Assembly (NCBI GenBank): GCA_025454925.1
Contig: JALONM010000013.1
Span: forward strand, 1 to 64,000
DNA: 64,000 nt
Origin: Cytophagaceae bacterium
GTDB taxonomy: Bacteria > Bacteroidota > Bacteroidia > Cytophagales > Cytophagaceae
Direction of reading: 5' to 3'
Shown here: one piece after another, positions 1 through 64,000 of the stretch
Position numbering within the stretch: the first letter of the stretch is position 1
Layout of the letters: the number at the start of each line of letters is the position of its first letter
The notes under the pieces: model-generated
The model's input: the letters and a program-made list of their open reading frames with translations, nothing else
Databases searched by the model: none
Told to the model about the DNA's origin: nothing
Made by a program: the position numbers and the translations under genes

Positions 1-78
1 GCGTGAGGGATAGAGCGGATGGCGCCGCAGGCGCCTAGCGATAGCCCGACCCAAGCGAAGCGCAGGGGCACGCCCAAG
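1..78 (+). repeat. Family A REP-like repeat, copy A0 (may be cut by window edge)
   Basis: A GC-rich block starts GCGTGAGGGATAG, contains a small palindrome (GGCGCC-GCA-GGCGCC at about 21-35), then GCGATAGCCCG and ends CACGCCCAAG. The same order of motifs recurs at 41155-41267 on the same strand and, inverted, at 17743-17856 and 46579-46666. It lies outside any supported gene. Similar GGGATAG/GATAGCCCG palindromic repeats are, from memory, common between genes in Bacteroidota. No transposase is nearby. Confidence 0.75.
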
Positions 79-396
79 TTACAGTTTTGAGTTTGAGAGT
101 GGATATTATTGTCTTAATAAAAATTATTCCGAGAGAATCGAAAAAATTGAATTTCCTTCCATCGAAATGAATTAGACAGCAGAAAATGTACGAAGCGGCG
201 ATATGGTTGTATCAGAGCATGTTTCCTTCCAGAAAGACGGGTACGTATTGCGTCCGGAATATTCTTGCGGAAAATGACCTGATGTTGAACTTTTGGCTCT
301 CCTTACCATTTCTACTGTCCAATATGGGTGCTATAAGTTGACTCTGCCTTCATCTCCGCCCATTGGTCTGGGCCAGCGACTGCCGCGTGATGATGG
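79..396. other. Gene-free stretch with two blocks shared with 46.7 kb
   Basis: No convincing reading frame is seen here. Two short blocks, about 149-168 and 241-275, resemble 46718-46736 and 46741-46775, including an ATTCTTGCGG core. In both places the blocks lie next to a family A repeat. Otherwise no gene, tRNA or clear terminator was found. Confidence 0.4.
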
Positions 397-660
397 TTAG
401 AATAACTTTTTGAAAGAATCTTTCAGATCATCCAGTTTATCGGAAGCGCTTTCTTTAAGGTCTTCTAATTTGTCAGCAGAAACTTCTTTTACTACAGAAC
501 TGATGTTAAGTTCCTTGCCTGCCAATAAGCCTTCTAATTGAGATCCTAAGGCTTCGGGCATTTTGGCTTTTAATAATTGCAATACGGTGTCTAATGCCAG
601 CTTAGATTGATCCGCGTTGATGCCTGCTTTGGAGGCAATTTCTTTTACGATTTCTTCCAT
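397..660 (-). CDS. Small DUF2267/DUF2780-like protein
   Basis: This 87-residue protein begins with a short helical segment (MEEIVKEIASKAGI) followed by a region like the small DUF2267/DUF2780-type domains, with a conserved-looking KMPEALGSQLEGLL stretch at about residues 33-46. The last 25 residues are a charged amphipathic helix repeating (D/E)KLDDLK-type units. No signal peptide or membrane segment is visible, so it is probably cytoplasmic. It lies 78 bases downstream of the MoxR gene on the same strand and could be the last gene of that transcript. The function is unknown and the family assignment is by resemblance only. Confidence 0.6.
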   Translation of the reverse strand: MEEIVKEIASKAGINADQSKLALDTVLQLLKAKMPEALGSQLEGLLAGKELNISSVVKEVSADKLEDLKESASDKLDDLKDSFKKLF

Positions 661-738
661 ATTGAAACGTTTAGGTTTATTATTTCAAGATACATAATCT
701 AACATCAAAAAGCGATGTTCCTAAAATTTATCTTCGAC

Positions 739-1731
739 TTACAGTTTATTGATATTGACTTTTCTCAATACACTGTCGATGATTTGTTTGCTGTTAATTC
801 CCTCTGCCTCTGCTTCGAAATTAAGGATAATCCTGTGGCCAAGAATGTCGTGAATTACTTCTTTGATATCTTCAGGCAATACATAATCTCGCATGTTAAA
901 GAATGCAATGGCTTTGGCGGCGAGGTTGAGGCTGATGGTAGCCCTGGTGGAAACGCCGTATTGGATGTAATTGGCCTCTTCGTTTAACCCGTATTCGCGG
1001 GGCTTACGGGTGGCAAATATCAACTCAATGATGTAGCGTTCCAGGGACTCGGAAATGGTAACGTTGTTGATCTGATTGCGAATGGCCAAAATATCTTCCC
1101 GCTTCAATACATTTCTGATTTCATGACGGTAGTTCATGTTAGACATTCTTCTCATTACTTCTAATTCGGATTCTTTGTCGAGGTAGTCGGGGTAAACCTT
1201 CATCATAAAACGATCTACCTGGGCTTCTGGCAAGGGATACGTACCTTCCTGTTCGATGGGGTTTTGTGTGGCGAGTACCAGAAAGGGTTTGTCGAGCTCA
1301 TACGTAGTATCTCCCAAGGAAACCTGGCGTTCCTGCATACATTCGAGCAAGGCGGATTGCACCTTGGCGGGAGACCGGTTGATTTCGTCGGCCAGAATCA
1401 GGTTGGCGAAGATGGGTCCTTTCTTTACTTCAAATTCTCCCTTTTGCTGGTTGTAAATCATGGTACCGATAATATCGGCTGGAAGTAAGTCGGGTGTAAA
1501 TTGTATCCGGTGAAAATCCAAGGCGATGGCATCGGCGAGGGTTTTTACCGTGAGTGTTTTAGCCAGTCCGGGCACCCCTTCCAACAATATATGCCCATTG
1601 GTGAAAAGCCCTACCAACAAGCGGTTGATCATATAGCCTTGCCCAACCACGACTTTGCCTACTTCACTTACTACCTCCTGAATTTTTTTCTGGTAGCTGA
1701 GGGTTATTTCTTTTTCCAATACTTCAGACAT
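739..1731 (-). CDS. MoxR-family AAA+ ATPase
   Basis: A 330-residue AAA+ ATPase of the MoxR group (AAA_3), chaperone-like proteins that remodel or help mature partner complexes. Walker A is GVPGLAKT at about 52-59, Walker B with sensor context is LILADEINRSPAK at about 111-123, and an ATQNP sensor follows near 153. The C-terminal lid is of the usual type and the length is normal. MoxR genes usually sit beside DUF58 and von Willebrand factor A genes; here the upstream gene, only 3 bases away, encodes a DUF486 membrane protein, and no DUF58 gene is present. The substrate therefore cannot be inferred from context. Confidence 0.93.
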   Translation of the reverse strand: MSEVLEKEITLSYQKKIQEVVSEVGKVVVGQGYMINRLLVGLFTNGHILLEGVPGLAKTLTVKTLADAIALDFHRIQFTPDLLPADIIGTMIYNQQKGEFEVKKGPIFANLILADEINRSPAKVQSALLECMQERQVSLGDTTYELDKPFLVLATQNPIEQEGTYPLPEAQVDRFMMKVYPDYLDKESELEVMRRMSNMNYRHEIRNVLKREDILAIRNQINNVTISESLERYIIELIFATRKPREYGLNEEANYIQYGVSTRATISLNLAAKAIAFFNMRDYVLPEDIKEVIHDILGHRIILNFEAEAEGINSKQIIDSVLRKVNINKL

Positions 1732-1734
1732 TCC

Positions 1735-2112
1735 TTATTCCCATTTTTTAAAAACAAAAAAGACGGCTAATACCATAAAGCCAAATCCAGCCAAGTGGTT
1801 CCACTTCAAGCTATCCGTCTTAAAAATAAACACAGTCATTAAGGTAAAAATAAACAGGGATACCACTTCCTGAATCATTTTTAGTTCGAAGAGGGAGAAG
1901 GGGCCATTGTGGCTTTCGTGCCCAATGCGGTTGGCGGGCACTTGAAAGATGTATTCAAAAAAGGCCAGGCCCCAGGAGATAAGAATGATGCTGAACAATC
2001 CTAAACTCTTTGACCATTCGAATTTTTTGAATTGCAGATGACCGTACCAGGCCAATGTCATAAAAACGTTGGAAAGTATTAACAGGCCAATGCTGGCGAT
2101 TCCCTTGTTCAT
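1735..2112 (-). CDS. DUF486 (DMT-like) small membrane protein
   Basis: A 125-residue integral membrane protein with four hydrophobic segments, at about 5-22, 35-55, 80-98 and 104-121. The central stretch FFEYIFQVPANRIGH is characteristic of DUF486, a family of short proteins related to the drug/metabolite transporter fold. Its length matches the family. It precedes the MoxR gene by 3 bases on the same strand, so the two are probably cotranscribed. The transported substrate is unknown. Confidence 0.88.
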   Translation of the reverse strand: MNKGIASIGLLILSNVFMTLAWYGHLQFKKFEWSKSLGLFSIILISWGLAFFEYIFQVPANRIGHESHNGPFSLFELKMIQEVVSLFIFTLMTVFIFKTDSLKWNHLAGFGFMVLAVFFVFKKWE

Positions 2113-2171
2113 TCCCTTAATTTGCCATCCTTTTGCACTAAATTACGCATAAATTTTTAAAACCGTCATAC

Positions 2172-2849
2172 ATGCGAATTGATATCATCACTTGTGTACC
2201 CAATTTGCTGGAGAGTTATTTCGCTCACTCCATTCTGAAAAGGGCCATTGAAAAAAAACTGACCGAGGTGCACTTGCATGATCTTCGGGATTATACCACC
2301 TATAAGCACCGGCAAGTTGACGATTATTCCTTTGGTGGGGGAGCGGGCATGGTGCTGATGGTAGAGCCCATTGATCGTTGCATTCAGAAGCTGAAAGAGG
2401 AGCGTGATTACGATGCGGTAATTTATATGACTCCGGATGGAGAGCGGTTTAATCAAAAACTGGCCAACCGTTTTTCCATGCTCACCAATATTATTATTCT
2501 GTGTGGGCATTACAAAGGAGTTGACGACCGGGTGCGTCAGCACTTGATTACCCACGAGTGGAGCATCGGCGATTATGTGTTGAGTGGCGGTGAATTAGCG
2601 GCTGCAGTGGTTTCGGATGCCTTGATCCGATTGTTGCCTGGCGTTTTAAGCGATGAAACTTCCGCCCTCAGCGATTCCTTTCAGGATGACCTCCTGGCAC
2701 CACCAGTATATACGCGTCCGGCAGAATACAACGGCTGGAAAGTACCAGAGGTATTACTCTCGGGTCATGAAGCGAATATACAAAAGTGGAGGTATGAACA
2801 AAGTCTTGAACGCACGAGGGAACGAAGACCTGATCTGCTGGGAGGATAA
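2172..2849 (+). CDS. trmD: tRNA (guanine-N1-)-methyltransferase TrmD
   Basis: A 225-residue SPOUT methyltransferase that makes m1G at position 37 of tRNAs, preventing +1 frameshifting. The starting [17 protein letters not shown], the cofactor-knot motifs [12 protein letters not shown] (about 116-127) and [14 protein letters not shown] (about 137-150), and the length all fit TrmD. It is often in an rpsP-rimM-trmD-rplS operon; here it stands alone, diverging from the DUF486/moxR pair and converging on prfA. The start at 2172 gives the conserved N-terminus without extension. Confidence 0.96.
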
Positions 2850-2865
2850 GCGAGGGAGGATATGA

Positions 2866-2901
2866 AAAGAAGGCGAGAACTTATTGTTCTACGCCTTCTT
2901 T
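2866..2901. terminator. Hairpin between convergent trmD and prfA
   Basis: AAAGAAGGCG at 2866-2875 pairs with CGCCTTCTTT at 2892-2901, with an inner AGAAC/GTTCT extension and the loop TTATT. The right arm lies inside the last codons of prfA. It could end transcription from either side, but the following T-runs are short. Confidence 0.5.
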
Positions 2902-3954
2902 TAGTTTCTCTGCATTTTCGGCAATACGAAGCTGTTCGATGAAATCTCCAACGTCTCCGTCCATAACGGCCGGTAGGTTGTACACCGTATAGCCGATGCG
3001 GTGATCGGTTACGCGGCTTTGGGGATAATTGTAAGTGCGGATTTTGTCGGAACGGTCGCCACTGCCTACCATGGATTTTCGTTGAGCACCCACCTCTTCG
3101 TTGTGCTTGGCCAACTCAATTTCATAGATCCGGGAGCGTAGTACTTTCAAGGCTTTATCGAAGTTCTTGATCTGCGAACGTTCGTCCTGGCATTGCACCA
3201 CAATGCCCGTAGGAAGGTGGGTAAGCCGAACGGCAGAATACGTGGTGTTTACCGACTGACCACCGGCACCCGATGAGCAGAACAAGTCCTTGCGAACGTC
3301 GTTCATATTGATCTCAACTTCTACTTCTTCCATTTCTGGCAGCACCACTACCGTGGCAGCCGAGGTATGCACGCGTCCTTGTGTTTCCGTGGCGGGTACG
3401 CGTTGCACACGGTGAACTCCGGATTCAAATTTTAATTTTCCGTACACATCTTCTCCGGAAACACCGCAGACGATTTCTTTATATCCTCCGGAAGCGCCTT
3501 CGGTAAAGTCCATCACTTCAAACTTCCATCCCATTTTTTCAGCAAAACGCTGATACATGCGGAATAGGTCGCCGGCAAAAATAGCAGCCTCATCTCCGCC
3601 AGTACCACCGCGAACCTCGAGGATTACGTTTTTACTGTCGTTAGGATCTTTGGGAATCAACATTTCCTTGAGCAGTTCTTCCTGCGAATCTTTACGAGGT
3701 TGCAGTTCATCGAGCTCCAATTTGGCCATTTCCCTAAATTCAGGATCCTTTTCGTTGATAAGGACCTGCTTGGCCGTTTCGATATTAGATAAAATATCCT
3801 GATAGATTTTGTATTGTTCTACCAGCTTGTTGAGTTCTTTGTACTCTTTATTGAGCGCGGTGTACCGCTTTAAATCCGATATGGTGTCGGGTTGAATGAT
3901 CAACTGCGAAACTTCATCAAATCGCTCCTTTATCGCCTCTAATTTATCAATCAT
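2881..3954 (-). CDS. prfA: Peptide chain release factor 1
   Basis: RF1 reads UAA and UAG and triggers peptide release. The anticodon-like tripeptide region [14 protein letters not shown] and the catalytic GGQ loop ([12 protein letters not shown]) are both present. The frame stays open upstream to 3996, but the family begins MxDKLEAIKxRFDEVSQ, so the ATG at 3954 was chosen, giving 357 residues, the normal length. The stop codon is part of the hairpin shared with trmD. The gene is standalone, with no adjacent prmC. Confidence 0.96.
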
Positions 3955-4027
3955 AACAATTCGGTGACAATTCACTACAAAGTTACTAAAAAACATACGT
4001 CTATCCCAGTAATTTAAAGGATAACGC

Positions 4028-4036
4028 TATCTTTGG
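4028..4036 (+). promoter_or_regulatory. Candidate -7 element for mscL
   Basis: TATCTTTGG matches the Bacteroidota -7 consensus TAnnTTTG and lies 26 bases before the mscL start. No clear -33 TTG was found at the expected spacing, so support is moderate. Confidence 0.4.
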
Positions 4037-4061
4037 CTCACTAACCTAAAACTATGAACAT

Positions 4062-4481
4062 ATGGGATTTATGAAAGAATTTAAGGAGTTCGCCATGAAA
4101 GGAAACGTGGTGGACCTCGCGGTCGGTGTTATCATCGGTGGAGCTTTCGGTAAAATTGTCGGCTCACTGGTAAACGATGTCATCATGCCGCCGGTTTCTC
4201 TTCTGTTAGGAGAAAAAGGGTTTACAGATAAGTTTATTACCTTTGATAATGTTAAGTACGAATCCTTGGCAAAAGCTAAAGAAGCCGGAGTGGCTGTGTT
4301 GGCTTGGGGAAGTTTTGTGCAAACCGTGATTGATTTTGCCATCCTTGCCTTTGTAATTTTTCTGATGGTAAAAGCCATTAATAATTTGAAGAAGAAAGAA
4401 GAAGCGGCTCCTGCTGCTCCAGCTGAGCCACCAGCACAAGAAAAATTGTTGGCAGAAATCCGTGATCTGTTAAAGAAATAA
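4062..4481 (+). CDS. mscL: Large-conductance mechanosensitive channel MscL
   Basis: A 139-residue inner-membrane channel that opens under membrane tension and vents solutes on osmotic downshock. The N-terminus [33 protein letters not shown] is the MscL signature with the first transmembrane helix. The second helix is at about 85-105 ([18 protein letters not shown]). The C-terminus has an Ala/Pro/Glu-rich linker and the usual final helix ([12 protein letters not shown]). The length is typical. It is monocistronic between a candidate -7 box and a good terminator. Confidence 0.97.
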
Positions 4482-4502
4482 TCTACTACTACAAATGAAT
4501 AT

Positions 4503-4534
4503 CCTGGCAGCTTCCGTTGCCAGGCTGTTTTTTT
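4503..4534 (+). terminator. Rho-independent terminator after mscL
   Basis: CCTGGCA at 4503-4509 pairs with TGCCAGG at 4518-4524, and CTG plus a run of T follows. It lies 22 bases after the mscL stop. Confidence 0.8.
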
Positions 4535-4569
4535 ATTTAATCCAACCCTATTTTCTTATCACTAAAACT

Positions 4570-5577
4570 ATGAAAAAGTTTTTTTCACTTTTGTTCTTAT
4601 TGCCTGTTTGTTTGCTGGCACAGGAAGCGCCTGCACTCAAAGATACTTCCTACTGGAAATCGGGAAGTTCCTTTAACCTGAATATCTCACAAGCCGGTTA
4701 TTCCAACTGGGCTTCGGGAGGTATTAACTCCATCGCCTGGACGATGCTCAACAATAGTTTTCTGGATTACAAAAAGGATAAAGTTAGCTGGAGCAATTCA
4801 TTGGAATTGGCCTATGGTATGACTCGTCTGGGTAAATTTTCGGATCCTAAAAATAAATTCCGTAAAACGGATGATAAAATTTCTTTCATCTCCAAGTTTA
4901 GTTATGGATTGAAAAACACCAAATTTTCTGCCCTTCTGGATTTTCGTTCCCAGATTGCCAACGGTTTTAATTATCCATTCCCAACGGATTCTGCCAAAAC
5001 GTTTACTTCGCGCTTTTTAGCTCCGGCCTATATTGTATTGGGTACTGGTATTGAGTATGCACCCAATGCTAACTTTTATGTATTCTACTCGCCGGTGGCA
5101 GTAAAAGGTACCATTGTAGATTATCAGCCGTTTGCCGATGCTGGACAATTTGGTGTGCGTGCCGCTTATTTTGATTCTGTTGCCAACAAATTGGTGGAAG
5201 GAAAAAATTCAAGGTTTGAATTTGGTTCTTACCTGAATGCCAAATACAAAAAAGATCTTACGTCGAACATTACTTTTACTACAGCCCTTACGTTGTTTGA
5301 AGCGTATTTCCGTGAAGAACTGAAAGATGGCAAATACGTGAATGTATTTAATGGCAATGTCGACGTTTTCTGGGATGCTACTTTGTTGATGAAAGTAAAC
5401 AAATACATTACAGCCAGTATTGCCACCACCATGATTTACGACGATGATGTAAAATTGCTTCGTAGAAAAGATGAAGACAAACCTGCTGGGGAAAGAATTT
5501 TAGGACCTGCTATTCAGTTCCGTGAAGTTATTTCAGTTGGCTTTGCCGCCAATATTCGCAGCAAGAACGCAAAATAA
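4570..5577 (+). CDS. DUF3078 outer-membrane-type protein
   Basis: A 335-residue secreted protein. The frame opens at 4495, but the signal peptide MKKFFSLLFLLPVCLLAQ starts at 4570, and the bases between belong to the mscL terminator region. The mature part begins DTSYWKSGSSFNLNISQAGYSNWASGGINSI, the hallmark of DUF3078, a Bacteroidota family with an aromatic, beta-rich pattern that suggests an outer-membrane barrel. The length fits the family. The function is unknown. It is followed by a terminator, so it appears monocistronic. Confidence 0.88.
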   Translation: MKKFFSLLFLLPVCLLAQEAPALKDTSYWKSGSSFNLNISQAGYSNWASGGINSIAWTMLNNSFLDYKKDKVSWSNSLELAYGMTRLGKFSDPKNKFRKTDDKISFISKFSYGLKNTKFSALLDFRSQIANGFNYPFPTDSAKTFTSRFLAPAYIVLGTGIEYAPNANFYVFYSPVAVKGTIVDYQPFADAGQFGVRAAYFDSVANKLVEGKNSRFEFGSYLNAKYKKDLTSNITFTTALTLFEAYFREELKDGKYVNVFNGNVDVFWDATLLMKVNKYITASIATTMIYDDDVKLLRRKDEDKPAGERILGPAIQFREVISVGFAANIRSKNAK

Positions 5578-5600
5578 AATTCACGTTCCATACCTCATAC

Positions 5601-5637
5601 AACCCTTCTGCCATGCTGGCGGGAGGGTTTTTTCTTT
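5601..5637 (+). terminator. Terminator after the DUF3078 gene
   Basis: ACCCT at 5602-5606 and AGGGT at 5624-5628 close an extended G-C-rich stem (TGCC/GGCG inside, loop ATGCT), followed by a T-rich tail. It abuts the 3' end of the convergent membrane-protein gene. Confidence 0.75.
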
Positions 5638-7295
5638 TACTGGCTCAAGCGGTAAATACTCGTTTTCAAAGCTTGATTCCGGAACAAGATGGGCTGCTTT
5701 TTTAACCAGGAAGGAGGCAGTGTATCTGTGCAAACGCCCGCTGTATCGAGCGAAGCGCAGTGATTAAAGAAAAAAGACTGCACCTTGAATTTCTTTAATT
5801 CAGCCACTTGTTTTTCGGGATTTTTTTGATGATTGAGCTCTCCTACAAACGTTGCCTGGCTAAGAAAACAAGCAAGGAGCATATAGTTATACAGTCCGCT
5901 TTCGGAAGTAAATGTAGCTATCCGTTGCCCGTAGATTATTTTTTTACCGGCAATTTCGTATGCCATGGCTACTTGTTGTTTTTCATTTGCATTATTCAGC
6001 CAACACCTGCGCAATTCCTGCACGGGCATTTTAATAAAGCTTATCGCCACCCATAGCCATAGGACAAACTTCCACCTAGCGTGCATCGATTGGCTAAGAG
6101 AGAATAGGATACTCAAACAAGCCAGGAGTAAAGGATAATGAGCCGGAATCAGATACCGTTCTTTAATAAAAATCAGGGTGTAGCCAAGCCATATCAACGC
6201 AGTAGCGATAAGCAGCAGAAGCGTTCCGTTTAGCAAAGGAATTTTTTTATAATACAGCCAGACCATTAGCGCAGGGATCAGCAACAAGCTCAGTCCGAAG
6301 TAGGAATGGTATCGTAAAAAATACGGCCACATGTTCAGGTTTACCTTGATGGTAGCCAGGAATCTATTGAGGTGATCTATGGAAAGCCAAGGGTAGGATG
6401 GGGCAATAGGAAAGTTTCCTGGATCATCCCAGGCGGAGAGCCCTCCAGCCGGAGGTTCCAGCAGGGAGGCATAAGAAGTATAATGGGGCAAATCACCCTC
6501 CGGACCGAAAACAGTGCTGTTGTAAGCATAAGCAGTGCTTAGGGTAATTTTGTGATATTTGGTATAGAGCAAGCTCATCCATAGACCGAGAAAAAGTAAC
6601 AGGATACTTCCTTCTTTCAAAAAATAAATCCGAAGAGAAACATTCTTGTATGATTTCAGGACTTGCAAAACGAGCAAAGCAAAACCAAGGGGCAACAACA
6701 TACTTTTGGCTGCATAGCAGCATAGCATGGCTGCAGAGAGCGATCCGGTGCGCAGGTTTCGATGAATCAAAGCATGTAAAAACCAAATCAAACAGGTGGC
6801 GGACAAATAGTCGGGGGTTTGCGCACTCAGCCCGAAGTATACATTCAAGGCTGCCACGGTAGTCATACCGATTAATTTTTCAGTAGCGTTAAGTCCCCAG
6901 GAAGCGAGCAACGAGGCGCAGCCATGAAAGAGCACAACACTGCAAAACAGCATCAATATTCTGAACGAAAGGAGTGGATCGATGGACAACAGAAGAAAGG
7001 GGGCAAGCAACCAGGAAAGTAACGGAGACCAATAGGCATTGAGTGCAGTATCAAAATTTCCTTCCGCATACTGCCGGGCAATACTTAGGTATGCAATAAG
7101 GTCAGGGTTAAGTCCGATGGAAAGGTGCGAGGAAAGTGCTACCTGTGCCACGAGCATGCCTAGGAAAGGAAGCAGGTACCATCCGTAGCTTGTAAGAGGA
7201 GAACCGAGGATTCTTGTGGTGATGGCGCGCATGAGCGGTCTTTTGTGAAAGCTACAAAAATCTTTTATTTCTTCCGCTACCTTATCCTGCGACAA
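5637..7295 (-). CDS. Multi-pass GT-C-type membrane protein (putative glycosyltransferase)
   Basis: A 552-residue integral membrane protein with about ten hydrophobic helices between residues 35 and 450. The first large loop has a DLIAYLSIARQYAEGNFD motif, where GT-C polyprenyl-phosphate-dependent glycosyltransferases (PMT/ArnT/GT39-like) carry an acidic catalytic residue. The C-terminal 100 residues are soluble, as in that fold. Overall similarity is by architecture only, so donor and acceptor are unknown. An internal ATG at 7232 (MRAITTRIL) is an alternative start that removes 21 polar residues. Neighbouring genes give no functional clue. Confidence 0.72.
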   Translation of the reverse strand: MSQDKVAEEIKDFCSFHKRPLMRAITTRILGSPLTSYGWYLLPFLGMLVAQVALSSHLSIGLNPDLIAYLSIARQYAEGNFDTALNAYWSPLLSWLLAPFLLLSIDPLLSFRILMLFCSVVLFHGCASLLASWGLNATEKLIGMTTVAALNVYFGLSAQTPDYLSATCLIWFLHALIHRNLRTGSLSAAMLCCYAAKSMLLPLGFALLVLQVLKSYKNVSLRIYFLKEGSILLLFLGLWMSLLYTKYHKITLSTAYAYNSTVFGPEGDLPHYTSYASLLEPPAGGLSAWDDPGNFPIAPSYPWLSIDHLNRFLATIKVNLNMWPYFLRYHSYFGLSLLLIPALMVWLYYKKIPLLNGTLLLLIATALIWLGYTLIFIKERYLIPAHYPLLLACLSILFSLSQSMHARWKFVLWLWVAISFIKMPVQELRRCWLNNANEKQQVAMAYEIAGKKIIYGQRIATFTSESGLYNYMLLACFLSQATFVGELNHQKNPEKQVAELKKFKVQSFFFNHCASLDTAGVCTDTLPPSWLKKQPILFRNQALKTSIYRLSQ

Positions 7296-7331
7296 AATCT
7301 ATTTCGTCAGCTACAACAGGATGCTGGGATA

Positions 7332-7844
7332 TCAGTCTTCCGTTTTTTTTCTGGATGCACGAATCATTTCGCCGTATTCCATTTTTTTCTCCAGGCCGGC
7401 AATTGCCTGACTGATGCGCTTTACCTTCGTGGCTTCTGTTTTAGCGGATTCAATCCAGTCCGAAAAATATTTTTTATGGGAAGGACTGAGAGTATTAAAA
7501 TAGCTAAGAGCGTGCGGAGCATCTTCCAGACATTCTAGTAAATCGGAGGAAAGCAGTACCGGCGAGAGATCAAGTTCCAATGTTACTTTCATAGAAGCTC
7601 CTACAGTCTTCCGTATGGACTTACGGAGTTCCTGGTTCAAGGCCAGATAAAAACTGCCTGAACCGGAAGGAACAAGACTTTTCCCCTGGAAAGAAACGCC
7701 ATCCAAACTTCCCTTTACCCGGAACGCTTTGCGCACTCCGGGGTTCAGCGCTTCGGCATGTTCCGCATCCACTTCAAGGTAAGTCCAGTTGGTCTTATCA
7801 CCGTGTTGTTGAAAGCGTCTGATTTCAGCAATAAAAGTAATCAC
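7332..7844 (-). CDS. YdeI/OmpD-associated family protein with DUF1905 domain
   Basis: A 170-residue cytoplasmic protein. The N-terminal half (about 1-95) resembles DUF1905, a small beta-barrel (TYLEVDAEHAEAL...GSGSFYLALNQELRKSI). The C-terminal part (about 105-165) matches the YdeI/OmpD-associated segment, with a DxPHALSYFNTLSPSHKKYFSDWIESAK-type region and a basic tail. Proteins of this group are widespread; some were linked to bacteriocin or stress tolerance, but no biochemical role is firm. It follows aspS by 22 bases on the same strand and is probably cotranscribed. Confidence 0.85.
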   Translation of the reverse strand: MITFIAEIRRFQQHGDKTNWTYLEVDAEHAEALNPGVRKAFRVKGSLDGVSFQGKSLVPSGSGSFYLALNQELRKSIRKTVGASMKVTLELDLSPVLLSSDLLECLEDAPHALSYFNTLSPSHKKYFSDWIESAKTEATKVKRISQAIAGLEKKMEYGEMIRASRKKTED

Positions 7845-7866
7845 ACAGAAATGGGAAGTAATCGAG

Positions 7867-9627
7867 TTACTTCTTTATGACCTCTTTGGTAGCGATCGAT
7901 AGTTCTTCCAGTTGTTTTTCGCTGATGGTGGAAGGAGAATCGATCATTACATCGCGTCCGGCATTGTTTTTCGGGAATGCGATAAAATCGCGGATGGAAT
8001 CGGCACCACCCAACAACGAACAAAGACGATCGAAGCCGAAAGCCAGACCACCGTGCGGAGGAGCTCCGTATTCAAAGGCATCCATGATAAAGCCAAACTG
8101 ATGTCTGGCTTCTTCGTCGCTGAAGCCCAGCATGCTGAACATTTTAGCTTGTAATTCTTTGTTGAAAATACGAATGGATCCACCGCCTACTTCCACGCCA
8201 TTGATGACCATGTCGTAAGCATTGGCTCTTACAGCCCCGGGATCGGTCTCCAGCAATGCTACGTCTTCCGGTTTGGGAGAGGTGAATGGGTGGTGCATGG
8301 CGAAGAAACGTTTCTCTTCTTCGCTGTATTCAAACAACGGGAAGTCTATTACCCAATGGGCGGCATACACGTCTTTATTGCGCAGGCCCAGGCGCGTTCC
8401 CATCTCCAGGCGTAGTTCGTTCAATTGTTTGCGGGTGGAATTCTTTTCGCCACTTAGCACCAGCAATAAATCACCAGGTTTGGCATTCATGGCCACAGCC
8501 CATGATTTTAGATCTTCCTGGGAATAGAATTTATCAACGCTTGATTTAAAACTGCCGTCTTGCTCGCAACGCACATAAACAAGGCCCTTGGCTCCAATCT
8601 GCGGTCTTTTAACCCATTCGGTAAGCTCATCCATTTGTTTGCGGGTATACCCTGCGCAGCCTTCTGCACAAATACCTACTACCAGTTCAGCCTGATCAAA
8701 CACATTAAATCCTTTGCCTTTTGCCAAATCCTGAAGTTCTACAAACTTCATTTCAAAACGAATATCGGGTTTGTCTGATCCATAGTATTTCATGGCATCA
8801 GCGAAGGTCATGCGACTTAAGGTGGGCAATTCAATGCCTTTTACGGTTTTGAAAATATGGCGGATAAGACCTTCAAAAATAGTCAACACATCCTCCTGCT
8901 CTATGAAAGACATCTCGCAGTCGATCTGAGTAAATTCAGGCTGTCGGTCGGCACGCAAGTCTTCATCACGAAAACACTTTACAATCTGGTAGTAACGGTC
9001 AAATCCCGATACCATCAGCAACTGCTTAAACGTTTGGGGCGATTGAGGTAAGGCATAAAATTCACCCGGATTCATGCGCGAAGGCACCACAAAATCGCGG
9101 GCTCCTTCAGGCGTGGATTTAATTAGTACCGGTGTTTCCACCTCTATAAACTGTTGAGCATCCAGATAGTTGCGGGTCTCTCTGGCCACGCGGTGGCGAA
9201 GTTCCAGGTTTTTCCGAACCACGTCCCTGCGCAAATCCAAGTAGCGGTACTTCATGCGCAGATCTTCTCCTCCGTCGGTTTCATCTTCAATAAGAAATGG
9301 TGGCAATTTGGCAGGATTTAAAACTTCCAGTTGGGAAACTTTTACCTCAACGTCTCCAGTAGCTATTTTGTCGTTTTTAGCTAAGCGTTCTACCACCTTA
9401 CCTGTGGCTCTTACCACAAATTCGCGCGATAGTTGACGCGCTTGCTCCAACACTTCCTTAGGTGTTTTACCTTCTTCCAGAATAAGCTGAGTAATTCCAT
9501 ATCGATCTCTCAGGTCTATCCAAAGCATGCCACCTTTGTCGCGGATTTTGGCCACCCAACCACAAAGTTGAACATCGGAAGAAACGTTGGAAATTCGTAA
9601 TTCCCCACAGGTATGTGTGCGAAGCAT
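7867..9627 (-). CDS. aspS: Aspartyl-tRNA synthetase
   Basis: A 586-residue class II synthetase that charges tRNA-Asp. It is the bacterial type: an N-terminal OB-fold anticodon-binding domain (about 1-105), the class II core with motif 2 around [18 protein letters not shown] (about 216-233), a GAD insertion domain (about 290-410) and motif 3 [15 protein letters not shown] (about 529-543). The length is normal. The ATG at 9627 gives the family start [12 protein letters not shown] -7 promoter box lies about 80 bases upstream. No adjacent gatCAB genes indicate indirect tRNA-Asn charging. Confidence 0.97.
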
Positions 9628-9704
9628 AATTTTGAAATGTTAAAATCGTTGTTCCCTTATCAGTACCAAAACGTGTTAAAGCGCTTTTGGAATGGAAAAG
9701 GAGC

Positions 9705-9713
9705 GCAAATATA
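9705..9713 (-). promoter_or_regulatory. Candidate -7 element for aspS
   Basis: On the minus strand this reads TATATTTGC, a full match to the Bacteroidota TAnnTTTGC element, about 78 bases upstream of the aspS ATG. A TTG at the ideal -33 distance is not clear. Confidence 0.45.
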
Positions 9714-10032
9714 CAAGTACGATTTCAAATAATGTGTATTCGTGTTCTTTTTCACTTTTCAATTATTTCCTTGGCCAGATACACTTAGAACATCCTGTCC
9801 GGGAATAATACAGAAATTCCGATCGTGTTGCCTCAGGAATGGGTTTAGCCATTGAAACACACAGATATTCTACTTTTGTATCTATTACAAGGCGCTTGCG
9901 TATAAGCTAAACCGAATGTTATGGAGTCAAGTGCGATCAAATATTTATACAATAAAATATTATAAGCATACAATAAATACATACTTTTGTTATATTTGAA
10001 CTGACTTTAACCATAGGTAAGCCTGTACCAAG
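9714..10032. other. AT-rich divergent intergenic region
   Basis: Between the aspS promoter and the next plus-strand gene the sequence is AT-rich. Two -7-like strings occur at about 9982-9989 (TACTTTTG) and 9991-9998 (TATATTTG), 35-50 bases before the downstream ATG. Neither has an obvious -33 partner. No gene or structured RNA was recognised. Confidence 0.35.
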
Positions 10033-11742
10033 ATGAAAAGTTATTTTTTTTGTTCATGCCAAGCCGCGTGTCGGACGGCAATCCGAGTTGTACTGATACT
10101 GATCTTCAGTAGCTTTGGCTTCAATCTGTTTTCCCAGGGAGGTTTTCCGGAAGGGGGTCAGAATGTTATTTCCGAAAAGGGCCTCAGCAAATTCAAAGCC
10201 GCCATCAACCGGGGTCGATTGACCTATAAAATGGTGAAAATCAAAGACCACCCCGACATCACCGCTGCGCTGCAACTTAGTACCATTATACCTCCTTCTG
10301 ACATGTGGGAACAGCAGATGTTTACCACCACCACAGCCAAGGTAGAACAGGGAGATAAATTGGTTTACACCTTTTACGCCCGCACCATTAGTACCATTAA
10401 TGAATCTACCCCAGGATTTCTTGCTTGTGTATTTGAAAAATCAAGTCCTGATTGGAATAAATCACTTCACCATTTTCATGAGATTACCAAAGAGTGGAAG
10501 AAGTATTATTTTCCGTTTGAATGCATAGCGGATTATAAACCAGGCGAAGCTCAGGTTTGCATTCAAGTAGGTGGAAAACAACAAGTGATAGAAATCGCCA
10601 ATGTAAAGGTGATCAATTTCAAAAAGAAATATTTATTGAAAGAACTTCCTTCTTCCTTAAAGGTAGATGTAAACAAGAAGCAGGACCTGGAACACCTGAC
10701 CGAAGTGGCCGATAAGCTGATTGGTCCTTTTCCCATGAATGCGATGAAAAACCACATCGCTAGTGGATTTGCCGAAGTACGCAAAGCCAAAGTAGAAGGT
10801 CAGACCTTTGTGGAATCGTACCTAGTTTCGGTAAAGATGCAGCCTAAAAACATGGAAGATGTGCAATTGCTCGCAGGAAACACATTAAAAATTGATAAAG
10901 GCGATGTGATTTTTGTAAGCTTCAAAGCCCGCACCTTACCCGTTAATAAAGAGATTCCCAAAACCAAGGTGTACTGTAATTTTGAGCCCAACAAACCACC
11001 GTTGGACCGCTCGCTAAATGAGTTAATAATTCTTGATACTACCTGGCACGATTTCAATTATCCTTTTGTTAGCAAAGGAACTTATGAAAGTGGGTTTGCG
11101 ATTTTTTCATTCTACTGTGGGGCTCACCTGCAAACGATAGAAATAGCCGATCTTCAGGTATTAAATTATAAAAAGAATATTGCTATTGATAAGCTACCCA
11201 AAACAAAATCGTATACCGAGGCAGATTACAACGTTGCCAGTACGAAGTTTCCTATTGGCGAAAATCCGATTCAGAAATTTCACATGATGACCAAAAAGGC
11301 CGAAGGCACCGGTCAAATTATTCCAGTAAGCGGTCAAAAATTTACGGAAGCCTATCAGATAATCAGTACCACGAAATCTGAAAATGCCAACGATGTGCAG
11401 TGTTTTGCTTTTACAGAAGCCAAGGTTCAGAAAGACGATGTGATTTTGTTGCGCTTCTATGCACGCGCTCCCAAAGCCACGGTGAATAGTCCTGCCTACA
11501 TGACCTGTAACTTCAGCAAAGCCACTCCTAATTACGACAAGTGTTTAAGCCGTAAAATTACGTTAACAAAAGAGTGGAAAGTTTTCGTAATGCCCTTCAA
11601 GCTGCCCATGGATTTTGATGTAGGCGCAGCTAAACTAAGCTTCTACATTGGAGGTCCTGTGTTGCAGCATATAGAAATTGCCAACGTCGAACTCATCAAT
11701 TATCAGAAGACGAAAAAAATAACCGACTTCCCTCAGAAGTAA
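10033..11742 (+). CDS. Secreted protein of three tandem CBM4/9-like beta-sandwich modules
   Basis: A 569-residue exported protein with an N-terminal hydrophobic signal ending near FNLFSQ (residues 22-35). The rest is three related modules of about 170-180 residues (roughly 40-205, 210-390, 395-566). Each has a GDxIxxxFYART/FKART strand, a WKKYYFPF/WHDFNYPF/WKVFVMPF strand and a closing QxIEIANVxxINYxK strand. This pattern resembles jelly-roll carbohydrate-binding modules of the CBM4/9 type. No catalytic domain and no T9SS sorting domain are seen. It may bind glycans at the cell surface, but no neighbour supports a pathway. A strong terminator follows. Confidence 0.72.
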   Translation: MKSYFFCSCQAACRTAIRVVLILIFSSFGFNLFSQGGFPEGGQNVISEKGLSKFKAAINRGRLTYKMVKIKDHPDITAALQLSTIIPPSDMWEQQMFTTTTAKVEQGDKLVYTFYARTISTINESTPGFLACVFEKSSPDWNKSLHHFHEITKEWKKYYFPFECIADYKPGEAQVCIQVGGKQQVIEIANVKVINFKKKYLLKELPSSLKVDVNKKQDLEHLTEVADKLIGPFPMNAMKNHIASGFAEVRKAKVEGQTFVESYLVSVKMQPKNMEDVQLLAGNTLKIDKGDVIFVSFKARTLPVNKEIPKTKVYCNFEPNKPPLDRSLNELIILDTTWHDFNYPFVSKGTYESGFAIFSFYCGAHLQTIEIADLQVLNYKKNIAIDKLPKTKSYTEADYNVASTKFPIGENPIQKFHMMTKKAEGTGQIIPVSGQKFTEAYQIISTTKSENANDVQCFAFTEAKVQKDDVILLRFYARAPKATVNSPAYMTCNFSKATPNYDKCLSRKITLTKEWKVFVMPFKLPMDFDVGAAKLSFYIGGPVLQHIEIANVELINYQKTKKITDFPQK

Positions 11743-11770
11743 AAGATACTGCCCTCTGCAGAACGGTAAA

Positions 11771-11812
11771 CGATTCCTCAAAACCGCACAGGATTTGAGG
11801 AATCGCTTTTTT
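11771..11812 (+). terminator. Terminator after the triple-module gene
   Basis: CGATTCCTCAAA at 11771-11782 pairs perfectly with TTTGAGGAATCG at 11794-11805, followed by CTTTTTTAT. Confidence 0.88.
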
Positions 11813-11909
11813 ATGTATAAGAAAATGAAAAGATTTTGATAGGGGCGTACATTCTGTTTCGAGCTGCCAGAGTCAAGATCAGAAGGAGGATTTTAATCGT
11901 AAAAAAATA

Positions 11910-12605
11910 CTACTTGATGCTGATGAGCTTATTCATCGTTTGCTCCAGCAAGTACTGGCAATTTTCCAATTGGGCAGCAGAGCCAGCAATAGCTTCCGGT
12001 GTTTGAACCGCTGGACCTTCACTAAGGTCCGAATGACAATAATGCAGCAGCTGCGCGATGCTCTCGGTCGTACTTTCCAGATGGAACTGAAGGCCTAAAA
12101 CATTCTTTCCGTATACGAATGCCTGGTTTTCGCACCACTTGCTGCCAGCCAATCGTACCGCCCCAGTTGGAAGATCAAACGTTTCACCGTGCCAATGAAA
12201 CACTTCCTGAGACGCCCCGAAATGATCCATTAATGGATGCCGTTTTCCTTCCTCGGTAAGTTGTACAGGCCACCAGCCGATTTCTTTTTCCTGGTTTTTA
12301 TATACCCTCGAGCCCAATACATCAGCGATCAATTGGGCACCCAGGCAAATACCCACCACCGACTTACCCCGAACGATCGCCTTCTCTATAAATCTTTTTT
12401 CTTCTGTCAGCCAGTTAAAATCCGATTCATCGTTTACGCTCATGGGGCCGCCCATTACGATCAGCAAATCGCAGATTTCCACGAATGGTAATTTATGGTC
12501 TTCGTAGAAACGTGTCGCTGTAACCTTGTTTCCAGGGCGATCAACCCATTGTGATAAATGAGCCAGCCCTTCAAAGGAGACATGCTGAAAGTAATGAATG
12601 TTCAT
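11910..12605 (-). CDS. Class I glutamine amidotransferase-like protein
   Basis: A 231-residue GATase1 fold protein. The nucleophile elbow GICLGAQLIADVLG contains the catalytic Cys, and QFHLESTTES near residue 180 holds the catalytic His. There is no fused synthase domain, so it belongs to the standalone GMP-synthase-like amidotransferases often annotated as type 1 glutamine amidotransferase. The frame opens at 12641, but MNIHYFQHVSFEGL at 12605 is the family-like start. The substrate is unknown. Flanking genes are unrelated. Confidence 0.87.
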   Translation of the reverse strand: MNIHYFQHVSFEGLAHLSQWVDRPGNKVTATRFYEDHKLPFVEICDLLIVMGGPMSVNDESDFNWLTEEKRFIEKAIVRGKSVVGICLGAQLIADVLGSRVYKNQEKEIGWWPVQLTEEGKRHPLMDHFGASQEVFHWHGETFDLPTGAVRLAGSKWCENQAFVYGKNVLGLQFHLESTTESIAQLLHYCHSDLSEGPAVQTPEAIAGSAAQLENCQYLLEQTMNKLISIK

Positions 12606-12767
12606 GTGTTTAAAAATGTCTTGTGGATATGCTGTCATCAACCAGTAATGCAGACCAAAGGAGCGGGCCGTGTATTACTTTTATCAGCAAACCTTAAAAT
12701 CAAAAGTATCAATTTTTTAGCAAAAACAGAAAAATGCTGTTTTTCCCTTGCTACCTGAGGGGTAGCA

Positions 12768-13208
12768 TTACCGCACAAGCGATGGGTAGAGTTTGTGAAA
12801 TAAGGCGATAGCAGCATCTTCTTTCCTTCGCATTTCTCTCGACTGTTTTTCGTTTTTATCCTTGTACCCACACAAGTGCAACAGTCCGTGTGCCATTACG
12901 CGCAACAACTCATTATCTGTACTTACCGAATACTTAGAGGCATTGTCGACTACTCGTTCCAGACTGATAAATATATCGCCTTCAATGATGCCCTGTTCTT
13001 CACCATTGTCAAAAGTTATAATATCTGTATAGGTATGGTGTTGCAGGTAATTGACATTGATCGAATACAAATATTCATCCGAACAAAGCATATAATTAAG
13101 CTCGGCAATTTTTTTTCTTTCCTGCAAAGCAACAGCCTCCAACCATTGTCTTAGTTTTCTGCTTTGTTTTACCTTGCGGGATACGTCTGTGCTAAAAAAT
13201 GAAATCAT
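12768..13208 (-). CDS. ybeY: rRNA maturation endoribonuclease YbeY
   Basis: A 146-residue metal-dependent RNase involved in 16S rRNA 3'-end processing and ribosome quality control. The metal site is MAHGLLHLCGYKDKNE at about 110-125. The two motif histidines are present, while the third position of the classical HxxxHxxGYDH motif is a Lys/Asp stretch (GYKDK), as I recall for Bacteroidota members. The length is typical. It sits alone, directly downstream of the terminator of the peptide-binding protein gene. Confidence 0.93.
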   Translation of the reverse strand: MISFFSTDVSRKVKQSRKLRQWLEAVALQERKKIAELNYMLCSDEYLYSINVNYLQHHTYTDIITFDNGEEQGIIEGDIFISLERVVDNASKYSVSTDNELLRVMAHGLLHLCGYKDKNEKQSREMRRKEDAAIALFHKLYPSLVR

Positions 13209-13237
13209 AAAAAAAAAGGCGGCACCGAAGCACCGCC
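13209..13237 (-). terminator. Terminator of the peptide-binding lipoprotein gene
   Basis: On the minus strand GGCGGTGC-TTCG-GTGCCGCC (13237 down to 13218) forms an 8-bp stem that includes two G-U pairs, capped by a UUCG tetraloop closed by C-G, followed by nine T. The U-tract ends at the base immediately before the ybeY ATG. Confidence 0.88.
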
Positions 13238-13259
13238 TGTTTTCATTGTTACAGTGTAT

Positions 13260-15002
13260 TTATTTTTTTGGAACGAAGAATACCGAAGTAAAGTCGCGGT
13301 ATTGCATGGCGTTATTATCCAACCCTTTTACATTGGCTTGAAGCAAACGGTAACCTTCATCGTACCATAGCACGATGATCGGGGCATCAGCCATGGCAAT
13401 CTGTTCCGCTTTCAGGAAGTTTTCATAGGCTTCTTCCTGTGTTTTGGAATGAAGGCCCGCCTCGTAGTACTTGTCGAATTCCGGATTCACATAACGTGTC
13501 AGGTTCGGATACGAAAGCTTGTCGGCGGAAGTAGGCACATTCTTCCCGTAAAAGAACCATAAGAAGTTTTCAGGACTTGGGTAATCGGCAAACCAACCTG
13601 CGCGGAAGAATTCACTCTTACCACTTTGCATATTTTCTACCAATTGAGCCAAGGTTACCACGTTGATGTTTACCGTGATGTTCAGATTGTCCTTCAATTG
13701 TTTTTTAATTTCTTCGGCTACTGCAATGTGGCGTTCCCCATCCGAGTTGAGCTCCAGGTTTATGGTCGGCACATCAGCACCGTTGCGGTAACCTGCTTTG
13801 CGAAGGTAATAAACGGCCGAATCCATATTAAGGTCATAGCCACGTATCTTCTTAACGTCATAACCTTTGTAAGCATCTAATGGAGTAAGCCCGTAGATAC
13901 CATGCCAGTATCCTTCACCGCTCAATACTGCATCCAGAATTTTCTTACGGTCAATGGCAAAAGATACAGCCTTACGAAGGTTTTTGTTTGTAAAGGCTTT
14001 GCTGGTGTTCAGGAAGCCCAGGAAGTGAGTAGCCATCTCCGGAGTTCTCTGCAATTCATATTCTCCAAATTCACCTTTTTTCTGAGCGGTTGATTCTTCG
14101 ATTTCAATGATATAATCCGTAGGCATACGGTACATCATGTTCAACTGACCTTTCTTAAATTCCAGCAATTCTGATTTTTTCTCGCGAAGGAATTTTACCT
14201 TAATACCATTCAAATAAGGAAGTTTGTTTCCATCGGCATCACTCAGGTAATAATTCGGATTCTTCTTCAATACAATTACATTCCCTTCCTGAATTTCCTG
14301 GATCTGGAATGGGCCTGTTCCAACAGCTTTGGTGCGCATCTCCAAACCATACTCTTTGTGTGCCTCTTTAGGGAAAATGAAAGTAAACGGACGGGCAAGG
14401 TTGTTTAAGAAAATGCTGTTAGGTTCTACCAGTGTAAATTGTATGGTATAGGGGTCAATTACTTTAATACCTTCTACTTCAAACGACGGTTTTCCATTTT
14501 TTGCCGCTTCGTAGTATTCGTGTGCGCCTTTCAGGATGTTGTCGAAGCAACTAAAACCTTGGTTATTGCTGCTTGGTGTGCAAAGCAGGGTAAAACAGAA
14601 TTTCACATCTTCCGAAGTCAGCTCACGGCCTTTGCCATCAAAGCATTTGTCATCGTGGAAGAAAACGCCTTTTCTTAATTTAAACGTATAGACAGTTTGA
14701 GAAGAGTCAACCGTGTAACTTTCTGCAATGGCTGGTTTTAAAGAAAGGTCTTTTTGTTCAAATTTCATTAGGCCCTCGTACACCTGCGAAGCAACGCGGT
14801 ACGAAATGGCATCCACCATGTTGTGTGGAAACAAATTTTTGATGTAGTCAGATTCGTTGACCACGAACACGCCACCGTAATATTTCCCCCCTTTGGCTTC
14901 CACGAGCGCATTTGGGTTGTCGGCAGCATCCTTAGAATCATTGCAGCCCCCTAAAAAAATAGAGGCCAGTACAACTGCCAGAATGGAATTTTTCATCTTC
15001 AT
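13260..15002 (-). CDS. Lipoprotein ABC-type peptide-binding protein (SBP_bac_5)
   Basis: A 580-residue extracytoplasmic solute-binding protein of the oligopeptide/dipeptide family (family 5). The start at 15002 gives MKMKNSILAVVLASIFLGGC, a lipoprotein signal with the lipobox Cys at residue 20; an ATG at 14996 is an alternative. The body has the family pattern VYEGLMKFEQKDLSLKPAIAESYTVDSSQTVYTFKLRKGVFFHDD near residues 75-120 and AVSFAIDRKKIL near 350. No permease or ATPase genes are adjacent, so transport partners must be elsewhere or the protein has another role. A terminator follows. Confidence 0.9.
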   Translation of the reverse strand: MKMKNSILAVVLASIFLGGCNDSKDAADNPNALVEAKGGKYYGGVFVVNESDYIKNLFPHNMVDAISYRVASQVYEGLMKFEQKDLSLKPAIAESYTVDSSQTVYTFKLRKGVFFHDDKCFDGKGRELTSEDVKFCFTLLCTPSSNNQGFSCFDNILKGAHEYYEAAKNGKPSFEVEGIKVIDPYTIQFTLVEPNSIFLNNLARPFTFIFPKEAHKEYGLEMRTKAVGTGPFQIQEIQEGNVIVLKKNPNYYLSDADGNKLPYLNGIKVKFLREKKSELLEFKKGQLNMMYRMPTDYIIEIEESTAQKKGEFGEYELQRTPEMATHFLGFLNTSKAFTNKNLRKAVSFAIDRKKILDAVLSGEGYWHGIYGLTPLDAYKGYDVKKIRGYDLNMDSAVYYLRKAGYRNGADVPTINLELNSDGERHIAVAEEIKKQLKDNLNITVNINVVTLAQLVENMQSGKSEFFRAGWFADYPSPENFLWFFYGKNVPTSADKLSYPNLTRYVNPEFDKYYEAGLHSKTQEEAYENFLKAEQIAMADAPIIVLWYDEGYRLLQANVKGLDNNAMQYRDFTSVFFVPKK

Positions 15003-15260
15003 AAATAGAGTTCGAAAAATAGAAATTAAAAAGACTTGAATTAGTGGTCTTTTCTTCAAAGTCTAAATTTTAAAGAAAATTTCCAATAAATCAAGGTATT
15101 AGGAAGTAATTTTCTTATTACGTAGGAATTTTGATTTCGATCGTCCGGGCCTACATTTTTTTTGTATGTTGAGAAAAAAATAAAGCATTCAAAGCACAAC
15201 CCTGGTCCTTTGGTCTCCGTAGACAGGCCGCCGGAATGAAAGGTACAAGGCAGACTCCGC

Positions 15261-17708
15261 ATGAAAAAGGAACCACACTCCCTTCTGGCGTTTAACGAAC
15301 GTCTTTCCACTTGGTTCCACGAGCAAGGTTGGCAGGTATTCGAGTTTCAGCGACAAACCTGGGAATACATGCGCCAGGGCAAATCAGGCCTTGTGAACGC
15401 GCCTACCGGTAGTGGCAAAACCTATTCTGTTTTTCTGGGAGCTTTGATGGAGGCTGCCAGGCAGAAGCAATGGGGGCAGGGATCGGTGCAGGTGGTATGG
15501 GTTACACCCATACGGGCCCTGGCCCTGGAATTGGAGTTAGCCATGGATCGCGCCTTGAGAGCACTCGACGTACCCTGGCGGGTAGCCGTGCGCACCGGCG
15601 ATACCAGTGCTGCACAAAAAGCCTCCTGGAAAAAGAAACCCTCCGAAATTCTTATTACCACACCCGAAAGCCTGCACATCCTTTTTTCTCAAAAGGGATA
15701 CCCGCAACTCTTTAAAAATGTACAAACCATTGTGGTGGACGAATGGCACGAGCTCATGGGCAGCAAGCGTGGCGTGCAAACTGAACTTGCTATATCACGC
15801 GTCCGCGGATTATCGCCCGGGCTTCGCGTTTGGGGAATTTCTGCCACCATAGGCAATCTGCACGAAGCCATGGACGCGCTCCTTGGCTCATACGCATCCA
15901 ACGGTGTAATGGTGCGCAGTCAGCTTCCTAAAGAGGTACATGTGCAAACACTTATGCCCGATGAAATTGAGCACTATCCCTGGGCGGGGCATTTGGGCAT
16001 ACGACTGATAGGAAAAATTTTGCCCATCATCGATGCCCATGTATCCACCCTCATTTTTACCAATACGAGGGCTCAAGCCGAAATCTGGTACCAACAGTTG
16101 CTCGACTATGCCCCTCAACTGGCAGGTGTGCTGGCCTTGCATCATGGATCTTTAAGTCAGGAGTTGCGCCATTGGGTAGAACAGCAATTGCACGAAGGCA
16201 AACTCAAGGCCGTTATATGCACCTCCAGCCTCGACCTGGGTGTAGACTTCCGTCCGGTGCAGGCGGTTATTCAAATCGGCAGTCCCAAAGGAGTAGCGAG
16301 GTTTATGCAACGTGCAGGCCGCAGCGGACACCAACCCGGCGCCATCAGCACCTTGTATTTTCTTCCTACCAATTCCCTCGAAATCATTGAAGGCGCCGCC
16401 ATGCGAGAAGCCTGGAAAGATGGCATCACCGAAGAACGAATTCCATACATCCGCAGTTTCGATGTGCTCAGCCAATACCTTCTCACCCTCGCGGTTTCCG
16501 AAGGAATGAAACCCGAAGAAATTTTCAACGAAATCAAATCTACCTATTCGTATGCCTCGGTTACCGACGCCGAGTGGGCCTGGGTATTGCAGTTTATTTC
16601 ACAAGGCAGTCAATCGCTGGCCGCCTATGAAGAATATAAAAAAGCCAGCTGGCACGAAGGCATATTGCGCGTTACCGACCGGCGTACTGCCATGCGTCAC
16701 CGCCTCTCCATCGGTACCATTGTCAGCGATTCCATGCTTCGTGTTGTATTAAAAACCGGCAAACGCTTAGGCTCCATCGAAGAGTGGTTTGTTTCGCGCT
16801 TGAATCCGGGCGATGTTTTTTGGTTTGCAGGCATCAGCCTCGAGTTCATGGGCATCCACCACATGGAAGTGATGGTGCAAAAAAGTAAATCAGGCAAAGG
16901 CATCGTGCCCAGCTATCAGGGTGGCCGCATGCCTCTATCCTCCCTGCTTTCCGGACAGATACGAAAAAAAATACAGCAATACCTCGACCATCATTTGATC
17001 GATGAAGAAGTACAAAAACTCGTGCCACTCTTTCAGCGTCAGCAACAAATTTCCCATGTTCCCAAACAGGACGAACTACTGATCGAATACCTGGTCTCCG
17101 ACGAAGGGTACCATCTTTTTTGTTATCCCTTCGAAGGCCGCTATGTGCACGAAGGCCTCGCCGTTACTATGGCACATCAGCTCGGACAATTGCAACGCAG
17201 CACGTTTTCCATCGCCATGAACGATTACGGATTTGAATTGCTAAGTGACACGCCCATCCCTATTGCCGATGCCTTGCAGCAAGGCCTGCTAGACTTCTCC
17301 CAGGTGTTGCCGCAGTTACGCAGCAGCCTCAACGCCTCCGAAATGGCAGCACGTCGCTTTCGCGAAATAGCTTCCATCGCAGGTCTCGTCTTTCAAGGAT
17401 ATCCAGGCAAATCCATCAAAACCCGGCACCTTCAGGCCAATGCACAACTGTTCTTTGAAGTCTTCAAGCAATACGAACCCGACAATATTTTATTGCAACA
17501 AGCATACGAAGAGGTACTCATTTTTCAACTCGAAATCAATCGACTCAAGCAAGCCTACGATCGCTTGCAGCACCAGCACGTGATCCTGAAAAACATTGCC
17601 AAGCCGAGTCCGTTTTCCTTTCCCATCCTTACCGATCGTCTGCGCGAAAAGTATTCCAACGAGAGCCTCAGCGATCGCATTGCCAAATTAAAGAAGAGCC
17701 TGGAGTAA
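15261..17708 (+). CDS. Ligase-associated DEXH-box DNA helicase (Lhr-like)
   Basis: An 815-residue superfamily 2 helicase. Motif I is NAPTGSGKTYS (about 46-56), motif II is VVDEWHEL (DEWH, about 158-165), motif III is SATIGN (about 194-199), and motif VI is MQRAGRSGHQPG (about 351-362). The long C-terminal region and overall length fit the ligase-associated DNA damage response helicase family, related to Lhr. These genes normally cluster with an ATP-dependent DNA ligase, a beta-lactamase-fold exonuclease and a PdeM-type phosphoesterase. None is adjacent here: upstream is the peptide-binding protein gene and downstream are repeats. The gene is richer in GC than the glycan locus. Confidence 0.9.
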   Translation: MKKEPHSLLAFNERLSTWFHEQGWQVFEFQRQTWEYMRQGKSGLVNAPTGSGKTYSVFLGALMEAARQKQWGQGSVQVVWVTPIRALALELELAMDRALRALDVPWRVAVRTGDTSAAQKASWKKKPSEILITTPESLHILFSQKGYPQLFKNVQTIVVDEWHELMGSKRGVQTELAISRVRGLSPGLRVWGISATIGNLHEAMDALLGSYASNGVMVRSQLPKEVHVQTLMPDEIEHYPWAGHLGIRLIGKILPIIDAHVSTLIFTNTRAQAEIWYQQLLDYAPQLAGVLALHHGSLSQELRHWVEQQLHEGKLKAVICTSSLDLGVDFRPVQAVIQIGSPKGVARFMQRAGRSGHQPGAISTLYFLPTNSLEIIEGAAMREAWKDGITEERIPYIRSFDVLSQYLLTLAVSEGMKPEEIFNEIKSTYSYASVTDAEWAWVLQFISQGSQSLAAYEEYKKASWHEGILRVTDRRTAMRHRLSIGTIVSDSMLRVVLKTGKRLGSIEEWFVSRLNPGDVFWFAGISLEFMGIHHMEVMVQKSKSGKGIVPSYQGGRMPLSSLLSGQIRKKIQQYLDHHLIDEEVQKLVPLFQRQQQISHVPKQDELLIEYLVSDEGYHLFCYPFEGRYVHEGLAVTMAHQLGQLQRSTFSIAMNDYGFELLSDTPIPIADALQQGLLDFSQVLPQLRSSLNASEMAARRFREIASIAGLVFQGYPGKSIKTRHLQANAQLFFEVFKQYEPDNILLQQAYEEVLIFQLEINRLKQAYDRLQHQHVILKNIAKPSPFSFPILTDRLREKYSNESLSDRIAKLKKSLE

Positions 17709-17742
17709 AAAATTCCATCGTGCCAGATTCGTTTCTGTATTA

Positions 17743-17856
17743 GGGCAGCCCCACGCGGTGCCGCGTTGGCCGGGCTATACGCTTGTACTCCTCCTAGTGG
17801 CGCTTGCAGCGCCACCACTGCGGGGTATCGCTTCTATCCCTGCTGCGAAAGCAGCC
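17743..17856 (-). repeat. Family A REP-like repeat, copy A1
   Basis: Read on the minus strand, this has GGGATAG, a perfect GTGGCGCT-GCA-AGCGCCAC hairpin, then TATAGCCCGGCC and a GC-rich tail. The motif order matches copies A0, A2 and A3. It directly abuts the left terminal repeat of family B copy B1. It lies 34 bases past the helicase stop. Confidence 0.75.
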
Positions 17857-18046
17857 ATTCAACCGCTTTTCACCATAAAAGCGAAGCGCACCATGGAGAA
17901 AGCTCATCGATCGCAGATCCATGGCCGGTAATTCCGACATAGAAAATCAAGGGTTTCGAAAAGAACTCCTTGTGTTCGATTCTTTCGGAAGCCTTTGATT
18001 TTATTTTCTCCATAGAAGAATTTCTATGGAGAAAATAAGGTTGAAT
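17857..18046 (+). repeat. Family B multi-hairpin element, copy B1
   Basis: A 190-bp non-coding element with imperfect terminal inverted repeats (ATTCAACCGCTTTTC at the left; GGTTGAAT at the right end, with the GGAGAAAATA arm before it). Inside are, in order, a stem capped by AAGCGAAGCGCA, a CATCGATC/GATCCATG hairpin, a region with GGTAATTCCGAC, and a terminal 15-bp perfect stem at 18004-18037 with loop GAAT. It lies downstream of the helicase gene in the same orientation, with A1 between them. The same layout recurs at 32411, 41305, 48198 and 58699. Confidence 0.85.
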
Positions 18047-18066
18047 ATGGCTCGTGCCATGCCTCC

Positions 18067-18156
18067 GGCCCGGATAGAGCAGAAAGCCCACGGCATGCCG
18101 TTTTGACAACACCGCCGCCGGCGTGGCCTTGACGCGATAGCCGGATAAGCCGGCCA
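18067..18156 (+). repeat. Degenerate family A-like repeat, A4
   Basis: GGATAGAGCAGAAAGCCC and, further on, GCGATAGCCGG recall the two ends of family A, separated by GC-rich palindromes (GGCATGCC, GCCGCCGGC). Its order is less regular than other copies, so it may be a decayed or composite copy. It follows B1 by 20 bases. The rest of the stretch to the gldM start, about 190 bases, is AT-rich without a gene. Confidence 0.5.
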
Positions 18157-18346
18157 ACAAAACCGAAATAAAAAATCATGATCATGGAAAAGATAATGGC
18201 TGCATCATTCTTTAAAAGCGCTTGATTGGGTTAGTTAATTATTAGAAGAAATTCTTTTATGGAGAAGTCGGATAAAAAAATGTTGCATCTGTATCTTTTT
18301 TCTCTTTCCATAATTATGCGAGTATAAATCAACATTCAAAAAAGAT

Positions 18347-19948
18347 ATGGCAGGTAAACACGAAACCCCGCGCCAGAAGATGATCGGTATGATGTATCTG
18401 GTGCTCACGGCCCTATTGGCCTTACAAGTAAGTTCGGCGTTGTTGCATAAGTTCGAATCACTCAACAGCAATCTCGAAGCAAAAGTAGAAGAAGGACGAA
18501 AAGAAAATCAGGAAAAAAATTCCAAGCTTCAGAAGGATGTAAAACGCAGAGGCAACCTGGCCGACGAAGTTCGCGCGGCCGAACGTGCTGAAGCCATTGC
18601 CCAACGATCGTCCCAGCTAATTCAATACATTGAAGGAATTAAAAAAGAACTCATAGAATCTACCGGAGGATACAACGAAGAAGGCAGCTTAAAAGGCGCC
18701 AGCGAGGAAACGAAAGTAGGAGTATTGATGGTTGGTAGCAGCGGAAGCAAGGGAAAGGCGTATGAATTAAAAGGCAAATTGGATGAGTATGTCCAGTTCA
18801 TGAACCAAAGCGGTGCCGGAAAATTCGATCGCATTGCACTCGATGCCAGCGAAGATCCTAAACTCAGAAATAATTCGGATCAGAAAAATAAGAATTTCGC
18901 GGAGTTGAATTTTGCGCAAACTCCTCTGGTAGCCGCGCTGGCAGTGCTCTCTGAAATGGAATCGCGGGTGACCGACATGGAAACCCAATCCATCACCAAG
19001 CTCTATGAATCGATAGGCGATATCGACGCAGAAATAAATAAATTAATTCCATTTGTTCGTCCTAAATCCGATTTTGTAGTGGCTGGCACTAAGTACGAAG
19101 CCGAAGTGTGTTTGGCGGCATCCTCTACAGGAATAAAGCCAACGATGGAGGCTAACGGAAATCCCATACAGGTGGGCGCCGACGGAGTAGGAAAATTTTC
19201 CTTCACCGCGCCCGGTGCCGACTTCGGAAACAACCCAAGTCTCAAGCGCTCCTGGAGAGGAATGATTAAACTAAAAATGCCCAACGGCAAAGACAGTTTA
19301 TTTCCCTTTGTGCAGGAATATACGGTGGTAAAGCCCGTCATCAGTGTGCAATCGGCCGCCATTAAATCTTTGTATCGCAATTGTGGAAATAAACTCAACA
19401 TTCAGGTTCCGGCGCTGGGTGCAGATTACCAACCCAATTTTGAAATTACAGGCGGTCAACTTTCTACCCTCGGCGGATCGGGTAATGTCATGATCATTCC
19501 CACGAGCCGCGAGGTTCAGGTCAAAGTTTTTAACCGCGGCACACTCATAGGCATTGAAAAATTTGGTGTAAAACTGGTTCCCTTGCCTACCTATGAATTA
19601 CTAGGCAATGGCCGTCTTATAGATATTCGTACCGGATCGGATAAATATTTGAAAACACTTACCATCCGCTTTAAAGCCGATCCCGGATTTAAAGAATTAC
19701 TTCCCGAGGAAGCCACCTATCAGGTATCCGAGGGTGAAATTACCCTCGCCAGTGGCAGAACTTCTGCGGGTACTCTCAGGTTTAGCGGCAACACCGTAGA
19801 CGTTTCTTCTTTGGTAAGAAACCTAAGCAAAAATGCCCGCTTAATCGTGGATATTAAAAAGGTGAAACGCAGAAATTACAAAGGAGACTGGGAAGAAATT
19901 ACCCTAAACGATTCTGAACAGGTTATGATTACGGTAGACAACCATTAG
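18347..19948 (+). CDS. gldM: Gliding motility / type IX secretion motor protein GldM
   Basis: A 533-residue inner-membrane protein of the T9SS trans-envelope motor; with GldL it uses the proton-motive force and reaches through the periplasm to the GldK/N ring. The family start MAGKHETPRQKMIGMMYLVLTALLALQVSSALLHKF holds the single membrane helix at about 13-32, and the periplasmic part has the usual GldM N- and C-terminal beta domains. Its length is normal. GldM is normally encoded in gldKLMN; here none of the partners is adjacent. The upstream 640 bases are repeats and the downstream gene is kynU. It may be a paralogue or a displaced gene. A terminator follows. Confidence 0.92.
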   Translation: MAGKHETPRQKMIGMMYLVLTALLALQVSSALLHKFESLNSNLEAKVEEGRKENQEKNSKLQKDVKRRGNLADEVRAAERAEAIAQRSSQLIQYIEGIKKELIESTGGYNEEGSLKGASEETKVGVLMVGSSGSKGKAYELKGKLDEYVQFMNQSGAGKFDRIALDASEDPKLRNNSDQKNKNFAELNFAQTPLVAALAVLSEMESRVTDMETQSITKLYESIGDIDAEINKLIPFVRPKSDFVVAGTKYEAEVCLAASSTGIKPTMEANGNPIQVGADGVGKFSFTAPGADFGNNPSLKRSWRGMIKLKMPNGKDSLFPFVQEYTVVKPVISVQSAAIKSLYRNCGNKLNIQVPALGADYQPNFEITGGQLSTLGGSGNVMIIPTSREVQVKVFNRGTLIGIEKFGVKLVPLPTYELLGNGRLIDIRTGSDKYLKTLTIRFKADPGFKELLPEEATYQVSEGEITLASGRTSAGTLRFSGNTVDVSSLVRNLSKNARLIVDIKKVKRRNYKGDWEEITLNDSEQVMITVDNH

Positions 19949-19968
19949 AGCTACCGGCGCAGCAGAGA

Positions 19969-20001
19969 AAAATGGACGGTACATGCCGTCCATTTTCTTT
20001 T
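19969..20001 (+). terminator. Terminator after gldM
   Basis: AAAATGGACGG at 19969-19979 pairs with CCGTCCATTTT at 19986-19996, loop TACATG, then CTTTT. It lies 20 bases after the gldM stop and separates it from kynU. Confidence 0.82.
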
Positions 20002-20037
20002 CAGTATCGAACCAAAAAAAAATGTAATTTGCGTGCT

Positions 20038-21315
20038 ATGACAGAAGATTTATTGTCATTAGCCAAACGGCTGGATCAACAAGATTCCTTGCGCAAATTC
20101 AGGGAGGAGTTTGAGTTTCCGGAATATTCCGGGGAGCCCAAGATTTATTTTTGTGGTAATTCGTTAGGCTTAATGCCTAGTGCCACGAGAGGTATTCTCG
20201 AAGAAGAACTGGAGGCTTGGTCTTCAGGCGCAGTGGAGGCTCATTTTATGGGGCCCCGTCCCTGGGCTACCTACCACAAGCATTTTCAGGAGGGCCTGGC
20301 AAAGTTGCTGGGAGCCAAAAAGGACGAAGTGGTAGCCATGAATTCATTGACTACAAACTTACATCTGGCCCTGGCTTCCTTTTACAAACCCAGTTCCAAG
20401 CGCTACCTCATTCTTACCGAAGATCCGGTCTTTTCTTCAGACATATATGCCTTGCAATCGCAACTGCAGTGGCATGGAAAATCACCATCCCGGGCATTGC
20501 TATCCTGTAAACCCCGCAAAGGAGAATTCATTTTACAAACGGAAGACATTCTAAAGAAGATCGAGCGAAATAAAAATCGGTTGGCACTGGTATACCTGGG
20601 TGGAGTGAATTATTATAATGGACAGGCCTACGAACTTGAGATCATAGCCAAGGCCGCGCGCAAAGCAGGCGCTATGGTGGGTGTGGATCTGGCTCATGCC
20701 ATCGGAAATGTACCGCTCGAATTGCATGAATGGAATATTGATTTTGCTGTGTGGTGCAGCTATAAATACCTCAATGCGGGGCCGGGTGCGGTAGGCGGAA
20801 TGTTTGTACACAGCCGCCATCATAAGCGAAAAGATATTTTCAGGTTGCAAGGATGGTGGGGGCATCGGGAAGTCGATCGATTTAAGATGAAGCCGGAATT
20901 TAAACCCGCTCCAGGTGCCGATGCCTGGCAACTCAGCAATGCTCCTGTATTCAACATGGCAGGCTTACTGGCATCCCTCGATATTTTTCAACGGGCAGGT
21001 TTCAAAAATCTGGTTCGTAAAAGCCGAGCCATGACCAAGCTGCTCGAGGAACAAATCGCTTCATGCTCCAACAAATCGGGATATAGAATTAAGCTGATCA
21101 CGCCCGGGAGTATTGATGAGCGCGGATGTCAGCTTTCTATTTGGGCAGGCTCTTACGCAGAAGAGTTGCATACACGCATCAGCAAAGCCGGTTTTGTAAC
21201 CGATTTGCGAAATCCGGGCGTAATACGCATCGCTCCGGTACCGTTATACAATAGCTACGAAGAAGTGGTGTTGCTGGCAGAGTTTTTAAAAAAATGGTGT
21301 TATTATAAAAAGTAG
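20038..21315 (+). CDS. kynU: Kynureninase
   Basis: A 425-residue PLP-dependent enzyme that cleaves kynurenine or 3-hydroxykynurenine to anthranilate or 3-hydroxyanthranilate plus alanine. Diagnostic segments are FCGNSLGLMP near the start, VGVDLAHAIGNVPLELHEWNIDFAVWCSYKYLNAGPGA with the PLP lysine in SYKYLN, and GWWGH further on. The frame opens earlier at 19972, but that part encodes the gldM terminator; the ATG at 20038 fits the family. A TAATTTGC string lies only a few bases before this ATG, so the transcript leader may be very short. No other kynurenine-pathway or NAD genes are adjacent. Confidence 0.94.
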   Translation: MTEDLLSLAKRLDQQDSLRKFREEFEFPEYSGEPKIYFCGNSLGLMPSATRGILEEELEAWSSGAVEAHFMGPRPWATYHKHFQEGLAKLLGAKKDEVVAMNSLTTNLHLALASFYKPSSKRYLILTEDPVFSSDIYALQSQLQWHGKSPSRALLSCKPRKGEFILQTEDILKKIERNKNRLALVYLGGVNYYNGQAYELEIIAKAARKAGAMVGVDLAHAIGNVPLELHEWNIDFAVWCSYKYLNAGPGAVGGMFVHSRHHKRKDIFRLQGWWGHREVDRFKMKPEFKPAPGADAWQLSNAPVFNMAGLLASLDIFQRAGFKNLVRKSRAMTKLLEEQIASCSNKSGYRIKLITPGSIDERGCQLSIWAGSYAEELHTRISKAGFVTDLRNPGVIRIAPVPLYNSYEEVVLLAEFLKKWCYYKK

Positions 21316-21326
21316 GTTTACAGGTT

Positions 21327-21986
21327 ATGAAGAACTTTTATTGGATTGCCCTGACGTGTCTGCTGACCGCCGGAGCACTGGCGCAGGCCCCCGCCAAGCT
21401 GAAAAGAAAAAAACTATACGATGGCATTTCTTCCCTGATGCCGAAAGATTTTACGCCCATGTCGGACCTTGATTTAGCGGCCAAGTATCCTTCTACTAAA
21501 AAGCCCCTGGCTATGTTTACCAGCGAGGATCGCAACACCGATTTCGGGGTCAACAGCAGCAAACGGAGTTTCCCATCCGAGGATATTGAAATGTTGCAAA
21601 AATTCTACAAAGCCAACATCATCGAAACCTATTCACCAAGCAAGAATGCACCAAGCGTTACAAGGGCGCAGGTTAATTTTCTGAGCGAAGGTGTACGAGA
21701 GATAAACGGTAGAAAATTCGCATACTACGAATTCATCTCTGAATTTGAAGGCTTGCGCAAGTACCATTACATTCAACTCACCCTTATTCAGGAACATATT
21801 TATATTTTTAATTTTGTAACCGATCAGCGGGCCGCAGAAAAGTGGAAAAGTGCTGTGGGGCAAATGATGCAATCGGTAAAACTTGCCGATCGCATACAAT
21901 TGCCCGTACAGGAGCAAGTAGTATTGCCCAAGCGTACCCGCAAAGTATTGCTCAATCCGAAGAATAAAGACAACATGCAATACTGA
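21327..21986 (+). CDS. Secreted protein of unknown function
   Basis: A 219-residue protein with a clear signal peptide, MKNFYWIALTCLLTAGALAQ. The mature part starts APAKLKRKKLYDGISSLMPKDFTPMSD, and the central region (about 115-165) alternates hydrophobic and polar residues as in a beta sheet (GRKFAYYEFISEF...YHYIQLTLIQEHIYIFNFV). This recalls small periplasmic lipid-binding-like domains, but I do not recognise the family. It lies 11 bases after kynU and overlaps tadA by one base (TGATG), so the three genes probably form an operon. Confidence 0.75.
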   Translation: MKNFYWIALTCLLTAGALAQAPAKLKRKKLYDGISSLMPKDFTPMSDLDLAAKYPSTKKPLAMFTSEDRNTDFGVNSSKRSFPSEDIEMLQKFYKANIIETYSPSKNAPSVTRAQVNFLSEGVREINGRKFAYYEFISEFEGLRKYHYIQLTLIQEHIYIFNFVTDQRAAEKWKSAVGQMMQSVKLADRIQLPVQEQVVLPKRTRKVLLNPKNKDNMQY

Positions 21987-22429
21987 TGCTGGAGTTATAT
22001 ACCGATGATTTTTTTATGAACGAAGCTTTAAAGGAAGCTCGTTATGCCATGGAAGAAGGGGAAATTCCTGTAGGTGCGGTGGTGGTTTCCAACAATCGTA
22101 TTATTGCCCGTTCGCACAACCAAACAGAGGCGCTTACCGATGTAACAGCGCATGCCGAAATGCTGGCGATCACTTCGGCGGCCAATCACCTTGGCTCCAA
22201 ATACCTGCATCAATGCACCTTGTACGTTACGCTCGAACCCTGTGTGATGTGTGCCGGTGCTCTCTATTGGTCTCAGGTTAGCAGAATCGTATTTGCGGCC
22301 AGCGATGAAAAGTCTGGCTTTTCCAGGTTTGGAAATTTGTTTCACCCCAAAACTCAAGTGATGAAAGGGATAAAAGAAACAGAAGCATCAGCGCTTTTAA
22401 AAACATTTTTTAAAGGCCTGAGAGAATAA
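21986..22429 (+). CDS. tadA: tRNA-specific adenosine deaminase (TadA-type)
   Basis: A 147-residue zinc-dependent deaminase of the cytidine/deoxycytidylate deaminase fold. It carries HAEMLAI (His ligand and catalytic Glu, about 53-59) and PCVMCAGAL (two Cys ligands, about 84-92). TadA converts A34 to inosine in tRNA-Arg; guanine deaminases share these motifs, but the GAVVVSNNRIIARSHNQTE start and the length favour TadA. The start overlaps the preceding stop in TGATG, suggesting translational coupling; a second ATG ten codons on is the alternative. It is followed by a strong bidirectional terminator. Confidence 0.9.
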   Translation: MLELYTDDFFMNEALKEARYAMEEGEIPVGAVVVSNNRIIARSHNQTEALTDVTAHAEMLAITSAANHLGSKYLHQCTLYVTLEPCVMCAGALYWSQVSRIVFAASDEKSGFSRFGNLFHPKTQVMKGIKETEASALLKTFFKGLRE

Positions 22430-22432
22430 AAA

Positions 22433-22475
22433 GAAGAGGCCGCCAGGATTTCCTGGCGGCCTCTTCTTTTTATTT
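22433..22475. terminator. Strong bidirectional terminator, tadA / GH5
   Basis: A perfect 16-bp stem, 22433-22448 with 22451-22466, is rich in G-C (GAGGCCGCCAGG), has a two-base TT loop centre and has T-rich flanks on both strands. It serves the convergent tadA (+) and glycoside hydrolase (-) genes. Confidence 0.93.
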
Positions 22476-22489
22476 TATTGAAATGAGGA

Positions 22490-23896
22490 TTATTCTACCA
22501 CATACACCTGAGAAACGCCTTCAAATCCCCCGGTTTCTTTTAGTCTTACCCGGTAATACACTTTACCTTCAGCCTTATCATTATAAAAGTAATTAATATC
22601 TCCGTCCTCATTGGCCATCAGTTTGCGTTCCCATTTGAAGTTAACACCGTCGGTACTTTTTTCTACATCAAAATAGGCTACTTTACTCGCGTCTTCGGCT
22701 TGCCAGGAAAGATAAATTTTCCCCTTTTTCTTCTCCGATTTGAAATTAAGGTTTCCTTTACTCAGGGTCTTACAAGGAATGATAGGGAAAATTTCGTCTT
22801 TGTGAGCTTCGTACATTTTCTTGCAAGCATCTTTAAATTCCGGAAAACTACCTACCCCATCGGCACCGTTGTACGACCAGAACATATGTCCGGCGTAGTG
22901 GTTTTTATAGGCGTTGAAGGCTTTTTCATCGTTGGTATAAATAGTATCACGGTTAAGCGACCCTGGCTGCTCTCCAATCAGGCAAGGCTTATCGAGGTTC
23001 CAGTATTCATAAGGAATTTCCGGATTGAAGGGGTCGTATTTTCCTGCATACATCCAGTCATAATAGTGGATTTGATAAAAATCCAGATAGGCTTTGGGAT
23101 CGTTATACGCGTTTTGCAGCGCCTTATCGCTCCACCAATTGCCGTGTGCCGGAGCCACATCAGAGTTCCACTTTAGCGAAGCGGAGCCTGTTGTAACCAT
23201 GCGACTTGAGTTTTTGTGAATGGCAGCGGCAATCATGGCAGTAAAACGTTGCATTTCACGAACGCTTACCTCTGTAATATCCTTCCACTTCGGATCATCT
23301 TTTCTGGGCATATGCCATTCCGGCTCGTTACAAACTTCCCAGGCAAACAAGTTACAATGCTTATCGTAACGTTTTACCATCGGGATGAGGGCATTATTAA
23401 TGTATGAAACCGTTTTCAGGGAATCAGAAATAAGGTCCGCGTGATTACCGGCATACATGCCCGCATTTTTACGTTCGTCTTTACACATATCAAACGACCA
23501 TAAGCAAGGCATAATCAAAATACCATGGTTTTTGGCGCGTTGAAAGATATCATCGAGGGCAGGATAAAAATCAGCATCCAACCCTTTTACGGAGCCATCC
23601 GGGTTAAACTCAGGGTTCGCTCGTCCATCGGTATGTATCCATAAGCGGATGCAATTAACCCCATGGGCTTCACAATCACTCAACATCTTCTCAAACCAAT
23701 CTGGGTTATATAGAGTACCCCACTTATAATGGTTCCCCACATCACCTCCGAAATTGTTCCAGGCCACATTTATTCCATTAATAAATAAAGGTTTTCCTTC
23801 AAATTGAATCAAATGTTTGGTGTTTTCCGTTTGAGCCATTACGGAAGACATCAGCACCGCTGACAGAAATGAAAAGAATAGAAATTTCTTTCTCAT
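22490..23896 (-). CDS. Secreted GH5-family glycoside hydrolase with C-terminal Fn3-like domain
   Basis: A 468-residue exported enzyme. The frame opens at 23971, but MRKKFLFFSFLSAVLMSSVMAQ at 23896 is a clean signal peptide. The GH5 barrel spans about 25-380, with the acid/base Glu in WEVCNEPEW (about E191) and the nucleophile Glu in CLIGEQPG (about E309). GH5 includes beta-mannanases and cellulases; the substrate is probably a beta-1,4-glycan. Residues about 390-468 form an Fn3-like beta domain (YFDVEKSTDG...VYYRVRLKE) of the kind that usually precedes a T9SS sorting tail, but the protein ends there without one. It faces the mannanase operon divergently across 280 bases. Confidence 0.88.
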   Translation of the reverse strand: MRKKFLFFSFLSAVLMSSVMAQTENTKHLIQFEGKPLFINGINVAWNNFGGDVGNHYKWGTLYNPDWFEKMLSDCEAHGVNCIRLWIHTDGRANPEFNPDGSVKGLDADFYPALDDIFQRAKNHGILIMPCLWSFDMCKDERKNAGMYAGNHADLISDSLKTVSYINNALIPMVKRYDKHCNLFAWEVCNEPEWHMPRKDDPKWKDITEVSVREMQRFTAMIAAAIHKNSSRMVTTGSASLKWNSDVAPAHGNWWSDKALQNAYNDPKAYLDFYQIHYYDWMYAGKYDPFNPEIPYEYWNLDKPCLIGEQPGSLNRDTIYTNDEKAFNAYKNHYAGHMFWSYNGADGVGSFPEFKDACKKMYEAHKDEIFPIIPCKTLSKGNLNFKSEKKKGKIYLSWQAEDASKVAYFDVEKSTDGVNFKWERKLMANEDGDINYFYNDKAEGKVYYRVRLKETGGFEGVSQVYVVE

Positions 23897-23962
23897 AGAA
23901 TAGCTTGTGTTTATGCCTTCAAAGATAGGTTTTAATTTGTACTTTAAAATGATTTTTTCAAA

Positions 23963-23994
23963 TTTGTTCAAATCTTAGAAAAATTTATATTTGC
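23963..23994 (+). promoter_or_regulatory. Promoter of the glycan operon
   Basis: TTTG at 23963-23966 and TATATTTGC at 23986-23994, separated by 19 bases, match the Bacteroidota -33/-7 pattern (TTTG-N19-TAnnTTTG). Transcription would start near 24001 and leave a leader of about 190 AT-rich bases before the first gene. This is the best promoter match in the window. Confidence 0.65.
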
Positions 23995-24187
23995 CATATT
24001 CTTTATTTATATTGGATTATTCTTTTGATATTTCCCCAATAATTCCATTATAGTTATAGAAACTTTCAATAATAATTCTATTATTGATTTTGGTAGGTGT
24101 CCAAAATTTAAAAATTTTGGATTGGTTATAATTGTATTTTTTTTGTAAGATTGCAATCGGGTTTTAATAAGGTAAGTGCTTAAAATC

Positions 24188-26143
24188 ATGTTTTCGATGC
24201 ATATAGTAAGGGAAAAAATTGAGTTAAGAAGCCTTCTGCTGGCTTTATTAATGCTGCCAGCATTCGCGTATGCTCAGAATAAGAAACCCAAGTTTACCGA
24301 GGTGAAGGTTTCGGGCTATTTCCGGAATTATGTGACCTACCGTAATATGTTGGTGAATTATTCTTCCCCAAATCCTTCGGCTCCCAATGGTCCATTAACG
24401 CCACGGACGTTGATGATTAACGGCTTGTACCGCAACATTGATGATATTACTCAATCGACGGGATACCGGGAGCCACTGATGATGATCGTTTTCAACGGAA
24501 AACCTTCTGCCAACAGTTCTTTTGATGTTGACTTTTTGCTTGACAACCAGCTCACAGGTGAGTTAATGAATGGCACAGTAAAAACCCCTCCCAACCCCAG
24601 ACCCATTTCAGTAGATAGTAATGCAGGAGCTCTGGAGTTTCCAAGAAGGATTCAATCGGCACGCTGGTTGAATTTGGGAGGTGAGGTTAATACACCTTAT
24701 GGAAATTTTGAAATAAAAGCCGGTGGTGTACTTAACTTGAATCTATCGGCGAGTACCCTTAATTTTTATCAGTACCGCGACGATATGTTTGAGCGTTTCC
24801 CTTGGGAATGGCAAACCAATTCCTTCAAGCGGTACAATGCTTATTACAACGATGAAACCTTAATCCGCGACCCACGTCTGGCAAGTTCATCCTTGCAAGG
24901 TGTAGTATTTAAAGCGTCCCAGCTTCCTTTGCGCACCGGTTTTTTGATTGCTTATGGTAAAGCCAACAACACCAATATTTATCGTAGCTTTTTGGAAAAC
25001 AACAACCAGGATATTCTTGGTTTGCAAGTCAACAAGAAATTCTCTACGCACAGTATTGCCTTGAACTTCTACCAATCGAAAGTAATACTGGAACCAGAAA
25101 GTTTTAGCCGCAATTTCCGAAATGTGGCATTGGAAGAAGTTGCGACTTCGGAACTTAATTTCAATTTCAAAGGCGTAAGTATTTCTGCTGAAGGTGGCGC
25201 AGGATATGTTTCCAATCCTATCGATTCCGCCCTTAGTTGGGATCCTTTGCTTATTACCCGCATTTCCACCGATAAAAATTTACTACCAGTTCCCCTGATG
25301 CTTCAGTTTTATCATATAGGTGCGAATGTAGTAAATCCCAACAGTGCTATATTAAACACCAGCAATAGAAATGTGCAGGCAACTTTCGGAAGCGAATTGT
25401 TATATAACAACAACATCTTTGAAGGAGCAGTAACAGAATTTGGACAAATGCCAAACAACCGCCAGGGAATCAATTTGTCGGGATCACTGGAAGCGAGCAA
25501 AACATTCCGTTTTATGTTAGCCCTTTCATCACAACAAGAAATACAAAACATCTTCGATACAATTACATTCCAACATCGTTTGAATGGGTTTACACGTTCC
25601 CAATTTGTGTACTACCGCAACCAGGTTGGTCCCTACAACCGCCATATGACGAACTGGCGCCGGTCTTGGGAAAAAATTTCCATTACCGATTCTACCAGCA
25701 ACTACAAAAAAGGATTTAACCTGATCGACTTTTCTGTGAAGGCACGCACAAGTTTCTTAGGGAAAGAACTTTTGCTGATGAACTATATCAATTACAATTC
25801 CGTTCAGGATAGGTTTTCTCCCATCGCACTTTTCACCAATAAAGCATTTTTGAGAAGTTTTTACGAGGAGTTTATGCTTTTCTACCATGTGCACAACAAA
25901 CTAACCTTAGTGGGGATGCTAGGCTTGGAGCGTAACCTGGGAAATGCCCGTACAGAACTGGCTCCTAATGGAAAGGCCATCGATCAAACAGGTGAAGGTT
26001 ACGGACTGGGCATAGATTACGATATCAGCAGCACTACGGGATTATATTTCCGTCAGCGTTGGTTTAATTTCAGCGATAAAAATTTTGTCCTAGACAAATT
26101 CCGTGGATTTGATTCCACCGTAGAACTAAAAATATTCTTTTAA
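24188..26143 (+). CDS. Outer-membrane beta-barrel protein, glycan locus
   Basis: A 651-residue exported protein. An in-frame GTG at 24176 exists, but ATG 24188 (or 24197) better precedes the signal segment SLLLALLMLPAFAYAQ. The mature chain is made of alternating aromatic/polar strands typical of an outer-membrane barrel (for example VSGYFRNYVTYRNM, TGLYFRQRWFNFSD) and ends in Phe, the usual terminal residue of barrels. It has no plug domain or TonB box, so it is not SusC-like. First gene of a five-gene plus-strand operon that ends in a GH5 mannanase; a role as a glycan porin or surface scaffold is inferred. Family not recognised. Confidence 0.72.
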   Translation: MFSMHIVREKIELRSLLLALLMLPAFAYAQNKKPKFTEVKVSGYFRNYVTYRNMLVNYSSPNPSAPNGPLTPRTLMINGLYRNIDDITQSTGYREPLMMIVFNGKPSANSSFDVDFLLDNQLTGELMNGTVKTPPNPRPISVDSNAGALEFPRRIQSARWLNLGGEVNTPYGNFEIKAGGVLNLNLSASTLNFYQYRDDMFERFPWEWQTNSFKRYNAYYNDETLIRDPRLASSSLQGVVFKASQLPLRTGFLIAYGKANNTNIYRSFLENNNQDILGLQVNKKFSTHSIALNFYQSKVILEPESFSRNFRNVALEEVATSELNFNFKGVSISAEGGAGYVSNPIDSALSWDPLLITRISTDKNLLPVPLMLQFYHIGANVVNPNSAILNTSNRNVQATFGSELLYNNNIFEGAVTEFGQMPNNRQGINLSGSLEASKTFRFMLALSSQQEIQNIFDTITFQHRLNGFTRSQFVYYRNQVGPYNRHMTNWRRSWEKISITDSTSNYKKGFNLIDFSVKARTSFLGKELLLMNYINYNSVQDRFSPIALFTNKAFLRSFYEEFMLFYHVHNKLTLVGMLGLERNLGNARTELAPNGKAIDQTGEGYGLGIDYDISSTTGLYFRQRWFNFSDKNFVLDKFRGFDSTVELKIFF

Positions 26144-26146
26144 TAA

Positions 26147-27886
26147 ATGGATGCAGTAATGACGTATAGAAAATGTATCTTATTCTGGGCAGGTGTATGT
26201 ATCGGCCTAAGTGCTATGGCACAGTCTCCCGTGTATTTTACCGGGTATGGCCGGGCCCTGGTAGGCAAAAGCTTGTACGATAAGAAAAGTAATTTCGTAA
26301 AAGACGATACCACTTCCAAAAAACAATCCCTGGATGGTAACTTCGTGTTTGACCTTGGGGTGAATGTAAAAACAAGTGATCAGTTTAAGGCAAATGCCAT
26401 CCTTCGTTTTTACAACGCTTTCGGAAACTTTTTCGGAAGTGGTTCTGTAATGGAATTCCGCCAGGTGCAGATTCAAACAGTGTTAGCGAAAAAAGTATTG
26501 TTTGAATTGGGTGACTTGGATATGGGCCTTACCAAATACACGCTGTACAATAACAACGAGCCTACCAGCTCCGAGTTTGAAGCAGAGCCCTTCAAGATTC
26601 GCCGAGACATCGTTCATTACGAGAACTTCAATAACGGCAACAAATGGCGTTTGCAAGGTGCTCAGGCGAGTTCCAATATCAATTTCAACAAAGGAATCCA
26701 AAAGATTAGCCTTACCGCCATGGGAGCGCGAACCATAGCTTCCGATTATTTAACGACCCCCGATCGTTTGTTCTTCGGCGGACAAGCTCGTGTAAAACAA
26801 AGCAAGTATTTTGAAATCGGAGGTAACGTAGCTTCTCTGGCAGACATCGCCGGTACCGTGCGCGATACATTGGTTTCTTATGACAACACCGTTTTATCCG
26901 GAGACTTCAAAGCGTCCTACACTACACGCACACTAAACTTCGGCGTATATGGTGAAACCGGTAGATCATTCTATGATTTTAGCAAAACCGCTACGAAGGA
27001 ACGTGTAAAAAAATTCGACGGGTATATGGATGTGAACGCTTCAGTGGCGCACCGCTATGTTCCATTCAGCTTTAATATTGGGTATCGATTGGTAGGTCCA
27101 GATTTTACCAGTCCGGGTGCACAAACCATGCGTGTGCTTGATTACCAGAATCCCATTTTGTTGCCAACCGGAGGCAGCCCTGCCGGAACGATCATGGATC
27201 GCCAGTCCATGACCTTTGATCGTATGTCGGATCTGAACGTATACAACCGTTCACTCTCAGCCGTGTTGATGACATTCAATCCAGTATACAACAACGCGAC
27301 TCCCTATGGTGTAGCTACACCAAACCGTCAGGGTGTTTCTACCGACCTTAAATATGGTAACAAAGACTCACTGGTATATGTTAATGTGCATGCGGAGTTA
27401 CTTTCAGAAGTATTAGGGGTGGGCTTGAGCGATAAGCGTAGGTTTACATTAATTCAACCTGGTGTTACCGTAAACCTGAATCAGTTGTATGGTGGCAAAC
27501 GTATGTTGGCATTAAGCGGAGCCATGCGTTATGAAGATACAAAAGGATCTAATGCCACAGGCATCGACTTTACTTCCACGATGATTGATGGTAGCTTAAC
27601 TGTGGAAACCCTGAAAGGGCTGGATATCACAGGCGGCTTGAAAATGTTGCAAGCAAGCGGCAAAGAATTGCTAGCCGTACGCGATGATTTCAACCGCATC
27701 GCCAGTTATACACTGGTAGAGCCGAATGTAGAGCAAATGGTATATGCGGCAGGTATCCGGTATCGCTTTACCAAATATATATACCTGGCAGCCAATGCCT
27801 TCATGCTGGAAAATCTCAATAAATCAAATACCGTTGAGAACTATAAAATGAATCAGTACTTTTTTAGTTACATCATGAGATTCTAA
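26147..27886 (+). CDS. Second outer-membrane beta-barrel protein, glycan locus
   Basis: A 579-residue exported protein with the signal CILFWAGVCIGLSAMAQ and start MDAVMTYRK (an ATG at 26159 is also possible). Strand-like segments repeat through the protein (FKANAILRFYNAFGNF, LNFGVYGETGRSFYDF), and it ends SYIMRF, a barrel-type C-terminus. It starts 3 bases after the preceding stop, so it is cotranscribed and perhaps partners the first barrel. It differs in sequence from the first barrel and has no TonB-receptor plug. Function inferred from context only. Confidence 0.72.
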   Translation: MDAVMTYRKCILFWAGVCIGLSAMAQSPVYFTGYGRALVGKSLYDKKSNFVKDDTTSKKQSLDGNFVFDLGVNVKTSDQFKANAILRFYNAFGNFFGSGSVMEFRQVQIQTVLAKKVLFELGDLDMGLTKYTLYNNNEPTSSEFEAEPFKIRRDIVHYENFNNGNKWRLQGAQASSNINFNKGIQKISLTAMGARTIASDYLTTPDRLFFGGQARVKQSKYFEIGGNVASLADIAGTVRDTLVSYDNTVLSGDFKASYTTRTLNFGVYGETGRSFYDFSKTATKERVKKFDGYMDVNASVAHRYVPFSFNIGYRLVGPDFTSPGAQTMRVLDYQNPILLPTGGSPAGTIMDRQSMTFDRMSDLNVYNRSLSAVLMTFNPVYNNATPYGVATPNRQGVSTDLKYGNKDSLVYVNVHAELLSEVLGVGLSDKRRFTLIQPGVTVNLNQLYGGKRMLALSGAMRYEDTKGSNATGIDFTSTMIDGSLTVETLKGLDITGGLKMLQASGKELLAVRDDFNRIASYTLVEPNVEQMVYAAGIRYRFTKYIYLAANAFMLENLNKSNTVENYKMNQYFFSYIMRF

Positions 27887-27898
27887 ATAGTAAGGAAT

Positions 27899-28966
27899 AT
27901 GAAAAAGATAGCAACAATTGTGATGTGTATGGTAGCTGGAATGATAGTTTTCATTTCCTGCAAAAGATACACGGACGAATTTTATGGACCAGGCTTGGGC
28001 CTTGCTCCTGATAATTTTACTGCCAGTGCCTTAACACCGAGTGATCTGAATCCTAATTTTTCTACCGGTAAAATGCACTTTACAAGCACGTTTAATGCGA
28101 CCGTGCGATGGAAGTTAACGCTAACAGGCAGGACTTCCGGTGCGATTAAATTGTTTGAAGGTCTATCCAAAGACTTAAGTGTTTCTAACACGGAGTGGGA
28201 TGGTTCTACGGATACTATCAAGTTATTTAGACAGGGTGAGGACGTAGACGCCGTGCTTACTGTGCTGGGCTGGAAAGAGAGCTCCACTGCCACTGTTAAA
28301 ATTGCTAATACCAAAAGTCATGGATTTATAATTGGAAGTTTTGACAACATTAATGTGAATAATGCTTCCAGAAACTGGCAAGATCCTACTCCTCCCAATG
28401 GAAGCGGCTATTGGTGGTTCTATTCGTTTGATGCTAATGAACTAGTTTCAGTAGATAAAGTTGTTGATCCAGGTGCACCTCAGGGAAGTCATGCTATTAA
28501 AATAATAGGTAAAGATGTAAATACCAGTTATTTTATTGGACAGATTGGTTTAAGTGCTCCTAACCCTCCTGGTATTTTCAACTTTGGTTCAGGTGATTTG
28601 AGTAATATGTACTTCAATTATTATGTTAAAGGGGCAGGCACAGAGGCATCTAAAGATTATAAGTTTGTGGTGCAGGTTTTTGAAGACGATAATAGCAGCG
28701 GAACAATATTATATGATGGTTCAGAGGATAAATACATTCACGAAATTTCGTTGAAATACGAAGGCTGGAAATTACATACTATTAAGTACACAGACTTTGT
28801 ATTAGATGCTGGACCTCCTGCTTACCGCTCCCATACGCCATCACGTATTGCAGGTATCGGATTCTTTTTCGGAGCCAAGACCTCAGCAGGATTGTCGGCA
28901 ACGGTACCTGTGGAAGTAAGTATGGACTACTTCACTATCACAACCGATGGCCCTATGGTGCCATAA
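27899..28966 (+). CDS. Lipoprotein with beta-sandwich (putative carbohydrate-binding) domain
   Basis: A 355-residue lipoprotein: MKKIATIVMCMVAGMIVFISC gives a lipobox Cys at residue 21, followed by KRYTDE, a charged stretch like Bacteroidota lipoprotein export signals to the cell surface. The first 120 residues look like an Ig/Fn3-type domain (FTSTFNATVRWKLTLTGR). Residues about 140-350 form a jelly-roll-like domain with NWQDPTPPNGSGYWWFYSF and closing VEVSMDYFTITTDG, as in carbohydrate-binding modules. It lies between the barrels and the mannanase, so glycan capture at the surface is likely. The position resembles that of a SusD/SusE-type binder, but there is no SusD sequence signature. Confidence 0.7.
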   Translation: MKKIATIVMCMVAGMIVFISCKRYTDEFYGPGLGLAPDNFTASALTPSDLNPNFSTGKMHFTSTFNATVRWKLTLTGRTSGAIKLFEGLSKDLSVSNTEWDGSTDTIKLFRQGEDVDAVLTVLGWKESSTATVKIANTKSHGFIIGSFDNINVNNASRNWQDPTPPNGSGYWWFYSFDANELVSVDKVVDPGAPQGSHAIKIIGKDVNTSYFIGQIGLSAPNPPGIFNFGSGDLSNMYFNYYVKGAGTEASKDYKFVVQVFEDDNSSGTILYDGSEDKYIHEISLKYEGWKLHTIKYTDFVLDAGPPAYRSHTPSRIAGIGFFFGAKTSAGLSATVPVEVSMDYFTITTDGPMVP

Positions 28967-29011
28967 CATTGCCATAGCTAAGCCAAGGATGAATCATTAT
29001 ACAAAGATCCA

Positions 29012-30145
29012 ATGAAGAAAGTTTTAAGTTTTTTGGCAGCGGTGGTACTCAGTGGTTGCGCGGGCTTCGAGAACGCCAGCGTATCCACTGACGAGCCTCT
29101 GGCACATCAAGACAGTGCCACGATGAATGCCATTGCCCCTAAAGTTCTTACGGTACGCGATGGGTATTTGTACAATGCCACTACCGATATTTCCAAATGG
29201 GAGGCTTCGCATGGTAACATGACGGTAGGTCGTGAAAACGGAGCCATGATCGTAGATTTCAAAGGCGTTGGATCCGATTGGGAGCAGTTGATGCGTAAGT
29301 TCTCCGCCCTGGATTTTGCCGAAGCTCCTATCATTATGGTAAAGGCTCGCGTGGATGAGTCCAGCGCCGATTCGTTGAAAATGCGTATTGACTTAATCGA
29401 CGAAGATGGACTCGCTACCAATTATTCTCCTCAGGAACGTTACATTCGCAGCCGCGCTACCAGCAAGTGGTATAAGTTTGTATATGCAGGCAATTGGGTT
29501 CAAAACTGGCCTAGCCGAGCCGATGTAAATGCAAAGAAAATTGTTGGAGTACGCATCAATTTTAATGGAGGTGGTCCGAATTACTCAGGAAAAATCATCA
29601 TCGAGGAAATGTTTGCCACCGATGGAAAAAAGAAAAATGCCAATCCTTTGAATTATGTGTTGTTTGACTTTAGTGAAGGCACAGCCGGCTGGTGGTCTGC
29701 CAACAGCATCGCGGTAAGTCCGGAAGAGACAGACGGCAAAGAAGTAATGAAATTGAAACTCGATGATTGTGGTCCTAAATGGGAAGGTTTCGGTTATCGT
29801 TTTGATCAGAAGATTGATCTCAGCAAAACACCGATCATGGTAGTTAAATTGAAAGCTGATCAACCAGGGAAATTACGTATTGACCTGCGTGACGCTAAAG
29901 ATTACGCCACCAACAAAACACCTTTGCTCATTGATTTCCCGGCCTCACAAACATTTACTAATGTAGTATTTGATTACTCTGGAAAATTTCTTCAAACATG
30001 GCCCAACAATCAAGTGGTAGATTCTACTACCATTAGTTCCATGGCTTGTTTTGTAAACCCTCCCGAAAACCCATCGTATACGGGCACGGTGATGATTGAT
30101 GATATCACACTGATGTCGGTAGAAGAATACAACAAAATAAAATAA
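29012..30145 (+). CDS. Lipoprotein with two tandem carbohydrate-binding-type modules
   Basis: A 377-residue lipoprotein with MKKVLSFLAAVVLSGC (Cys16). Two related modules follow, about 45-205 and 210-370. Each starts with a YxxTTDISKWEASHG or LFDFSEGTAGWWSAN type strand, has APIIMVKARVDES/TPIMVVKLKADQ, then LKMRIDLID/KLRIDLRDA, a KFVYAGNWVQNWP/VFDYSGKFLQTWP strand, and ends GKIIIEEM/GTVMIDDITL. This internal repeat and strand order fit CBM jelly rolls. It is 45 bases after the previous lipoprotein and 19 before the GH5 mannanase, so it probably helps hold mannan at the surface. The ligand is inferred, not shown. Confidence 0.75.
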   Translation: MKKVLSFLAAVVLSGCAGFENASVSTDEPLAHQDSATMNAIAPKVLTVRDGYLYNATTDISKWEASHGNMTVGRENGAMIVDFKGVGSDWEQLMRKFSALDFAEAPIIMVKARVDESSADSLKMRIDLIDEDGLATNYSPQERYIRSRATSKWYKFVYAGNWVQNWPSRADVNAKKIVGVRINFNGGGPNYSGKIIIEEMFATDGKKKNANPLNYVLFDFSEGTAGWWSANSIAVSPEETDGKEVMKLKLDDCGPKWEGFGYRFDQKIDLSKTPIMVVKLKADQPGKLRIDLRDAKDYATNKTPLLIDFPASQTFTNVVFDYSGKFLQTWPNNQVVDSTTISSMACFVNPPENPSYTGTVMIDDITLMSVEEYNKIK

Positions 30146-30164
30146 ACAACAAAAGCGTCCTACT

Positions 30165-31466
30165 ATGAAAAAATACTTGGCAGGTTTTCTGCTTTTAGGT
30201 ATTCTCTTCTCCTGCAAAAAAGCAGAAGAAACGAATACATTCGTACAAGTAAAAGAAGGAAAGTTTTTCCGAGGTGGTAAGCCCTACTATTTTATGGGTG
30301 CCAACTATTGGTGTGGAATGAACTTGGGTTCAGCTGGTCAGGCTGGAAATCGCGATCGTTTGATAAGGGAACTCGATCAGATGCAACAAATGGGAATAAC
30401 GAATTTGCGCATCATGGGTCTTACCGAAGGTCCGGATAATAGCCCGTATCGCATTTTACCAGCGGTACAAGATACTCCGGGTGTATTCAATGAGGAAATT
30501 TTAGTAGGTCTGGATTTCTTTTTGAATGAAATGAAGAAAAGAAATATGACTGCCGTAGTGGTGCTCAATAATTTCTGGCCATGGTCGGGCGGAATGGGTC
30601 AATACTTGCTTTGGAATGGTGCCGATTCCATTCCTTATCCACCTCCACATCCAAACGGCGATTGGGACAAATATCAGAAGTTTACAGCTCAATTCTATTC
30701 CAACAAAAAAGCCGTTGAGCAGTATAATTTTGCAGTTCTTAAATTGTTGAAGCGTAAGAATACCATCAGTGGTGTTGACTATGTAGAAGATCCTACCATT
30801 ATGAGTTGGGAGCTTTGCAACGAACCTCGCGGAATCAATAATACGGAAGTATTTAATCAATGGATCGACAGCAGTGCGGCCATGATTAAAGCGGTAGCTC
30901 CAAAACAATTGGTAACAGTGGGTTCTGAAGGATATACACATGTGCCGGATTACAGTGGTACCGACTTTATGCTGAATCATGACGGTCCGAATGTAGATTA
31001 TACCACGGTACACATCTGGATACAAAACTGGAATTGGTACGATCCTGCCAAGCACGACAGCACTTATGCTTCGGCAAAAGAAAAAGTATTGAAGTATTTG
31101 AAAGATCATGCAGTGGCTGCCAAGAAATTGGGTAAGCCGTATGTATTGGAAGAATTTGGAATTATGCGCGACAGCGGAAACTTTGATCCTGCTGCTACAA
31201 CTAAAAATCGCGATGATTACTATGCTTATGTGTTTGAAGAAGTGTACAAGCTGAGTCAAACGGGCGATGCCTGTGGAGTAAACTTCTGGGCCTACGGCGG
31301 AGAAGGAAGACCGGCCTCTCTTGCTTCTTACTGGAAGAAGGGGGATGATTTCACCGGAGATCCTCCTCACGAGCCACAAGGCTGGTATTCGGTAAACAAT
31401 AACGATACTTCTACGATCAAAGTCATCAGCACCTATGCAGCCAAGTTCAATGCGATGAACAAGTAA
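30165..31466 (+). CDS. GH5 endo-beta-1,4-mannanase lipoprotein
   Basis: A 433-residue lipoprotein glycoside hydrolase that is expected to cut beta-1,4-mannan backbones. MKKYLAGFLLLGILFSC gives Cys17, followed by KKAEE, consistent with surface export. The barrel starts FRGGKPYYFMGANYWCGMNLG, a GH5 mannanase-type N-terminus; the acid/base Glu is in SWELCNEPRG (about E220) and the nucleophile in YVLEEFG (about E330). Also typical is VHIWIQNWNWYDP in strand 6. It is the last gene of the operon starting at 24188 and is followed by a terminator. Subfamily (GH5_7-like) is by resemblance. Confidence 0.9.
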   Translation: MKKYLAGFLLLGILFSCKKAEETNTFVQVKEGKFFRGGKPYYFMGANYWCGMNLGSAGQAGNRDRLIRELDQMQQMGITNLRIMGLTEGPDNSPYRILPAVQDTPGVFNEEILVGLDFFLNEMKKRNMTAVVVLNNFWPWSGGMGQYLLWNGADSIPYPPPHPNGDWDKYQKFTAQFYSNKKAVEQYNFAVLKLLKRKNTISGVDYVEDPTIMSWELCNEPRGINNTEVFNQWIDSSAAMIKAVAPKQLVTVGSEGYTHVPDYSGTDFMLNHDGPNVDYTTVHIWIQNWNWYDPAKHDSTYASAKEKVLKYLKDHAVAAKKLGKPYVLEEFGIMRDSGNFDPAATTKNRDDYYAYVFEEVYKLSQTGDACGVNFWAYGGEGRPASLASYWKKGDDFTGDPPHEPQGWYSVNNNDTSTIKVISTYAAKFNAMNK

Positions 31467-31488
31467 GAAATTATTTTTGGGGGAATAC

Positions 31489-31527
31489 AAAAGCCGCGTC
31501 TTCAGCAATGAAGCGCGGCTTTTACTT
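31489..31527 (+). terminator. Terminator of the glycan operon
   Basis: AAAGCCGCG and CGCGGCTTT flank an inner CTTCA-GCAA-TGAAG stem, giving about 15 bp with one bulge, followed by T-rich sequence. It lies 20-odd bases after the mannanase stop. The remaining 180 bases before the next gene contain nothing recognised. Confidence 0.9.
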
Positions 31528-31707
31528 TATAAGAATTTATGCAACTTGCTGATACTCTAACCAACAAAAGTTTCTTTCAGATTGGATCCACCAAATGTTG
31601 GTCCATAGGTGTCTTGAATGATGAGAGGCACCAGTGTACTTTCTTCAAGTCCGCATTAGCATTCTTTCATTTTTTTTTGAATCTTTAGAAATAATAATTT
31701 CTGGGAT

Positions 31708-32214
31708 ATGAAGTTGGAAGAAGCCAAACAGCAGTTTATACAGGCCTGGGGTTCGCTTGCCACGCAGTGGGGCATTAACCGCACCATGGCGCAGGTGCAT
31801 GCCTTGTTGCTGGTTAGTCCGGAAGCGATGAGTGCGGAAGAGGTGATGGAAGCGCTTGATATCTCCAGGGGCAACGTAAACATGAATATGCGCGAACTCA
31901 TTGACTGGGGCTTGGTAGAGCGTGTATACAAACAAGGGGAGCGTAAGGAGTTTTTTTCTGCAGAAAAGGATATTTGGAAAGTTACCCGCCAAGTGGCCAG
32001 GGAACGGAAACGCCGCGAGTTGGAGCCGGTACTCAAAGTGCTGGAATCGCTCCAGAAAGTAGAAGGCGACAAAAAAGATCCTGCCTATAAATCCTTTACG
32101 GAAGCTATGCAAGGCATACACCGGGTAGCCAAAAATGCTGAAAAGGGCATAGACTTACTCAGCAAGTCGGAGGAGAGTATGTTTTTTAACCTCTTGCTCA
32201 AAATTCTAAAATAA
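31708..32214 (+). CDS. GbsR/MarR-type transcriptional regulator
   Basis: A 168-residue winged-helix regulator. Residues about 10-75 have the GbsR-like pattern WGSLATQWGINRTMAQVHALLLVSPEAMSAEEVMEALDISRGNVNMNMRELIDWGLVERV, with the recognition helix in SRGNVNMNMREL; a basic wing and a helical dimerisation tail follow. GbsR relatives often control compatible-solute or export genes. It stands alone between the glycan operon and a family B element, so its targets are not evident; control of the upstream glycan genes is possible but unproven. Confidence 0.88.
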   Translation: MKLEEAKQQFIQAWGSLATQWGINRTMAQVHALLLVSPEAMSAEEVMEALDISRGNVNMNMRELIDWGLVERVYKQGERKEFFSAEKDIWKVTRQVARERKRRELEPVLKVLESLQKVEGDKKDPAYKSFTEAMQGIHRVAKNAEKGIDLLSKSEESMFFNLLLKILK

Positions 32215-32410
32215 ATTCCCATCAGGTTTTACAAAATTCTTCAGCTTTCTCCCTGGTTCTTGTGAACGAAAACAGGGGCAGGGCAAGGCTTTTTCTCAAC
32301 GAAAATTCCACTCCACCGTGCGTTGTCCCTGAAACAATTTGTTGAATTGCTTGTTACCTGTCTCCATTTCAATTGTACATCCCATAGAGGTTATGCTTAA
32401 ACCCGGAATT

Positions 32411-32634
32411 TTCAATCGGTTTTTCTCCATAGAAGCAAAGCACACAATGGAGGAAGCGCATGGATGGTAGATCCATCGCGGGTAATCCCGAATTGTAAAA
32501 TCATAGGCTTCGAAAAGAATTTCTTGTTTTCAATACCTTCTGAAGCCCTGATTGGATGAATCGTTTTCTATAGAAGAATTTCTATTGAAATAGTAGGGAT
32601 CATCAGAAGACCACTGTTGAGAAAGACCGGTTAA
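32411..32634 (+). repeat. Family B multi-hairpin element, copy B2
   Basis: The left end TTCAATCGGTTTTTCTCCAT is followed by the AAGCAAAGCACAC cap with arm ATGGAGGAA, the ATGGAT/ATCCAT hairpin (about 32461-32479), GGGTAATCCCG, and the final TTTCTATAGAA-GAAT-TTCTATTGAAA stem around 32563-32590. A right-end inverted motif GAGAAAGACCGGTTAA ends at 32634. It is in the same orientation as the upstream gbsR-type gene. Flanks 32215-32410 and 32635-32793 hold no gene. Confidence 0.8.
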
Positions 32635-32793
32635 TGGCTCCCAATAAGGCTAACAGCCGACAGGAGAGCAATGTGTAGGAGGAAGGTTTTTCCACTTTAC
32701 ATGCTTTCATTGCCATTTAAGCAGTGCAGTTCAAACCAATGACGGTAAAAGCTCACATACCTTGTTCGTTTCACAATGCAAACACGGTGACGC

Positions 32794-33216
32794 ATGGTTC
32801 AGGACCCAACAACGAAACACCCGCTCAGTGTTCAGGATGTAGCAGTATTTCATCAGGAAAGTACCGCAGATCGACCTGCTAAGCTTGTCATTGCCGAAAA
32901 GGACGACATGGTATTTGTAGCCGAAGAAGATATTCTGTACATCGAAGGCAACGGCAGCTATTCCAATATTGTTATCAAGGATGGTCGAAAATTCATCGTC
33001 TCTAAAAATATCAAAGCCGTTTCCGAAAACATTCAGGGGCTCCAGTTTATGCGCACACATAAGTCTTACCTGGTGAATCTGGACCATGTAAAGAAGTATG
33101 TAAAAACCGATGGGGGAGGCTTGTTAATGCCCGACAAAAAGCTGCTACCAATTTCGCGAGATAAGATTTCTGAAGTGATGAAATATTTTAAAAAGACATT
33201 TATTTTTCTTCAGTAA
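32794..33216 (+). CDS. LytTR DNA-binding protein lacking a receiver domain
   Basis: A 140-residue protein whose residues about 40-135 form a LytTR DNA-binding domain (VAEEDILYIEGNGSYSNIVIKDG, FMRTHKSYLVNLDHVKKYV, PISRDKISEVMKYF). LytTR domains usually follow a receiver in two-component regulators; here only about 35 residues precede it, starting MVQDPTTKHPLSVQDVAVF, and no receiver or histidine kinase is adjacent. It is either a natural standalone LytTR regulator or a remnant. Its 3' end lies 14 bases from the convergent Omp85 gene. Confidence 0.88.
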   Translation: MVQDPTTKHPLSVQDVAVFHQESTADRPAKLVIAEKDDMVFVAEEDILYIEGNGSYSNIVIKDGRKFIVSKNIKAVSENIQGLQFMRTHKSYLVNLDHVKKYVKTDGGGLLMPDKKLLPISRDKISEVMKYFKKTFIFLQ

Positions 33217-33230
33217 ATAAAGTTTCCTTT

Positions 33231-34301
33231 TTAGAAAGCTTCTTCCATCATTAGGTAAATTCCTTTGTCGCCGTGGCGGCTGATCGCCACATCGGCCCGA
33301 ATATGCAGTTGTTGTTTTTTAACCAGAGCAAATCTCAGCCCGGTTCCGAGTGAAGCCAGCAATGGTCCGGGTGGAGTTTTCAAATCTCGGTATACATGTC
33401 CGGCTGCATAAAAAACATTCCACTTTATGCGTGGGGAGAGTATGTAGCGCCATTCTTGTTGCCATACCTGCATAAATTTATCCCGGTATTTTCCTTGAAA
33501 GTATCCACGCAATATTCTTCCTCCACCCGACATTGCCAATTGATTATAATGAGGATTGTCGGAGTTCCATTGAAAAATGACTTGGTTGGCCAGCACCCAT
33601 TTGGGGCGAACTTGGCAAAAATGCCTGAAGTCTACGAGACCGGATGCATAGCGATGAGTAGCCCCCAAACGGGTTTGTGAGAAGAGCAGGCTAGATTCTG
33701 CCAGAATTCCTTTACTTGGAAAAAGGGGATGGTTGCGGCTATCGTATTGCCATACCAATCCGGGCGATGATTGTCTGCTTATTTCCGGATGCATCAGCAG
33801 ATAACTATCCGTGGTACTTTCTACCAATCTGAAATGTTCGAACCAATATCGAAATCCGGCTCTAAGGTTTTTTCTTATTTTTTTTAATGCTGAAAAGCGG
33901 ATCCGGTAGAAGGCACTTGTGTAAGCCTCTCCCTCCATAGGCATATTGCCTACGCCAAAAAACAGTGAAGGATATTGATTCATATCCGCAAACCCAAAAA
34001 TTCTCCAGCGATCTTCCCGCAAGTAAAATTGATACCACCATTCGGCATTCCATTGTTGCCGCAGGGAGTATTGCCCTGTAACTTGCATATTGGAAACGAA
34101 CGCGGAGGTATCCTTAGGGTCAGGGAAGAATAGCAGGGAGGCTGCACCCAAGCTGAGTGAGGTTTCCTTGGTAAAAAAAGCAAAAGGGTAAAGGTTGAAC
34201 CGCTTGTTGCGATCGGCTTGTCCATTGGCCCCAAGGCCAAGCCATAAAAACCAAATACCGAGGATGTTTAGATAGCAGCCAGAAAAGCGTACAGGAATCA
34301 T
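33231..34301 (-). CDS. Omp85-type outer-membrane protein (surface-antigen domain, no POTRA)
   Basis: A 356-residue exported barrel protein with an N-terminal hydrophobic signal (about 8-28, ending GANGQA). The C-terminal part has DSRNHPLFPSKGILAESSLLF and the GGGRILRGYFQGKYRDK segment, which matches the conserved RGY/F motif of the Omp85/bacterial surface antigen barrel. POTRA domains are absent, so it is the short BamA/TamA-like class with unknown substrate. It ends in Phe. It is last in the minus-strand run mutY-ssb-gldE-gldD-LEA2, after a 73-base gap. Confidence 0.82.
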   Translation of the reverse strand: MIPVRFSGCYLNILGIWFLWLGLGANGQADRNKRFNLYPFAFFTKETSLSLGAASLLFFPDPKDTSAFVSNMQVTGQYSLRQQWNAEWWYQFYLREDRWRIFGFADMNQYPSLFFGVGNMPMEGEAYTSAFYRIRFSALKKIRKNLRAGFRYWFEHFRLVESTTDSYLLMHPEISRQSSPGLVWQYDSRNHPLFPSKGILAESSLLFSQTRLGATHRYASGLVDFRHFCQVRPKWVLANQVIFQWNSDNPHYNQLAMSGGGRILRGYFQGKYRDKFMQVWQQEWRYILSPRIKWNVFYAAGHVYRDLKTPPGPLLASLGTGLRFALVKKQQLHIRADVAISRHGDKGIYLMMEEAF

Positions 34302-34374
34302 CGTTTCTGTAAGGTACTACCGGGTCGTTGAATAAAGTGTCGTCTTCACGACAGTTTTGAGAATAGGGCTGAAT

Positions 34375-34830
34375 TTATAAGGTGTACCTCCATTCAACGG
34401 GAATGGTTTTGGAGAAAATAAATACACGGCCTTTAATGGTCCCTTGCACCAGGATTTCTTGTTTTTTGGAACCCAACAATCCTGGCAGGCTGAATAATAA
34501 ATTTTCGGCACTGCTTTGCAATACATACGACTTTTTAAAGTCAGAGCGGCCTTTCAGGACCAACTTATCATTCATATCAAGCGAGCCTAGGGATTGATTA
34601 TTTAATCGAACCTGCAACTTCGCTTGCTTTATAACCAGTCGGTAAGCATTAGGATTAGAAATACTTGCTGTAAACTGTATTCCAAGGCCACCATTGTTCG
34701 TTTTGATGCCGAAGTCTTCTATGCTGTTGAGTTCTGGAGTTTTGAAGCTGGCACAAGAGCTTAGGCACCACATGAGCAAGGCAGCGCCCAGGGCCAGGAA
34801 CCTGTGAGGGGATTTTTTTAATTTTTCCAT
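34375..34830 (-). CDS. LEA type 2-like lipoprotein
   Basis: A 151-residue lipoprotein: the signal ALGAALLMWCLSSC places the lipobox Cys near residue 26. The mature part is an LEA2-like beta domain (GIKTNNGGLGIQFTASISNPNAYRLVIKQAKLQVRLNNQSLGS), where the ISNPNAY motif is characteristic. Such proteins are common beside envelope genes; the function is unknown. Its start overlaps the gldD stop by 13 bases, so the two are translationally coupled. Confidence 0.83.
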   Translation of the reverse strand: MEKLKKSPHRFLALGAALLMWCLSSCASFKTPELNSIEDFGIKTNNGGLGIQFTASISNPNAYRLVIKQAKLQVRLNNQSLGSLDMNDKLVLKGRSDFKKSYVLQSSAENLLFSLPGLLGSKKQEILVQGTIKGRVFIFSKTIPVEWRYTL

Positions 34831-35414
34831 TCCAGCGAATTGAGGAGCTTCATCACATCGTATTTCATGTATTCGATTACCGGTGCCAGCGAATCGTTGC
34901 GTGTAGCCGTTTTGAAATACACCGCACCACGCAGAAAATGGCGGGAAGAATCGGTTACATAAAACTGAAACTGACTAGGCACTTCTCCGGTAAGTTCAAA
35001 TAAGGTTGCGGAGTATCCTTTGGGAGTTTTTATCTGCACCTCGTCGATCGAGTAGGCTTTTATATCATGTTTGTAGGCGAGCTTGTGCGAATCGTCGATA
35101 TGCTCATCAAAGCCTTTGTCGTTTTTCTTAAACGTTTTGTAAGTAATTTGAATGTTGGATTGAAACCGAGGGTAATAAATGTCAATCCAGTGCGGCTCAG
35201 CAATCAGGGAGCTATCTTTCAGAATACGTGCATGCCTAGAGTATTCAAATTGATAGGGATGATCTTCTTGCAGGGTTTGGTATTCGTGCACAGGCAAGTC
35301 GATGCGGTTATAGCCTTTTGGTTTGGGAAGATAGTCTTCAGAACATGAACTCAGGCACATGCAGAGGCATGTGCCAAGCAAAAGCAATACCTTGCTTGGA
35401 TTAGGATTTAGCAT
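34818..35414 (-). CDS. gldD: Gliding motility lipoprotein GldD
   Basis: A 198-residue lipoprotein with signal VLLLLGTCLCMCLSSC (Cys near 24) followed by SEDYLPKPKGYNRIDLP, the GldD signature. The rest (YPYxFEYSxxA-like start, IDIYYPRFQSNIQITYKTF, ATLFELTGEVPSQFQFYVTDSSRHFLRGAVYF) also matches the family. GldD is a membrane lipoprotein required for gliding in Flavobacterium and linked genetically to T9SS. Its start overlaps the end of the gldE-like gene by 14 bases, the usual gldE-gldD order. Confidence 0.93.
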   Translation of the reverse strand: MLNPNPSKVLLLLGTCLCMCLSSCSEDYLPKPKGYNRIDLPVHEYQTLQEDHPYQFEYSRHARILKDSSLIAEPHWIDIYYPRFQSNIQITYKTFKKNDKGFDEHIDDSHKLAYKHDIKAYSIDEVQIKTPKGYSATLFELTGEVPSQFQFYVTDSSRHFLRGAVYFKTATRNDSLAPVIEYMKYDVMKLLNSLEWKN

Positions 35415-36261
35415 CTTGAATCTCTGCTTCTCTTTTAATTTCTACCTTCACCCGTTGCAGGCGCTTGGCATCGACGGCTTCAATCTTAAAAGTAAATTGC
35501 TGAAAAGAAATAACATCTCCTTTCTTTGGCATGTCGTTATTGATTTCCAGAATGAGGCCACCGAGCGATTCGCTTTCTCCTTTTACTTCTTCAAAAATAG
35601 CAGGATCAATTTTAAGAACTTTGCAGAAATCGTTCAACAAGGTTTTTGCTTCGAACAGAAAAACATTGTCTTCCAGCTTGCTGAATATCTGATCTACTTC
35701 ATCGAATTCATCATGGATTTCGCCCACGATCTCCTCAATGATATCTTCGAGGGTGACCAGACCGGCGGTGCTTCCGTATTCATCGACCACAATAGCGAGG
35801 TGCATGTGCTTTTGCTGCAAATCAGCCAGCAGTTCATCGATCTTTTTGGTTTCAGGTACAAAGAGCACCGGCTGTATAAGTTTGTGCCAGGCAAACTCTG
35901 CTTTTTCGTTGCGGTAAGGGAAAAGATTTTTAATGAGGAGGATACCCTCAATGCGATCAATGTTGTCGCGAAATACGGGTATCCTCGAAAATTGCCACTT
36001 GCTGACGTATTCCAGTACTTCGTTATAATCTGAGTCGTAGTCGAGCGCAAGAATGTCCATGCGTGATTTCATGATTTGTTTCACGGTGGTTTCGCGAAAG
36101 CGAACCAGACTTTTAATCAGCGCTTTTTCTTCTTCCGAACTCTCTTCTCCGGTGGCGAGTTCAATTACCTCATTGATTTCTTCCACCGTCTGTTCATCGT
36201 TCTTCTTGAAGCCCTTGGGCTTCGTTTTGTGCAACAGTTTTTTTAACAATCGATTCATCAT
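35401..36261 (-). CDS. gldE: GldE-like CBS/CorC protein lacking the DUF21 membrane domain
   Basis: A 286-residue protein that matches the cytoplasmic half of GldE: two CBS domains (about 60-180, with FSRIPVFRDNIDRIEGILLIKNL and HLAIVVDEYGSTAGLVTLEDIIEEIVGEI) and the C-terminal CorC/HlyC transporter-associated domain (about 195-280). Full-length GldE, from memory about 430 residues, has an N-terminal DUF21 membrane domain; here the protein begins MMNRLLKKLLHKTKPKG, with no hydrophobic segment. Only 55 bases separate it from ssb, with an in-frame stop upstream, so the membrane part is not at this locus. It is placed as usual between ssb and gldD. It may be a soluble version or a truncated gene. 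Confidence 0.85.
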   Translation of the reverse strand: MMNRLLKKLLHKTKPKGFKKNDEQTVEEINEVIELATGEESSEEEKALIKSLVRFRETTVKQIMKSRMDILALDYDSDYNEVLEYVSKWQFSRIPVFRDNIDRIEGILLIKNLFPYRNEKAEFAWHKLIQPVLFVPETKKIDELLADLQQKHMHLAIVVDEYGSTAGLVTLEDIIEEIVGEIHDEFDEVDQIFSKLEDNVFLFEAKTLLNDFCKVLKIDPAIFEEVKGESESLGGLILEINNDMPKKGDVISFQQFTFKIEAVDAKRLQRVKVEIKREAEIQDAKS

Positions 36262-36316
36262 ACGTGGTAAAGTCTACGTTTCAGGCCCGGCTGCCTAAAT
36301 AAGTTAAAGGACAGCT

Positions 36317-36751
36317 TTAGAAAGGCAGGTCATCGGTAGCATCTGCCATCAGGCTTGAATTTACCGGTTCATTGGAAGTATTGTTTTCTCGCGAGCCAGA
36401 GTCTCCGGAGGAATTTCCTCCACCAGCGCGGCCCAGCATGGTCATCGTTTGACCTTCGATTTCAGTAATGTATTTCTTTATACCATCCTGATCATACGAT
36501 CGGGTTGCCAATTTGCCTTCCATATAGATTTGGCTTCCTTTGCGAAGGTATTTTTCAATGACGTCCGCGATATTACCCCAGAATACGATGTTATGCCATT
36601 CGGTTTTTTCCTGACGCTGACCGTTGCGGTCGGTATAGCTTTCGCTTGTTGCCAGAGAGAAACGGGCCACTTTGCGGCCATTATCCAATGCTCTAATCTC
36701 CGGATCTTTTCCCAGGTTTCCTACCAGGATTACTTTGTTTACACCTGCCAT
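36317..36751 (-). CDS. ssb: Single-stranded DNA-binding protein
   Basis: A 144-residue SSB. The OB fold covers about 1-108 (MAGVNKVILVGNLGKDPEIRALDNGRKVARFSLATSE, TEWHNIVFWGNIADVIEKYL). A Gly/Ser/Asn-rich linker leads to the acidic tip DDLPF, which recruits repair and replication proteins. The length is typical. It lies 48 bases after mutY and 55 before the gldE-like gene in the same operon. Confidence 0.97.
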   Translation of the reverse strand: MAGVNKVILVGNLGKDPEIRALDNGRKVARFSLATSESYTDRNGQRQEKTEWHNIVFWGNIADVIEKYLRKGSQIYMEGKLATRSYDQDGIKKYITEIEGQTMTMLGRAGGGNSSGDSGSRENNTSNEPVNSSLMADATDDLPF

Positions 36752-36799
36752 AGACAGTTCTTTTTTAGATTTAACACTAATTACATTAAAGATACACCT

Positions 36800-37840
36800 T
36801 TACGTGTATTCTTCCAAAAAGCGGCTGATGAGTACCGGTTTAGGCAAATCTTGTATTTCCTTGATCGTAAATAATTTACCAGGGACGTTCTCGCAGCTTT
36901 CTGCTTTTGCCATCCAAAAAACCGCATGAATATTCTGATGTGAGAGCACATGCTTGTATTCTTTGCTGATGGAAAGATTAGAAAGTTGAAGTTCCGGCCA
37001 GGCCTTTTGTACTTGCTTCTTCGAATTCCAGAGCGAGCGGCTCTCCTGCAGGGGGAATTCGTACAAACCAGTCCAGATGTCTTTACCTTTGCGTTCCGAT
37101 AAAACCAACCGCTTTCTTACCTCTAAGACCAGATAGTTAAAATAACGTTCCCTTTTTTTCAAAGATTTCTTTTTTACTGGTAACAGGGACTGTAAGTCCT
37201 TGGCTTTAGCTACACATACGTCCTGAAAAATACAATCCTGGCAAGAGGGATTTATGGGTACACAGTGCAAAGCTCCGAATTCCATAATGCCCTGATTGAA
37301 CAAATGACTATCGGTATCCGGCAACAGATTATTGGCTAATGCCGCAAATTCTTTTTGTCCGGCAGGACTGGTGATGTCGGTGTAAATGCCAAATATTCGT
37401 GCCAGGACCCGGTATACATTGCCGTCAACAACAGCAACTTTTTCGTGGTAAGCGAACGATGCGATGGCGGCAGCGGTATAATTTCCGACACCTTTTAATG
37501 TTTTTAAGCTCTTAAAATCCGGGGGAAATTTACCATTTAGCTCCTGTTGAATGTATTGAGCACTTTTGAGCATGTTGCGTGCCCTGGAATAATACCCGAG
37601 GCCCTGCCAATGCCTTAATACTTCCTGTTCGGGGGCCGCCGCCAGCTTGTCTAGGCTAGGATAGGCTTCCACAAATCGGTAATAATAGGGAAGTCCTTGG
37701 TTGACACGGGTTTGCTGTAAAATGATTTCCGACAACCAAATTTTGTAGGGATCGTTAGTATCTCTCCATGGGAGAGATCGTTGATGGCTTTTGTACCAGG
37801 AAATCAGTCTGGTAGCGAAAAAAGAAGGTAGCTTGTTCAC
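36800..37840 (-). CDS. mutY: A/G-specific adenine glycosylase MutY
   Basis: A 346-residue base-excision glycosylase that removes adenine mispaired with 8-oxoguanine. It has LSEIILQQTRVNQGLPYY (catalytic Glu in SEI), the helix-hairpin-helix LKGVGNYTAAAIASFAY and the catalytic Asp in VVDGNVYRV. The iron-sulfur motif C-X6-C-X2-C-X5-C (CVPINPSCQDCIFQDVC) is complete. The C-terminal NUDIX-like domain (about 225-340, with HVLSHQNIHAVFW) recognises 8-oxoG. It is the first gene of mutY-ssb-gldE-gldD and diverges from the HU gene. Confidence 0.96.
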   Translation of the reverse strand: MNKLPSFFATRLISWYKSHQRSLPWRDTNDPYKIWLSEIILQQTRVNQGLPYYYRFVEAYPSLDKLAAAPEQEVLRHWQGLGYYSRARNMLKSAQYIQQELNGKFPPDFKSLKTLKGVGNYTAAAIASFAYHEKVAVVDGNVYRVLARIFGIYTDITSPAGQKEFAALANNLLPDTDSHLFNQGIMEFGALHCVPINPSCQDCIFQDVCVAKAKDLQSLLPVKKKSLKKRERYFNYLVLEVRKRLVLSERKGKDIWTGLYEFPLQESRSLWNSKKQVQKAWPELQLSNLSISKEYKHVLSHQNIHAVFWMAKAESCENVPGKLFTIKEIQDLPKPVLISRFLEEYT

Positions 37841-37900
37841 GATAGGGCAACACTATCCATGATCGCAATTTACTCTTAATTAATATTTTATGAAAAATGT

Positions 37901-37931
37901 TTTGTTTTCAACAATAGCCTTTTAACTTTGC
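37901..37931 (+). promoter_or_regulatory. Promoter of the HU-family gene
   Basis: TTTG at 37901-37904 and TAACTTTGC at 37923-37931 with an 18-base spacer match the Bacteroidota -33/-7 pattern. The leader to the HU start would be about 40 bases. Confidence 0.6.
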
Positions 37932-37978
37932 ATCACTACGTATCTGGGTATTACTTAGGGACTTAACGAGTTATCAAC

Positions 37979-38317
37979 ATGACAAAAGCCGAAGTTATTT
38001 CTGCCATCGCCGATAAAACGGGCATTGACAAAGCAGATGTTTCAACCGCAGTTGAGGCATTCTTTGACATAGTAAAACAATCTATGTCTGAGGGCAACAA
38101 TATTTATGTACGTGGCTTCGGAAGCTTCGTCAATAAAAAGAGAGCGAAGAAAGTGGCTCGTAATATTTCTAAAAATACTGCGATCATCATTGATGAGCAT
38201 TTTATTCCTAGCTTTAAACCGGCGAAGATTTTTGTAGAGCAAATCAAAGGCAGTGAAAAGGTTAGAGAAGCGAACAAAAACTACAAAGAACATGATGATG
38301 ATGAGGACGTAGATTAA
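37979..38317 (+). CDS. HU-family DNA-binding protein
   Basis: A 112-residue nucleoid protein. MTKAEVISAIADKTGIDKADVSTAVEAFFDIVKQSM and VRGFGSFVNKKRAKKVARN are HU/IHF signatures; the DNA-binding arm follows (about 55-75). It is about 20 residues longer than classical HU, with an acidic Asp-rich tail (EHDDDEDVD). It is IHF-like in having FIPSFKPAKIFVEQI instead of the usual HU arm end. It is followed after 62 bases by a TPR gene, the same order as before RNase G in other Bacteroidota. Confidence 0.93.
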   Translation: MTKAEVISAIADKTGIDKADVSTAVEAFFDIVKQSMSEGNNIYVRGFGSFVNKKRAKKVARNISKNTAIIIDEHFIPSFKPAKIFVEQIKGSEKVREANKNYKEHDDDEDVD

Positions 38318-38379
38318 TCTACTCCCATCCCCATCACCTATTAGTTTTTATGCAAGGATGAGTTTCTGAAGGATAAATA

Positions 38380-39186
38380 ATGAAAAAATCACAATTAGCC
38401 CTGGTCCTCGGGGCTATTATTTTGGTAGCCCTCCTGTATCAATTGCCAAAAGCGTTGGTAAAAGGTAAACAAAGCCCTAATATTCAGTCTGATAGTACTT
38501 CAACGGCAGGACCTTTACCCAGCTCTGAAATGGGCCTGCAAGACAAAATTTTGGTATCAGACCTCACAAAAAAGCTAAACAGCGTTTCAAATCCACAAAA
38601 AAAGCTTAATTTTGCGGACTCTTTAGCGGGCCTATATCGGAAAGTGCATAAGTTTGATAGTGCTGCTTACTTTTCCGAAATGGCTGTAAGCCTTGAACCA
38701 TCTGAGAAGCGGAAGGTGCAGGCAGCAAAAGATTACTTTGAAGCATATCAGTTTACGGAAGGAGATTCCAAGCAGAATTTTTATAACAGCGCGCAACGCT
38801 TGCTGAAAGAAGTTCTGGAGAAGAACCCAAGTAACCACGATGCTAAAGTAGATTTGGCTCTCACGTATATGAGTAGCGAAAGTCCTATGCAAGGGATATC
38901 GCTCTTGCGCGAGGTGGTAAAAGAAAATCCCAAACATGAAAATGCTGTTTATCAATTGGGAATTCTTTCCATGCAATCCGGTCAATACGACAAAGCAGTT
39001 TCCAGATTTGAAGAACTGTTAAAAATTAACAGTAATCATGTATTAGGAAATCTGTATCTGGGAGTGTCCTATCTCAAATCGGGAGACGAGAAAAATGCCC
39101 GGGTGTTTTTAGAAAAAGCAAAAAAGATGGATAATGATCCGGAGTTTCAAGCCTCTGTAGAAAGTTATCTGAATGAATTGAAATAA
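38380..39186 (+). CDS. Membrane-anchored tetratricopeptide-repeat protein
   Basis: A 268-residue protein with one N-terminal membrane helix or uncleaved signal (LALVLGAIILVALLYQLPKAL, about 5-25), a Ser/Thr-rich linker, and TPR units from about 80 to 262, clearest in the last part (ENAVYQLGILSMQSGQYDKAVSRFEELLKINSNHVLGNLYLGVSYLKSGDEKNARVFLEKAKKM). It probably scaffolds other envelope proteins. It lies between HU and the COX24-like peptide/RNase G, likely in one transcript. Partner unknown. Confidence 0.85.
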   Translation: MKKSQLALVLGAIILVALLYQLPKALVKGKQSPNIQSDSTSTAGPLPSSEMGLQDKILVSDLTKKLNSVSNPQKKLNFADSLAGLYRKVHKFDSAAYFSEMAVSLEPSEKRKVQAAKDYFEAYQFTEGDSKQNFYNSAQRLLKEVLEKNPSNHDAKVDLALTYMSSESPMQGISLLREVVKENPKHENAVYQLGILSMQSGQYDKAVSRFEELLKINSNHVLGNLYLGVSYLKSGDEKNARVFLEKAKKMDNDPEFQASVESYLNELK

Positions 39187-39212
39187 GTAGTAACATTTTA
39201 ACAAGTACCATT

Positions 39213-39302
39213 ATGCCTTGCGGTAAAAAAAGAAAAAGACATAAGATTGCCACTCACAAGAGAAAGAAACGCCTTAGAAAGAACAGACATAAGAAAAAAT
39301 AA
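39213..39302 (+). CDS. 29-residue COX24/AURKAIP1-domain basic protein
   Basis: A very short frame, ATG at 39213 to TAA at 39302, encodes MPCGKKRKRHKIATHKRK followed by KRLRKNRHKKK. More than half of the residues are Lys, Arg or His. It matches the COX24/AURKAIP1 (mitoribosomal mS38-like) peptide that I recall as conserved in Bacteroidota, often annotated as a hypothetical protein and located just before the RNase E/G gene, as here. An association with the small ribosomal subunit is likely from the family. Its preserved frame and position make chance unlikely. Confidence 0.85.
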   Translation: MPCGKKRKRHKIATHKRKKRLRKNRHKKK

Positions 39303-39400
39303 GAATCTCTCTTAACGGTGGTGCTTAAAGTTGCCGGAATGTTCTCAAACGGATAATTCTGGATTTCAATGCACTCCCTCGCTTCTAACGTCTTCTAAGG

Positions 39401-40978
39401 TTGAGTACTGAACTATATATAAACTCAGCCCCTTCTGGAAATCGTATTGCCTTATTGAAGGATCGTCGCTTAGTAGAGTGGCATTTCGACGATAATGGTC
39501 ATACTTTTAATGTTGGGGATATACATCTGGGGGTGGTCAAAAAGGTTGTCCCAGGGTTGAATGCTGCGTTCATAGATCTGGGTTATGAAAAGGATGCTTT
39601 CCTTCATTACCAGGATTTGGGTCCGCAAATACGTTCGCTCAATAAGTATGTGAAAATGGTTCAATCCAACCCACGCGGATCCACATCCAAGTTGGGTGGC
39701 TTTAAAGTTGAACCAGATATCGACAAGAATGGTAAAATCAGTCAGGTTCTTACCAAAGGTCAGAATATACTGGTTCAAATTGTAAAGGAGCCTATTTCTT
39801 CCAAAGGTCCCCGTCTTACCTGTGAGCTTTCGATAGCTGGCAGGTATATAGTTCTTGTTCCCTTTTCCAATGCTATAAGCGTATCCAAAAAAATTGCTTC
39901 CCGTGAGGAGCGCAATCGTTTGGTTCGTTTGATGCAATCGATAAAGCCGGAAGGTTTCGGTGTTATTGTGCGCACTGTGGCAGAAGGAAGAGAAGTAGCA
40001 GAACTGGACCGCGATCTTAAAAACCTCGTTAAGAAATGGGAGGAAGGTTTTGAGGCTTTGAAAAAGGCTCAGCCGAGAGACTTGGTAATTGGTGAGCTGG
40101 ATAGAGCTTCTTCCATACTTCGCGACATGTTGAACGAATCGTTTGACAGCATTACCACCGACACTAAGGAAAGCTTTGAGGAGATCAAAACGTATCTCAA
40201 GGCTATTGCTCCTGATAAAGAGAAAATCTTAAAGCTTCATAACAATACGAAGGTAAAGCTATTCGAAGCCGCGGGCATTGAAAAGCAGATCAAAACTTTG
40301 TTTGGCAAATCGGTAAGTTTGCCAGGGGGAGGTTACCTGATTATTGAGCACACAGAGGCGTTGCATGTAATTGATATTAACAGCGGCAATAAATCGAACG
40401 CAGAATCGAACCAAGAGGATACGGCCATGACCGTAAACGTGGAGGCTGCGAAAGAAATTGCCAGACAATTGCGGCTTCGCGATATGGGCGGAATCATTGT
40501 GGTAGACTTCATTGATATGAAACGTCCTGAAAACAGGAGACATATTTATGAAGTAATGAAGGAAGAAATGAAGGATGAACGTGCCAAGTACGTTATTCTC
40601 CCACTTTCTAAATTCGGCCTCATGCAAATTACCCGCGAGCGTGTGCGCCCACAAGTAAACATTAGCACGGTAGAAGTTTGTCCAACGTGTAATGGTTCGG
40701 GTACTATAGCTGCCAGTATTGCCATCCCGGATATGATTCAGAATAATCTGGATTACATCATTAATAAGCAAAATGAAAAGAAGCTAACAATTATCTTGCA
40801 TCCTTTCATTTACTCTTATTTTACCGCTGGATTCCCATCCATGCGCATGAAGTGGTTTTTCAAATACAAACGTTGGATCAGTTTAGCCAAAGATTCTTCT
40901 TTTGCCCTCACCGAATTCCGGTTTGTAAATGAACAAGGAATAGAAATTGAAACTAGTTCGATTCCGATTACAGCGTAA
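39401..40978 (+). CDS. rng: Ribonuclease G/E family endoribonuclease
   Basis: A 525-residue endoribonuclease that processes rRNA and decays mRNA. The S1 domain is at about 35-130 (VGDIHLGVVKKVVPGLNAAFIDLGYEKDAFLHYQDL), and the catalytic part has VIDINSGNKS, VVDFIDMKRPENRRHI and the zinc-link motif CPTCNGSG. The length fits the Bacteroidota RNase G-like form without the long RNase E tail. The start appears to be TTG at 39401 (STELYINSAPSG is the conserved N-terminus), because a stop lies five codons upstream and no ATG fits. It lies 98 bases after the COX24-like gene. A terminator follows. Confidence 0.95.
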   Translation: MSTELYINSAPSGNRIALLKDRRLVEWHFDDNGHTFNVGDIHLGVVKKVVPGLNAAFIDLGYEKDAFLHYQDLGPQIRSLNKYVKMVQSNPRGSTSKLGGFKVEPDIDKNGKISQVLTKGQNILVQIVKEPISSKGPRLTCELSIAGRYIVLVPFSNAISVSKKIASREERNRLVRLMQSIKPEGFGVIVRTVAEGREVAELDRDLKNLVKKWEEGFEALKKAQPRDLVIGELDRASSILRDMLNESFDSITTDTKESFEEIKTYLKAIAPDKEKILKLHNNTKVKLFEAAGIEKQIKTLFGKSVSLPGGGYLIIEHTEALHVIDINSGNKSNAESNQEDTAMTVNVEAAKEIARQLRLRDMGGIIVVDFIDMKRPENRRHIYEVMKEEMKDERAKYVILPLSKFGLMQITRERVRPQVNISTVEVCPTCNGSGTIAASIAIPDMIQNNLDYIINKQNEKKLTIILHPFIYSYFTAGFPSMRMKWFFKYKRWISLAKDSSFALTEFRFVNEQGIEIETSSIPITA

Positions 40979-40990
40979 GCCAACTAATAC

Positions 40991-41030
40991 AAACAAAAAA
41001 GTTCCAATGTCATTTGGAACTTTTTTGTTT
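40991..41030 (+). terminator. Terminator after RNase G
   Basis: A perfect 17-bp stem joins 40991-41007 and 41014-41030 around the GTTCCAA-TGTCAT-TTGGAAC core, with A- and T-tracts forming the base of the stem. Confidence 0.93.
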
Positions 41031-41117
41031 ATAAGCGGGCATCTTTGCGCAAGCAACAAGCGCTATAGAGAAGGTTTATAGATCTATCATCTTGGCTTAC
41101 TACCAACCTAAACCCAA

Positions 41118-41144
41118 TTTTCTCTTAGTGAGAAAACCCGGTTA
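41118..41144 (-). repeat. Family B end fragment next to A2
   Basis: On the minus strand GATTAACCGGGTTTTCTC resembles the left terminal repeat of family B, followed by ACTAAGAGAAAA, which closes a short hairpin. The rest of a B element is missing. It directly precedes repeat A2, so it looks like a B end left beside an A copy. Confidence 0.55.
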
Positions 41145-41154
41145 ATCTTTTCAG

Positions 41155-41267
41155 GTTGCCGGCGTGCAGCGCCGGCAACGCGTGAGGGATAGCAGCGTGG
41201 CACCGAAGGTGCCGGAGCGAATAGCCCGGCCTGATGCGGCCGACAGGCCGCATGGGACACGCCCAAG
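41155..41267 (+). repeat. Family A REP-like repeat, copy A2
   Basis: It opens with a perfect hairpin GTTGCCGGC...GCCGGCAAC (41155-41179), then GCGTGAGGGATAGC, a GGCACC-GAA-GGTGCC hairpin, GAATAGCCCGGCC, a GCGGCC/GGCCGC palindrome and the end ACACGCCCAAG. This is the most complete copy on the plus strand. Confidence 0.8.
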
Positions 41268-41304
41268 GAATTACCATTACTCAAAAAATATTTCTGATAA
41301 TTTC

Positions 41305-41516
41305 TTAATAGGGCTTTCCTTACAAAAATTCTTAGTAGGAGAAAAATTCTTCTAAAGAGAAGCGACTACTAAAATCAAGGGATTCGGACGCTTGGCACCA
41401 GAAGAATTTTTCTCGCAGCCCATGATTTTGTATGTCGGGATTACCGGCCATGGATCTACGATCCATGAGCTTTCTCTATAGAAGCGAAGCGCACTATGGA
41501 GAAAAGCCGATTTAAC
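41305..41516 (-). repeat. Family B multi-hairpin element, copy B3
   Basis: This 212-bp copy is on the minus strand. Its left end (GTTAAATCGGCTTTTCTCC, reading down from 41516) includes the stop codon of the MEKHLA gene. Then follow the first stem with a cap inverted relative to the other copies (TGCGCTTCGCTT instead of AAGCGAAGCGCA), the CATGGATC-GTA-GATCCATG hairpin, GGCCGGTAATCCCGACATA, and a less regular end with a TTAATAGGGCTTTCC terminal motif at 41305. It is in the same orientation as the gene whose 3' end it follows. Confidence 0.82.
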
Positions 41517-41961
41517 AATCTTTCCATTCCCGGAACATAGCGGCTTGGCCAGCATAGTTGCCTTCCTTATCTTTTAAATTCCAGAGTATGGTAGTTCCGA
41601 TTTCAAACGCAGAACCATCTTTTCTTTTTCGAATGCCGGTATAATCGTCTACATATCCAAATTGGCGAGCTCGATCGAGGAGTTTTTGTCGCTCGCTTAC
41701 TTCCATGGCCTCTACGGTAAGGCGCGATGGCGTGGATAGGAATTCGTCCCAACTCAAGCCCCACAATTGTTGGGCAGTAAGATTTGCATAAAAGAAGACC
41801 GGATCGGCTTCGGTATTGTGCGCCACTACTACAAAGGGGGCGTAATACATGGCATTTGCCTTTTCTGCCAGACTATTACCGGAGATAAGGTCTCTTCCAA
41901 GCAAGGAAAAAAAACTGGAGCAAATCAGTTCGGTTTGCTCCAGTAAGTGGGAATGCTCCAT
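41512..41961 (-). CDS. MEKHLA-domain (PAS-like) protein
   Basis: A 149-residue soluble protein that matches the MEKHLA domain, a PAS-related module. It has APFVVVAHNTEADPVFFYANLTAQQLWGLSWDEFLSTPSRLTVE, then RQKLLDRARQFGYVDDYTGIRKRKDGSAFEIG and TILWNLKDKEGNYAGQAAMFREW. PAS-type domains sense small ligands or light; no effector domain is attached, so the output is unknown. The stop codon TAA falls inside the terminal repeat of element B3, so the last residues (KDC) may be determined by that element. Upstream, proS ends 30 bases away on the same strand; cotranscription is possible. Confidence 0.88.
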   Translation of the reverse strand: MEHSHLLEQTELICSSFFSLLGRDLISGNSLAEKANAMYYAPFVVVAHNTEADPVFFYANLTAQQLWGLSWDEFLSTPSRLTVEAMEVSERQKLLDRARQFGYVDDYTGIRKRKDGSAFEIGTTILWNLKDKEGNYAGQAAMFREWKDC

Positions 41962-41991
41962 CGTTTAGAGTTCTTTGGAACTTGGAAGTGT

Positions 41992-43470
41992 TTAGTAGGC
42001 TCTCGCAAACAGCACTCGGCCTTTAGAGGGCTTTCCGCTGTATACACAGGTTCCGCTTTCCTCTTTAAAATCGAGTGGGATGCAACGAATGGTGGCCTTG
42101 GTTTCTTCTTTTATTTTTTCTTCCGTTTCTGAAGTACCATCCCAGTGTGCCAATACAAAGCCGCCTTTTCCATCAAGTGTTTTCTTAAACTCTTCGAAGG
42201 AATTTACTACGGTGGTATTATCGTTTCTGTATTGGAGGGCTTTGGTATAAATGGATTGTTGGATTTCTGCCAACAGGGATTCTATTTTTTGTTCGATGCC
42301 TTCGAGGGCTACAGTTTCTTTGGTTTTGGTATCTCTGCGGGCTAATTCTGCGGTGCCATTTTCCAGGTCCCGCGGTCCCATGGCAATGCGCAGTGGCACC
42401 CCTTTGAGTTCGTACTCGGCGAACTTAAAGCCAGGGGTAAATTTATCGGTGGCATCAAATTTAACACTGATTCCACGGGCCTCCAGTGCTTTTTTCAGTG
42501 CGGATGCTTTATCGGAAATTTTTGCCAATTGTTCTTCTCCTTTAAAGATAGGAACGATCACCACTTGAATGGGGGCGAGGTTTGGAGGCAATACCAGCCC
42601 TTCATCGTCGGAGTGTGCCATAATGAGGGCCCCCATCAGGCGAGTACTAACCCCCCAGGAGGTACCCCACACATATTCCAGTTTATTCGTTTTGTCTGAA
42701 AATTTAACGTCGAAGGCTTTAGCAAAATTTTGACCCAGGAAATGGGATGTTCCGGCCTGCAAGGCCTTTCCATCCTGCATGAGGGCTTCGATGCAATAGG
42801 TTTCTTCTGCTCCGGCAAAGCGCTCGTTTTCCGATTTTACACCTTTTACCACCGGCAAGGCCATAAAATTTTCAGCGAAGTCAGCATATACATCGAGCAT
42901 TTTCTTCACTTCCTCCAGGGCTTCTTCTTTGGTGGCATGTGCGGTATGCCCTTCCTGCCATAGGAACTCGGCAGTACGAAGGAACAAGCGTGTACGCATT
43001 TCCCAACGAACCACATTGGCCCATTGGTTAATGAGCAAGGGAAGATCCCGGTACGATTGCACCCAATTTTTATAGGTATTCCAAATAATGGCTTCGCTGG
43101 TGGGACGTACTACCAACTCTTCTTCCAGCCTGGCTTCGGGGTCTACCATCAGCTTTCCGGGCTTAGCAGGATCATTTTTGAGGCGGTAATGCGTAACTAC
43201 AGCACATTCTTTTGCAAAACCCTCTGCATTTTTCTCTTCCGCTTCAAAAAGACTTTTGGGAACAAAAAGTGGGAAATAGGCATTGCTGTGACCTGTTTCT
43301 TTAAATTTCTTATCTAAAACGGCTTGCATTTTTTCCCAAATGGCATATCCGTATGGTTTTATGACCATACAGCCCCTTACATCTGAATTTTCAGCCAGGT
43401 CGGCGCGTTTTACCAGCTCGTTATACCATTCCGAATAATTTTCACTTCGTTTTGGAAGACCTTTACTCAT
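41992..43470 (-). CDS. proS: Prolyl-tRNA synthetase, archaeal/eukaryotic type
   Basis: A 492-residue class II synthetase that charges tRNA-Pro. The start [46 protein letters not shown], the motif [36 protein letters not shown] and the C-terminal end FARAY identify the short, non-editing archaeal/eukaryotic form, which many Bacteroidota use. The length is normal for that form. A -7 box lies about 95 bases upstream. Confidence 0.96.
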
Positions 43471-43564
43471 ATTATTCTAACCGTTTACTCGTTATATGAT
43501 AAGATTTCTGATGAAGGAACCAAAATTACACCGTTTGGTATATCTTTTGTAACTTCACAGGGAG

Positions 43565-43573
43565 GCAAAGATA
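43565..43573 (-). promoter_or_regulatory. Candidate -7 element for proS
   Basis: On the minus strand this reads TATCTTTGC, a full TAnnTTTGC match, about 95 bases before the proS ATG. A TTTC lies at the -33 position instead of TTTG. Confidence 0.5.
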
Positions 43574-43690
43574 CATTTTTCAAACTAATTGAAACCTGTA
43601 TTGAAACCAAAATAGAGTCATTCCTGTTTAAAAATAGAGGGCTTGTTGCTCTGCTACAGGAAAAGGCAAGATTAAGAAAACAGATGTATT

Positions 43691-44947
43691 ATGAGAAGAA
43701 TATTTTTTATACTCTCGGTTGTGTTGATGGCAGGCTTGCAGTCTTGTTCACAAAACAATCTTGCACAAACATCGGCGGAAGACGATGATTTGTATTTTTC
43801 ATCTGAAGATAAGGCCAAAGCGGTAGCAGCCGCCAAGGAAAGAGAGCGTCTGAAGGAAGAAGCTCGATTGAAGCGGGAAGCAGAACTGGCCAAATCAAGA
43901 GAAGAAGAGGCACGACAAATGGAAGAATACAGCTTCGATTCTGAAGGTCAGAGTTCTACCTCTACTACTTCCTCCAACGGAAGTACCTATATCACCAATA
44001 ATTATTACAACGATTATGATTACGACTACAATTTTGGTCGTTATCGTCGTCCAAGTTATGTACCCACGTATTACGGTGTTGGGTATGGATTTGGCCCATA
44101 TGCAGGGTGGGGTCGTCCGGGTGTGACAGTAAGTTTTGGCTATTCCACCGGATGGGGTTGGAATTCTTATTACGGCTATAATTCGGTTTACTACAATCCT
44201 TACCGTATGTGGGTTTGGGGCAATGATCCCTTTTTCGATCCATTTTGTTCCTGGGGTTATGCCTACGGAGGCTGGTATGGCTACAATCCTGCTCCGGGCT
44301 GGTATGGATATTACAATTACAACAGTTATTGGAACGGATACTGGAACGGATTTAACAATGGTTTCTATGGAAACTATTACAACAACGGATATTATGCGAG
44401 TACCTACTACGATAGCCGCAGGAATTCTGGCGTTGTATATGGTCCACGAGGCAATTCCACCGGCTGTTATACGCACCGCATAGCCAATCCGGATGTGCAG
44501 CGCAGCGCACAACAACAGCGTGCCCAAATGGTTACCCAGCGCACGCAACGCCAGGCCCCCGATAATGGACGTGCCTTGAGTTCTACAACGCGTCCGATGA
44601 ATACGACTTCCAGTTCTGGCAGAAGCACCAGCACGTATACCAGACCATCCGGCTCCAGCAGCGACGGTTCTACTCGTCAGTATACCACACGACCAATGCC
44701 TGATCGCGGAGGATCGGATCGTTCGGGTTCTAATAACTCCTATACACGTCCCTCCCCTTCGCAAAATAATTCCTACACACGTCCTTCGGGCAGCGGCGGA
44801 AATTCGGACAGGCCTGCACCTCGCACGTACAGCCCTAGCCCAAATCAACGTAGTTCTTCAGGCTCACATCACTCCGGCTCTTCAGGAAACTCAGGCCGTT
44901 CGTCGTCCGGATCCGGTGGATCCACTACCCGACCAAGAGTTAGATAA
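43691..44947 (+). CDS. Low-complexity Tyr/Gly/Asn-rich lipoprotein with Ser/Arg-rich tail
   Basis: A 418-residue predicted lipoprotein (MRRIFFILSVVLMAGLQSC, Cys19). Four zones follow: a charged helix (about 40-80, KAKAVAAAKERERLKEEARLKREAE type), a Tyr/Gly/Asn/Trp-rich region (about 100-240) with repeated YNxYW/YYNYN/WGY units, a Gln/Arg patch (about 260-290), and a Ser/Thr/Gly/Arg-rich tail with recurrent YTRPS units (about 300-418). No enzyme motif is seen. Proteins like this in Bacteroidota are sometimes mislabelled vitellogenin-like. The composition suggests a surface or adhesive role, which is inference. It is 34 bases before a FadL-like barrel gene and probably cotranscribed. Confidence 0.78.
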   Translation: MRRIFFILSVVLMAGLQSCSQNNLAQTSAEDDDLYFSSEDKAKAVAAAKERERLKEEARLKREAELAKSREEEARQMEEYSFDSEGQSSTSTTSSNGSTYITNNYYNDYDYDYNFGRYRRPSYVPTYYGVGYGFGPYAGWGRPGVTVSFGYSTGWGWNSYYGYNSVYYNPYRMWVWGNDPFFDPFCSWGYAYGGWYGYNPAPGWYGYYNYNSYWNGYWNGFNNGFYGNYYNNGYYASTYYDSRRNSGVVYGPRGNSTGCYTHRIANPDVQRSAQQQRAQMVTQRTQRQAPDNGRALSSTTRPMNTTSSSGRSTSTYTRPSGSSSDGSTRQYTTRPMPDRGGSDRSGSNNSYTRPSPSQNNSYTRPSGSGGNSDRPAPRTYSPSPNQRSSSGSHHSGSSGNSGRSSSGSGGSTTRPRVR

Positions 44948-44981
44948 GAGCTAGGTATTTGTATCAGAAATCGTACACTTC

Positions 44982-46511
44982 ATGAAAAGATTCATTTTTT
45001 CGGCAATGTTTTTTATTGCCATAGGAGACGTATTGTCTCAGTCTCCTTATGTTTTTGATTCGGAACGTTGGGCCAGACTTAAAACATTCGGTGGAACTGC
45101 GCGCTATATGGCTATTGGCGGTGCAGGAACGGCCTTGGGTGCAGATTTGGGTGCCGCTCAGGTAAATCCTGCAGGGCTCGGTTTGTGTCGCAAATCACAG
45201 TTCTCATTCAGTCCAGATTTTGGCTCTACGAAAAGTACTTCCGATTACCTCGGAGACGGAGGCGCAGATTCCAGAGCTTCGTTCGGATTCAACAATATTG
45301 GTGTTATCTTTTGCAGCAACAAAGATGAGAACACAACCGATGATTGGAAAGGAGGTTCTTTCGCATTTTCCATTACACGAACCAATACCTTTCACAACCG
45401 GATGTATCACCAAGGCGTGAATGATAAATCGTCGATGACGGATTATTTTGTAGAAAACTCCTATTTCAATTCTCCGGATTACGACGATGATTTTAATCCG
45501 CTCAATTTAAATGCACTTGCCTTTGATGCATACCTGACTGACTACGACGCTGCTAATGATCTCTATAAAAATTTCCTCAACGATGATGTGGTAAAACAAG
45601 AGGATAGAATTTCTACTAAAGGAAGAATATGGCAAATGGATTTTGCCTACGGAGCTAACTATAAAGATAAAATCTATTTAGGCGCTGCGGTCGGTTTTAC
45701 CAATCTTCGCTATACCTACGAACGCACGTATTCAGAAACCGTTGGGCTTATTTTCAACAAACAATTTAAGGCAAACGTAGATACCTTAGATTACTTCTCT
45801 TATTCTGATTATTTGCGAACCACTGGGGCTGGTATTAATTTGAAAGTGGGCATCATTGCCAAACCTAACGATATGGTGCGCATTGGCTTGAATGTGCAGA
45901 CGCCAACCTACTTTTATTCCATGAGGGATAATTATAATACTTCGCTGGAGGCTTATTACGACGGTACCACCGTTATTGGAACCACATTATTGGACTTTTA
46001 TAAAAATTCAACTCCGGAAGGAGAGTTTCGTTACACCTACACCTCTCCAGCACGTCTTTCGGGAGGAATAGCTTTATTTGCCAGTAAGCTTGGTTTTATT
46101 TCAGGAGAACTGGAATATGTACCTTACAATTCTGCTTCCTTCGGAACCTCGGATAATGTGAATAGAAATTATTTCAACGATGTAAATGCAGACATCCGGA
46201 AGATTTACGAAGCCACTGTAAATTATAAATTGGGCGGCGAACTTCGATTGGGAACGGTAAAGCTAAGAGCCGGCATGAACATCATTTCAGACCCATATGT
46301 GGTTACCGACAAATCACTTAAACAGCATCTCTATCAGTACTCGGGAGGCTTAGGGTTTAAACTGGATAAGATGACCATTGATCTGGCCATGATACATGGA
46401 AGAACGAAAAGTAAGTACGCACCCTATACAACTTCTTTTGATACTCCTGAAGCCAATGTGTTGACGAGGAGCACAAACTTTGTGATAACTACTGGTTTTT
46501 TCTTTGACTAA
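44982..46511 (+). CDS. FadL/OmpP1-family outer-membrane protein
   Basis: A 509-residue exported barrel with signal MKRFIFSAMFFIAIGDVLSQ. The segment ARYMAIGGAGTALGADLGAAQVNPAGLGLCRKSQFSFSPDFG is the N-terminal hatch signature of the OmpP1/FadL/TodX group, channels for hydrophobic compounds. Barrel strands continue to the C-terminus, which ends VITTGFFFD. Ligand unknown. It follows the Tyr-rich lipoprotein gene and a possible terminator follows it. Confidence 0.85.
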   Translation: MKRFIFSAMFFIAIGDVLSQSPYVFDSERWARLKTFGGTARYMAIGGAGTALGADLGAAQVNPAGLGLCRKSQFSFSPDFGSTKSTSDYLGDGGADSRASFGFNNIGVIFCSNKDENTTDDWKGGSFAFSITRTNTFHNRMYHQGVNDKSSMTDYFVENSYFNSPDYDDDFNPLNLNALAFDAYLTDYDAANDLYKNFLNDDVVKQEDRISTKGRIWQMDFAYGANYKDKIYLGAAVGFTNLRYTYERTYSETVGLIFNKQFKANVDTLDYFSYSDYLRTTGAGINLKVGIIAKPNDMVRIGLNVQTPTYFYSMRDNYNTSLEAYYDGTTVIGTTLLDFYKNSTPEGEFRYTYTSPARLSGGIALFASKLGFISGELEYVPYNSASFGTSDNVNRNYFNDVNADIRKIYEATVNYKLGGELRLGTVKLRAGMNIISDPYVVTDKSLKQHLYQYSGGLGFKLDKMTIDLAMIHGRTKSKYAPYTTSFDTPEANVLTRSTNFVITTGFFFD

Positions 46512-46512
46512 T

Positions 46513-46546
46513 TCCGGTTCAACCTCCAAGGTTCGGGGTTTTTTTA
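46513..46546 (+). terminator. Weak terminator after the FadL-like gene
   Basis: AACCT-CCA-AGGTT, extended through a bulge by CCG/CGG, is followed by GGGTTTTTTT. The stem is short but the T-run is good. Confidence 0.5.
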
Positions 46547-46578
46547 AACGCAATACTCAACGTCAAGTCTCCAATTAT

Positions 46579-46666
46579 GGCGTGCCCCGGCGCTTCGCTT
46601 GGGTCGGGCTATCGCTGCAAGCCATGGCGCCGCAGGCCCCATGGCTTTCCACTCTATCCCTCACGC
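46579..46666 (-). repeat. Family A REP-like repeat, copy A3
   Basis: On the minus strand it starts GCGTGAGGGATAGAG, holds a GCCATGGGGCC/GGCGCCATGGC palindrome, then GCGATAGCCCGACCCAAGCG and ends GGGGCACGCC. The second half is nearly identical to A0. At about 46681-46697, just outside, TCAACCGGCTTTTCTC matches the left end of family B. The region 46512-47018 contains no gene. Confidence 0.78.
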
Positions 46667-46717
46667 ATTGAAGGGATCTTTCAACCGGCTTTTCTCATTA
46701 TCAAAGCCTGTTTCTTC

Positions 46718-46775
46718 GAATTTCCTCCTCGAAATAGTGCTACGTATTCCTTCCTCGAAAATTCTTGCGGGAAAT
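46718..46775 (+). repeat. Short blocks shared with 149-277
   Basis: GAATTTCCTCCTCGAAAT and, five bases on, TACGTATTCCTTCCTCG followed by AAAATTCTTGCGGGAAAT correspond to two separated blocks near the left window end. In both cases they lie next to a family A copy, but A is inverted relative to the blocks. The similarity is imperfect, so this may be an old dispersed repeat. Confidence 0.4.
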
Positions 46776-46974
46776 ACGCGGATGGCGAGCATTCGGCTCC
46801 TGATACCATCTTTACAGCCTTAATTCAGTTAAAAAAGCCAGATAAATAGCTGAAAAGGGTAATTTTTTATAAAAGAGGGGTCATATTATAAGTCCTGAGT
46901 CCGTTAGAAGGGTATTTTTTGATACAAAAATGGTAAGCTGAAGCTTGGAACCATGAACAGTTGATAAAAATTCT

Positions 46975-46982
46975 TATCTTTG
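46975..46982 (+). promoter_or_regulatory. Candidate -7 element for fbaA
   Basis: TATCTTTG fits TAnnTTTG and lies 36 bases before the aldolase ATG. A TTG at the standard -33 spacing is not evident. Confidence 0.42.
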
Positions 46983-47018
46983 AGCCCTCTTTGATGATCT
47001 AAACAATAGAATTGGAAT

Positions 47019-48110
47019 ATGTCCCAAGAAGTAAAAAGTACTGCTACGAAAGGTGTATTGCATGGTGATGCAGTGCAAGAGCTATTTGAATTGGCGAAAA
47101 AACATCAGTTTGCGCTTCCAGCTGTGAACGTAATCGGAACGGGTTCGGTAAACGGCGTAATGGAAGCTGCCAGAGAAGTAAATTCTCCAGTAATTATTCA
47201 GTTTTCAAATGGCGGGGCTCAATTCTATGCCGGAAAAGGCTTGCCTAACAGTAAGCAAGAGGCATCGATCGCAGGTGCCATCTCTGGTGCGCATCATGTA
47301 CATCAGTTATCCGAAGTGTATGGCGTAGGAGTAGTATTGCATACCGACCATGCTGCCATGAAATTACTTCCTTGGATTGATGGCTTGTTGGACGCAGGAG
47401 AAAAATTCTATAAAGTACATGGAAAGCCATTGTTCTCTTCGCACATGATTGACTTGTCGGAAGAACCATTGCATGAGAATATTGAAATTTGCAAGCGTTA
47501 CTTAGAGCGCATGAGCAAAATGGGAATGACGCTGGAAATTGAATTGGGCGTTACCGGTGGAGAAGAAGATGGTGTTGACAATAGCGATGTAGACAGTTCT
47601 AAACTGTATACACAGCCTGAAGAAGTAGCCTATGCTTACGAAGAACTTATGAAAGTTTCTCCTAAGTTTACCATCGCTGCTGCCTTCGGAAACGTGCATG
47701 GTGTATACAAACCAGGAAACGTGAAACTTTCTCCGATCATCCTGAAAAACTCTCAGGATTATATCCGCAAAAAATACAGCCTGAATGCTGAGAAGCCAGT
47801 AAACTTCGTATTCCACGGAGGTTCTGGTTCATCTCGTGAAGAAATACGCGAAGCGATTTCTTACGGTGCCATCAAGATGAATATTGATACCGATTTACAG
47901 TGGGCTACCTGGGAAGGTATTCTTGGATTCTACAAATCGAAAGAAGCGTATCTTCAGGGCCAGTTAGGAAATCCGGAAGGAGCCGATGCCCCTAACAAGA
48001 AATATTACGATCCACGCGTTTGGATGCGCGAAGGTGAGAAAACATTCGTTAAACGCCTTAAGTCTGCTTTTGAAGATTTAAATGCCTTGAATGTAAACGA
48101 TAAGGAATAA
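47019..48110 (+). CDS. fbaA: Class II fructose-bisphosphate aldolase
   Basis: A 363-residue zinc-dependent aldolase interconverting fructose-1,6-bisphosphate with DHAP and glyceraldehyde-3-phosphate. Zinc and active-site segments are visible: VVLHTDHAAMKLLPW (His ligand and Asp), SSHMIDLSEEP, LEIELGVTGGEEDG, AAFGNVHGVYKPGN, FVFHGGSGSS and KMNIDTDLQWA. The length fits the class IIA (FbaA) subfamily. It is monocistronic, with its own -7 box and terminator. Confidence 0.97.
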   Translation: MSQEVKSTATKGVLHGDAVQELFELAKKHQFALPAVNVIGTGSVNGVMEAAREVNSPVIIQFSNGGAQFYAGKGLPNSKQEASIAGAISGAHHVHQLSEVYGVGVVLHTDHAAMKLLPWIDGLLDAGEKFYKVHGKPLFSSHMIDLSEEPLHENIEICKRYLERMSKMGMTLEIELGVTGGEEDGVDNSDVDSSKLYTQPEEVAYAYEELMKVSPKFTIAAAFGNVHGVYKPGNVKLSPIILKNSQDYIRKKYSLNAEKPVNFVFHGGSGSSREEIREAISYGAIKMNIDTDLQWATWEGILGFYKSKEAYLQGQLGNPEGADAPNKKYYDPRVWMREGEKTFVKRLKSAFEDLNALNVNDKE

Positions 48111-48131
48111 GAAATGTCCTGATGATACATG

Positions 48132-48162
48132 AAAAAGTCCCGCCTAGGCGGGACTTTTTGTT
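48132..48162. terminator. Bidirectional terminator, fbaA / mutS
   Basis: A perfect palindrome AAAAAGTCCCGCC-TA-GGCGGGACTTTTT spans 48132-48159. It lies 22 bases after fbaA and could also end the convergent mutS transcript. Confidence 0.92.
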
Positions 48163-48197
48163 TTCATGCTGTATCATACCAGCGTGCTCTTTACTAT

Positions 48198-48296
48198 AGC
48201 CATGATTTTCTATGTCGCGATTACTGGCCATGGATCGTAGATCCAGGAGTTTTATCTATCGAGTAATGGGCTCTATTGAAGAAATGTCGGTTGAAG
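48198..48296 (-). repeat. Family B element, truncated copy B5
   Basis: On the minus strand, from 48296: a TTCAACCGACATTTC end, a degenerate first stem, the GGATCTACGATCCATGGCC hairpin, AGTAATCGCGACATAG and AAAATCATGGC, where it stops. The distal half with the long terminal stem is missing. It lies about 30 bases after the mutS stop in the same orientation. Confidence 0.7.
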
Positions 48297-48328
48297 AAGA
48301 GCGGATTCGGCACAAGCCAATATGCTCA

Positions 48329-50926
48329 TTATTTCGTTTGGTGTATCAAGCCCTTTATTTCGTTCAGCTTCAACAGCGCTTCTACCGGAGAGATGGTATT
48401 GATATCGATGGAAGCAATAAGCTCCTTGGCTTTTACCAAAGAGGGATCATTGGCCTCGAAAATGTTTAGTTGGAAGTTTTCTGACTTTGGAATTTCTCTA
48501 GCCTGTTTGTGAGATTTTACTTTTTCTTTTTCCAGGTGGTGCATGATCTCATTGGCCCGCAATACTACCGGGTTGGGCATGCCCGACATTTGCGCCACAT
48601 GAATACCGAAACTATGTTCGCTGCCTCCTTCTTTGAGCTTTCGCATGAAGAGTACCTTGTTGCCAACTTCTTTCACGGATACATTGTAATTGCGCACCCG
48701 TGGCAGATCGTTGGCCAATTGGTTGAGTTCATGGTAATGCGTAGCAAAAAGTGTTTTTGCTTTACAACGAGGGTGGTTGTGCAGGTATTCTACAATGGCC
48801 CAGGCAATAGAAATTCCATCGTAGGTGCTGGTGCCACGGCCAATCTCGTCCATCAGCACGAGGCTGCGTTCGCTCAGGTTGTTGAGGATGCTGGCAGTTT
48901 CCGTCATCTCCACCATAAAGGTAGATTCTCCTTTTGAAAGGTTATCGGAAGCGCCTACCCTGGTAAATACTTTATCGATGATGCCGATTTCGGCACTGGT
49001 GGCAGGCACATAGCAGCCCATTTGAGCCATCAATACAATCAGCGCGGTTTGTCGGAGCAAGGCCGATTTACCAGCCATGTTGGGTCCGGTAATGATTATG
49101 ATTTGCTGCGTTTCATCGTCGAGCAACACATCGTTAGGAACGTATCGTTCGCCCACGGGTAATTGCTGTTCGATAACCGGGTGCCTTCCGTCTTTTATTT
49201 TCAGAGATTTGCCATCGTTTAATACAGGCTTGCAATAATCATTGTCGGCAGCAACCTGTGCAAAAGACAAAAGGCAGTCGAGGTTGGCGATGCTGCGGGC
49301 ATTTTGCTGCACAATACCTACGTACTCCTCTGCAGCCTGCACCAATTCCTGAAATAACCGCTGTTCGATAATCTGAATTTTATCTTCGGCACCCAGAATT
49401 TTTTCTTCGTAAGATTTCAGCTCTTCGGTAATGTAGCGCTCTGCGTTGACCAGCGTTTGCTTGCGGATCCAATCGGCTGGTACTTTATTCTTATGAACAT
49501 TGGTTACTTCCAGGTAATACCCAAAAACTTTATTGTACGATATTTTCAGGGACGCTATTCCCGTTCGTTCAACTTCCCGTTGTTGAATTTGGAGTAGATA
49601 ATCTTTACCCGAAAAAGCAATTTTCCGAAGTTCATCCAACTCTGCATGCACCCCTTCTTTGAACAGGCCCCCTTGGTTGCTTAGCATTGGTGGATCGGCT
49701 TTGAGTTCCTGGTTGATCTTCGTTACCAGCCAATCACAAGGATTTAATTGTTCGCTTAACTTCACCAAAGGATCGAAACCGCTGGTGAACAAGGCGTCTT
49801 TTATGGGAGTAATCAACTCCAGGGCTTTGCGCAAGGTTTGCATTTCCCTGGGGTTAATCCTGCGCACAGCCACTTTGGAAATCAATCGTTCCAGATCACC
49901 CATGGTATTGAGTGATTGAGCAATTTTTTCCCGTAAACTTTCCTGCATCAATTGCTCTACCATGTCAAGGCGTTCGCGTATAGGGGCCAGATCTTTGATC
50001 GGTAGCACTACCCATTTGCGCAACATACGCGCGCCCATCGGGGTAAGCGTTTTATCCAGAATCTGGATTAAAGGAACTCCTTCCGGATGCTGTGCAAATA
50101 TCAACTCCAGATTGCGTACCGTAAATTTATCGAGCCATACAAATCGTTCTTCTTCGATTCTCGAAATAGAAACAATGTGCCCTACTTCTTTGTGCTCTGT
50201 TACCTCCAGGTAATGCAGAATGGCGCCTGCGCTTATAATGCCTTGCGCCAGGCCATCCACACCGAATCCTTTCAGCGAAGAGGTACCGAAATGCGCTAAT
50301 AATTTTTCAGTGGCATAATCCGTTTGAAATACCCAGTCATCCAAATGGGTAACATTGTACCTATCTCCAAAGGTTTTCAGAAAAATATCGCGCTGAGGCT
50401 TGCTGAGCAATATTTCGGACGGACTGAAATTCTGGAGAAGCTTTTCTACATACAAGGCATCCCCTTGCGCAGTGAGGTACTCGCCGGTAGAAACATCCAG
50501 CAAAGAAATACCGATAAAGGTGTTGGTAATGTATACCGAACCCAGGTAATTGTTTTGCTTAAGTTGGAGTACGTTATCATTAAAGGAAACTCCTGGCGTC
50601 ACCAGTTCTGTTACGCCACGCTTAACAATGCCCTTTACCATTTTAGGGTCTTCGAGCTGATCGCAAATGGCTACCCGGTGCCCAGCCCTCACCAGTCTGG
50701 GTAAATAATTATCAAGTGAGTGATGCGGGAAACCTGCCAGGGCCGTTTCAGAGGCCGAACCATTACCTCGCTTCGTAAGAGTTATGCCCAAAACCTTGCT
50801 GGCTACTATGGCGTCTTCCCCGAAGGTTTCGTAAAAATCGCCTACCCTGAACAATAACAAAGCACCCGGGTACTTGGCCTTAATAGCATTGTACTGCTTC
50901 ATGAGGGGGGTATCTGCCGCTGCCAT
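48329..50926 (-). CDS. mutS: DNA mismatch repair protein MutS
   Basis: An 865-residue mismatch-recognition ATPase. The mismatch-binding FYE motif is in [16 protein letters not shown] (about 22-37), Walker A is GPNMAGKS at about 610-617, Walker B and signature are in [22 protein letters not shown], and LFATHYHEL follows. The length is normal for MutS1. It diverges from the PpiD-like gene and ends near B5 and the fbaA terminator. No MutL is adjacent. Confidence 0.97.
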
Positions 50927-51123
50927 AGTTCTTATTGTTGGGTCAGGGTAATTTAACTACCTGATAATTAGTAGTATGGTTTTTTTTATCTCTTGCGAAA
51001 TTAGGACCTTTTTCCGGAAGCCAAAAAACTACTAATGCACAGTTTATCAACGTAAACCAACTTTTGGAATTGATAAGTTATAGTGCTAATTTGCACGGCT
51101 TTTTAAAGTGACATACTATTACC

Positions 51124-53232
51124 ATGGGAATTATCTCTACAATTCAACAGCGCACAGGCCTCGTGGTAGGCTTGATTGCTGCTTCCTTAATCCTTTTCAT
51201 TCTTGGAAGTGATCTATTTAGCAACAGAAGTTGGTTCAGTTCCAACGGAGCAGGTAAAATCAACGGAAAAAGTATTTCCGCAGACGAATACCGTGAAGCA
51301 TTGAAAAAGAATGAAAACGAATACATCACCAACGCAGAGAAAACCCCTGGTGAAAATGAAATGGCCTCTATTGAATACCAGGCCTGGAATGATTTACTTG
51401 TGAAGTATGCTTATACACCTCAGTACGAAGAGGCTGGTGTATCCGTGACTGCCGACGAAAAGAAAGAAATTTTCTACGGAAAGTTTGTGCATCAAACCAT
51501 CAAGCAAGCGTTTGGCGGTCAGGCTGACTTTTCCGGGGATCAGGTGGTTCAGTTTGTTGAAAATCTGAAACAACAAGTGAAAAGCGAAGACCCCAACATG
51601 AAACAACGTGCCATGATGTTTCAGGCAAAATGGGATATTTTGAAAAACCGCACCGTAGAAGCAAGAATGAAAGAAAAATACCTGAGCGTATTGAAGCGTT
51701 CGGAGTATGTTACCAAAGAAGAAGCCAAGCGCATTTATTTGGAGCAGACTGAGAAAGCAGAAGTGAAATATATTTACATTCCCTACTCTTCTATTCAGGA
51801 TTCACTGGTGAAAGTAAATGACGATCAGATCGAAGATTATATTGCCAGAAATGCTAAGAACTACGAAGTAGAAGAAGGTCGCAGCATTGACCTCGCTGTG
51901 TTTACTATTACTCCTACCAGCGAAGACAGCGCTGCTACACGTGAGCAGTTGGCCACAATAAAGTCACAGTTTATAAGTGCAGAGTCGGACACTCAATTTG
52001 TTATGGATATTTCTGAAAATGCTGCAGAGCCGAAATATCTCGGTCCGAACGAATTGCCAGAAAGCCTGAAAGGTTTGGCACTTCAGAACGATAGTGTTTA
52101 TGGCCCCTATTTATCAGGCACACGCTATGGTCTTTTCAAAGTGCTAGGATCTAAAAACGATACCGTATCTACCCTTCGCGCCAGCCATATTCTTTTCCGA
52201 ATCGATGCCGACAAGGAAGCTTCCCGCAAAAAGGCCAATGCAGTGCTCGACAGCATTCGTAAAGGTTCAGACTTCGGAGCCATGGCTGCCAAGTATGGTA
52301 CCGATGGAACGGCTCAGCGCGGTGGAGATTTAGGCTTTTTCTCAAATACAGGTCAAATGGTAAAACCATTTGAAGATGCTTGTTTCAAGTTTAACGGAAC
52401 AGGGGTTTTACCAAGTCTGGTAGAAACACAGTTTGGATACCACATCATCAAAATTACCTCACCTAAGAACAATAAGAAGTACCTGATCGCTACCGTTGAA
52501 AAAGAAATCAATCCATTACAAGGAAAGGATTTGGCTTATACCAATGCCACTAACTTTGCTTCTTCGGTTAGCGATACACAAAGTTTCAACGAGGAAGCTG
52601 CAAAAAACAAGTCACTTGCGAAATTCTCGCATAACAATGCGGGTAAGCAGGACAAAAGTTTATCGGGTGTATCCAGTGCCAAAGAAATTGTGCGTTGGGC
52701 ATTTACAGAAGCTAAAAAAGGAAAGCCATCCAAGGTGTTTGCTACCGAAAACCTTTACGTAGTGGCAGTAGTAACCAAAGAGCGTTCTAAAGGTCTGGCC
52801 ATGGTGGACGACGTTCGTCAGGAAGTAACCAACAAAGTCAGAAATGAATTGAAAGCAGACCAGATCATCGAAAAATTAAAAACCCTGGAAGGTGATTTGG
52901 ATAAAATCAGCAAAGCCTACGGAACGGATGCCGTGGCTGGTTCGGCTACCGATGTAACCTTCTCTTCAAGCTCCATTGGAACTATTGGCTGGGATCCTGT
53001 TGTTACAGGCACAGCGTTTGGTTTGAAAGATGGTAAGCGTGCTGCGCCTGTTAAAGGAGAAAACGGTGTGGTGTTAATTGAAATGGTGAAGCGCACGCCA
53101 GCTCCTGAAGTAGCAGACTACAACCAATATAAAACTCAGAAAGAACAACAACGTTCCGGAAGCATTGACTACTATGCCGACGAAGCAATTAAGAAACTTT
53201 CTAACATTGAGGACGAGCGTTTTAAGTTTTAA
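51124..53232 (+). CDS. PpiD/SurA-type periplasmic peptidylprolyl isomerase
   Basis: A 702-residue membrane-anchored foldase. MGIISTIQQRTGLVVGLIAASLILFILGSDLF provides one N-terminal membrane helix (about 12-30), as in PpiD. A SurA N-like chaperone region spans about 40-240. A parvulin rotamase domain covers about 345-450 (RASHILFRID...GSDFGAMAAKYGTDGTAQRGGDLGFF...FGYHIIKIT). A second degenerate parvulin-like segment may lie C-terminal of this. It is thought to help outer-membrane and secreted proteins fold. It is monocistronic, followed by a strong terminator. Confidence 0.92.
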   Translation: MGIISTIQQRTGLVVGLIAASLILFILGSDLFSNRSWFSSNGAGKINGKSISADEYREALKKNENEYITNAEKTPGENEMASIEYQAWNDLLVKYAYTPQYEEAGVSVTADEKKEIFYGKFVHQTIKQAFGGQADFSGDQVVQFVENLKQQVKSEDPNMKQRAMMFQAKWDILKNRTVEARMKEKYLSVLKRSEYVTKEEAKRIYLEQTEKAEVKYIYIPYSSIQDSLVKVNDDQIEDYIARNAKNYEVEEGRSIDLAVFTITPTSEDSAATREQLATIKSQFISAESDTQFVMDISENAAEPKYLGPNELPESLKGLALQNDSVYGPYLSGTRYGLFKVLGSKNDTVSTLRASHILFRIDADKEASRKKANAVLDSIRKGSDFGAMAAKYGTDGTAQRGGDLGFFSNTGQMVKPFEDACFKFNGTGVLPSLVETQFGYHIIKITSPKNNKKYLIATVEKEINPLQGKDLAYTNATNFASSVSDTQSFNEEAAKNKSLAKFSHNNAGKQDKSLSGVSSAKEIVRWAFTEAKKGKPSKVFATENLYVVAVVTKERSKGLAMVDDVRQEVTNKVRNELKADQIIEKLKTLEGDLDKISKAYGTDAVAGSATDVTFSSSSIGTIGWDPVVTGTAFGLKDGKRAAPVKGENGVVLIEMVKRTPAPEVADYNQYKTQKEQQRSGSIDYYADEAIKKLSNIEDERFKF

Positions 53233-53251
53233 TTACTGACTCTAAGATATC

Positions 53252-53286
53252 AAGCCCGTCCTGGTTTTCCGGACGGGCTTTTTTAA
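53252..53286 (+). terminator. Terminator after the PpiD-like gene
   Basis: AAGCCCGTCC at 53252-53261 pairs with GGACGGGCTT at 53271-53280, then TTTT. Confidence 0.92.
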
Positions 53287-53296
53287 TTTTACACCC

Positions 53297-54079
53297 ATGA
53301 AAATTACATTTTACAAATATCAGGGAACAGGAAACGACTTTGTCTTACTTGATCACCGGGTGCCTTTTTTCGATAAAAACAATCATGCGCTTATTGAAAA
53401 AATCTGCGACAGGCGTTTTGGAATTGGTGCCGATGGTTTTATGCTGTTAGAGAACGAGCCTGGCTATGATTTCAAAATGGTGTATTACAATTCCGATGGA
53501 AAACCTTCTACCATGTGTGGCAATGGAGGTCGTTGTATTGTAAAATTTGCTCACGACCTGGGCCTCGCATCCACGAATGTTTCTTTTGTAGCGGTAGATG
53601 GCCCACACCAGGCAGAAGTAAAAGGCGATTGGGTGTATCTTCAGATGATTGATGTCAACGGCATAGAAAAGGGAGAAGATTATTGTTACCTCAATACAGG
53701 CTCTCCGCATTACGTAAAATCGGTACACAATATACAGGCACTGGATGTGCAGGGTGAAGGAAAAAAAATACGCTACAACGAGCGCTTTAAGGCGCAAGGG
53801 ACGAACGTTAATTTTATTGAAGCCGAACAGCAGCGCTTATGGGTGCGAACGTATGAGCGTGGTGTAGAAGATGAAACCTTCAGCTGCGGAACCGGTGTAA
53901 CAGCGGCCGCTCTTACCATGGCCGAACAAGGATGGGAAAGCCCCATTGCCATTCGAACCAAAGGGGGTGATTTATCGGTAGCATTTGAAAAAAAAGGATC
54001 GGGAGTGTATGAACAGGTATATTTAAATGGACCTGCCAAAAAAGTATTTGAAGGAACACTAGATATTTCCTTGTTGTAA
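53297..54079 (+). CDS. dapF: Diaminopimelate epimerase
   Basis: A 260-residue epimerase converting LL- to meso-diaminopimelate for lysine and peptidoglycan synthesis. The two catalytic cysteines are in STMCGNGGRC (about residue 74) and FSCGTGV (about 197). FYKYQGTGNDFVLLD at the start and RRFGIGADGFMLLE are also typical. The length is slightly short but normal for Bacteroidota. No other dap gene is adjacent. Confidence 0.96.
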   Translation: MKITFYKYQGTGNDFVLLDHRVPFFDKNNHALIEKICDRRFGIGADGFMLLENEPGYDFKMVYYNSDGKPSTMCGNGGRCIVKFAHDLGLASTNVSFVAVDGPHQAEVKGDWVYLQMIDVNGIEKGEDYCYLNTGSPHYVKSVHNIQALDVQGEGKKIRYNERFKAQGTNVNFIEAEQQRLWVRTYERGVEDETFSCGTGVTAAALTMAEQGWESPIAIRTKGGDLSVAFEKKGSGVYEQVYLNGPAKKVFEGTLDISLL

Positions 54080-54187
54080 AGCCATATGCTGGCATCCCAT
54101 CCAATATTGGCAGGAAATAAGAAGGCAGTAGATTCATAGCAACCCTTTCCCATAAATATGCGTCATGCTCACGATGATTGTATTGCC

Positions 54188-56122
54188 ATGAAAAACCTGA
54201 TTTACCTTATTTTAACAACAGCAGTGTACTCCCTTTCGGGGCAGTATTTTCAATGGGGCATTGCCAATGCAGGCAATGGGGATCAACTATCAAAAATAGT
54301 TCAGGTACGCAATGACATTGTGTATACTGTAGGCTCTTTCCAGCAATCGTTTGATGCGGACCCATCCGCTTCTACCTACATCCTCAGCAGTCAAGGCCAA
54401 CTCGATATTTTCTTTATTAAGTATACCACCGATGGTCAGCTACTGGAGGCCTATTCCTTAGGAGGAACAGGCAATGAAGATTATGATCCTGGATTTTGTA
54501 TAGACCCTACTGGTAATTTTTATTTTACATTTAATTTTGAAGGCACCATTGATGCGGATTTTATGACGTCTTCCGTAGCTTCGTATACCGCTCAGAACGC
54601 CTCTGATTTTTTATTAGCTAAGTATAGTCCTAATGGCCAACTTTTATGGGCACATCAATTTGATGAGCTGGGCACGGCAGAAACAGGCTATAGCATTGTC
54701 GCAACAGACAGCACTGTTTTTTTCACGGGCTTAATAGCTGGCTCGGCAGATATGGATCCCGGAATTGGAATACATCAGTTAACTTCTACAGGACAGGATC
54801 TTGTGGTAGCTTCTTATTCTTCCACGGGCATATACCGCTGGGCCTTTATGCTCGAAAACGATCATCCTACCGCTACTGGAAATAATGTATGCCTCGATGC
54901 CGATGGAAATCTGTTGGTTGCAGGATATTTCCGAGGAACCAACATTGATTTCGATCCTGGACCAGGTAGTTTTCTTATGACTCAATCCTCCAATTTTTTT
55001 GATTTTTTCCTAGCCAAATATTCGCACGAGGGGATATTCAGTTGGGCACATCACACTGGCGCCAACTCAGACAATGTTACCTATGCTCTAAAGGCATCAG
55101 GCAACGATATTATTGTAGGAGGATATATTACAGGTAATACTGATCTTGATCCGGGCTCAGGCGTTCTCATGCATCAAAGCAAAGGCTTGAGCGATGCCTA
55201 CCTCGCCCGCTTCGCATCCAACGGGTCGCTGACTTGGGTAAAAGCATTTGGATCTTCCGGGTACGATGATGTTATTTCTTTGGACATCAGTACTACCGGA
55301 AATATTGTAGTCACTGGAGGATTTCAAGGTGATACTATGGTGGTAGAAACTGGCGATACTCTTTTCTCCCCCTCCAGCGACAGTCAATTTGATGCTTATG
55401 TAGCCGAATTCGATCCATCTGGAAATTGTCTCTGGACGATGTCATACGGAGATGCCAACTATGACCAAGGTTCAGATGTTTCCATAGATGAATTCAACAA
55501 CTGGTATCTAACGGGCAATATCAGTACTGCGGCTGATCTAGATCCTTCGGTGGATATAGCATTGATAAACGGCATTCAAGGAAACGACCAGGTGTTGTTT
55601 AAACTTTCTCCCTGTATACGCATGCGAACTGCCTTGTCAAGCAAGTTGCGAGTTAAGGAAGATGAATCGGTTTCCATAGCTCTGCAGGTACAACAAGGAA
55701 ATCCGGTACGATTTATATGGTACAAAGACGGAACGCTCATACAGGAGCAATCGGCGCAATGGACCTTGAGTCCGGTTCAGTTTGAAGACAGAGGAATGTA
55801 TCAGGCTCAATTGGAAGATGCCTGCGAGAACCGCATTCGCAGCACCAGCTTGTCGCTAGAAGTACTGCCCTCTATCAAAGTATACGAATTGCTAAGTCCC
55901 AACAATGATCAACGAAATGATTATTTTCACATCCGCCATATTACACTGGATGTTTTTAAAGATCATGAAATTGTTATCCTCAATCGTTGGGGACAAAAGG
56001 TATTTGAATCCAAGGCGTATCAAAACGATTGGGAAGGAGATAATCTGCCGGAAGGCAACTATTTTTATTTTGTAAAAGTAGGAGAAGAAGAATTTAGCGG
56101 ACGACTGGTTATAAAGCGATGA
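54188..56122 (+). CDS. T9SS-exported SBBP-repeat protein with type B C-terminal sorting domain
   Basis: A 644-residue secreted protein. The frame opens at 54158, but MKNLIYLILTTAVYSLSGQ at 54188 is the signal peptide. Residues about 20-480 hold beta-propeller-like SBBP repeats (units such as DAYLARFASNGSLTWVKAFGSSGYDDVISLDISTTGNIVVTGGF). An Ig-like domain (about 490-560) follows, then a gliding-associated type B sorting domain (LSPNNDQRNDYFHIRHI, IVILNRWGQKVFESKAYQNDWEGD, LPEGNYFYFVKV, RLVIKR). The domain directs export through T9SS and needs a PorP/SprF-type partner in known systems, which is encoded by the next gene with an ATGA overlap. Confidence 0.9.
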   Translation: MKNLIYLILTTAVYSLSGQYFQWGIANAGNGDQLSKIVQVRNDIVYTVGSFQQSFDADPSASTYILSSQGQLDIFFIKYTTDGQLLEAYSLGGTGNEDYDPGFCIDPTGNFYFTFNFEGTIDADFMTSSVASYTAQNASDFLLAKYSPNGQLLWAHQFDELGTAETGYSIVATDSTVFFTGLIAGSADMDPGIGIHQLTSTGQDLVVASYSSTGIYRWAFMLENDHPTATGNNVCLDADGNLLVAGYFRGTNIDFDPGPGSFLMTQSSNFFDFFLAKYSHEGIFSWAHHTGANSDNVTYALKASGNDIIVGGYITGNTDLDPGSGVLMHQSKGLSDAYLARFASNGSLTWVKAFGSSGYDDVISLDISTTGNIVVTGGFQGDTMVVETGDTLFSPSSDSQFDAYVAEFDPSGNCLWTMSYGDANYDQGSDVSIDEFNNWYLTGNISTAADLDPSVDIALINGIQGNDQVLFKLSPCIRMRTALSSKLRVKEDESVSIALQVQQGNPVRFIWYKDGTLIQEQSAQWTLSPVQFEDRGMYQAQLEDACENRIRSTSLSLEVLPSIKVYELLSPNNDQRNDYFHIRHITLDVFKDHEIVILNRWGQKVFESKAYQNDWEGDNLPEGNYFYFVKVGEEEFSGRLVIKR

Positions 56123-57057
56123 AAAACGTTTACTATTTATTTTTCTTTTCGATTTTGGCCAGCAATCTTTTGGCACAACAGGATGCCCATTATTCGCAAT
56201 ACATGTTTAATGGTTTGCTGATTAATCCGGCCATGGCTGGATCCAAAGATGCCATCAGTGGAGCAATTTATCATCGCAGCCAATGGAGCCAGGCCGATGA
56301 AGCCCCTACGTATCAAAGTTTCAGTGTGCATGCACCATTCAGTTATCAGCGAATAGGAATAGGCTTTATTTTTTTGAAAGAAAAAGTTTTTGAAACCTCC
56401 ATACAAACGTTAGGACTAAGTGCTTCCTACAAAATTAATGTTCGAAAAGGTTGGATGAGTTTTGGCTTGCAGGGTGGTTTAAGAAGATTTCAACAACAGT
56501 TCAACGATTTACAAATTAAAGATGCAGACGATCCGGTGTTATCCGATCAACGTACCGGAACTACCCCTGATCTGGGTTCCGGAGTATTTTATCAAAATAA
56601 AAAATGGTATGCAGGCCTATCTACCCAGCATTTATTGCCCTGGCAACCGGCGGCAGGTTTTCAGCTCCGTCCTCATCTTTATGGAACCTTGGCACGCAAG
56701 TTTAAGTTGAGCCCGACTCTTACCTTAATTCCTTCTACTCTGCTTAAATGGGTGAATGGCAGCGTTGTTCAAGCCGATATAAGCACACACATCAAATTCA
56801 AGGAAGTAGCGTGGGGAGGCATAAGCTGGCGAAGTTCTGAGGCCCTGGCCTGGCAAATGGGATTGGCACTCGAGGGTATTTTTCCAACCATGCACCAATC
56901 TGTAAAAATCGGTTATGCCTACGATGCCCATACAGGAATGCTGGCATCTCGTCTCGGAAATTCGCATGAATTAATGTTAATTTGGGACCTGAAAATTCCG
57001 GAGAAAATTTCAGCAATTAGAAAAAGAGTACCTTCTGTTTCGCCTTTGTTTTTCTAA
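56119..57057 (+). CDS. PorP/SprF-family T9SS outer-membrane protein
   Basis: A 312-residue barrel protein with signal peptide MKNVYYLFFFSILASNLLAQ followed by QDAHYSQYMFNGLLINPAMAGSKDAISGAIYHRSQWSQ, the defining PorP/SprF N-terminus. Family members such as SprF help export a neighbouring type B CTD protein across the outer membrane. Here the 4-base overlap with the preceding CTD protein gene supports a dedicated pair. The end, RVPSVSPLFF, is barrel-like. Confidence 0.95.
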   Translation: MKNVYYLFFFSILASNLLAQQDAHYSQYMFNGLLINPAMAGSKDAISGAIYHRSQWSQADEAPTYQSFSVHAPFSYQRIGIGFIFLKEKVFETSIQTLGLSASYKINVRKGWMSFGLQGGLRRFQQQFNDLQIKDADDPVLSDQRTGTTPDLGSGVFYQNKKWYAGLSTQHLLPWQPAAGFQLRPHLYGTLARKFKLSPTLTLIPSTLLKWVNGSVVQADISTHIKFKEVAWGGISWRSSEALAWQMGLALEGIFPTMHQSVKIGYAYDAHTGMLASRLGNSHELMLIWDLKIPEKISAIRKRVPSVSPLFF

Positions 57058-57101
57058 AACAAAATCGATGGGCTTACAGAATCTCAAAACCTAATACATA
57101 C

Positions 57102-58382
57102 ATGACCGATAAGAAAATAATTGTCTTGTTGAAAGGAGTAGTAGCCCTGTTGATTTTCTTACCTGCTGAATGGATGCTGGCACAGAGTAAACGCTTACAA
57201 AAGGCAGAAGCTTATTTTCAGGTAAGAGAGTATGCCAGCGCTGCCGAATACTTTGATATATGCCCAAAGAAAGATTCTGTAACCTTCAATAAAATTGCTT
57301 ATTGCCAGATGATGTGCGGTAAGGTGCAGCAAGCGGAAACGTCGTATCGGACGTTTATAAACAAGCATCAGCAACCGGATACCAATATGTATCATTTCGC
57401 TTTAACCTTAAAGCGAAATAAAAAATACCAGGAGGCTAAATCCTATTTCCAGCAACTTTCCAGGCATGCACCGCTCGACAAACATTTTTCAGAACAATTG
57501 TTGAGCTGTGATTCGGCTTTCTACTGGGAAAAAAATCCTGCTCCGTATGTAGTCAGCAACCTCGAGAAAATAAATTCAGAATTTTCGGATGTCACCGCTG
57601 TGCCTCATCTCGGAATCTTATACTTCGCCTCCAATCGGGAGTCTACGATGATTCGAAAAAAGTCCGACATGACTTCGGATCCATATTTTAATATTTTAAC
57701 AGCGCGTTTTGATAGCGCCTCGTTCAAGCTTTCATATCCAAAGCCATTGAAAGGTCCTGTCAATACGGACGCACACGAATTAGCACCTACGTTTTCCGCC
57801 GATGGTAAGCAACTGTTTTTTACACACTGCGATGAAAATTTAAAATTAGGTTCTAATTATTCTCGCAAATTAAAATTATATGCCTCTGAATGGAAAGAAG
57901 AACAATGGGGCAAACCCAATACGTTTATTTTTAATGACAGTTCTTGTTCCTATGCCCATCCGTGCATGAGCAGTGATGGAAAATTATTTTTCTTCACGGC
58001 CAATCTGAAGGGAGGTTTTGGGGGAGCCGATATATATGCCTGCCTGCGTATTGAAGGAAAATGGACCAGCCCAATTAATCTTGGTCCAGGCATCAATACG
58101 CCGGGCGACGAACTCTATCCGTTTTACCATGTCGCCTCCGGGAAATTATTTTTTGCCTCCAACTATCACACGGGGATGGGTGGTTTTGATCTTTTTGAAG
58201 CCCGTGAACAAGAAGGAGAATGGATGCACGTGAGAAATTTGGGTGTGCCTTTCAATTCGCCCGACGACGATTTTGCCTTATTTTTCAATCACGACTTTTC
58301 GTATGCATTCCTGTCCTCAAACCGCGCTGGTGGCATAGGGAAAGAGGATGTATATATGCTGAAGAAAAAAGACCTACCATAA
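57102..58382 (+). CDS. TPR / PD40 propeller protein, PorE-like without OmpA domain
   Basis: A 426-residue exported protein with a signal or anchor at about 9-28 (LLKGVVALLIFLPAEWMLAQ). TPR-like helices follow (about 30-145, with QKAEAYFQVREYASAAEYFD and YRTFINKHQQPDTNMYHFALTLKRNKKYQEAKSYFQQL). Residues about 155-420 are WD40-like PD40 blades (ELAPTFSADGKQLFFTHCDE, AHPCMSSDGKLFFFTANLKGGFGGADIY, LYPFYHVASGKLFFASNYHTGMGGFDLFE). T9SS PorE-type proteins have this order plus a C-terminal OmpA peptidoglycan-binding domain, but this one ends right after the propeller. It is 44 bases after the PorP/SprF gene and probably cotranscribed. Confidence 0.85.
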   Translation: MTDKKIIVLLKGVVALLIFLPAEWMLAQSKRLQKAEAYFQVREYASAAEYFDICPKKDSVTFNKIAYCQMMCGKVQQAETSYRTFINKHQQPDTNMYHFALTLKRNKKYQEAKSYFQQLSRHAPLDKHFSEQLLSCDSAFYWEKNPAPYVVSNLEKINSEFSDVTAVPHLGILYFASNRESTMIRKKSDMTSDPYFNILTARFDSASFKLSYPKPLKGPVNTDAHELAPTFSADGKQLFFTHCDENLKLGSNYSRKLKLYASEWKEEQWGKPNTFIFNDSSCSYAHPCMSSDGKLFFFTANLKGGFGGADIYACLRIEGKWTSPINLGPGINTPGDELYPFYHVASGKLFFASNYHTGMGGFDLFEAREQEGEWMHVRNLGVPFNSPDDDFALFFNHDFSYAFLSSNRAGGIGKEDVYMLKKKDLP

Positions 58383-58494
58383 TCTTATGGCGGATAAAAG
58401 CAGAGCAATTCCGCATACGTGAAGTTTTATTCTTCTCTTCAAGTTTAAAATTATTCTTATTTCAATTCATCGCTGTGCTTGCGATTGTAAGGTA

Positions 58495-58710
58495 ATGAGC
58501 CAAGCGTTAATCCATCTTGGATCTCCTCAAAACGGAAATCTAAGCATTCAACTGTTCAATGCTGCCGGAAGTGTAGTTTAATCAGAAAAATCATTTGTTA
58601 GCGGTTCCGAATTTGTTTTGGATCGACTGGAATTTATAAAACCAGGTATCTATCAATTGTCCATAGTTGGAGAAAACAGAAGTTTCACTTCTCGTTTGGT
58701 TAAACCCTAA
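58495..58710 (+). pseudogene. Remnant of a T9SS type A C-terminal sorting domain
   Basis: One frame reads LGSPQNGNLSIQLFNAAGSVV, then a TAA at 58579-58581, then SEKSFVSGSEFVLDRLEFI, continuing KPGIYQLSIVGENRSFTSRLVKP and a stop at 58708-58710. This is the type A sorting tail pattern: (N)GxLxIxLFNxxGxxV, a linker, LxxLxPGIYxLxI, a loop and a terminal LVK. The rest of a cargo protein is missing upstream (an in-frame stop lies at 58420). It is therefore a broken 3' end of a secreted protein gene. The last codons merge with the terminal repeat of element B4. Confidence 0.75.
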
Positions 58711-58935
58711 TTTGTCAATAGAAATTCTTCTATTGACAAACGACTAATAAAATCAAGGGCTTTTGAAGGAATCGAATAAAAGAAATTCTTTTCTAAGCCC
58801 ATGATTTTCTAAGTCGGGATTACCGACCATGGATCTACGATCCATGAGCTTTCTCAATAGTGCGCTTCGCTTCTATACGATCCATGAGCTTTCTCAATAG
58901 TGCGCTTCGCTTCTATTGAGAAAAGCCGGTTAAAC
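58699..58935 (-). repeat. Family B multi-hairpin element, copy B4
   Basis: A 237-bp copy on the minus strand, about 197 bp without a 40-bp internal duplication. From 58935: GTTTAACCGGCTTTTCTC, a first stem with arms CTCAATAG/CTATTGAG around AAGCGAAGCGCA, the CATGGATC-GTA-GATCCATG hairpin, GGTAATCCCGACTTAG, AAAATCATGGGC, and a perfect 13-bp terminal stem (58711-58740) with arms TTTGTCAATAGAA/TTCTATTGACAAA. Both stems differ from B1 by paired changes. It ends in GGTTAAACC at 58698-58706. Unlike most copies, it is opposite to the upstream gene. Confidence 0.85.
58837..58916. repeat. 40-bp perfect tandem duplication inside B4
   Basis: Two identical 40-bp units, 58837-58876 and 58877-58916, each starting ACGATCCATGAGCTTTCTC and ending CGCTTCGCTTCTAT. 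The unit spans half of one hairpin and nearly all of the next. It is most simply a slippage or recombination duplication. Confidence 0.95.
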
Positions 58936-58969
58936 AATAATGCTTACACACTAATTCAATAAGATTTGA

Positions 58970-59004
58970 AACAGATAACCAACTATGGTTATCTGTTTTC
59001 TTTT
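58970..59004 (+). terminator. Terminator downstream of the T9SS unit and B4
   Basis: AACAGATAACCA at 58970-58981 pairs perfectly with TGGTTATCTGTT at 58986-58997, loop ACTA, followed by TTCTTTT. If it serves the T9SS operon, B4 and the CTD remnant are transcribed. The next 290 bases up to the kinase gene are AT-rich with no gene seen. Confidence 0.88.
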
Positions 59005-59293
59005 AATCCAACCTTGAGTTGGCTATAAGGTTAAATTCGTGATTTTTATGTAAGGCTTTCTTAATGTCACCAATCTCATTCGTTCCGCAAGAACCTCAAC
59101 CATTAACTCTTGTCTGAGTAAACGAATTTCCATTATTCCTTAACTCTCCTGTTGCAACTGCCTTCAATTCTTAGTAGGTTTGAATACGACAAAACAACCT
59201 TCTGAAAAGCAGGAAAGCATGGTCGTAGATCGAAGGTTATACTTCTAAACGATCGTCTATAAATAGATCAAATGTTAATCTTAATTGTAAAGT

Positions 59294-60220
59294 ATGAGTT
59301 TAGTTATTGTTGGATCGGTAGCCTTTGATGCTATTGAAACTCCATTTGGTAAAACCGACAAAATTGTGGGCGGAGCAGCGACCTATATTAGTTTGGCTGC
59401 CTCACGATTTGTAAAACAATCGAAATTGGTAGCAGTAGTAGGGGGTGATTTTCCTAAACAAGATATCGAAATGCTGCGTCAGCACGGCGTTGTAACCGAA
59501 GGCTTGCAAATAAAAGAAAACGAAAAAACCTTTTTCTGGAGCGGAAAATATCACAACGACATGAATAGTCGCGATACGCTGGTGACTGAACTAAATGTGT
59601 TGGGTTCTTTTGATCCTATCCTACCAGCCTCGTATCAGGATTGCGAGTATTTAATGTTAGGAAATCTTTCCCCTGACGTACAAAGCTCCGTTATTGAACG
59701 CCTGCAAAAACGTCCTAAGCTGATTGTGATGGACACAATGAATTTCTGGATGGAAATTGCGCTTCCTGCCTTGCAGAAGACGTTGACCATGGTCGACGTG
59801 CTTTCTATTAACGACGAAGAAGCTCGGCAACTTTCCGGCGAGTATTCCCTGGTAAAAGCCGCCCGTAAAATTCTTTCGATGGGTCCTCGGTATTTAATAA
59901 TTAAAAAGGGAGAGCATGGAGCGTTATTGTTCCACGAAGATCAGGTATTCTTCGCTCCGGCCTTGCCGCTGGAAGAGGTATTCGATCCTACAGGTGCTGG
60001 CGATACATTTGCTGGTGGATTCATCGGGTACCTGGCCAGTACCGGGGATGTATCCTTTAATAATATGAAGCGTGCCATCATCCATGGTTCTGCCTTGGCT
60101 TCTTTCTGCGTAGAGAAATTCGGAACCGAACGCCTCAAGGAAGTAAGCGAACAAGAACTGGACGATCGCCTGCAAGACTTTATAGAATTGGTGCAATTCG
60201 AAATTAAAATAAAAGCCTAA
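59294..60220 (+). CDS. PfkB-family sugar kinase
   Basis: A 308-residue ribokinase/PfkB-fold kinase. GGAATYISLAASRF at about 27-40 is the first PfkB signature and DPTGAGDTFAGGFIGYLA near 231-248 is the second, with the catalytic Asp in GAGD. The central part includes SINDEEARQLSG. The lid insert and substrate residues are not specific enough to name the sugar. It is monocistronic, ending at a long palindromic terminator. Confidence 0.92.
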   Translation: MSLVIVGSVAFDAIETPFGKTDKIVGGAATYISLAASRFVKQSKLVAVVGGDFPKQDIEMLRQHGVVTEGLQIKENEKTFFWSGKYHNDMNSRDTLVTELNVLGSFDPILPASYQDCEYLMLGNLSPDVQSSVIERLQKRPKLIVMDTMNFWMEIALPALQKTLTMVDVLSINDEEARQLSGEYSLVKAARKILSMGPRYLIIKKGEHGALLFHEDQVFFAPALPLEEVFDPTGAGDTFAGGFIGYLASTGDVSFNNMKRAIIHGSALASFCVEKFGTERLKEVSEQELDDRLQDFIELVQFEIKIKA

Positions 60221-60232
60221 GTTCACTCTTAG

Positions 60233-60288
60233 ATTGAGTCATAAAAAAAGCGTTATGAATTTTCATAACGCTTTTTTTATGACTCAAT
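60233..60288. terminator. 27-bp perfect palindromic bidirectional terminator
   Basis: 60233-60259 and 60262-60288 are perfect inverted repeats with a TT spacer. The core is AAGCGTTATGAA/TTCATAACGCTT flanked by A7 and T7 tracts and an outer ATTGAGTCAT arm. It separates the convergent kinase and outer-membrane protein genes. Confidence 0.93.
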
Positions 60289-60301
60289 TTTTTAAACCGG
60301 C

Positions 60302-61162
60302 TTACTTCTTGGGTTCTTCTTCCTCTTCGGTTACCGTTTCTTGGTTTGTGCCATTCTGTTCCTCACTGTTTTCGGGAGGTGTAGAGCCTTCAGGCAAACT
60401 ATCTTCCGATTCTTCCGGAGGAGGGGCAGGCTTATCTTTTTTCTTTCTCCATTCCTGGTGCTCCTGGCGATTTGGATTTGGAGGAGGAGGTTCAGATTTC
60501 AGTTTCAGTTTTCCTTTCGGTGCCCAAGGTGAAAACTGCACCGTAAATTGAATCAGTGCATACGCATCTGGTCCTCCTTTTTTTAAACCATCCAACCGGT
60601 CGGAGAACATAAAGTGGTGAGAAAACCCAGCGTGCAGGGATAAGCGCTGAGAAAAATCATAGGAATAATTAAGACCAACAGGAAATGAGAGGCCAAAGCG
60701 GCCATACCTCAGGATACTGGCACCGTAAGTAAGGTAGAATTTATTTTTCCTGAATTTTTTTCTATCTCTGGAAATGCGCACAATGTCATCGAGGAGATAA
60801 AATCTACCATACAGATCAAAGCCCAATACATTTCCAGAATAAGAATAATTGAAAGCACTGTCGCTGTAAGTAGAGCGAAAACTCGTGTACCGCACTTGCA
60901 AGCCATACACGCAGCGTGGCCATACTTTGTAATTGGCACCACCAGCAAAACTAAAGCCAGGAGAACTGCTGTAAAAACCTTCGGAGTAGTCGCCCCGGTA
61001 CAAAGAAGGCCCAAGACCTACTGTAAATGCGATTGGCCCGCGGTAATAATACGAATCAAAAAAACCGGAATATTCGCGTTTGGTTTTGAATTGAGCTTGC
61101 AGCGAAAAGGAGAGCACCAGCCATACTGTTACCACACCCGCTAGCCATTGTTGCCTGCGCAT
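60302..61162 (-). CDS. Outer-membrane barrel-like protein with Pro/Glu-rich C-terminal tail
   Basis: A 286-residue exported protein: the signal VVTVWLVLSFSLQAQ ends near residue 24. Residues about 35-215 look like a small outer-membrane beta barrel (GPIAFTVGLGPSLYRGDYSEGFYSSSPGFSFAGGANYKV, VYGLQVRYTSFRSTYSD, HFMFSDRLDGLKKGGPDAYALIQFTVQF). After the last strand a 65-residue tail rich in Pro, Glu and Lys (EPPPPNPNRQ...PAPPPEESEDS...TEEEEEPKK) follows; it may reach into the periplasm. Family not recognised. It lies downstream of the RsbW-like gene on the same strand. Confidence 0.78.
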   Translation of the reverse strand: MRRQQWLAGVVTVWLVLSFSLQAQFKTKREYSGFFDSYYYRGPIAFTVGLGPSLYRGDYSEGFYSSSPGFSFAGGANYKVWPRCVYGLQVRYTSFRSTYSDSAFNYSYSGNVLGFDLYGRFYLLDDIVRISRDRKKFRKNKFYLTYGASILRYGRFGLSFPVGLNYSYDFSQRLSLHAGFSHHFMFSDRLDGLKKGGPDAYALIQFTVQFSPWAPKGKLKLKSEPPPPNPNRQEHQEWRKKKDKPAPPPEESEDSLPEGSTPPENSEEQNGTNQETVTEEEEEPKK

Positions 61163-61182
61163 AAGCGATGCTTTGGAAGAAT

Positions 61183-61611
61183 TTAGTTAAAATAAAAAGT
61201 CATCTCAGATACACGTCCTTCTTTCGAGAATTTCACCTCATCCGACAATTGACGCATCAGGAATATTCCTCGTCCTCCCAGTTTTTCAATATTCTCGGGA
61301 GCCGTAGGATCGGGTAAGGCATCTGGATCAAAACCTGGACCTTCATCTTCCACAATGAACTTCACAAGATTGTCTTCGTAAATAGCGGTGAGCGTAACGT
61401 ATTTGTTCTTATCAGAAGCATTGCCATGCTTGATGGCATTGTTTACCGATTCGGTGACTGCCACCATGATGTTTCCATAAATGTCATCGTCGATGTTGTA
61501 TTTTTCTTTGACATTATCAATGAAACTTTCAACGATACGAATGTTATCGGCAATCGATGGAATCTGTATCCTTATGGACTTCATGCTTGTATTCATTTGT
61601 ATTACCGGCAC
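61183..61611 (-). CDS. RsbW-like anti-sigma/serine kinase-type ATP-binding protein
   Basis: A 142-residue HATPase_c domain protein. The N box is IMVAVTESVNNAIKHGN (about 45-61), the G1 box is VEDEGPGFDPDALPDP and the G2 box is GGRGIFLMRQL. This short standalone form is typical of RsbW/SpoIIAB-type switch kinases that control sigma or anti-sigma factors by partner switching. No anti-anti-sigma STAS gene is in the adjacent sequence. The start may be one of the internal ATGs at 61596 or 61584, which fit the family N-terminus (MKSIRIQIPS) better. Confidence 0.87.
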   Translation of the reverse strand: MPVIQMNTSMKSIRIQIPSIADNIRIVESFIDNVKEKYNIDDDIYGNIMVAVTESVNNAIKHGNASDKNKYVTLTAIYEDNLVKFIVEDEGPGFDPDALPDPTAPENIEKLGGRGIFLMRQLSDEVKFSKEGRVSEMTFYFN

Positions 61612-61800
61612 TGATTCCGGTAAAAAGTTTATTCATCTCAAGAGCCTATATCAAGGCTTACCTGTTAAAAGCAATTTCCTGCCTGTTGCTATTTGCAAAA
61701 AGTTCCGGATGTTTCAGGCATACAGCCGGGCTTGATTTTTAAATTAAGCATTTAAACGTAGAACGTTTTCAAATGCCTTGTAAATATAGAGGATTCTATA

Positions 61801-64000
61801 TTATTTTTCCAATAGTTGGAAATATTCGTTTACCTCTTTTCTGTAATAGGGGGTAAGTGCCGGCGGCACCGTTTTAAGTAAATCTACCTGTTTTTCCTTG
61901 GCTTTAAGATATTTTTCCAAGGCCGGAGGAAGTTGATTTTCAATTTCTTTAGCGCTCTGGGCCTCTCTCTGAGGGTCTATTTCGCGTTCTTTAGCAGCTT
62001 TTTCAGATTCCAAAAGGCGAGTAAGTATTTCCTGCTGGCGATAAAGCGTCTCCTGGTTAAGTCTTTTATTCACGAGGTCTTTCTCCGTTTCCTCCATCAT
62101 TTTTTTAATTTCGGAGAGTTGATTTCCCCCTTCTTTTCCGCCCTCGTTCTTACCATTTTGTTCCAGTTGCTTTAGGGCTTTTCGTATCATTTCCTGTTGA
62201 GCAGCTAATTTAGCTAACTCCTCCGACAATTCACGGCCTTGTTTTTTGCCATTTTTAAGATCCTGCATTTGCTGGTTGAGCTGCTTTTGCATTTGTCCTA
62301 AGCCAGGATTTTTGTTTTTACCTGGTTTCTTGCACATGGCTCCTCCCTGCATTTTGGCATCGGCCATTTGTTGTTGCATTTGCTTCATAGCGTCGTTGAG
62401 CATCAACGCCAGATTATTTATAGAAGTCATGGCAAATTGTTGCTTTCCTGCTGCTATATCGCTTCTTCGTGCCCGTATCGCCGTCATGCTTTCATCCATG
62501 TACCCCTTCATGGTACGAACTTCTCTGGTAACAAAAGCACGTATGGCAAATACACGCTTGGCCAGGGCCATCAGACTGTCTTCGATTACTTTGCTATCGT
62601 CTTTCAGCTTCAGCTGCTTTTGACTTAATTGAATATAGCGGGGATCGGCCTGATTTACTTTTTTAAAATCCTTCATCAGTGCTTCCTGTTCGTGCGACAG
62701 CGTGATCAGGTTTTCCAGGATGGCGCGCAGATCGTCCAGGTTTTCCTGGGCCTGATCTTCCATCATCTGCTGTTTCATCTTCTCCATCTTGTTGGCCATT
62801 TCTTTCATTTTATCGGCGGCCTCCTTTTGGGATTTTGATGCCTTTTGCTTTTGGTTATTCCCCAATTGCTGCTTGCTATCTTCCTGTTTCTGGTCTACGG
62901 ATTGCTGATCTTCTTCGGAGGCTGGCTCAGGATTCTTTTCATCCAGCTTTTCATTCAGCTCCTTCATATCCTTCAGGTCTTCTTTCACCTGCTTAAATTC
63001 TTCCTGTAACTTTTGCTGTTGTTCTTCCAACTGTTTGTTGTCGGCGTTTTTATCCTGTGTTTTCTGCGAAAGTTCTTCTTGTTTTTCGGCCAGTTTTTGT
63101 AGATCCTGGATGGCATTGTTCAGTTTTTGTTCGTACTGCAATTGCTTGAACATTTCTAACGTCCTCTCCAGGTCTTGTTTCATGCCTTCATCTTTCTTTT
63201 CCATTTTTTCGAGCATCTTGTCGATTTCTTCTTTGCTCGCTTTCTGCTCCATCATTTTCCGCAATTCTTCCATCATTTTGCGGGTTTCTTCATCCAGCAC
63301 CTCATTCATCAATTGCTGAAGTTCTTTCATTTTCTCATTGAACTGAGGATCCTGGGCGCCAAATTTTTCATTCTTCTCCCTCAACTGATCTTGCTGCTTG
63401 CTAAGGTTTTCAAGGTCTTTCCGCAGCTCATCGTGTTTCTTTAAAATGTTTTCAACTTCTTTGTTTTCTTGCCAGGTTAAGTTTTTCTGATTCTTGATTT
63501 TCTCCTGAAGTTTATTGATTTCTTTTTGAAGTTGCTTAGTCTTCTCCATCATTTCCTGCATGCTCGATTGGGCCTGACTTGCCGATTCGCTCATACTCTC
63601 TTTGAGCGCTTGTTCATCCGGTATTTTAAAATCATACACGGGAGACTTGGTACTTTTACTTCCATGCACCCCATCATTGTCCCACACCTGGAGATAATAT
63701 TCCAGCGTTGTACCAGGGCTGATTCGAATAGAATCAAGAAGCCAGTTGTATAAAAAACTTTGGTTAGTGGATCGCTTATCAATTGAAATGGTTTTGGAAG
63801 CAAATGCACTTTCTTTTTTATCTTCTTTGTGGCGAAGCCTGTAAAATAGTTTTAAATCGCGAAGGCCATAATCGTCAGAGATCTTGCCGGCAACCGTAAT
63901 AAAATTAAACAGCACCGTGTCGTTGTAGCGCTCCACCTGTAGCTGAGGAGGAAGGTCTTTAACTACTTCCAGCGCGTAACGTATAGGTTCTTTGTTTTGA
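61801..64000 (-). CDS. DUF4175-like large coiled-coil protein (N-terminus beyond the window)
   Basis: At least 733 residues; the frame runs past 63936, where a GTG codon is internal, to the window end, so the N-terminus is missing. Visible first is an Ig-like beta domain (SDDYGLRDLKLFYRLR, SPGTTLEYYLQVWDNDGVHGSKSTKSPVYDFKI). Then comes a long Glu/Lys/Gln-rich coiled coil (about 120-430), a Met-rich helical region (LALMLNDAMKQMQQQMADAKMQGG, KNKNPGLGQMQKQLNQQM) and a helical end (ALEKYLKAKEKQVDLLKTVPPALTPYYRKEVNEYFQLLEK). This order matches the large membrane-anchored DUF4175-type proteins of Bacteroidota as I recall them. Function unknown. Confidence 0.8.
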   Translation of the reverse strand, partial: QNKEPIRYALEVVKDLPPQLQVERYNDTVLFNFITVAGKISDDYGLRDLKLFYRLRHKEDKKESAFASKTISIDKRSTNQSFLYNWLLDSIRISPGTTLEYYLQVWDNDGVHGSKSTKSPVYDFKIPDEQALKESMSESASQAQSSMQEMMEKTKQLQKEINKLQEKIKNQKNLTWQENKEVENILKKHDELRKDLENLSKQQDQLREKNEKFGAQDPQFNEKMKELQQLMNEVLDEETRKMMEELRKMMEQKASKEEIDKMLEKMEKKDEGMKQDLERTLEMFKQLQYEQKLNNAIQDLQKLAEKQEELSQKTQDKNADNKQLEEQQQKLQEEFKQVKEDLKDMKELNEKLDEKNPEPASEEDQQSVDQKQEDSKQQLGNNQKQKASKSQKEAADKMKEMANKMEKMKQQMMEDQAQENLDDLRAILENLITLSHEQEALMKDFKKVNQADPRYIQLSQKQLKLKDDSKVIEDSLMALAKRVFAIRAFVTREVRTMKGYMDESMTAIRARRSDIAAGKQQFAMTSINNLALMLNDAMKQMQQQMADAKMQGGAMCKKPGKNKNPGLGQMQKQLNQQMQDLKNGKKQGRELSEELAKLAAQQEMIRKALKQLEQNGKNEGGKEGGNQLSEIKKMMEETEKDLVNKRLNQETLYRQQEILTRLLESEKAAKEREIDPQREAQSAKEIENQLPPALEKYLKAKEKQVDLLKTVPPALTPYYRKEVNEYFQLLEK

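Follow-up and report, generated by a model that had tools for sequence, protein, structure and literature searches.

A putative mannan utilization operon of the chu_1276-chu_1280 type, with two outer-membrane barrels and no SusC or SusD, in a Cytophagaceae genome

Genes and control signals of the operon

The stretch of DNA analyzed here (the window) comprises 64,000 nucleotides of contig JALONM010000013.1 from a Cytophagaceae bacterium (GCA_025454925.1). The features of the operon and its surroundings are the following:

22490..23896, − strand: GH5_10-type beta-mannanase with a signal peptide, divergent to the operon (PF00150; 2c0h/5y6t)
23963..23993, + strand: promoter-like site TTTG-N19-TATATTTG, Bacteroidota-type (exact consensus match; weak)
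24176..26143, + strand: barrel A, CHU_1276-type outer-membrane beta-barrel without a plug domain (AlphaFold2 model; homology to the Cytophaga hutchinsonii copy)
26147..27886, + strand: barrel B, CHU_1277-type outer-membrane beta-barrel without a plug domain (AlphaFold2 model; homology to the C. hutchinsonii copy)
27899..28966, + strand: lipoprotein C, CHU_1278-type, beta-sandwich, candidate glycan binder (homology to the C. hutchinsonii copy)
29012..30145, + strand: lipoprotein D, CHU_1279-type, tandem-CBM-like, candidate surface glycan binder (homology; CBM_4_9 below the cut-off)
30165..31466, + strand: GH5_7-type lipoprotein, probable exo-beta-mannosidase (PF00150; CmMan5A 1uuq)
31489-31523, + strand: intrinsic terminator hairpin (−22.7 kcal/mol, z = −5.98)

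The preliminary description had placed five tightly spaced genes between a near-consensus promoter and a strong terminator. The five ORFs lie as described, all on the + strand and separated by gaps of 3, 12, 45, and 19 nt, and the terminator was confirmed as strong. Lipoprotein signals were recognized by eye in genes 3–5 (C, D, and GH5_7). The GH5_7 gene starts 19 nt after D and precedes the terminator, which places the glycoside hydrolase in one transcription unit with A–D. The promoter fared less well: the site fits the Bacteroidota consensus, but this consensus is matched twice in the window against 2.55 matches expected by chance, and sigma-70-like sites are no commoner in the window than in shuffled sequences. 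The promoter was thus dropped as evidence for the operon, and the site at 23963-23993 is a weak candidate backed by its position.

The two GH5 enzymes

The operon GH5 matches PF00150, and its nearest solved structure is the exo-beta-mannosidase CmMan5A of Cellvibrio mixtus (1uuq, E=1.3e-101). The alignment covers residues 25-429, with the NEP and EEFG regions of the catalytic Glu residues conserved. The enzyme has the GH5 fold with both catalytic regions and is closest to GH5_7, to which it was assigned, the subfamily names GH5_7 and GH5_10 being our reading of the nearest structures. Among the structure matches, full-length similarity to exo enzymes was far above that to endo enzymes. The protein had been described as a GH5 mannanase lipoprotein; it is a GH5 lipoprotein, but endo-mannanase was rejected as its best name, and it is probably an exo-beta-mannosidase, judging by its sequence. 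It differs from CmMan5A in being a lipoprotein encoded in an outer-membrane operon, with its exo action predicted, and it may be located at the cell surface or in the periplasm.

The other GH5 is nearest to the GH5 mannanases 2c0h and 5y6t and resembles GH5_10 endo-mannanases. It does carry a signal peptide, as claimed earlier for a second secreted GH5 facing the operon, but its gene is divergent to the operon. ATG 23896 is a likelier start than TTG 23971, to which the ORF is open.

Barrels and lipoproteins

The AlphaFold2 models of A (pLDDT 83.5, pTM 0.83, 70 homologues) and B (pLDDT 92.2, pTM 0.87, 58 homologues) are both beta-barrels that open directly with barrel strands, which bears out the claim of two different outer-membrane barrels. 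Among 70 members of the A family and 58 of the B family, none showed a plug or TonB-receptor domain, and CarboxypepD_reg was likewise absent from the 70 A members; according to the models, A and B are plugless barrels. Pfam and NCBIfam searches with A, B, and C gave no match. The PDB sequence search found nothing for A and a single short local match for B (OprF, 4rlc, E=0.00025). In Foldseek searches, both models matched generic barrels only, mostly porins and exporters, with TM-scores of 0.2-0.45; these matches do not place the putative channel in any known class of porins.

The homologues of A numbered 84, in 84 loci. When the profiles of A and B were aligned to each other (hhalign), the probability was 98.5% over 510 columns, with an NR-x-G motif common to both; profile against single sequence gave a probability of 2% only. 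Mutual homology of the two barrels is thus suggested by the profiles, and no more than suggested.

In the C family, the lipobox Cys is invariant, and some members match SGBP_B_XBD and CBM_11; the PDB sequence search with C returned nothing better than E=0.29. D has a match to CBM_4_9 below the cut-off. As tandem beta-sandwich lipoproteins, C and D resemble SGBP-B surface glycan-binding proteins, from which they differ in being conserved alongside barrels A and B rather than alongside SusC/D.

Absence of SusC and SusD

The claim that neither SusC nor SusD is present held locally, as no such gene was found near the operon among the ORFs of the window, and for SusD it extends to the whole genome (99.8% complete): PF07980 and PF12771 had 0 matches, while a Bacteroides positive control did match. 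For SusC, there was no match above the TIGR04056 cut-off genome-wide and none in the locus; other TonB-receptor-like genes are present in the genome. We therefore rejected the possibility that a SusC/SusD pair had merely been overlooked, and a SusCD pair serving these enzymes was likewise checked for, with no SusD in the genome. Like a canonical Sus-type PUL, the operon combines an outer-membrane barrel, surface glycan-binding lipoproteins, and enzymes, with one operon per glycan. It differs in having two barrels instead of one, and no SusC, SusD, or TonB plug.

Relation to the cellulose cluster of Cytophaga hutchinsonii

The cellulose cluster chu_1276-chu_1280 of C. hutchinsonii has been termed an "atypical PUL", a type reported from no organisms besides C. 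hutchinsonii, C. aurantiaca, and Sporocytophaga and for no substrate besides cellulose (PMC12016534). Genes 1276, 1277, 1279, and 1280 are important for the use of cellulose, and CHU_1279 binds cellulose, its presence counting more than its binding (PMC12016534). A requirement for growth on the polysaccharide concerned, together with induction by it, has been demonstrated for this cellulose locus only. CHU_1277 has been tied to cello-oligosaccharide assimilation, and CHU_1276 is connected to glucose uptake by the title of a cited paper.

In the genome G297 (locus L149), the order A-B-C-D-GH9 was found with A, B, C, and D of 747, 606, 380, and 375 aa, respectively. The length of D agrees with that reported for CHU_1279 (375 aa, PMC12016534), and this locus was taken as the C. 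hutchinsonii copy. Compared with it, the window proteins gave 32% identity (E=4e-112) for A, 36% identity (E=3e-121) for B, E=9e-24 for C, and E=2e-42 over 372 columns for D. The same cluster was present in a contig of C. aurantiaca DSM 3654 (L066).

Both systems thus have the A-B-C-D-GH order on one strand, four homologous non-enzymatic proteins, and no SusC/SusD. They differ in the enzymes and the glycan (GH9 and cellulose in C. hutchinsonii; GH5_7 with a divergent GH5_10 and, probably, mannan here) and in that the window genome has four cassette types whereas C. hutchinsonii has one. The gene-by-gene, in-order match indicates that the operon is of a known kind, belonging to a system that is little studied. 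New are the mannan form, the genome with four cassettes, and the glycan-typed, phylum-wide family, which were not found in the literature searched (covering few subscription papers). The earlier suggestion that the two barrels form a different binding or uptake route gains support from their orthology to CHU_1276 and CHU_1277, the loss of which leaves C. hutchinsonii with no or much reduced cellulose use (PMC12016534). Neither this precedent nor the three sister cassettes of the window genome figured in the preliminary description.

Sister cassettes and survey of public genomes

Searches of the window genome with A and with B led to the same four places, B giving also one stray weak match. Each of the four cassettes contains A, B, one or two C-type lipoproteins, and a different enzyme: GH5 in the window, GH9 with a triple-CBM-like lipoprotein in L006, GH18 in L007, and GH16 in L008. 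The arrangement of the window recurs in two relatives: L162 has a divergent GH5_10 followed by A-B-C-D-GH5_7-ROK kinase-phosphomannose isomerase (mannose-6-phosphate isomerase), and L053 has three GH5_10 genes followed by A-B-C-D-GH27-GH5_10. The operon GH5 is 56% and the divergent GH5 61% identical to the L162 counterparts. These arrangements, together with the GH5_7/GH5_10 pair, support beta-mannan or galactomannan as the substrate and so the mannan type of the operon that had been proposed; only three mannan-type loci were found.

The survey consisted of one scan of public genomes (80 named loci), to which our own and fetched loci were added. Gene order in relatives was near constant: the gene after A is B in 98/98 of the loci where it could be read (95 distinct, a few having been fetched twice), C follows AB in 85/87, and D or a second C follows ABC in 77/79. 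Since the loci were picked through A only, the linkage of B and C was not built in.

By the neighboring enzymes, five glycan types were distinguished: beta-1,3-glucan (GH158/GH16/GH3), chitin (GH18, NagB-type), cellulose (GH9), mannan, and starch (GH97/GH13). The lipoproteins vary with the type: D is missing from chitin loci, which have two C, whereas C occurs with D1 in cellulose and mannan loci and mostly with D2 in beta-glucan loci. Mapping the glycan labels takes 4 changes on each of the trees of A and B, the lowest number possible for five states. The four paralogues of the window genome fall in four glycan groups, together with genes of other genomes (L008 on a long branch), so species history alone does not explain the pattern. 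Distances of A and B are correlated (0.907; 0/999 permutations), as expected of partners, with a contribution from shared history.

A was found in 17/19 sampled genomes of the family, with 1-10 matches per positive genome, and in 36/295 genomes of the class. In the phylum sample, the count of 6/396, which includes hits outside the class, is a lower bound as few candidates were scored per genome. Among the 19 family genomes, 8 have no PF07980 and all 8 of them carry the cassette, and PF07980 is present in both genomes that lack the cassette, numbers too small to be decisive.

A few cassettes have no clear C or downstream glycoside hydrolase. In one of them (L071, 11764-15430), the genes after A-B encode a short lipoprotein and a UDP-glucose dehydrogenase; this variant may serve biosynthesis or may have diverged. 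A chitin-type A-B-C cassette was also present in L075, titled 'Bifidobacterium breve', a Gram-positive species; this is probably a misnamed MAG. In L058 and L070 (region 15895-17670), the gene after the starch-type cassettes encodes a DUF6377 protein, which may act as a linked regulator.

Proposed function and alternatives

We consider it likely that the locus is a mannan utilization operon of the chu_1276-chu_1280 type, that is, a SusCD-independent outer-membrane system working as follows. Lipoproteins C and D would hold mannan at the cell surface, and the divergent GH5_10 would cut the chain. Barrels A and B would form a specific pair through which manno-oligosaccharides enter the periplasm, with no need for SusC/SusD and probably none for TonB gating. 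The GH5_7 lipoprotein would free mannose from the products, and the mannose would enter the cytoplasm to be phosphorylated and isomerized. The match to the glycan would reside in the A-B pair and its C/D partners, not in the enzymes alone. Transport through A-B is an inference.

The main rival is that the barrels are a surface scaffold displaying C, D, and the enzymes, with uptake by general porins or other TonB receptors. The greater weight of CHU_1279 presence than of its binding agrees with it, as do the lower cell-associated beta-glucosidase activity after CHU_1276/1277 loss in C. hutchinsonii and the other TonB-receptor-like genes of the window genome. We find it unlikely, given two well-formed barrels kept together at all loci and the links of CHU_1276 to glucose uptake (by the cited title) and of CHU_1277 to cello-oligosaccharide assimilation.

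It is far less probable that A is a degenerate SusC/TonB-dependent receptor and the locus a diverged Sus system. The published structure prediction of CHU_1276 returned TonB-receptor matches (PMC12016534), and Foldseek gave a TMq of about 0.41 for A against the receptor PfeA. A TonB-receptor identity of A was nevertheless rejected: 70 members have no plug or CarboxypepD_reg, the model opens with barrel strands, the profile of A against one of the genome's own TonB receptors reached a probability of 0.1%, and the SusD partner is absent. That the barrels are housekeeping porins adjoining the GH5 by chance is barely credible and was rejected by the linkage survey, as their mostly porin and exporter matches in Foldseek are outweighed by the patchy distribution, the near-constant A-B-C linkage, and the glycan-typed trees.

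Beyond the mannan operon itself, we lean slightly towards A-B-C being a second general glycan-uptake machine of Bacteroidota, phylum-wide and parallel to SusCD. In it, two plugless barrels related to each other would form an obligate heteromeric pair, joined by a lipoprotein partner. Its types for mannan, cellulose, chitin, beta-1,3-glucan, and starch would have diverged anciently, and it would be the main polysaccharide system of SusD-free genomes such as that of the window.

Searches for PULs take SusC/SusD as their marker. Under this rule, a glycan-typed cassette that lacks both goes unseen, or its loci pass for CAZyme fragments; in one survey, most SusCD-less loci were suggested to be fragmentary PULs (PMC6499787). 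The cassette offers substrate prediction in SusD-poor lineages. The uptake of cellulose products by Cytophaga becomes a comparative problem, with several sister systems for soluble glycans that are easier to assay.

Other genes in the window

A gldM gene with all four GldM domains is located at 18347-19948, so type IX secretion or gliding machinery is likely. The protein encoded at 54158-56122 carries a CHU_C type IX secretion signal.
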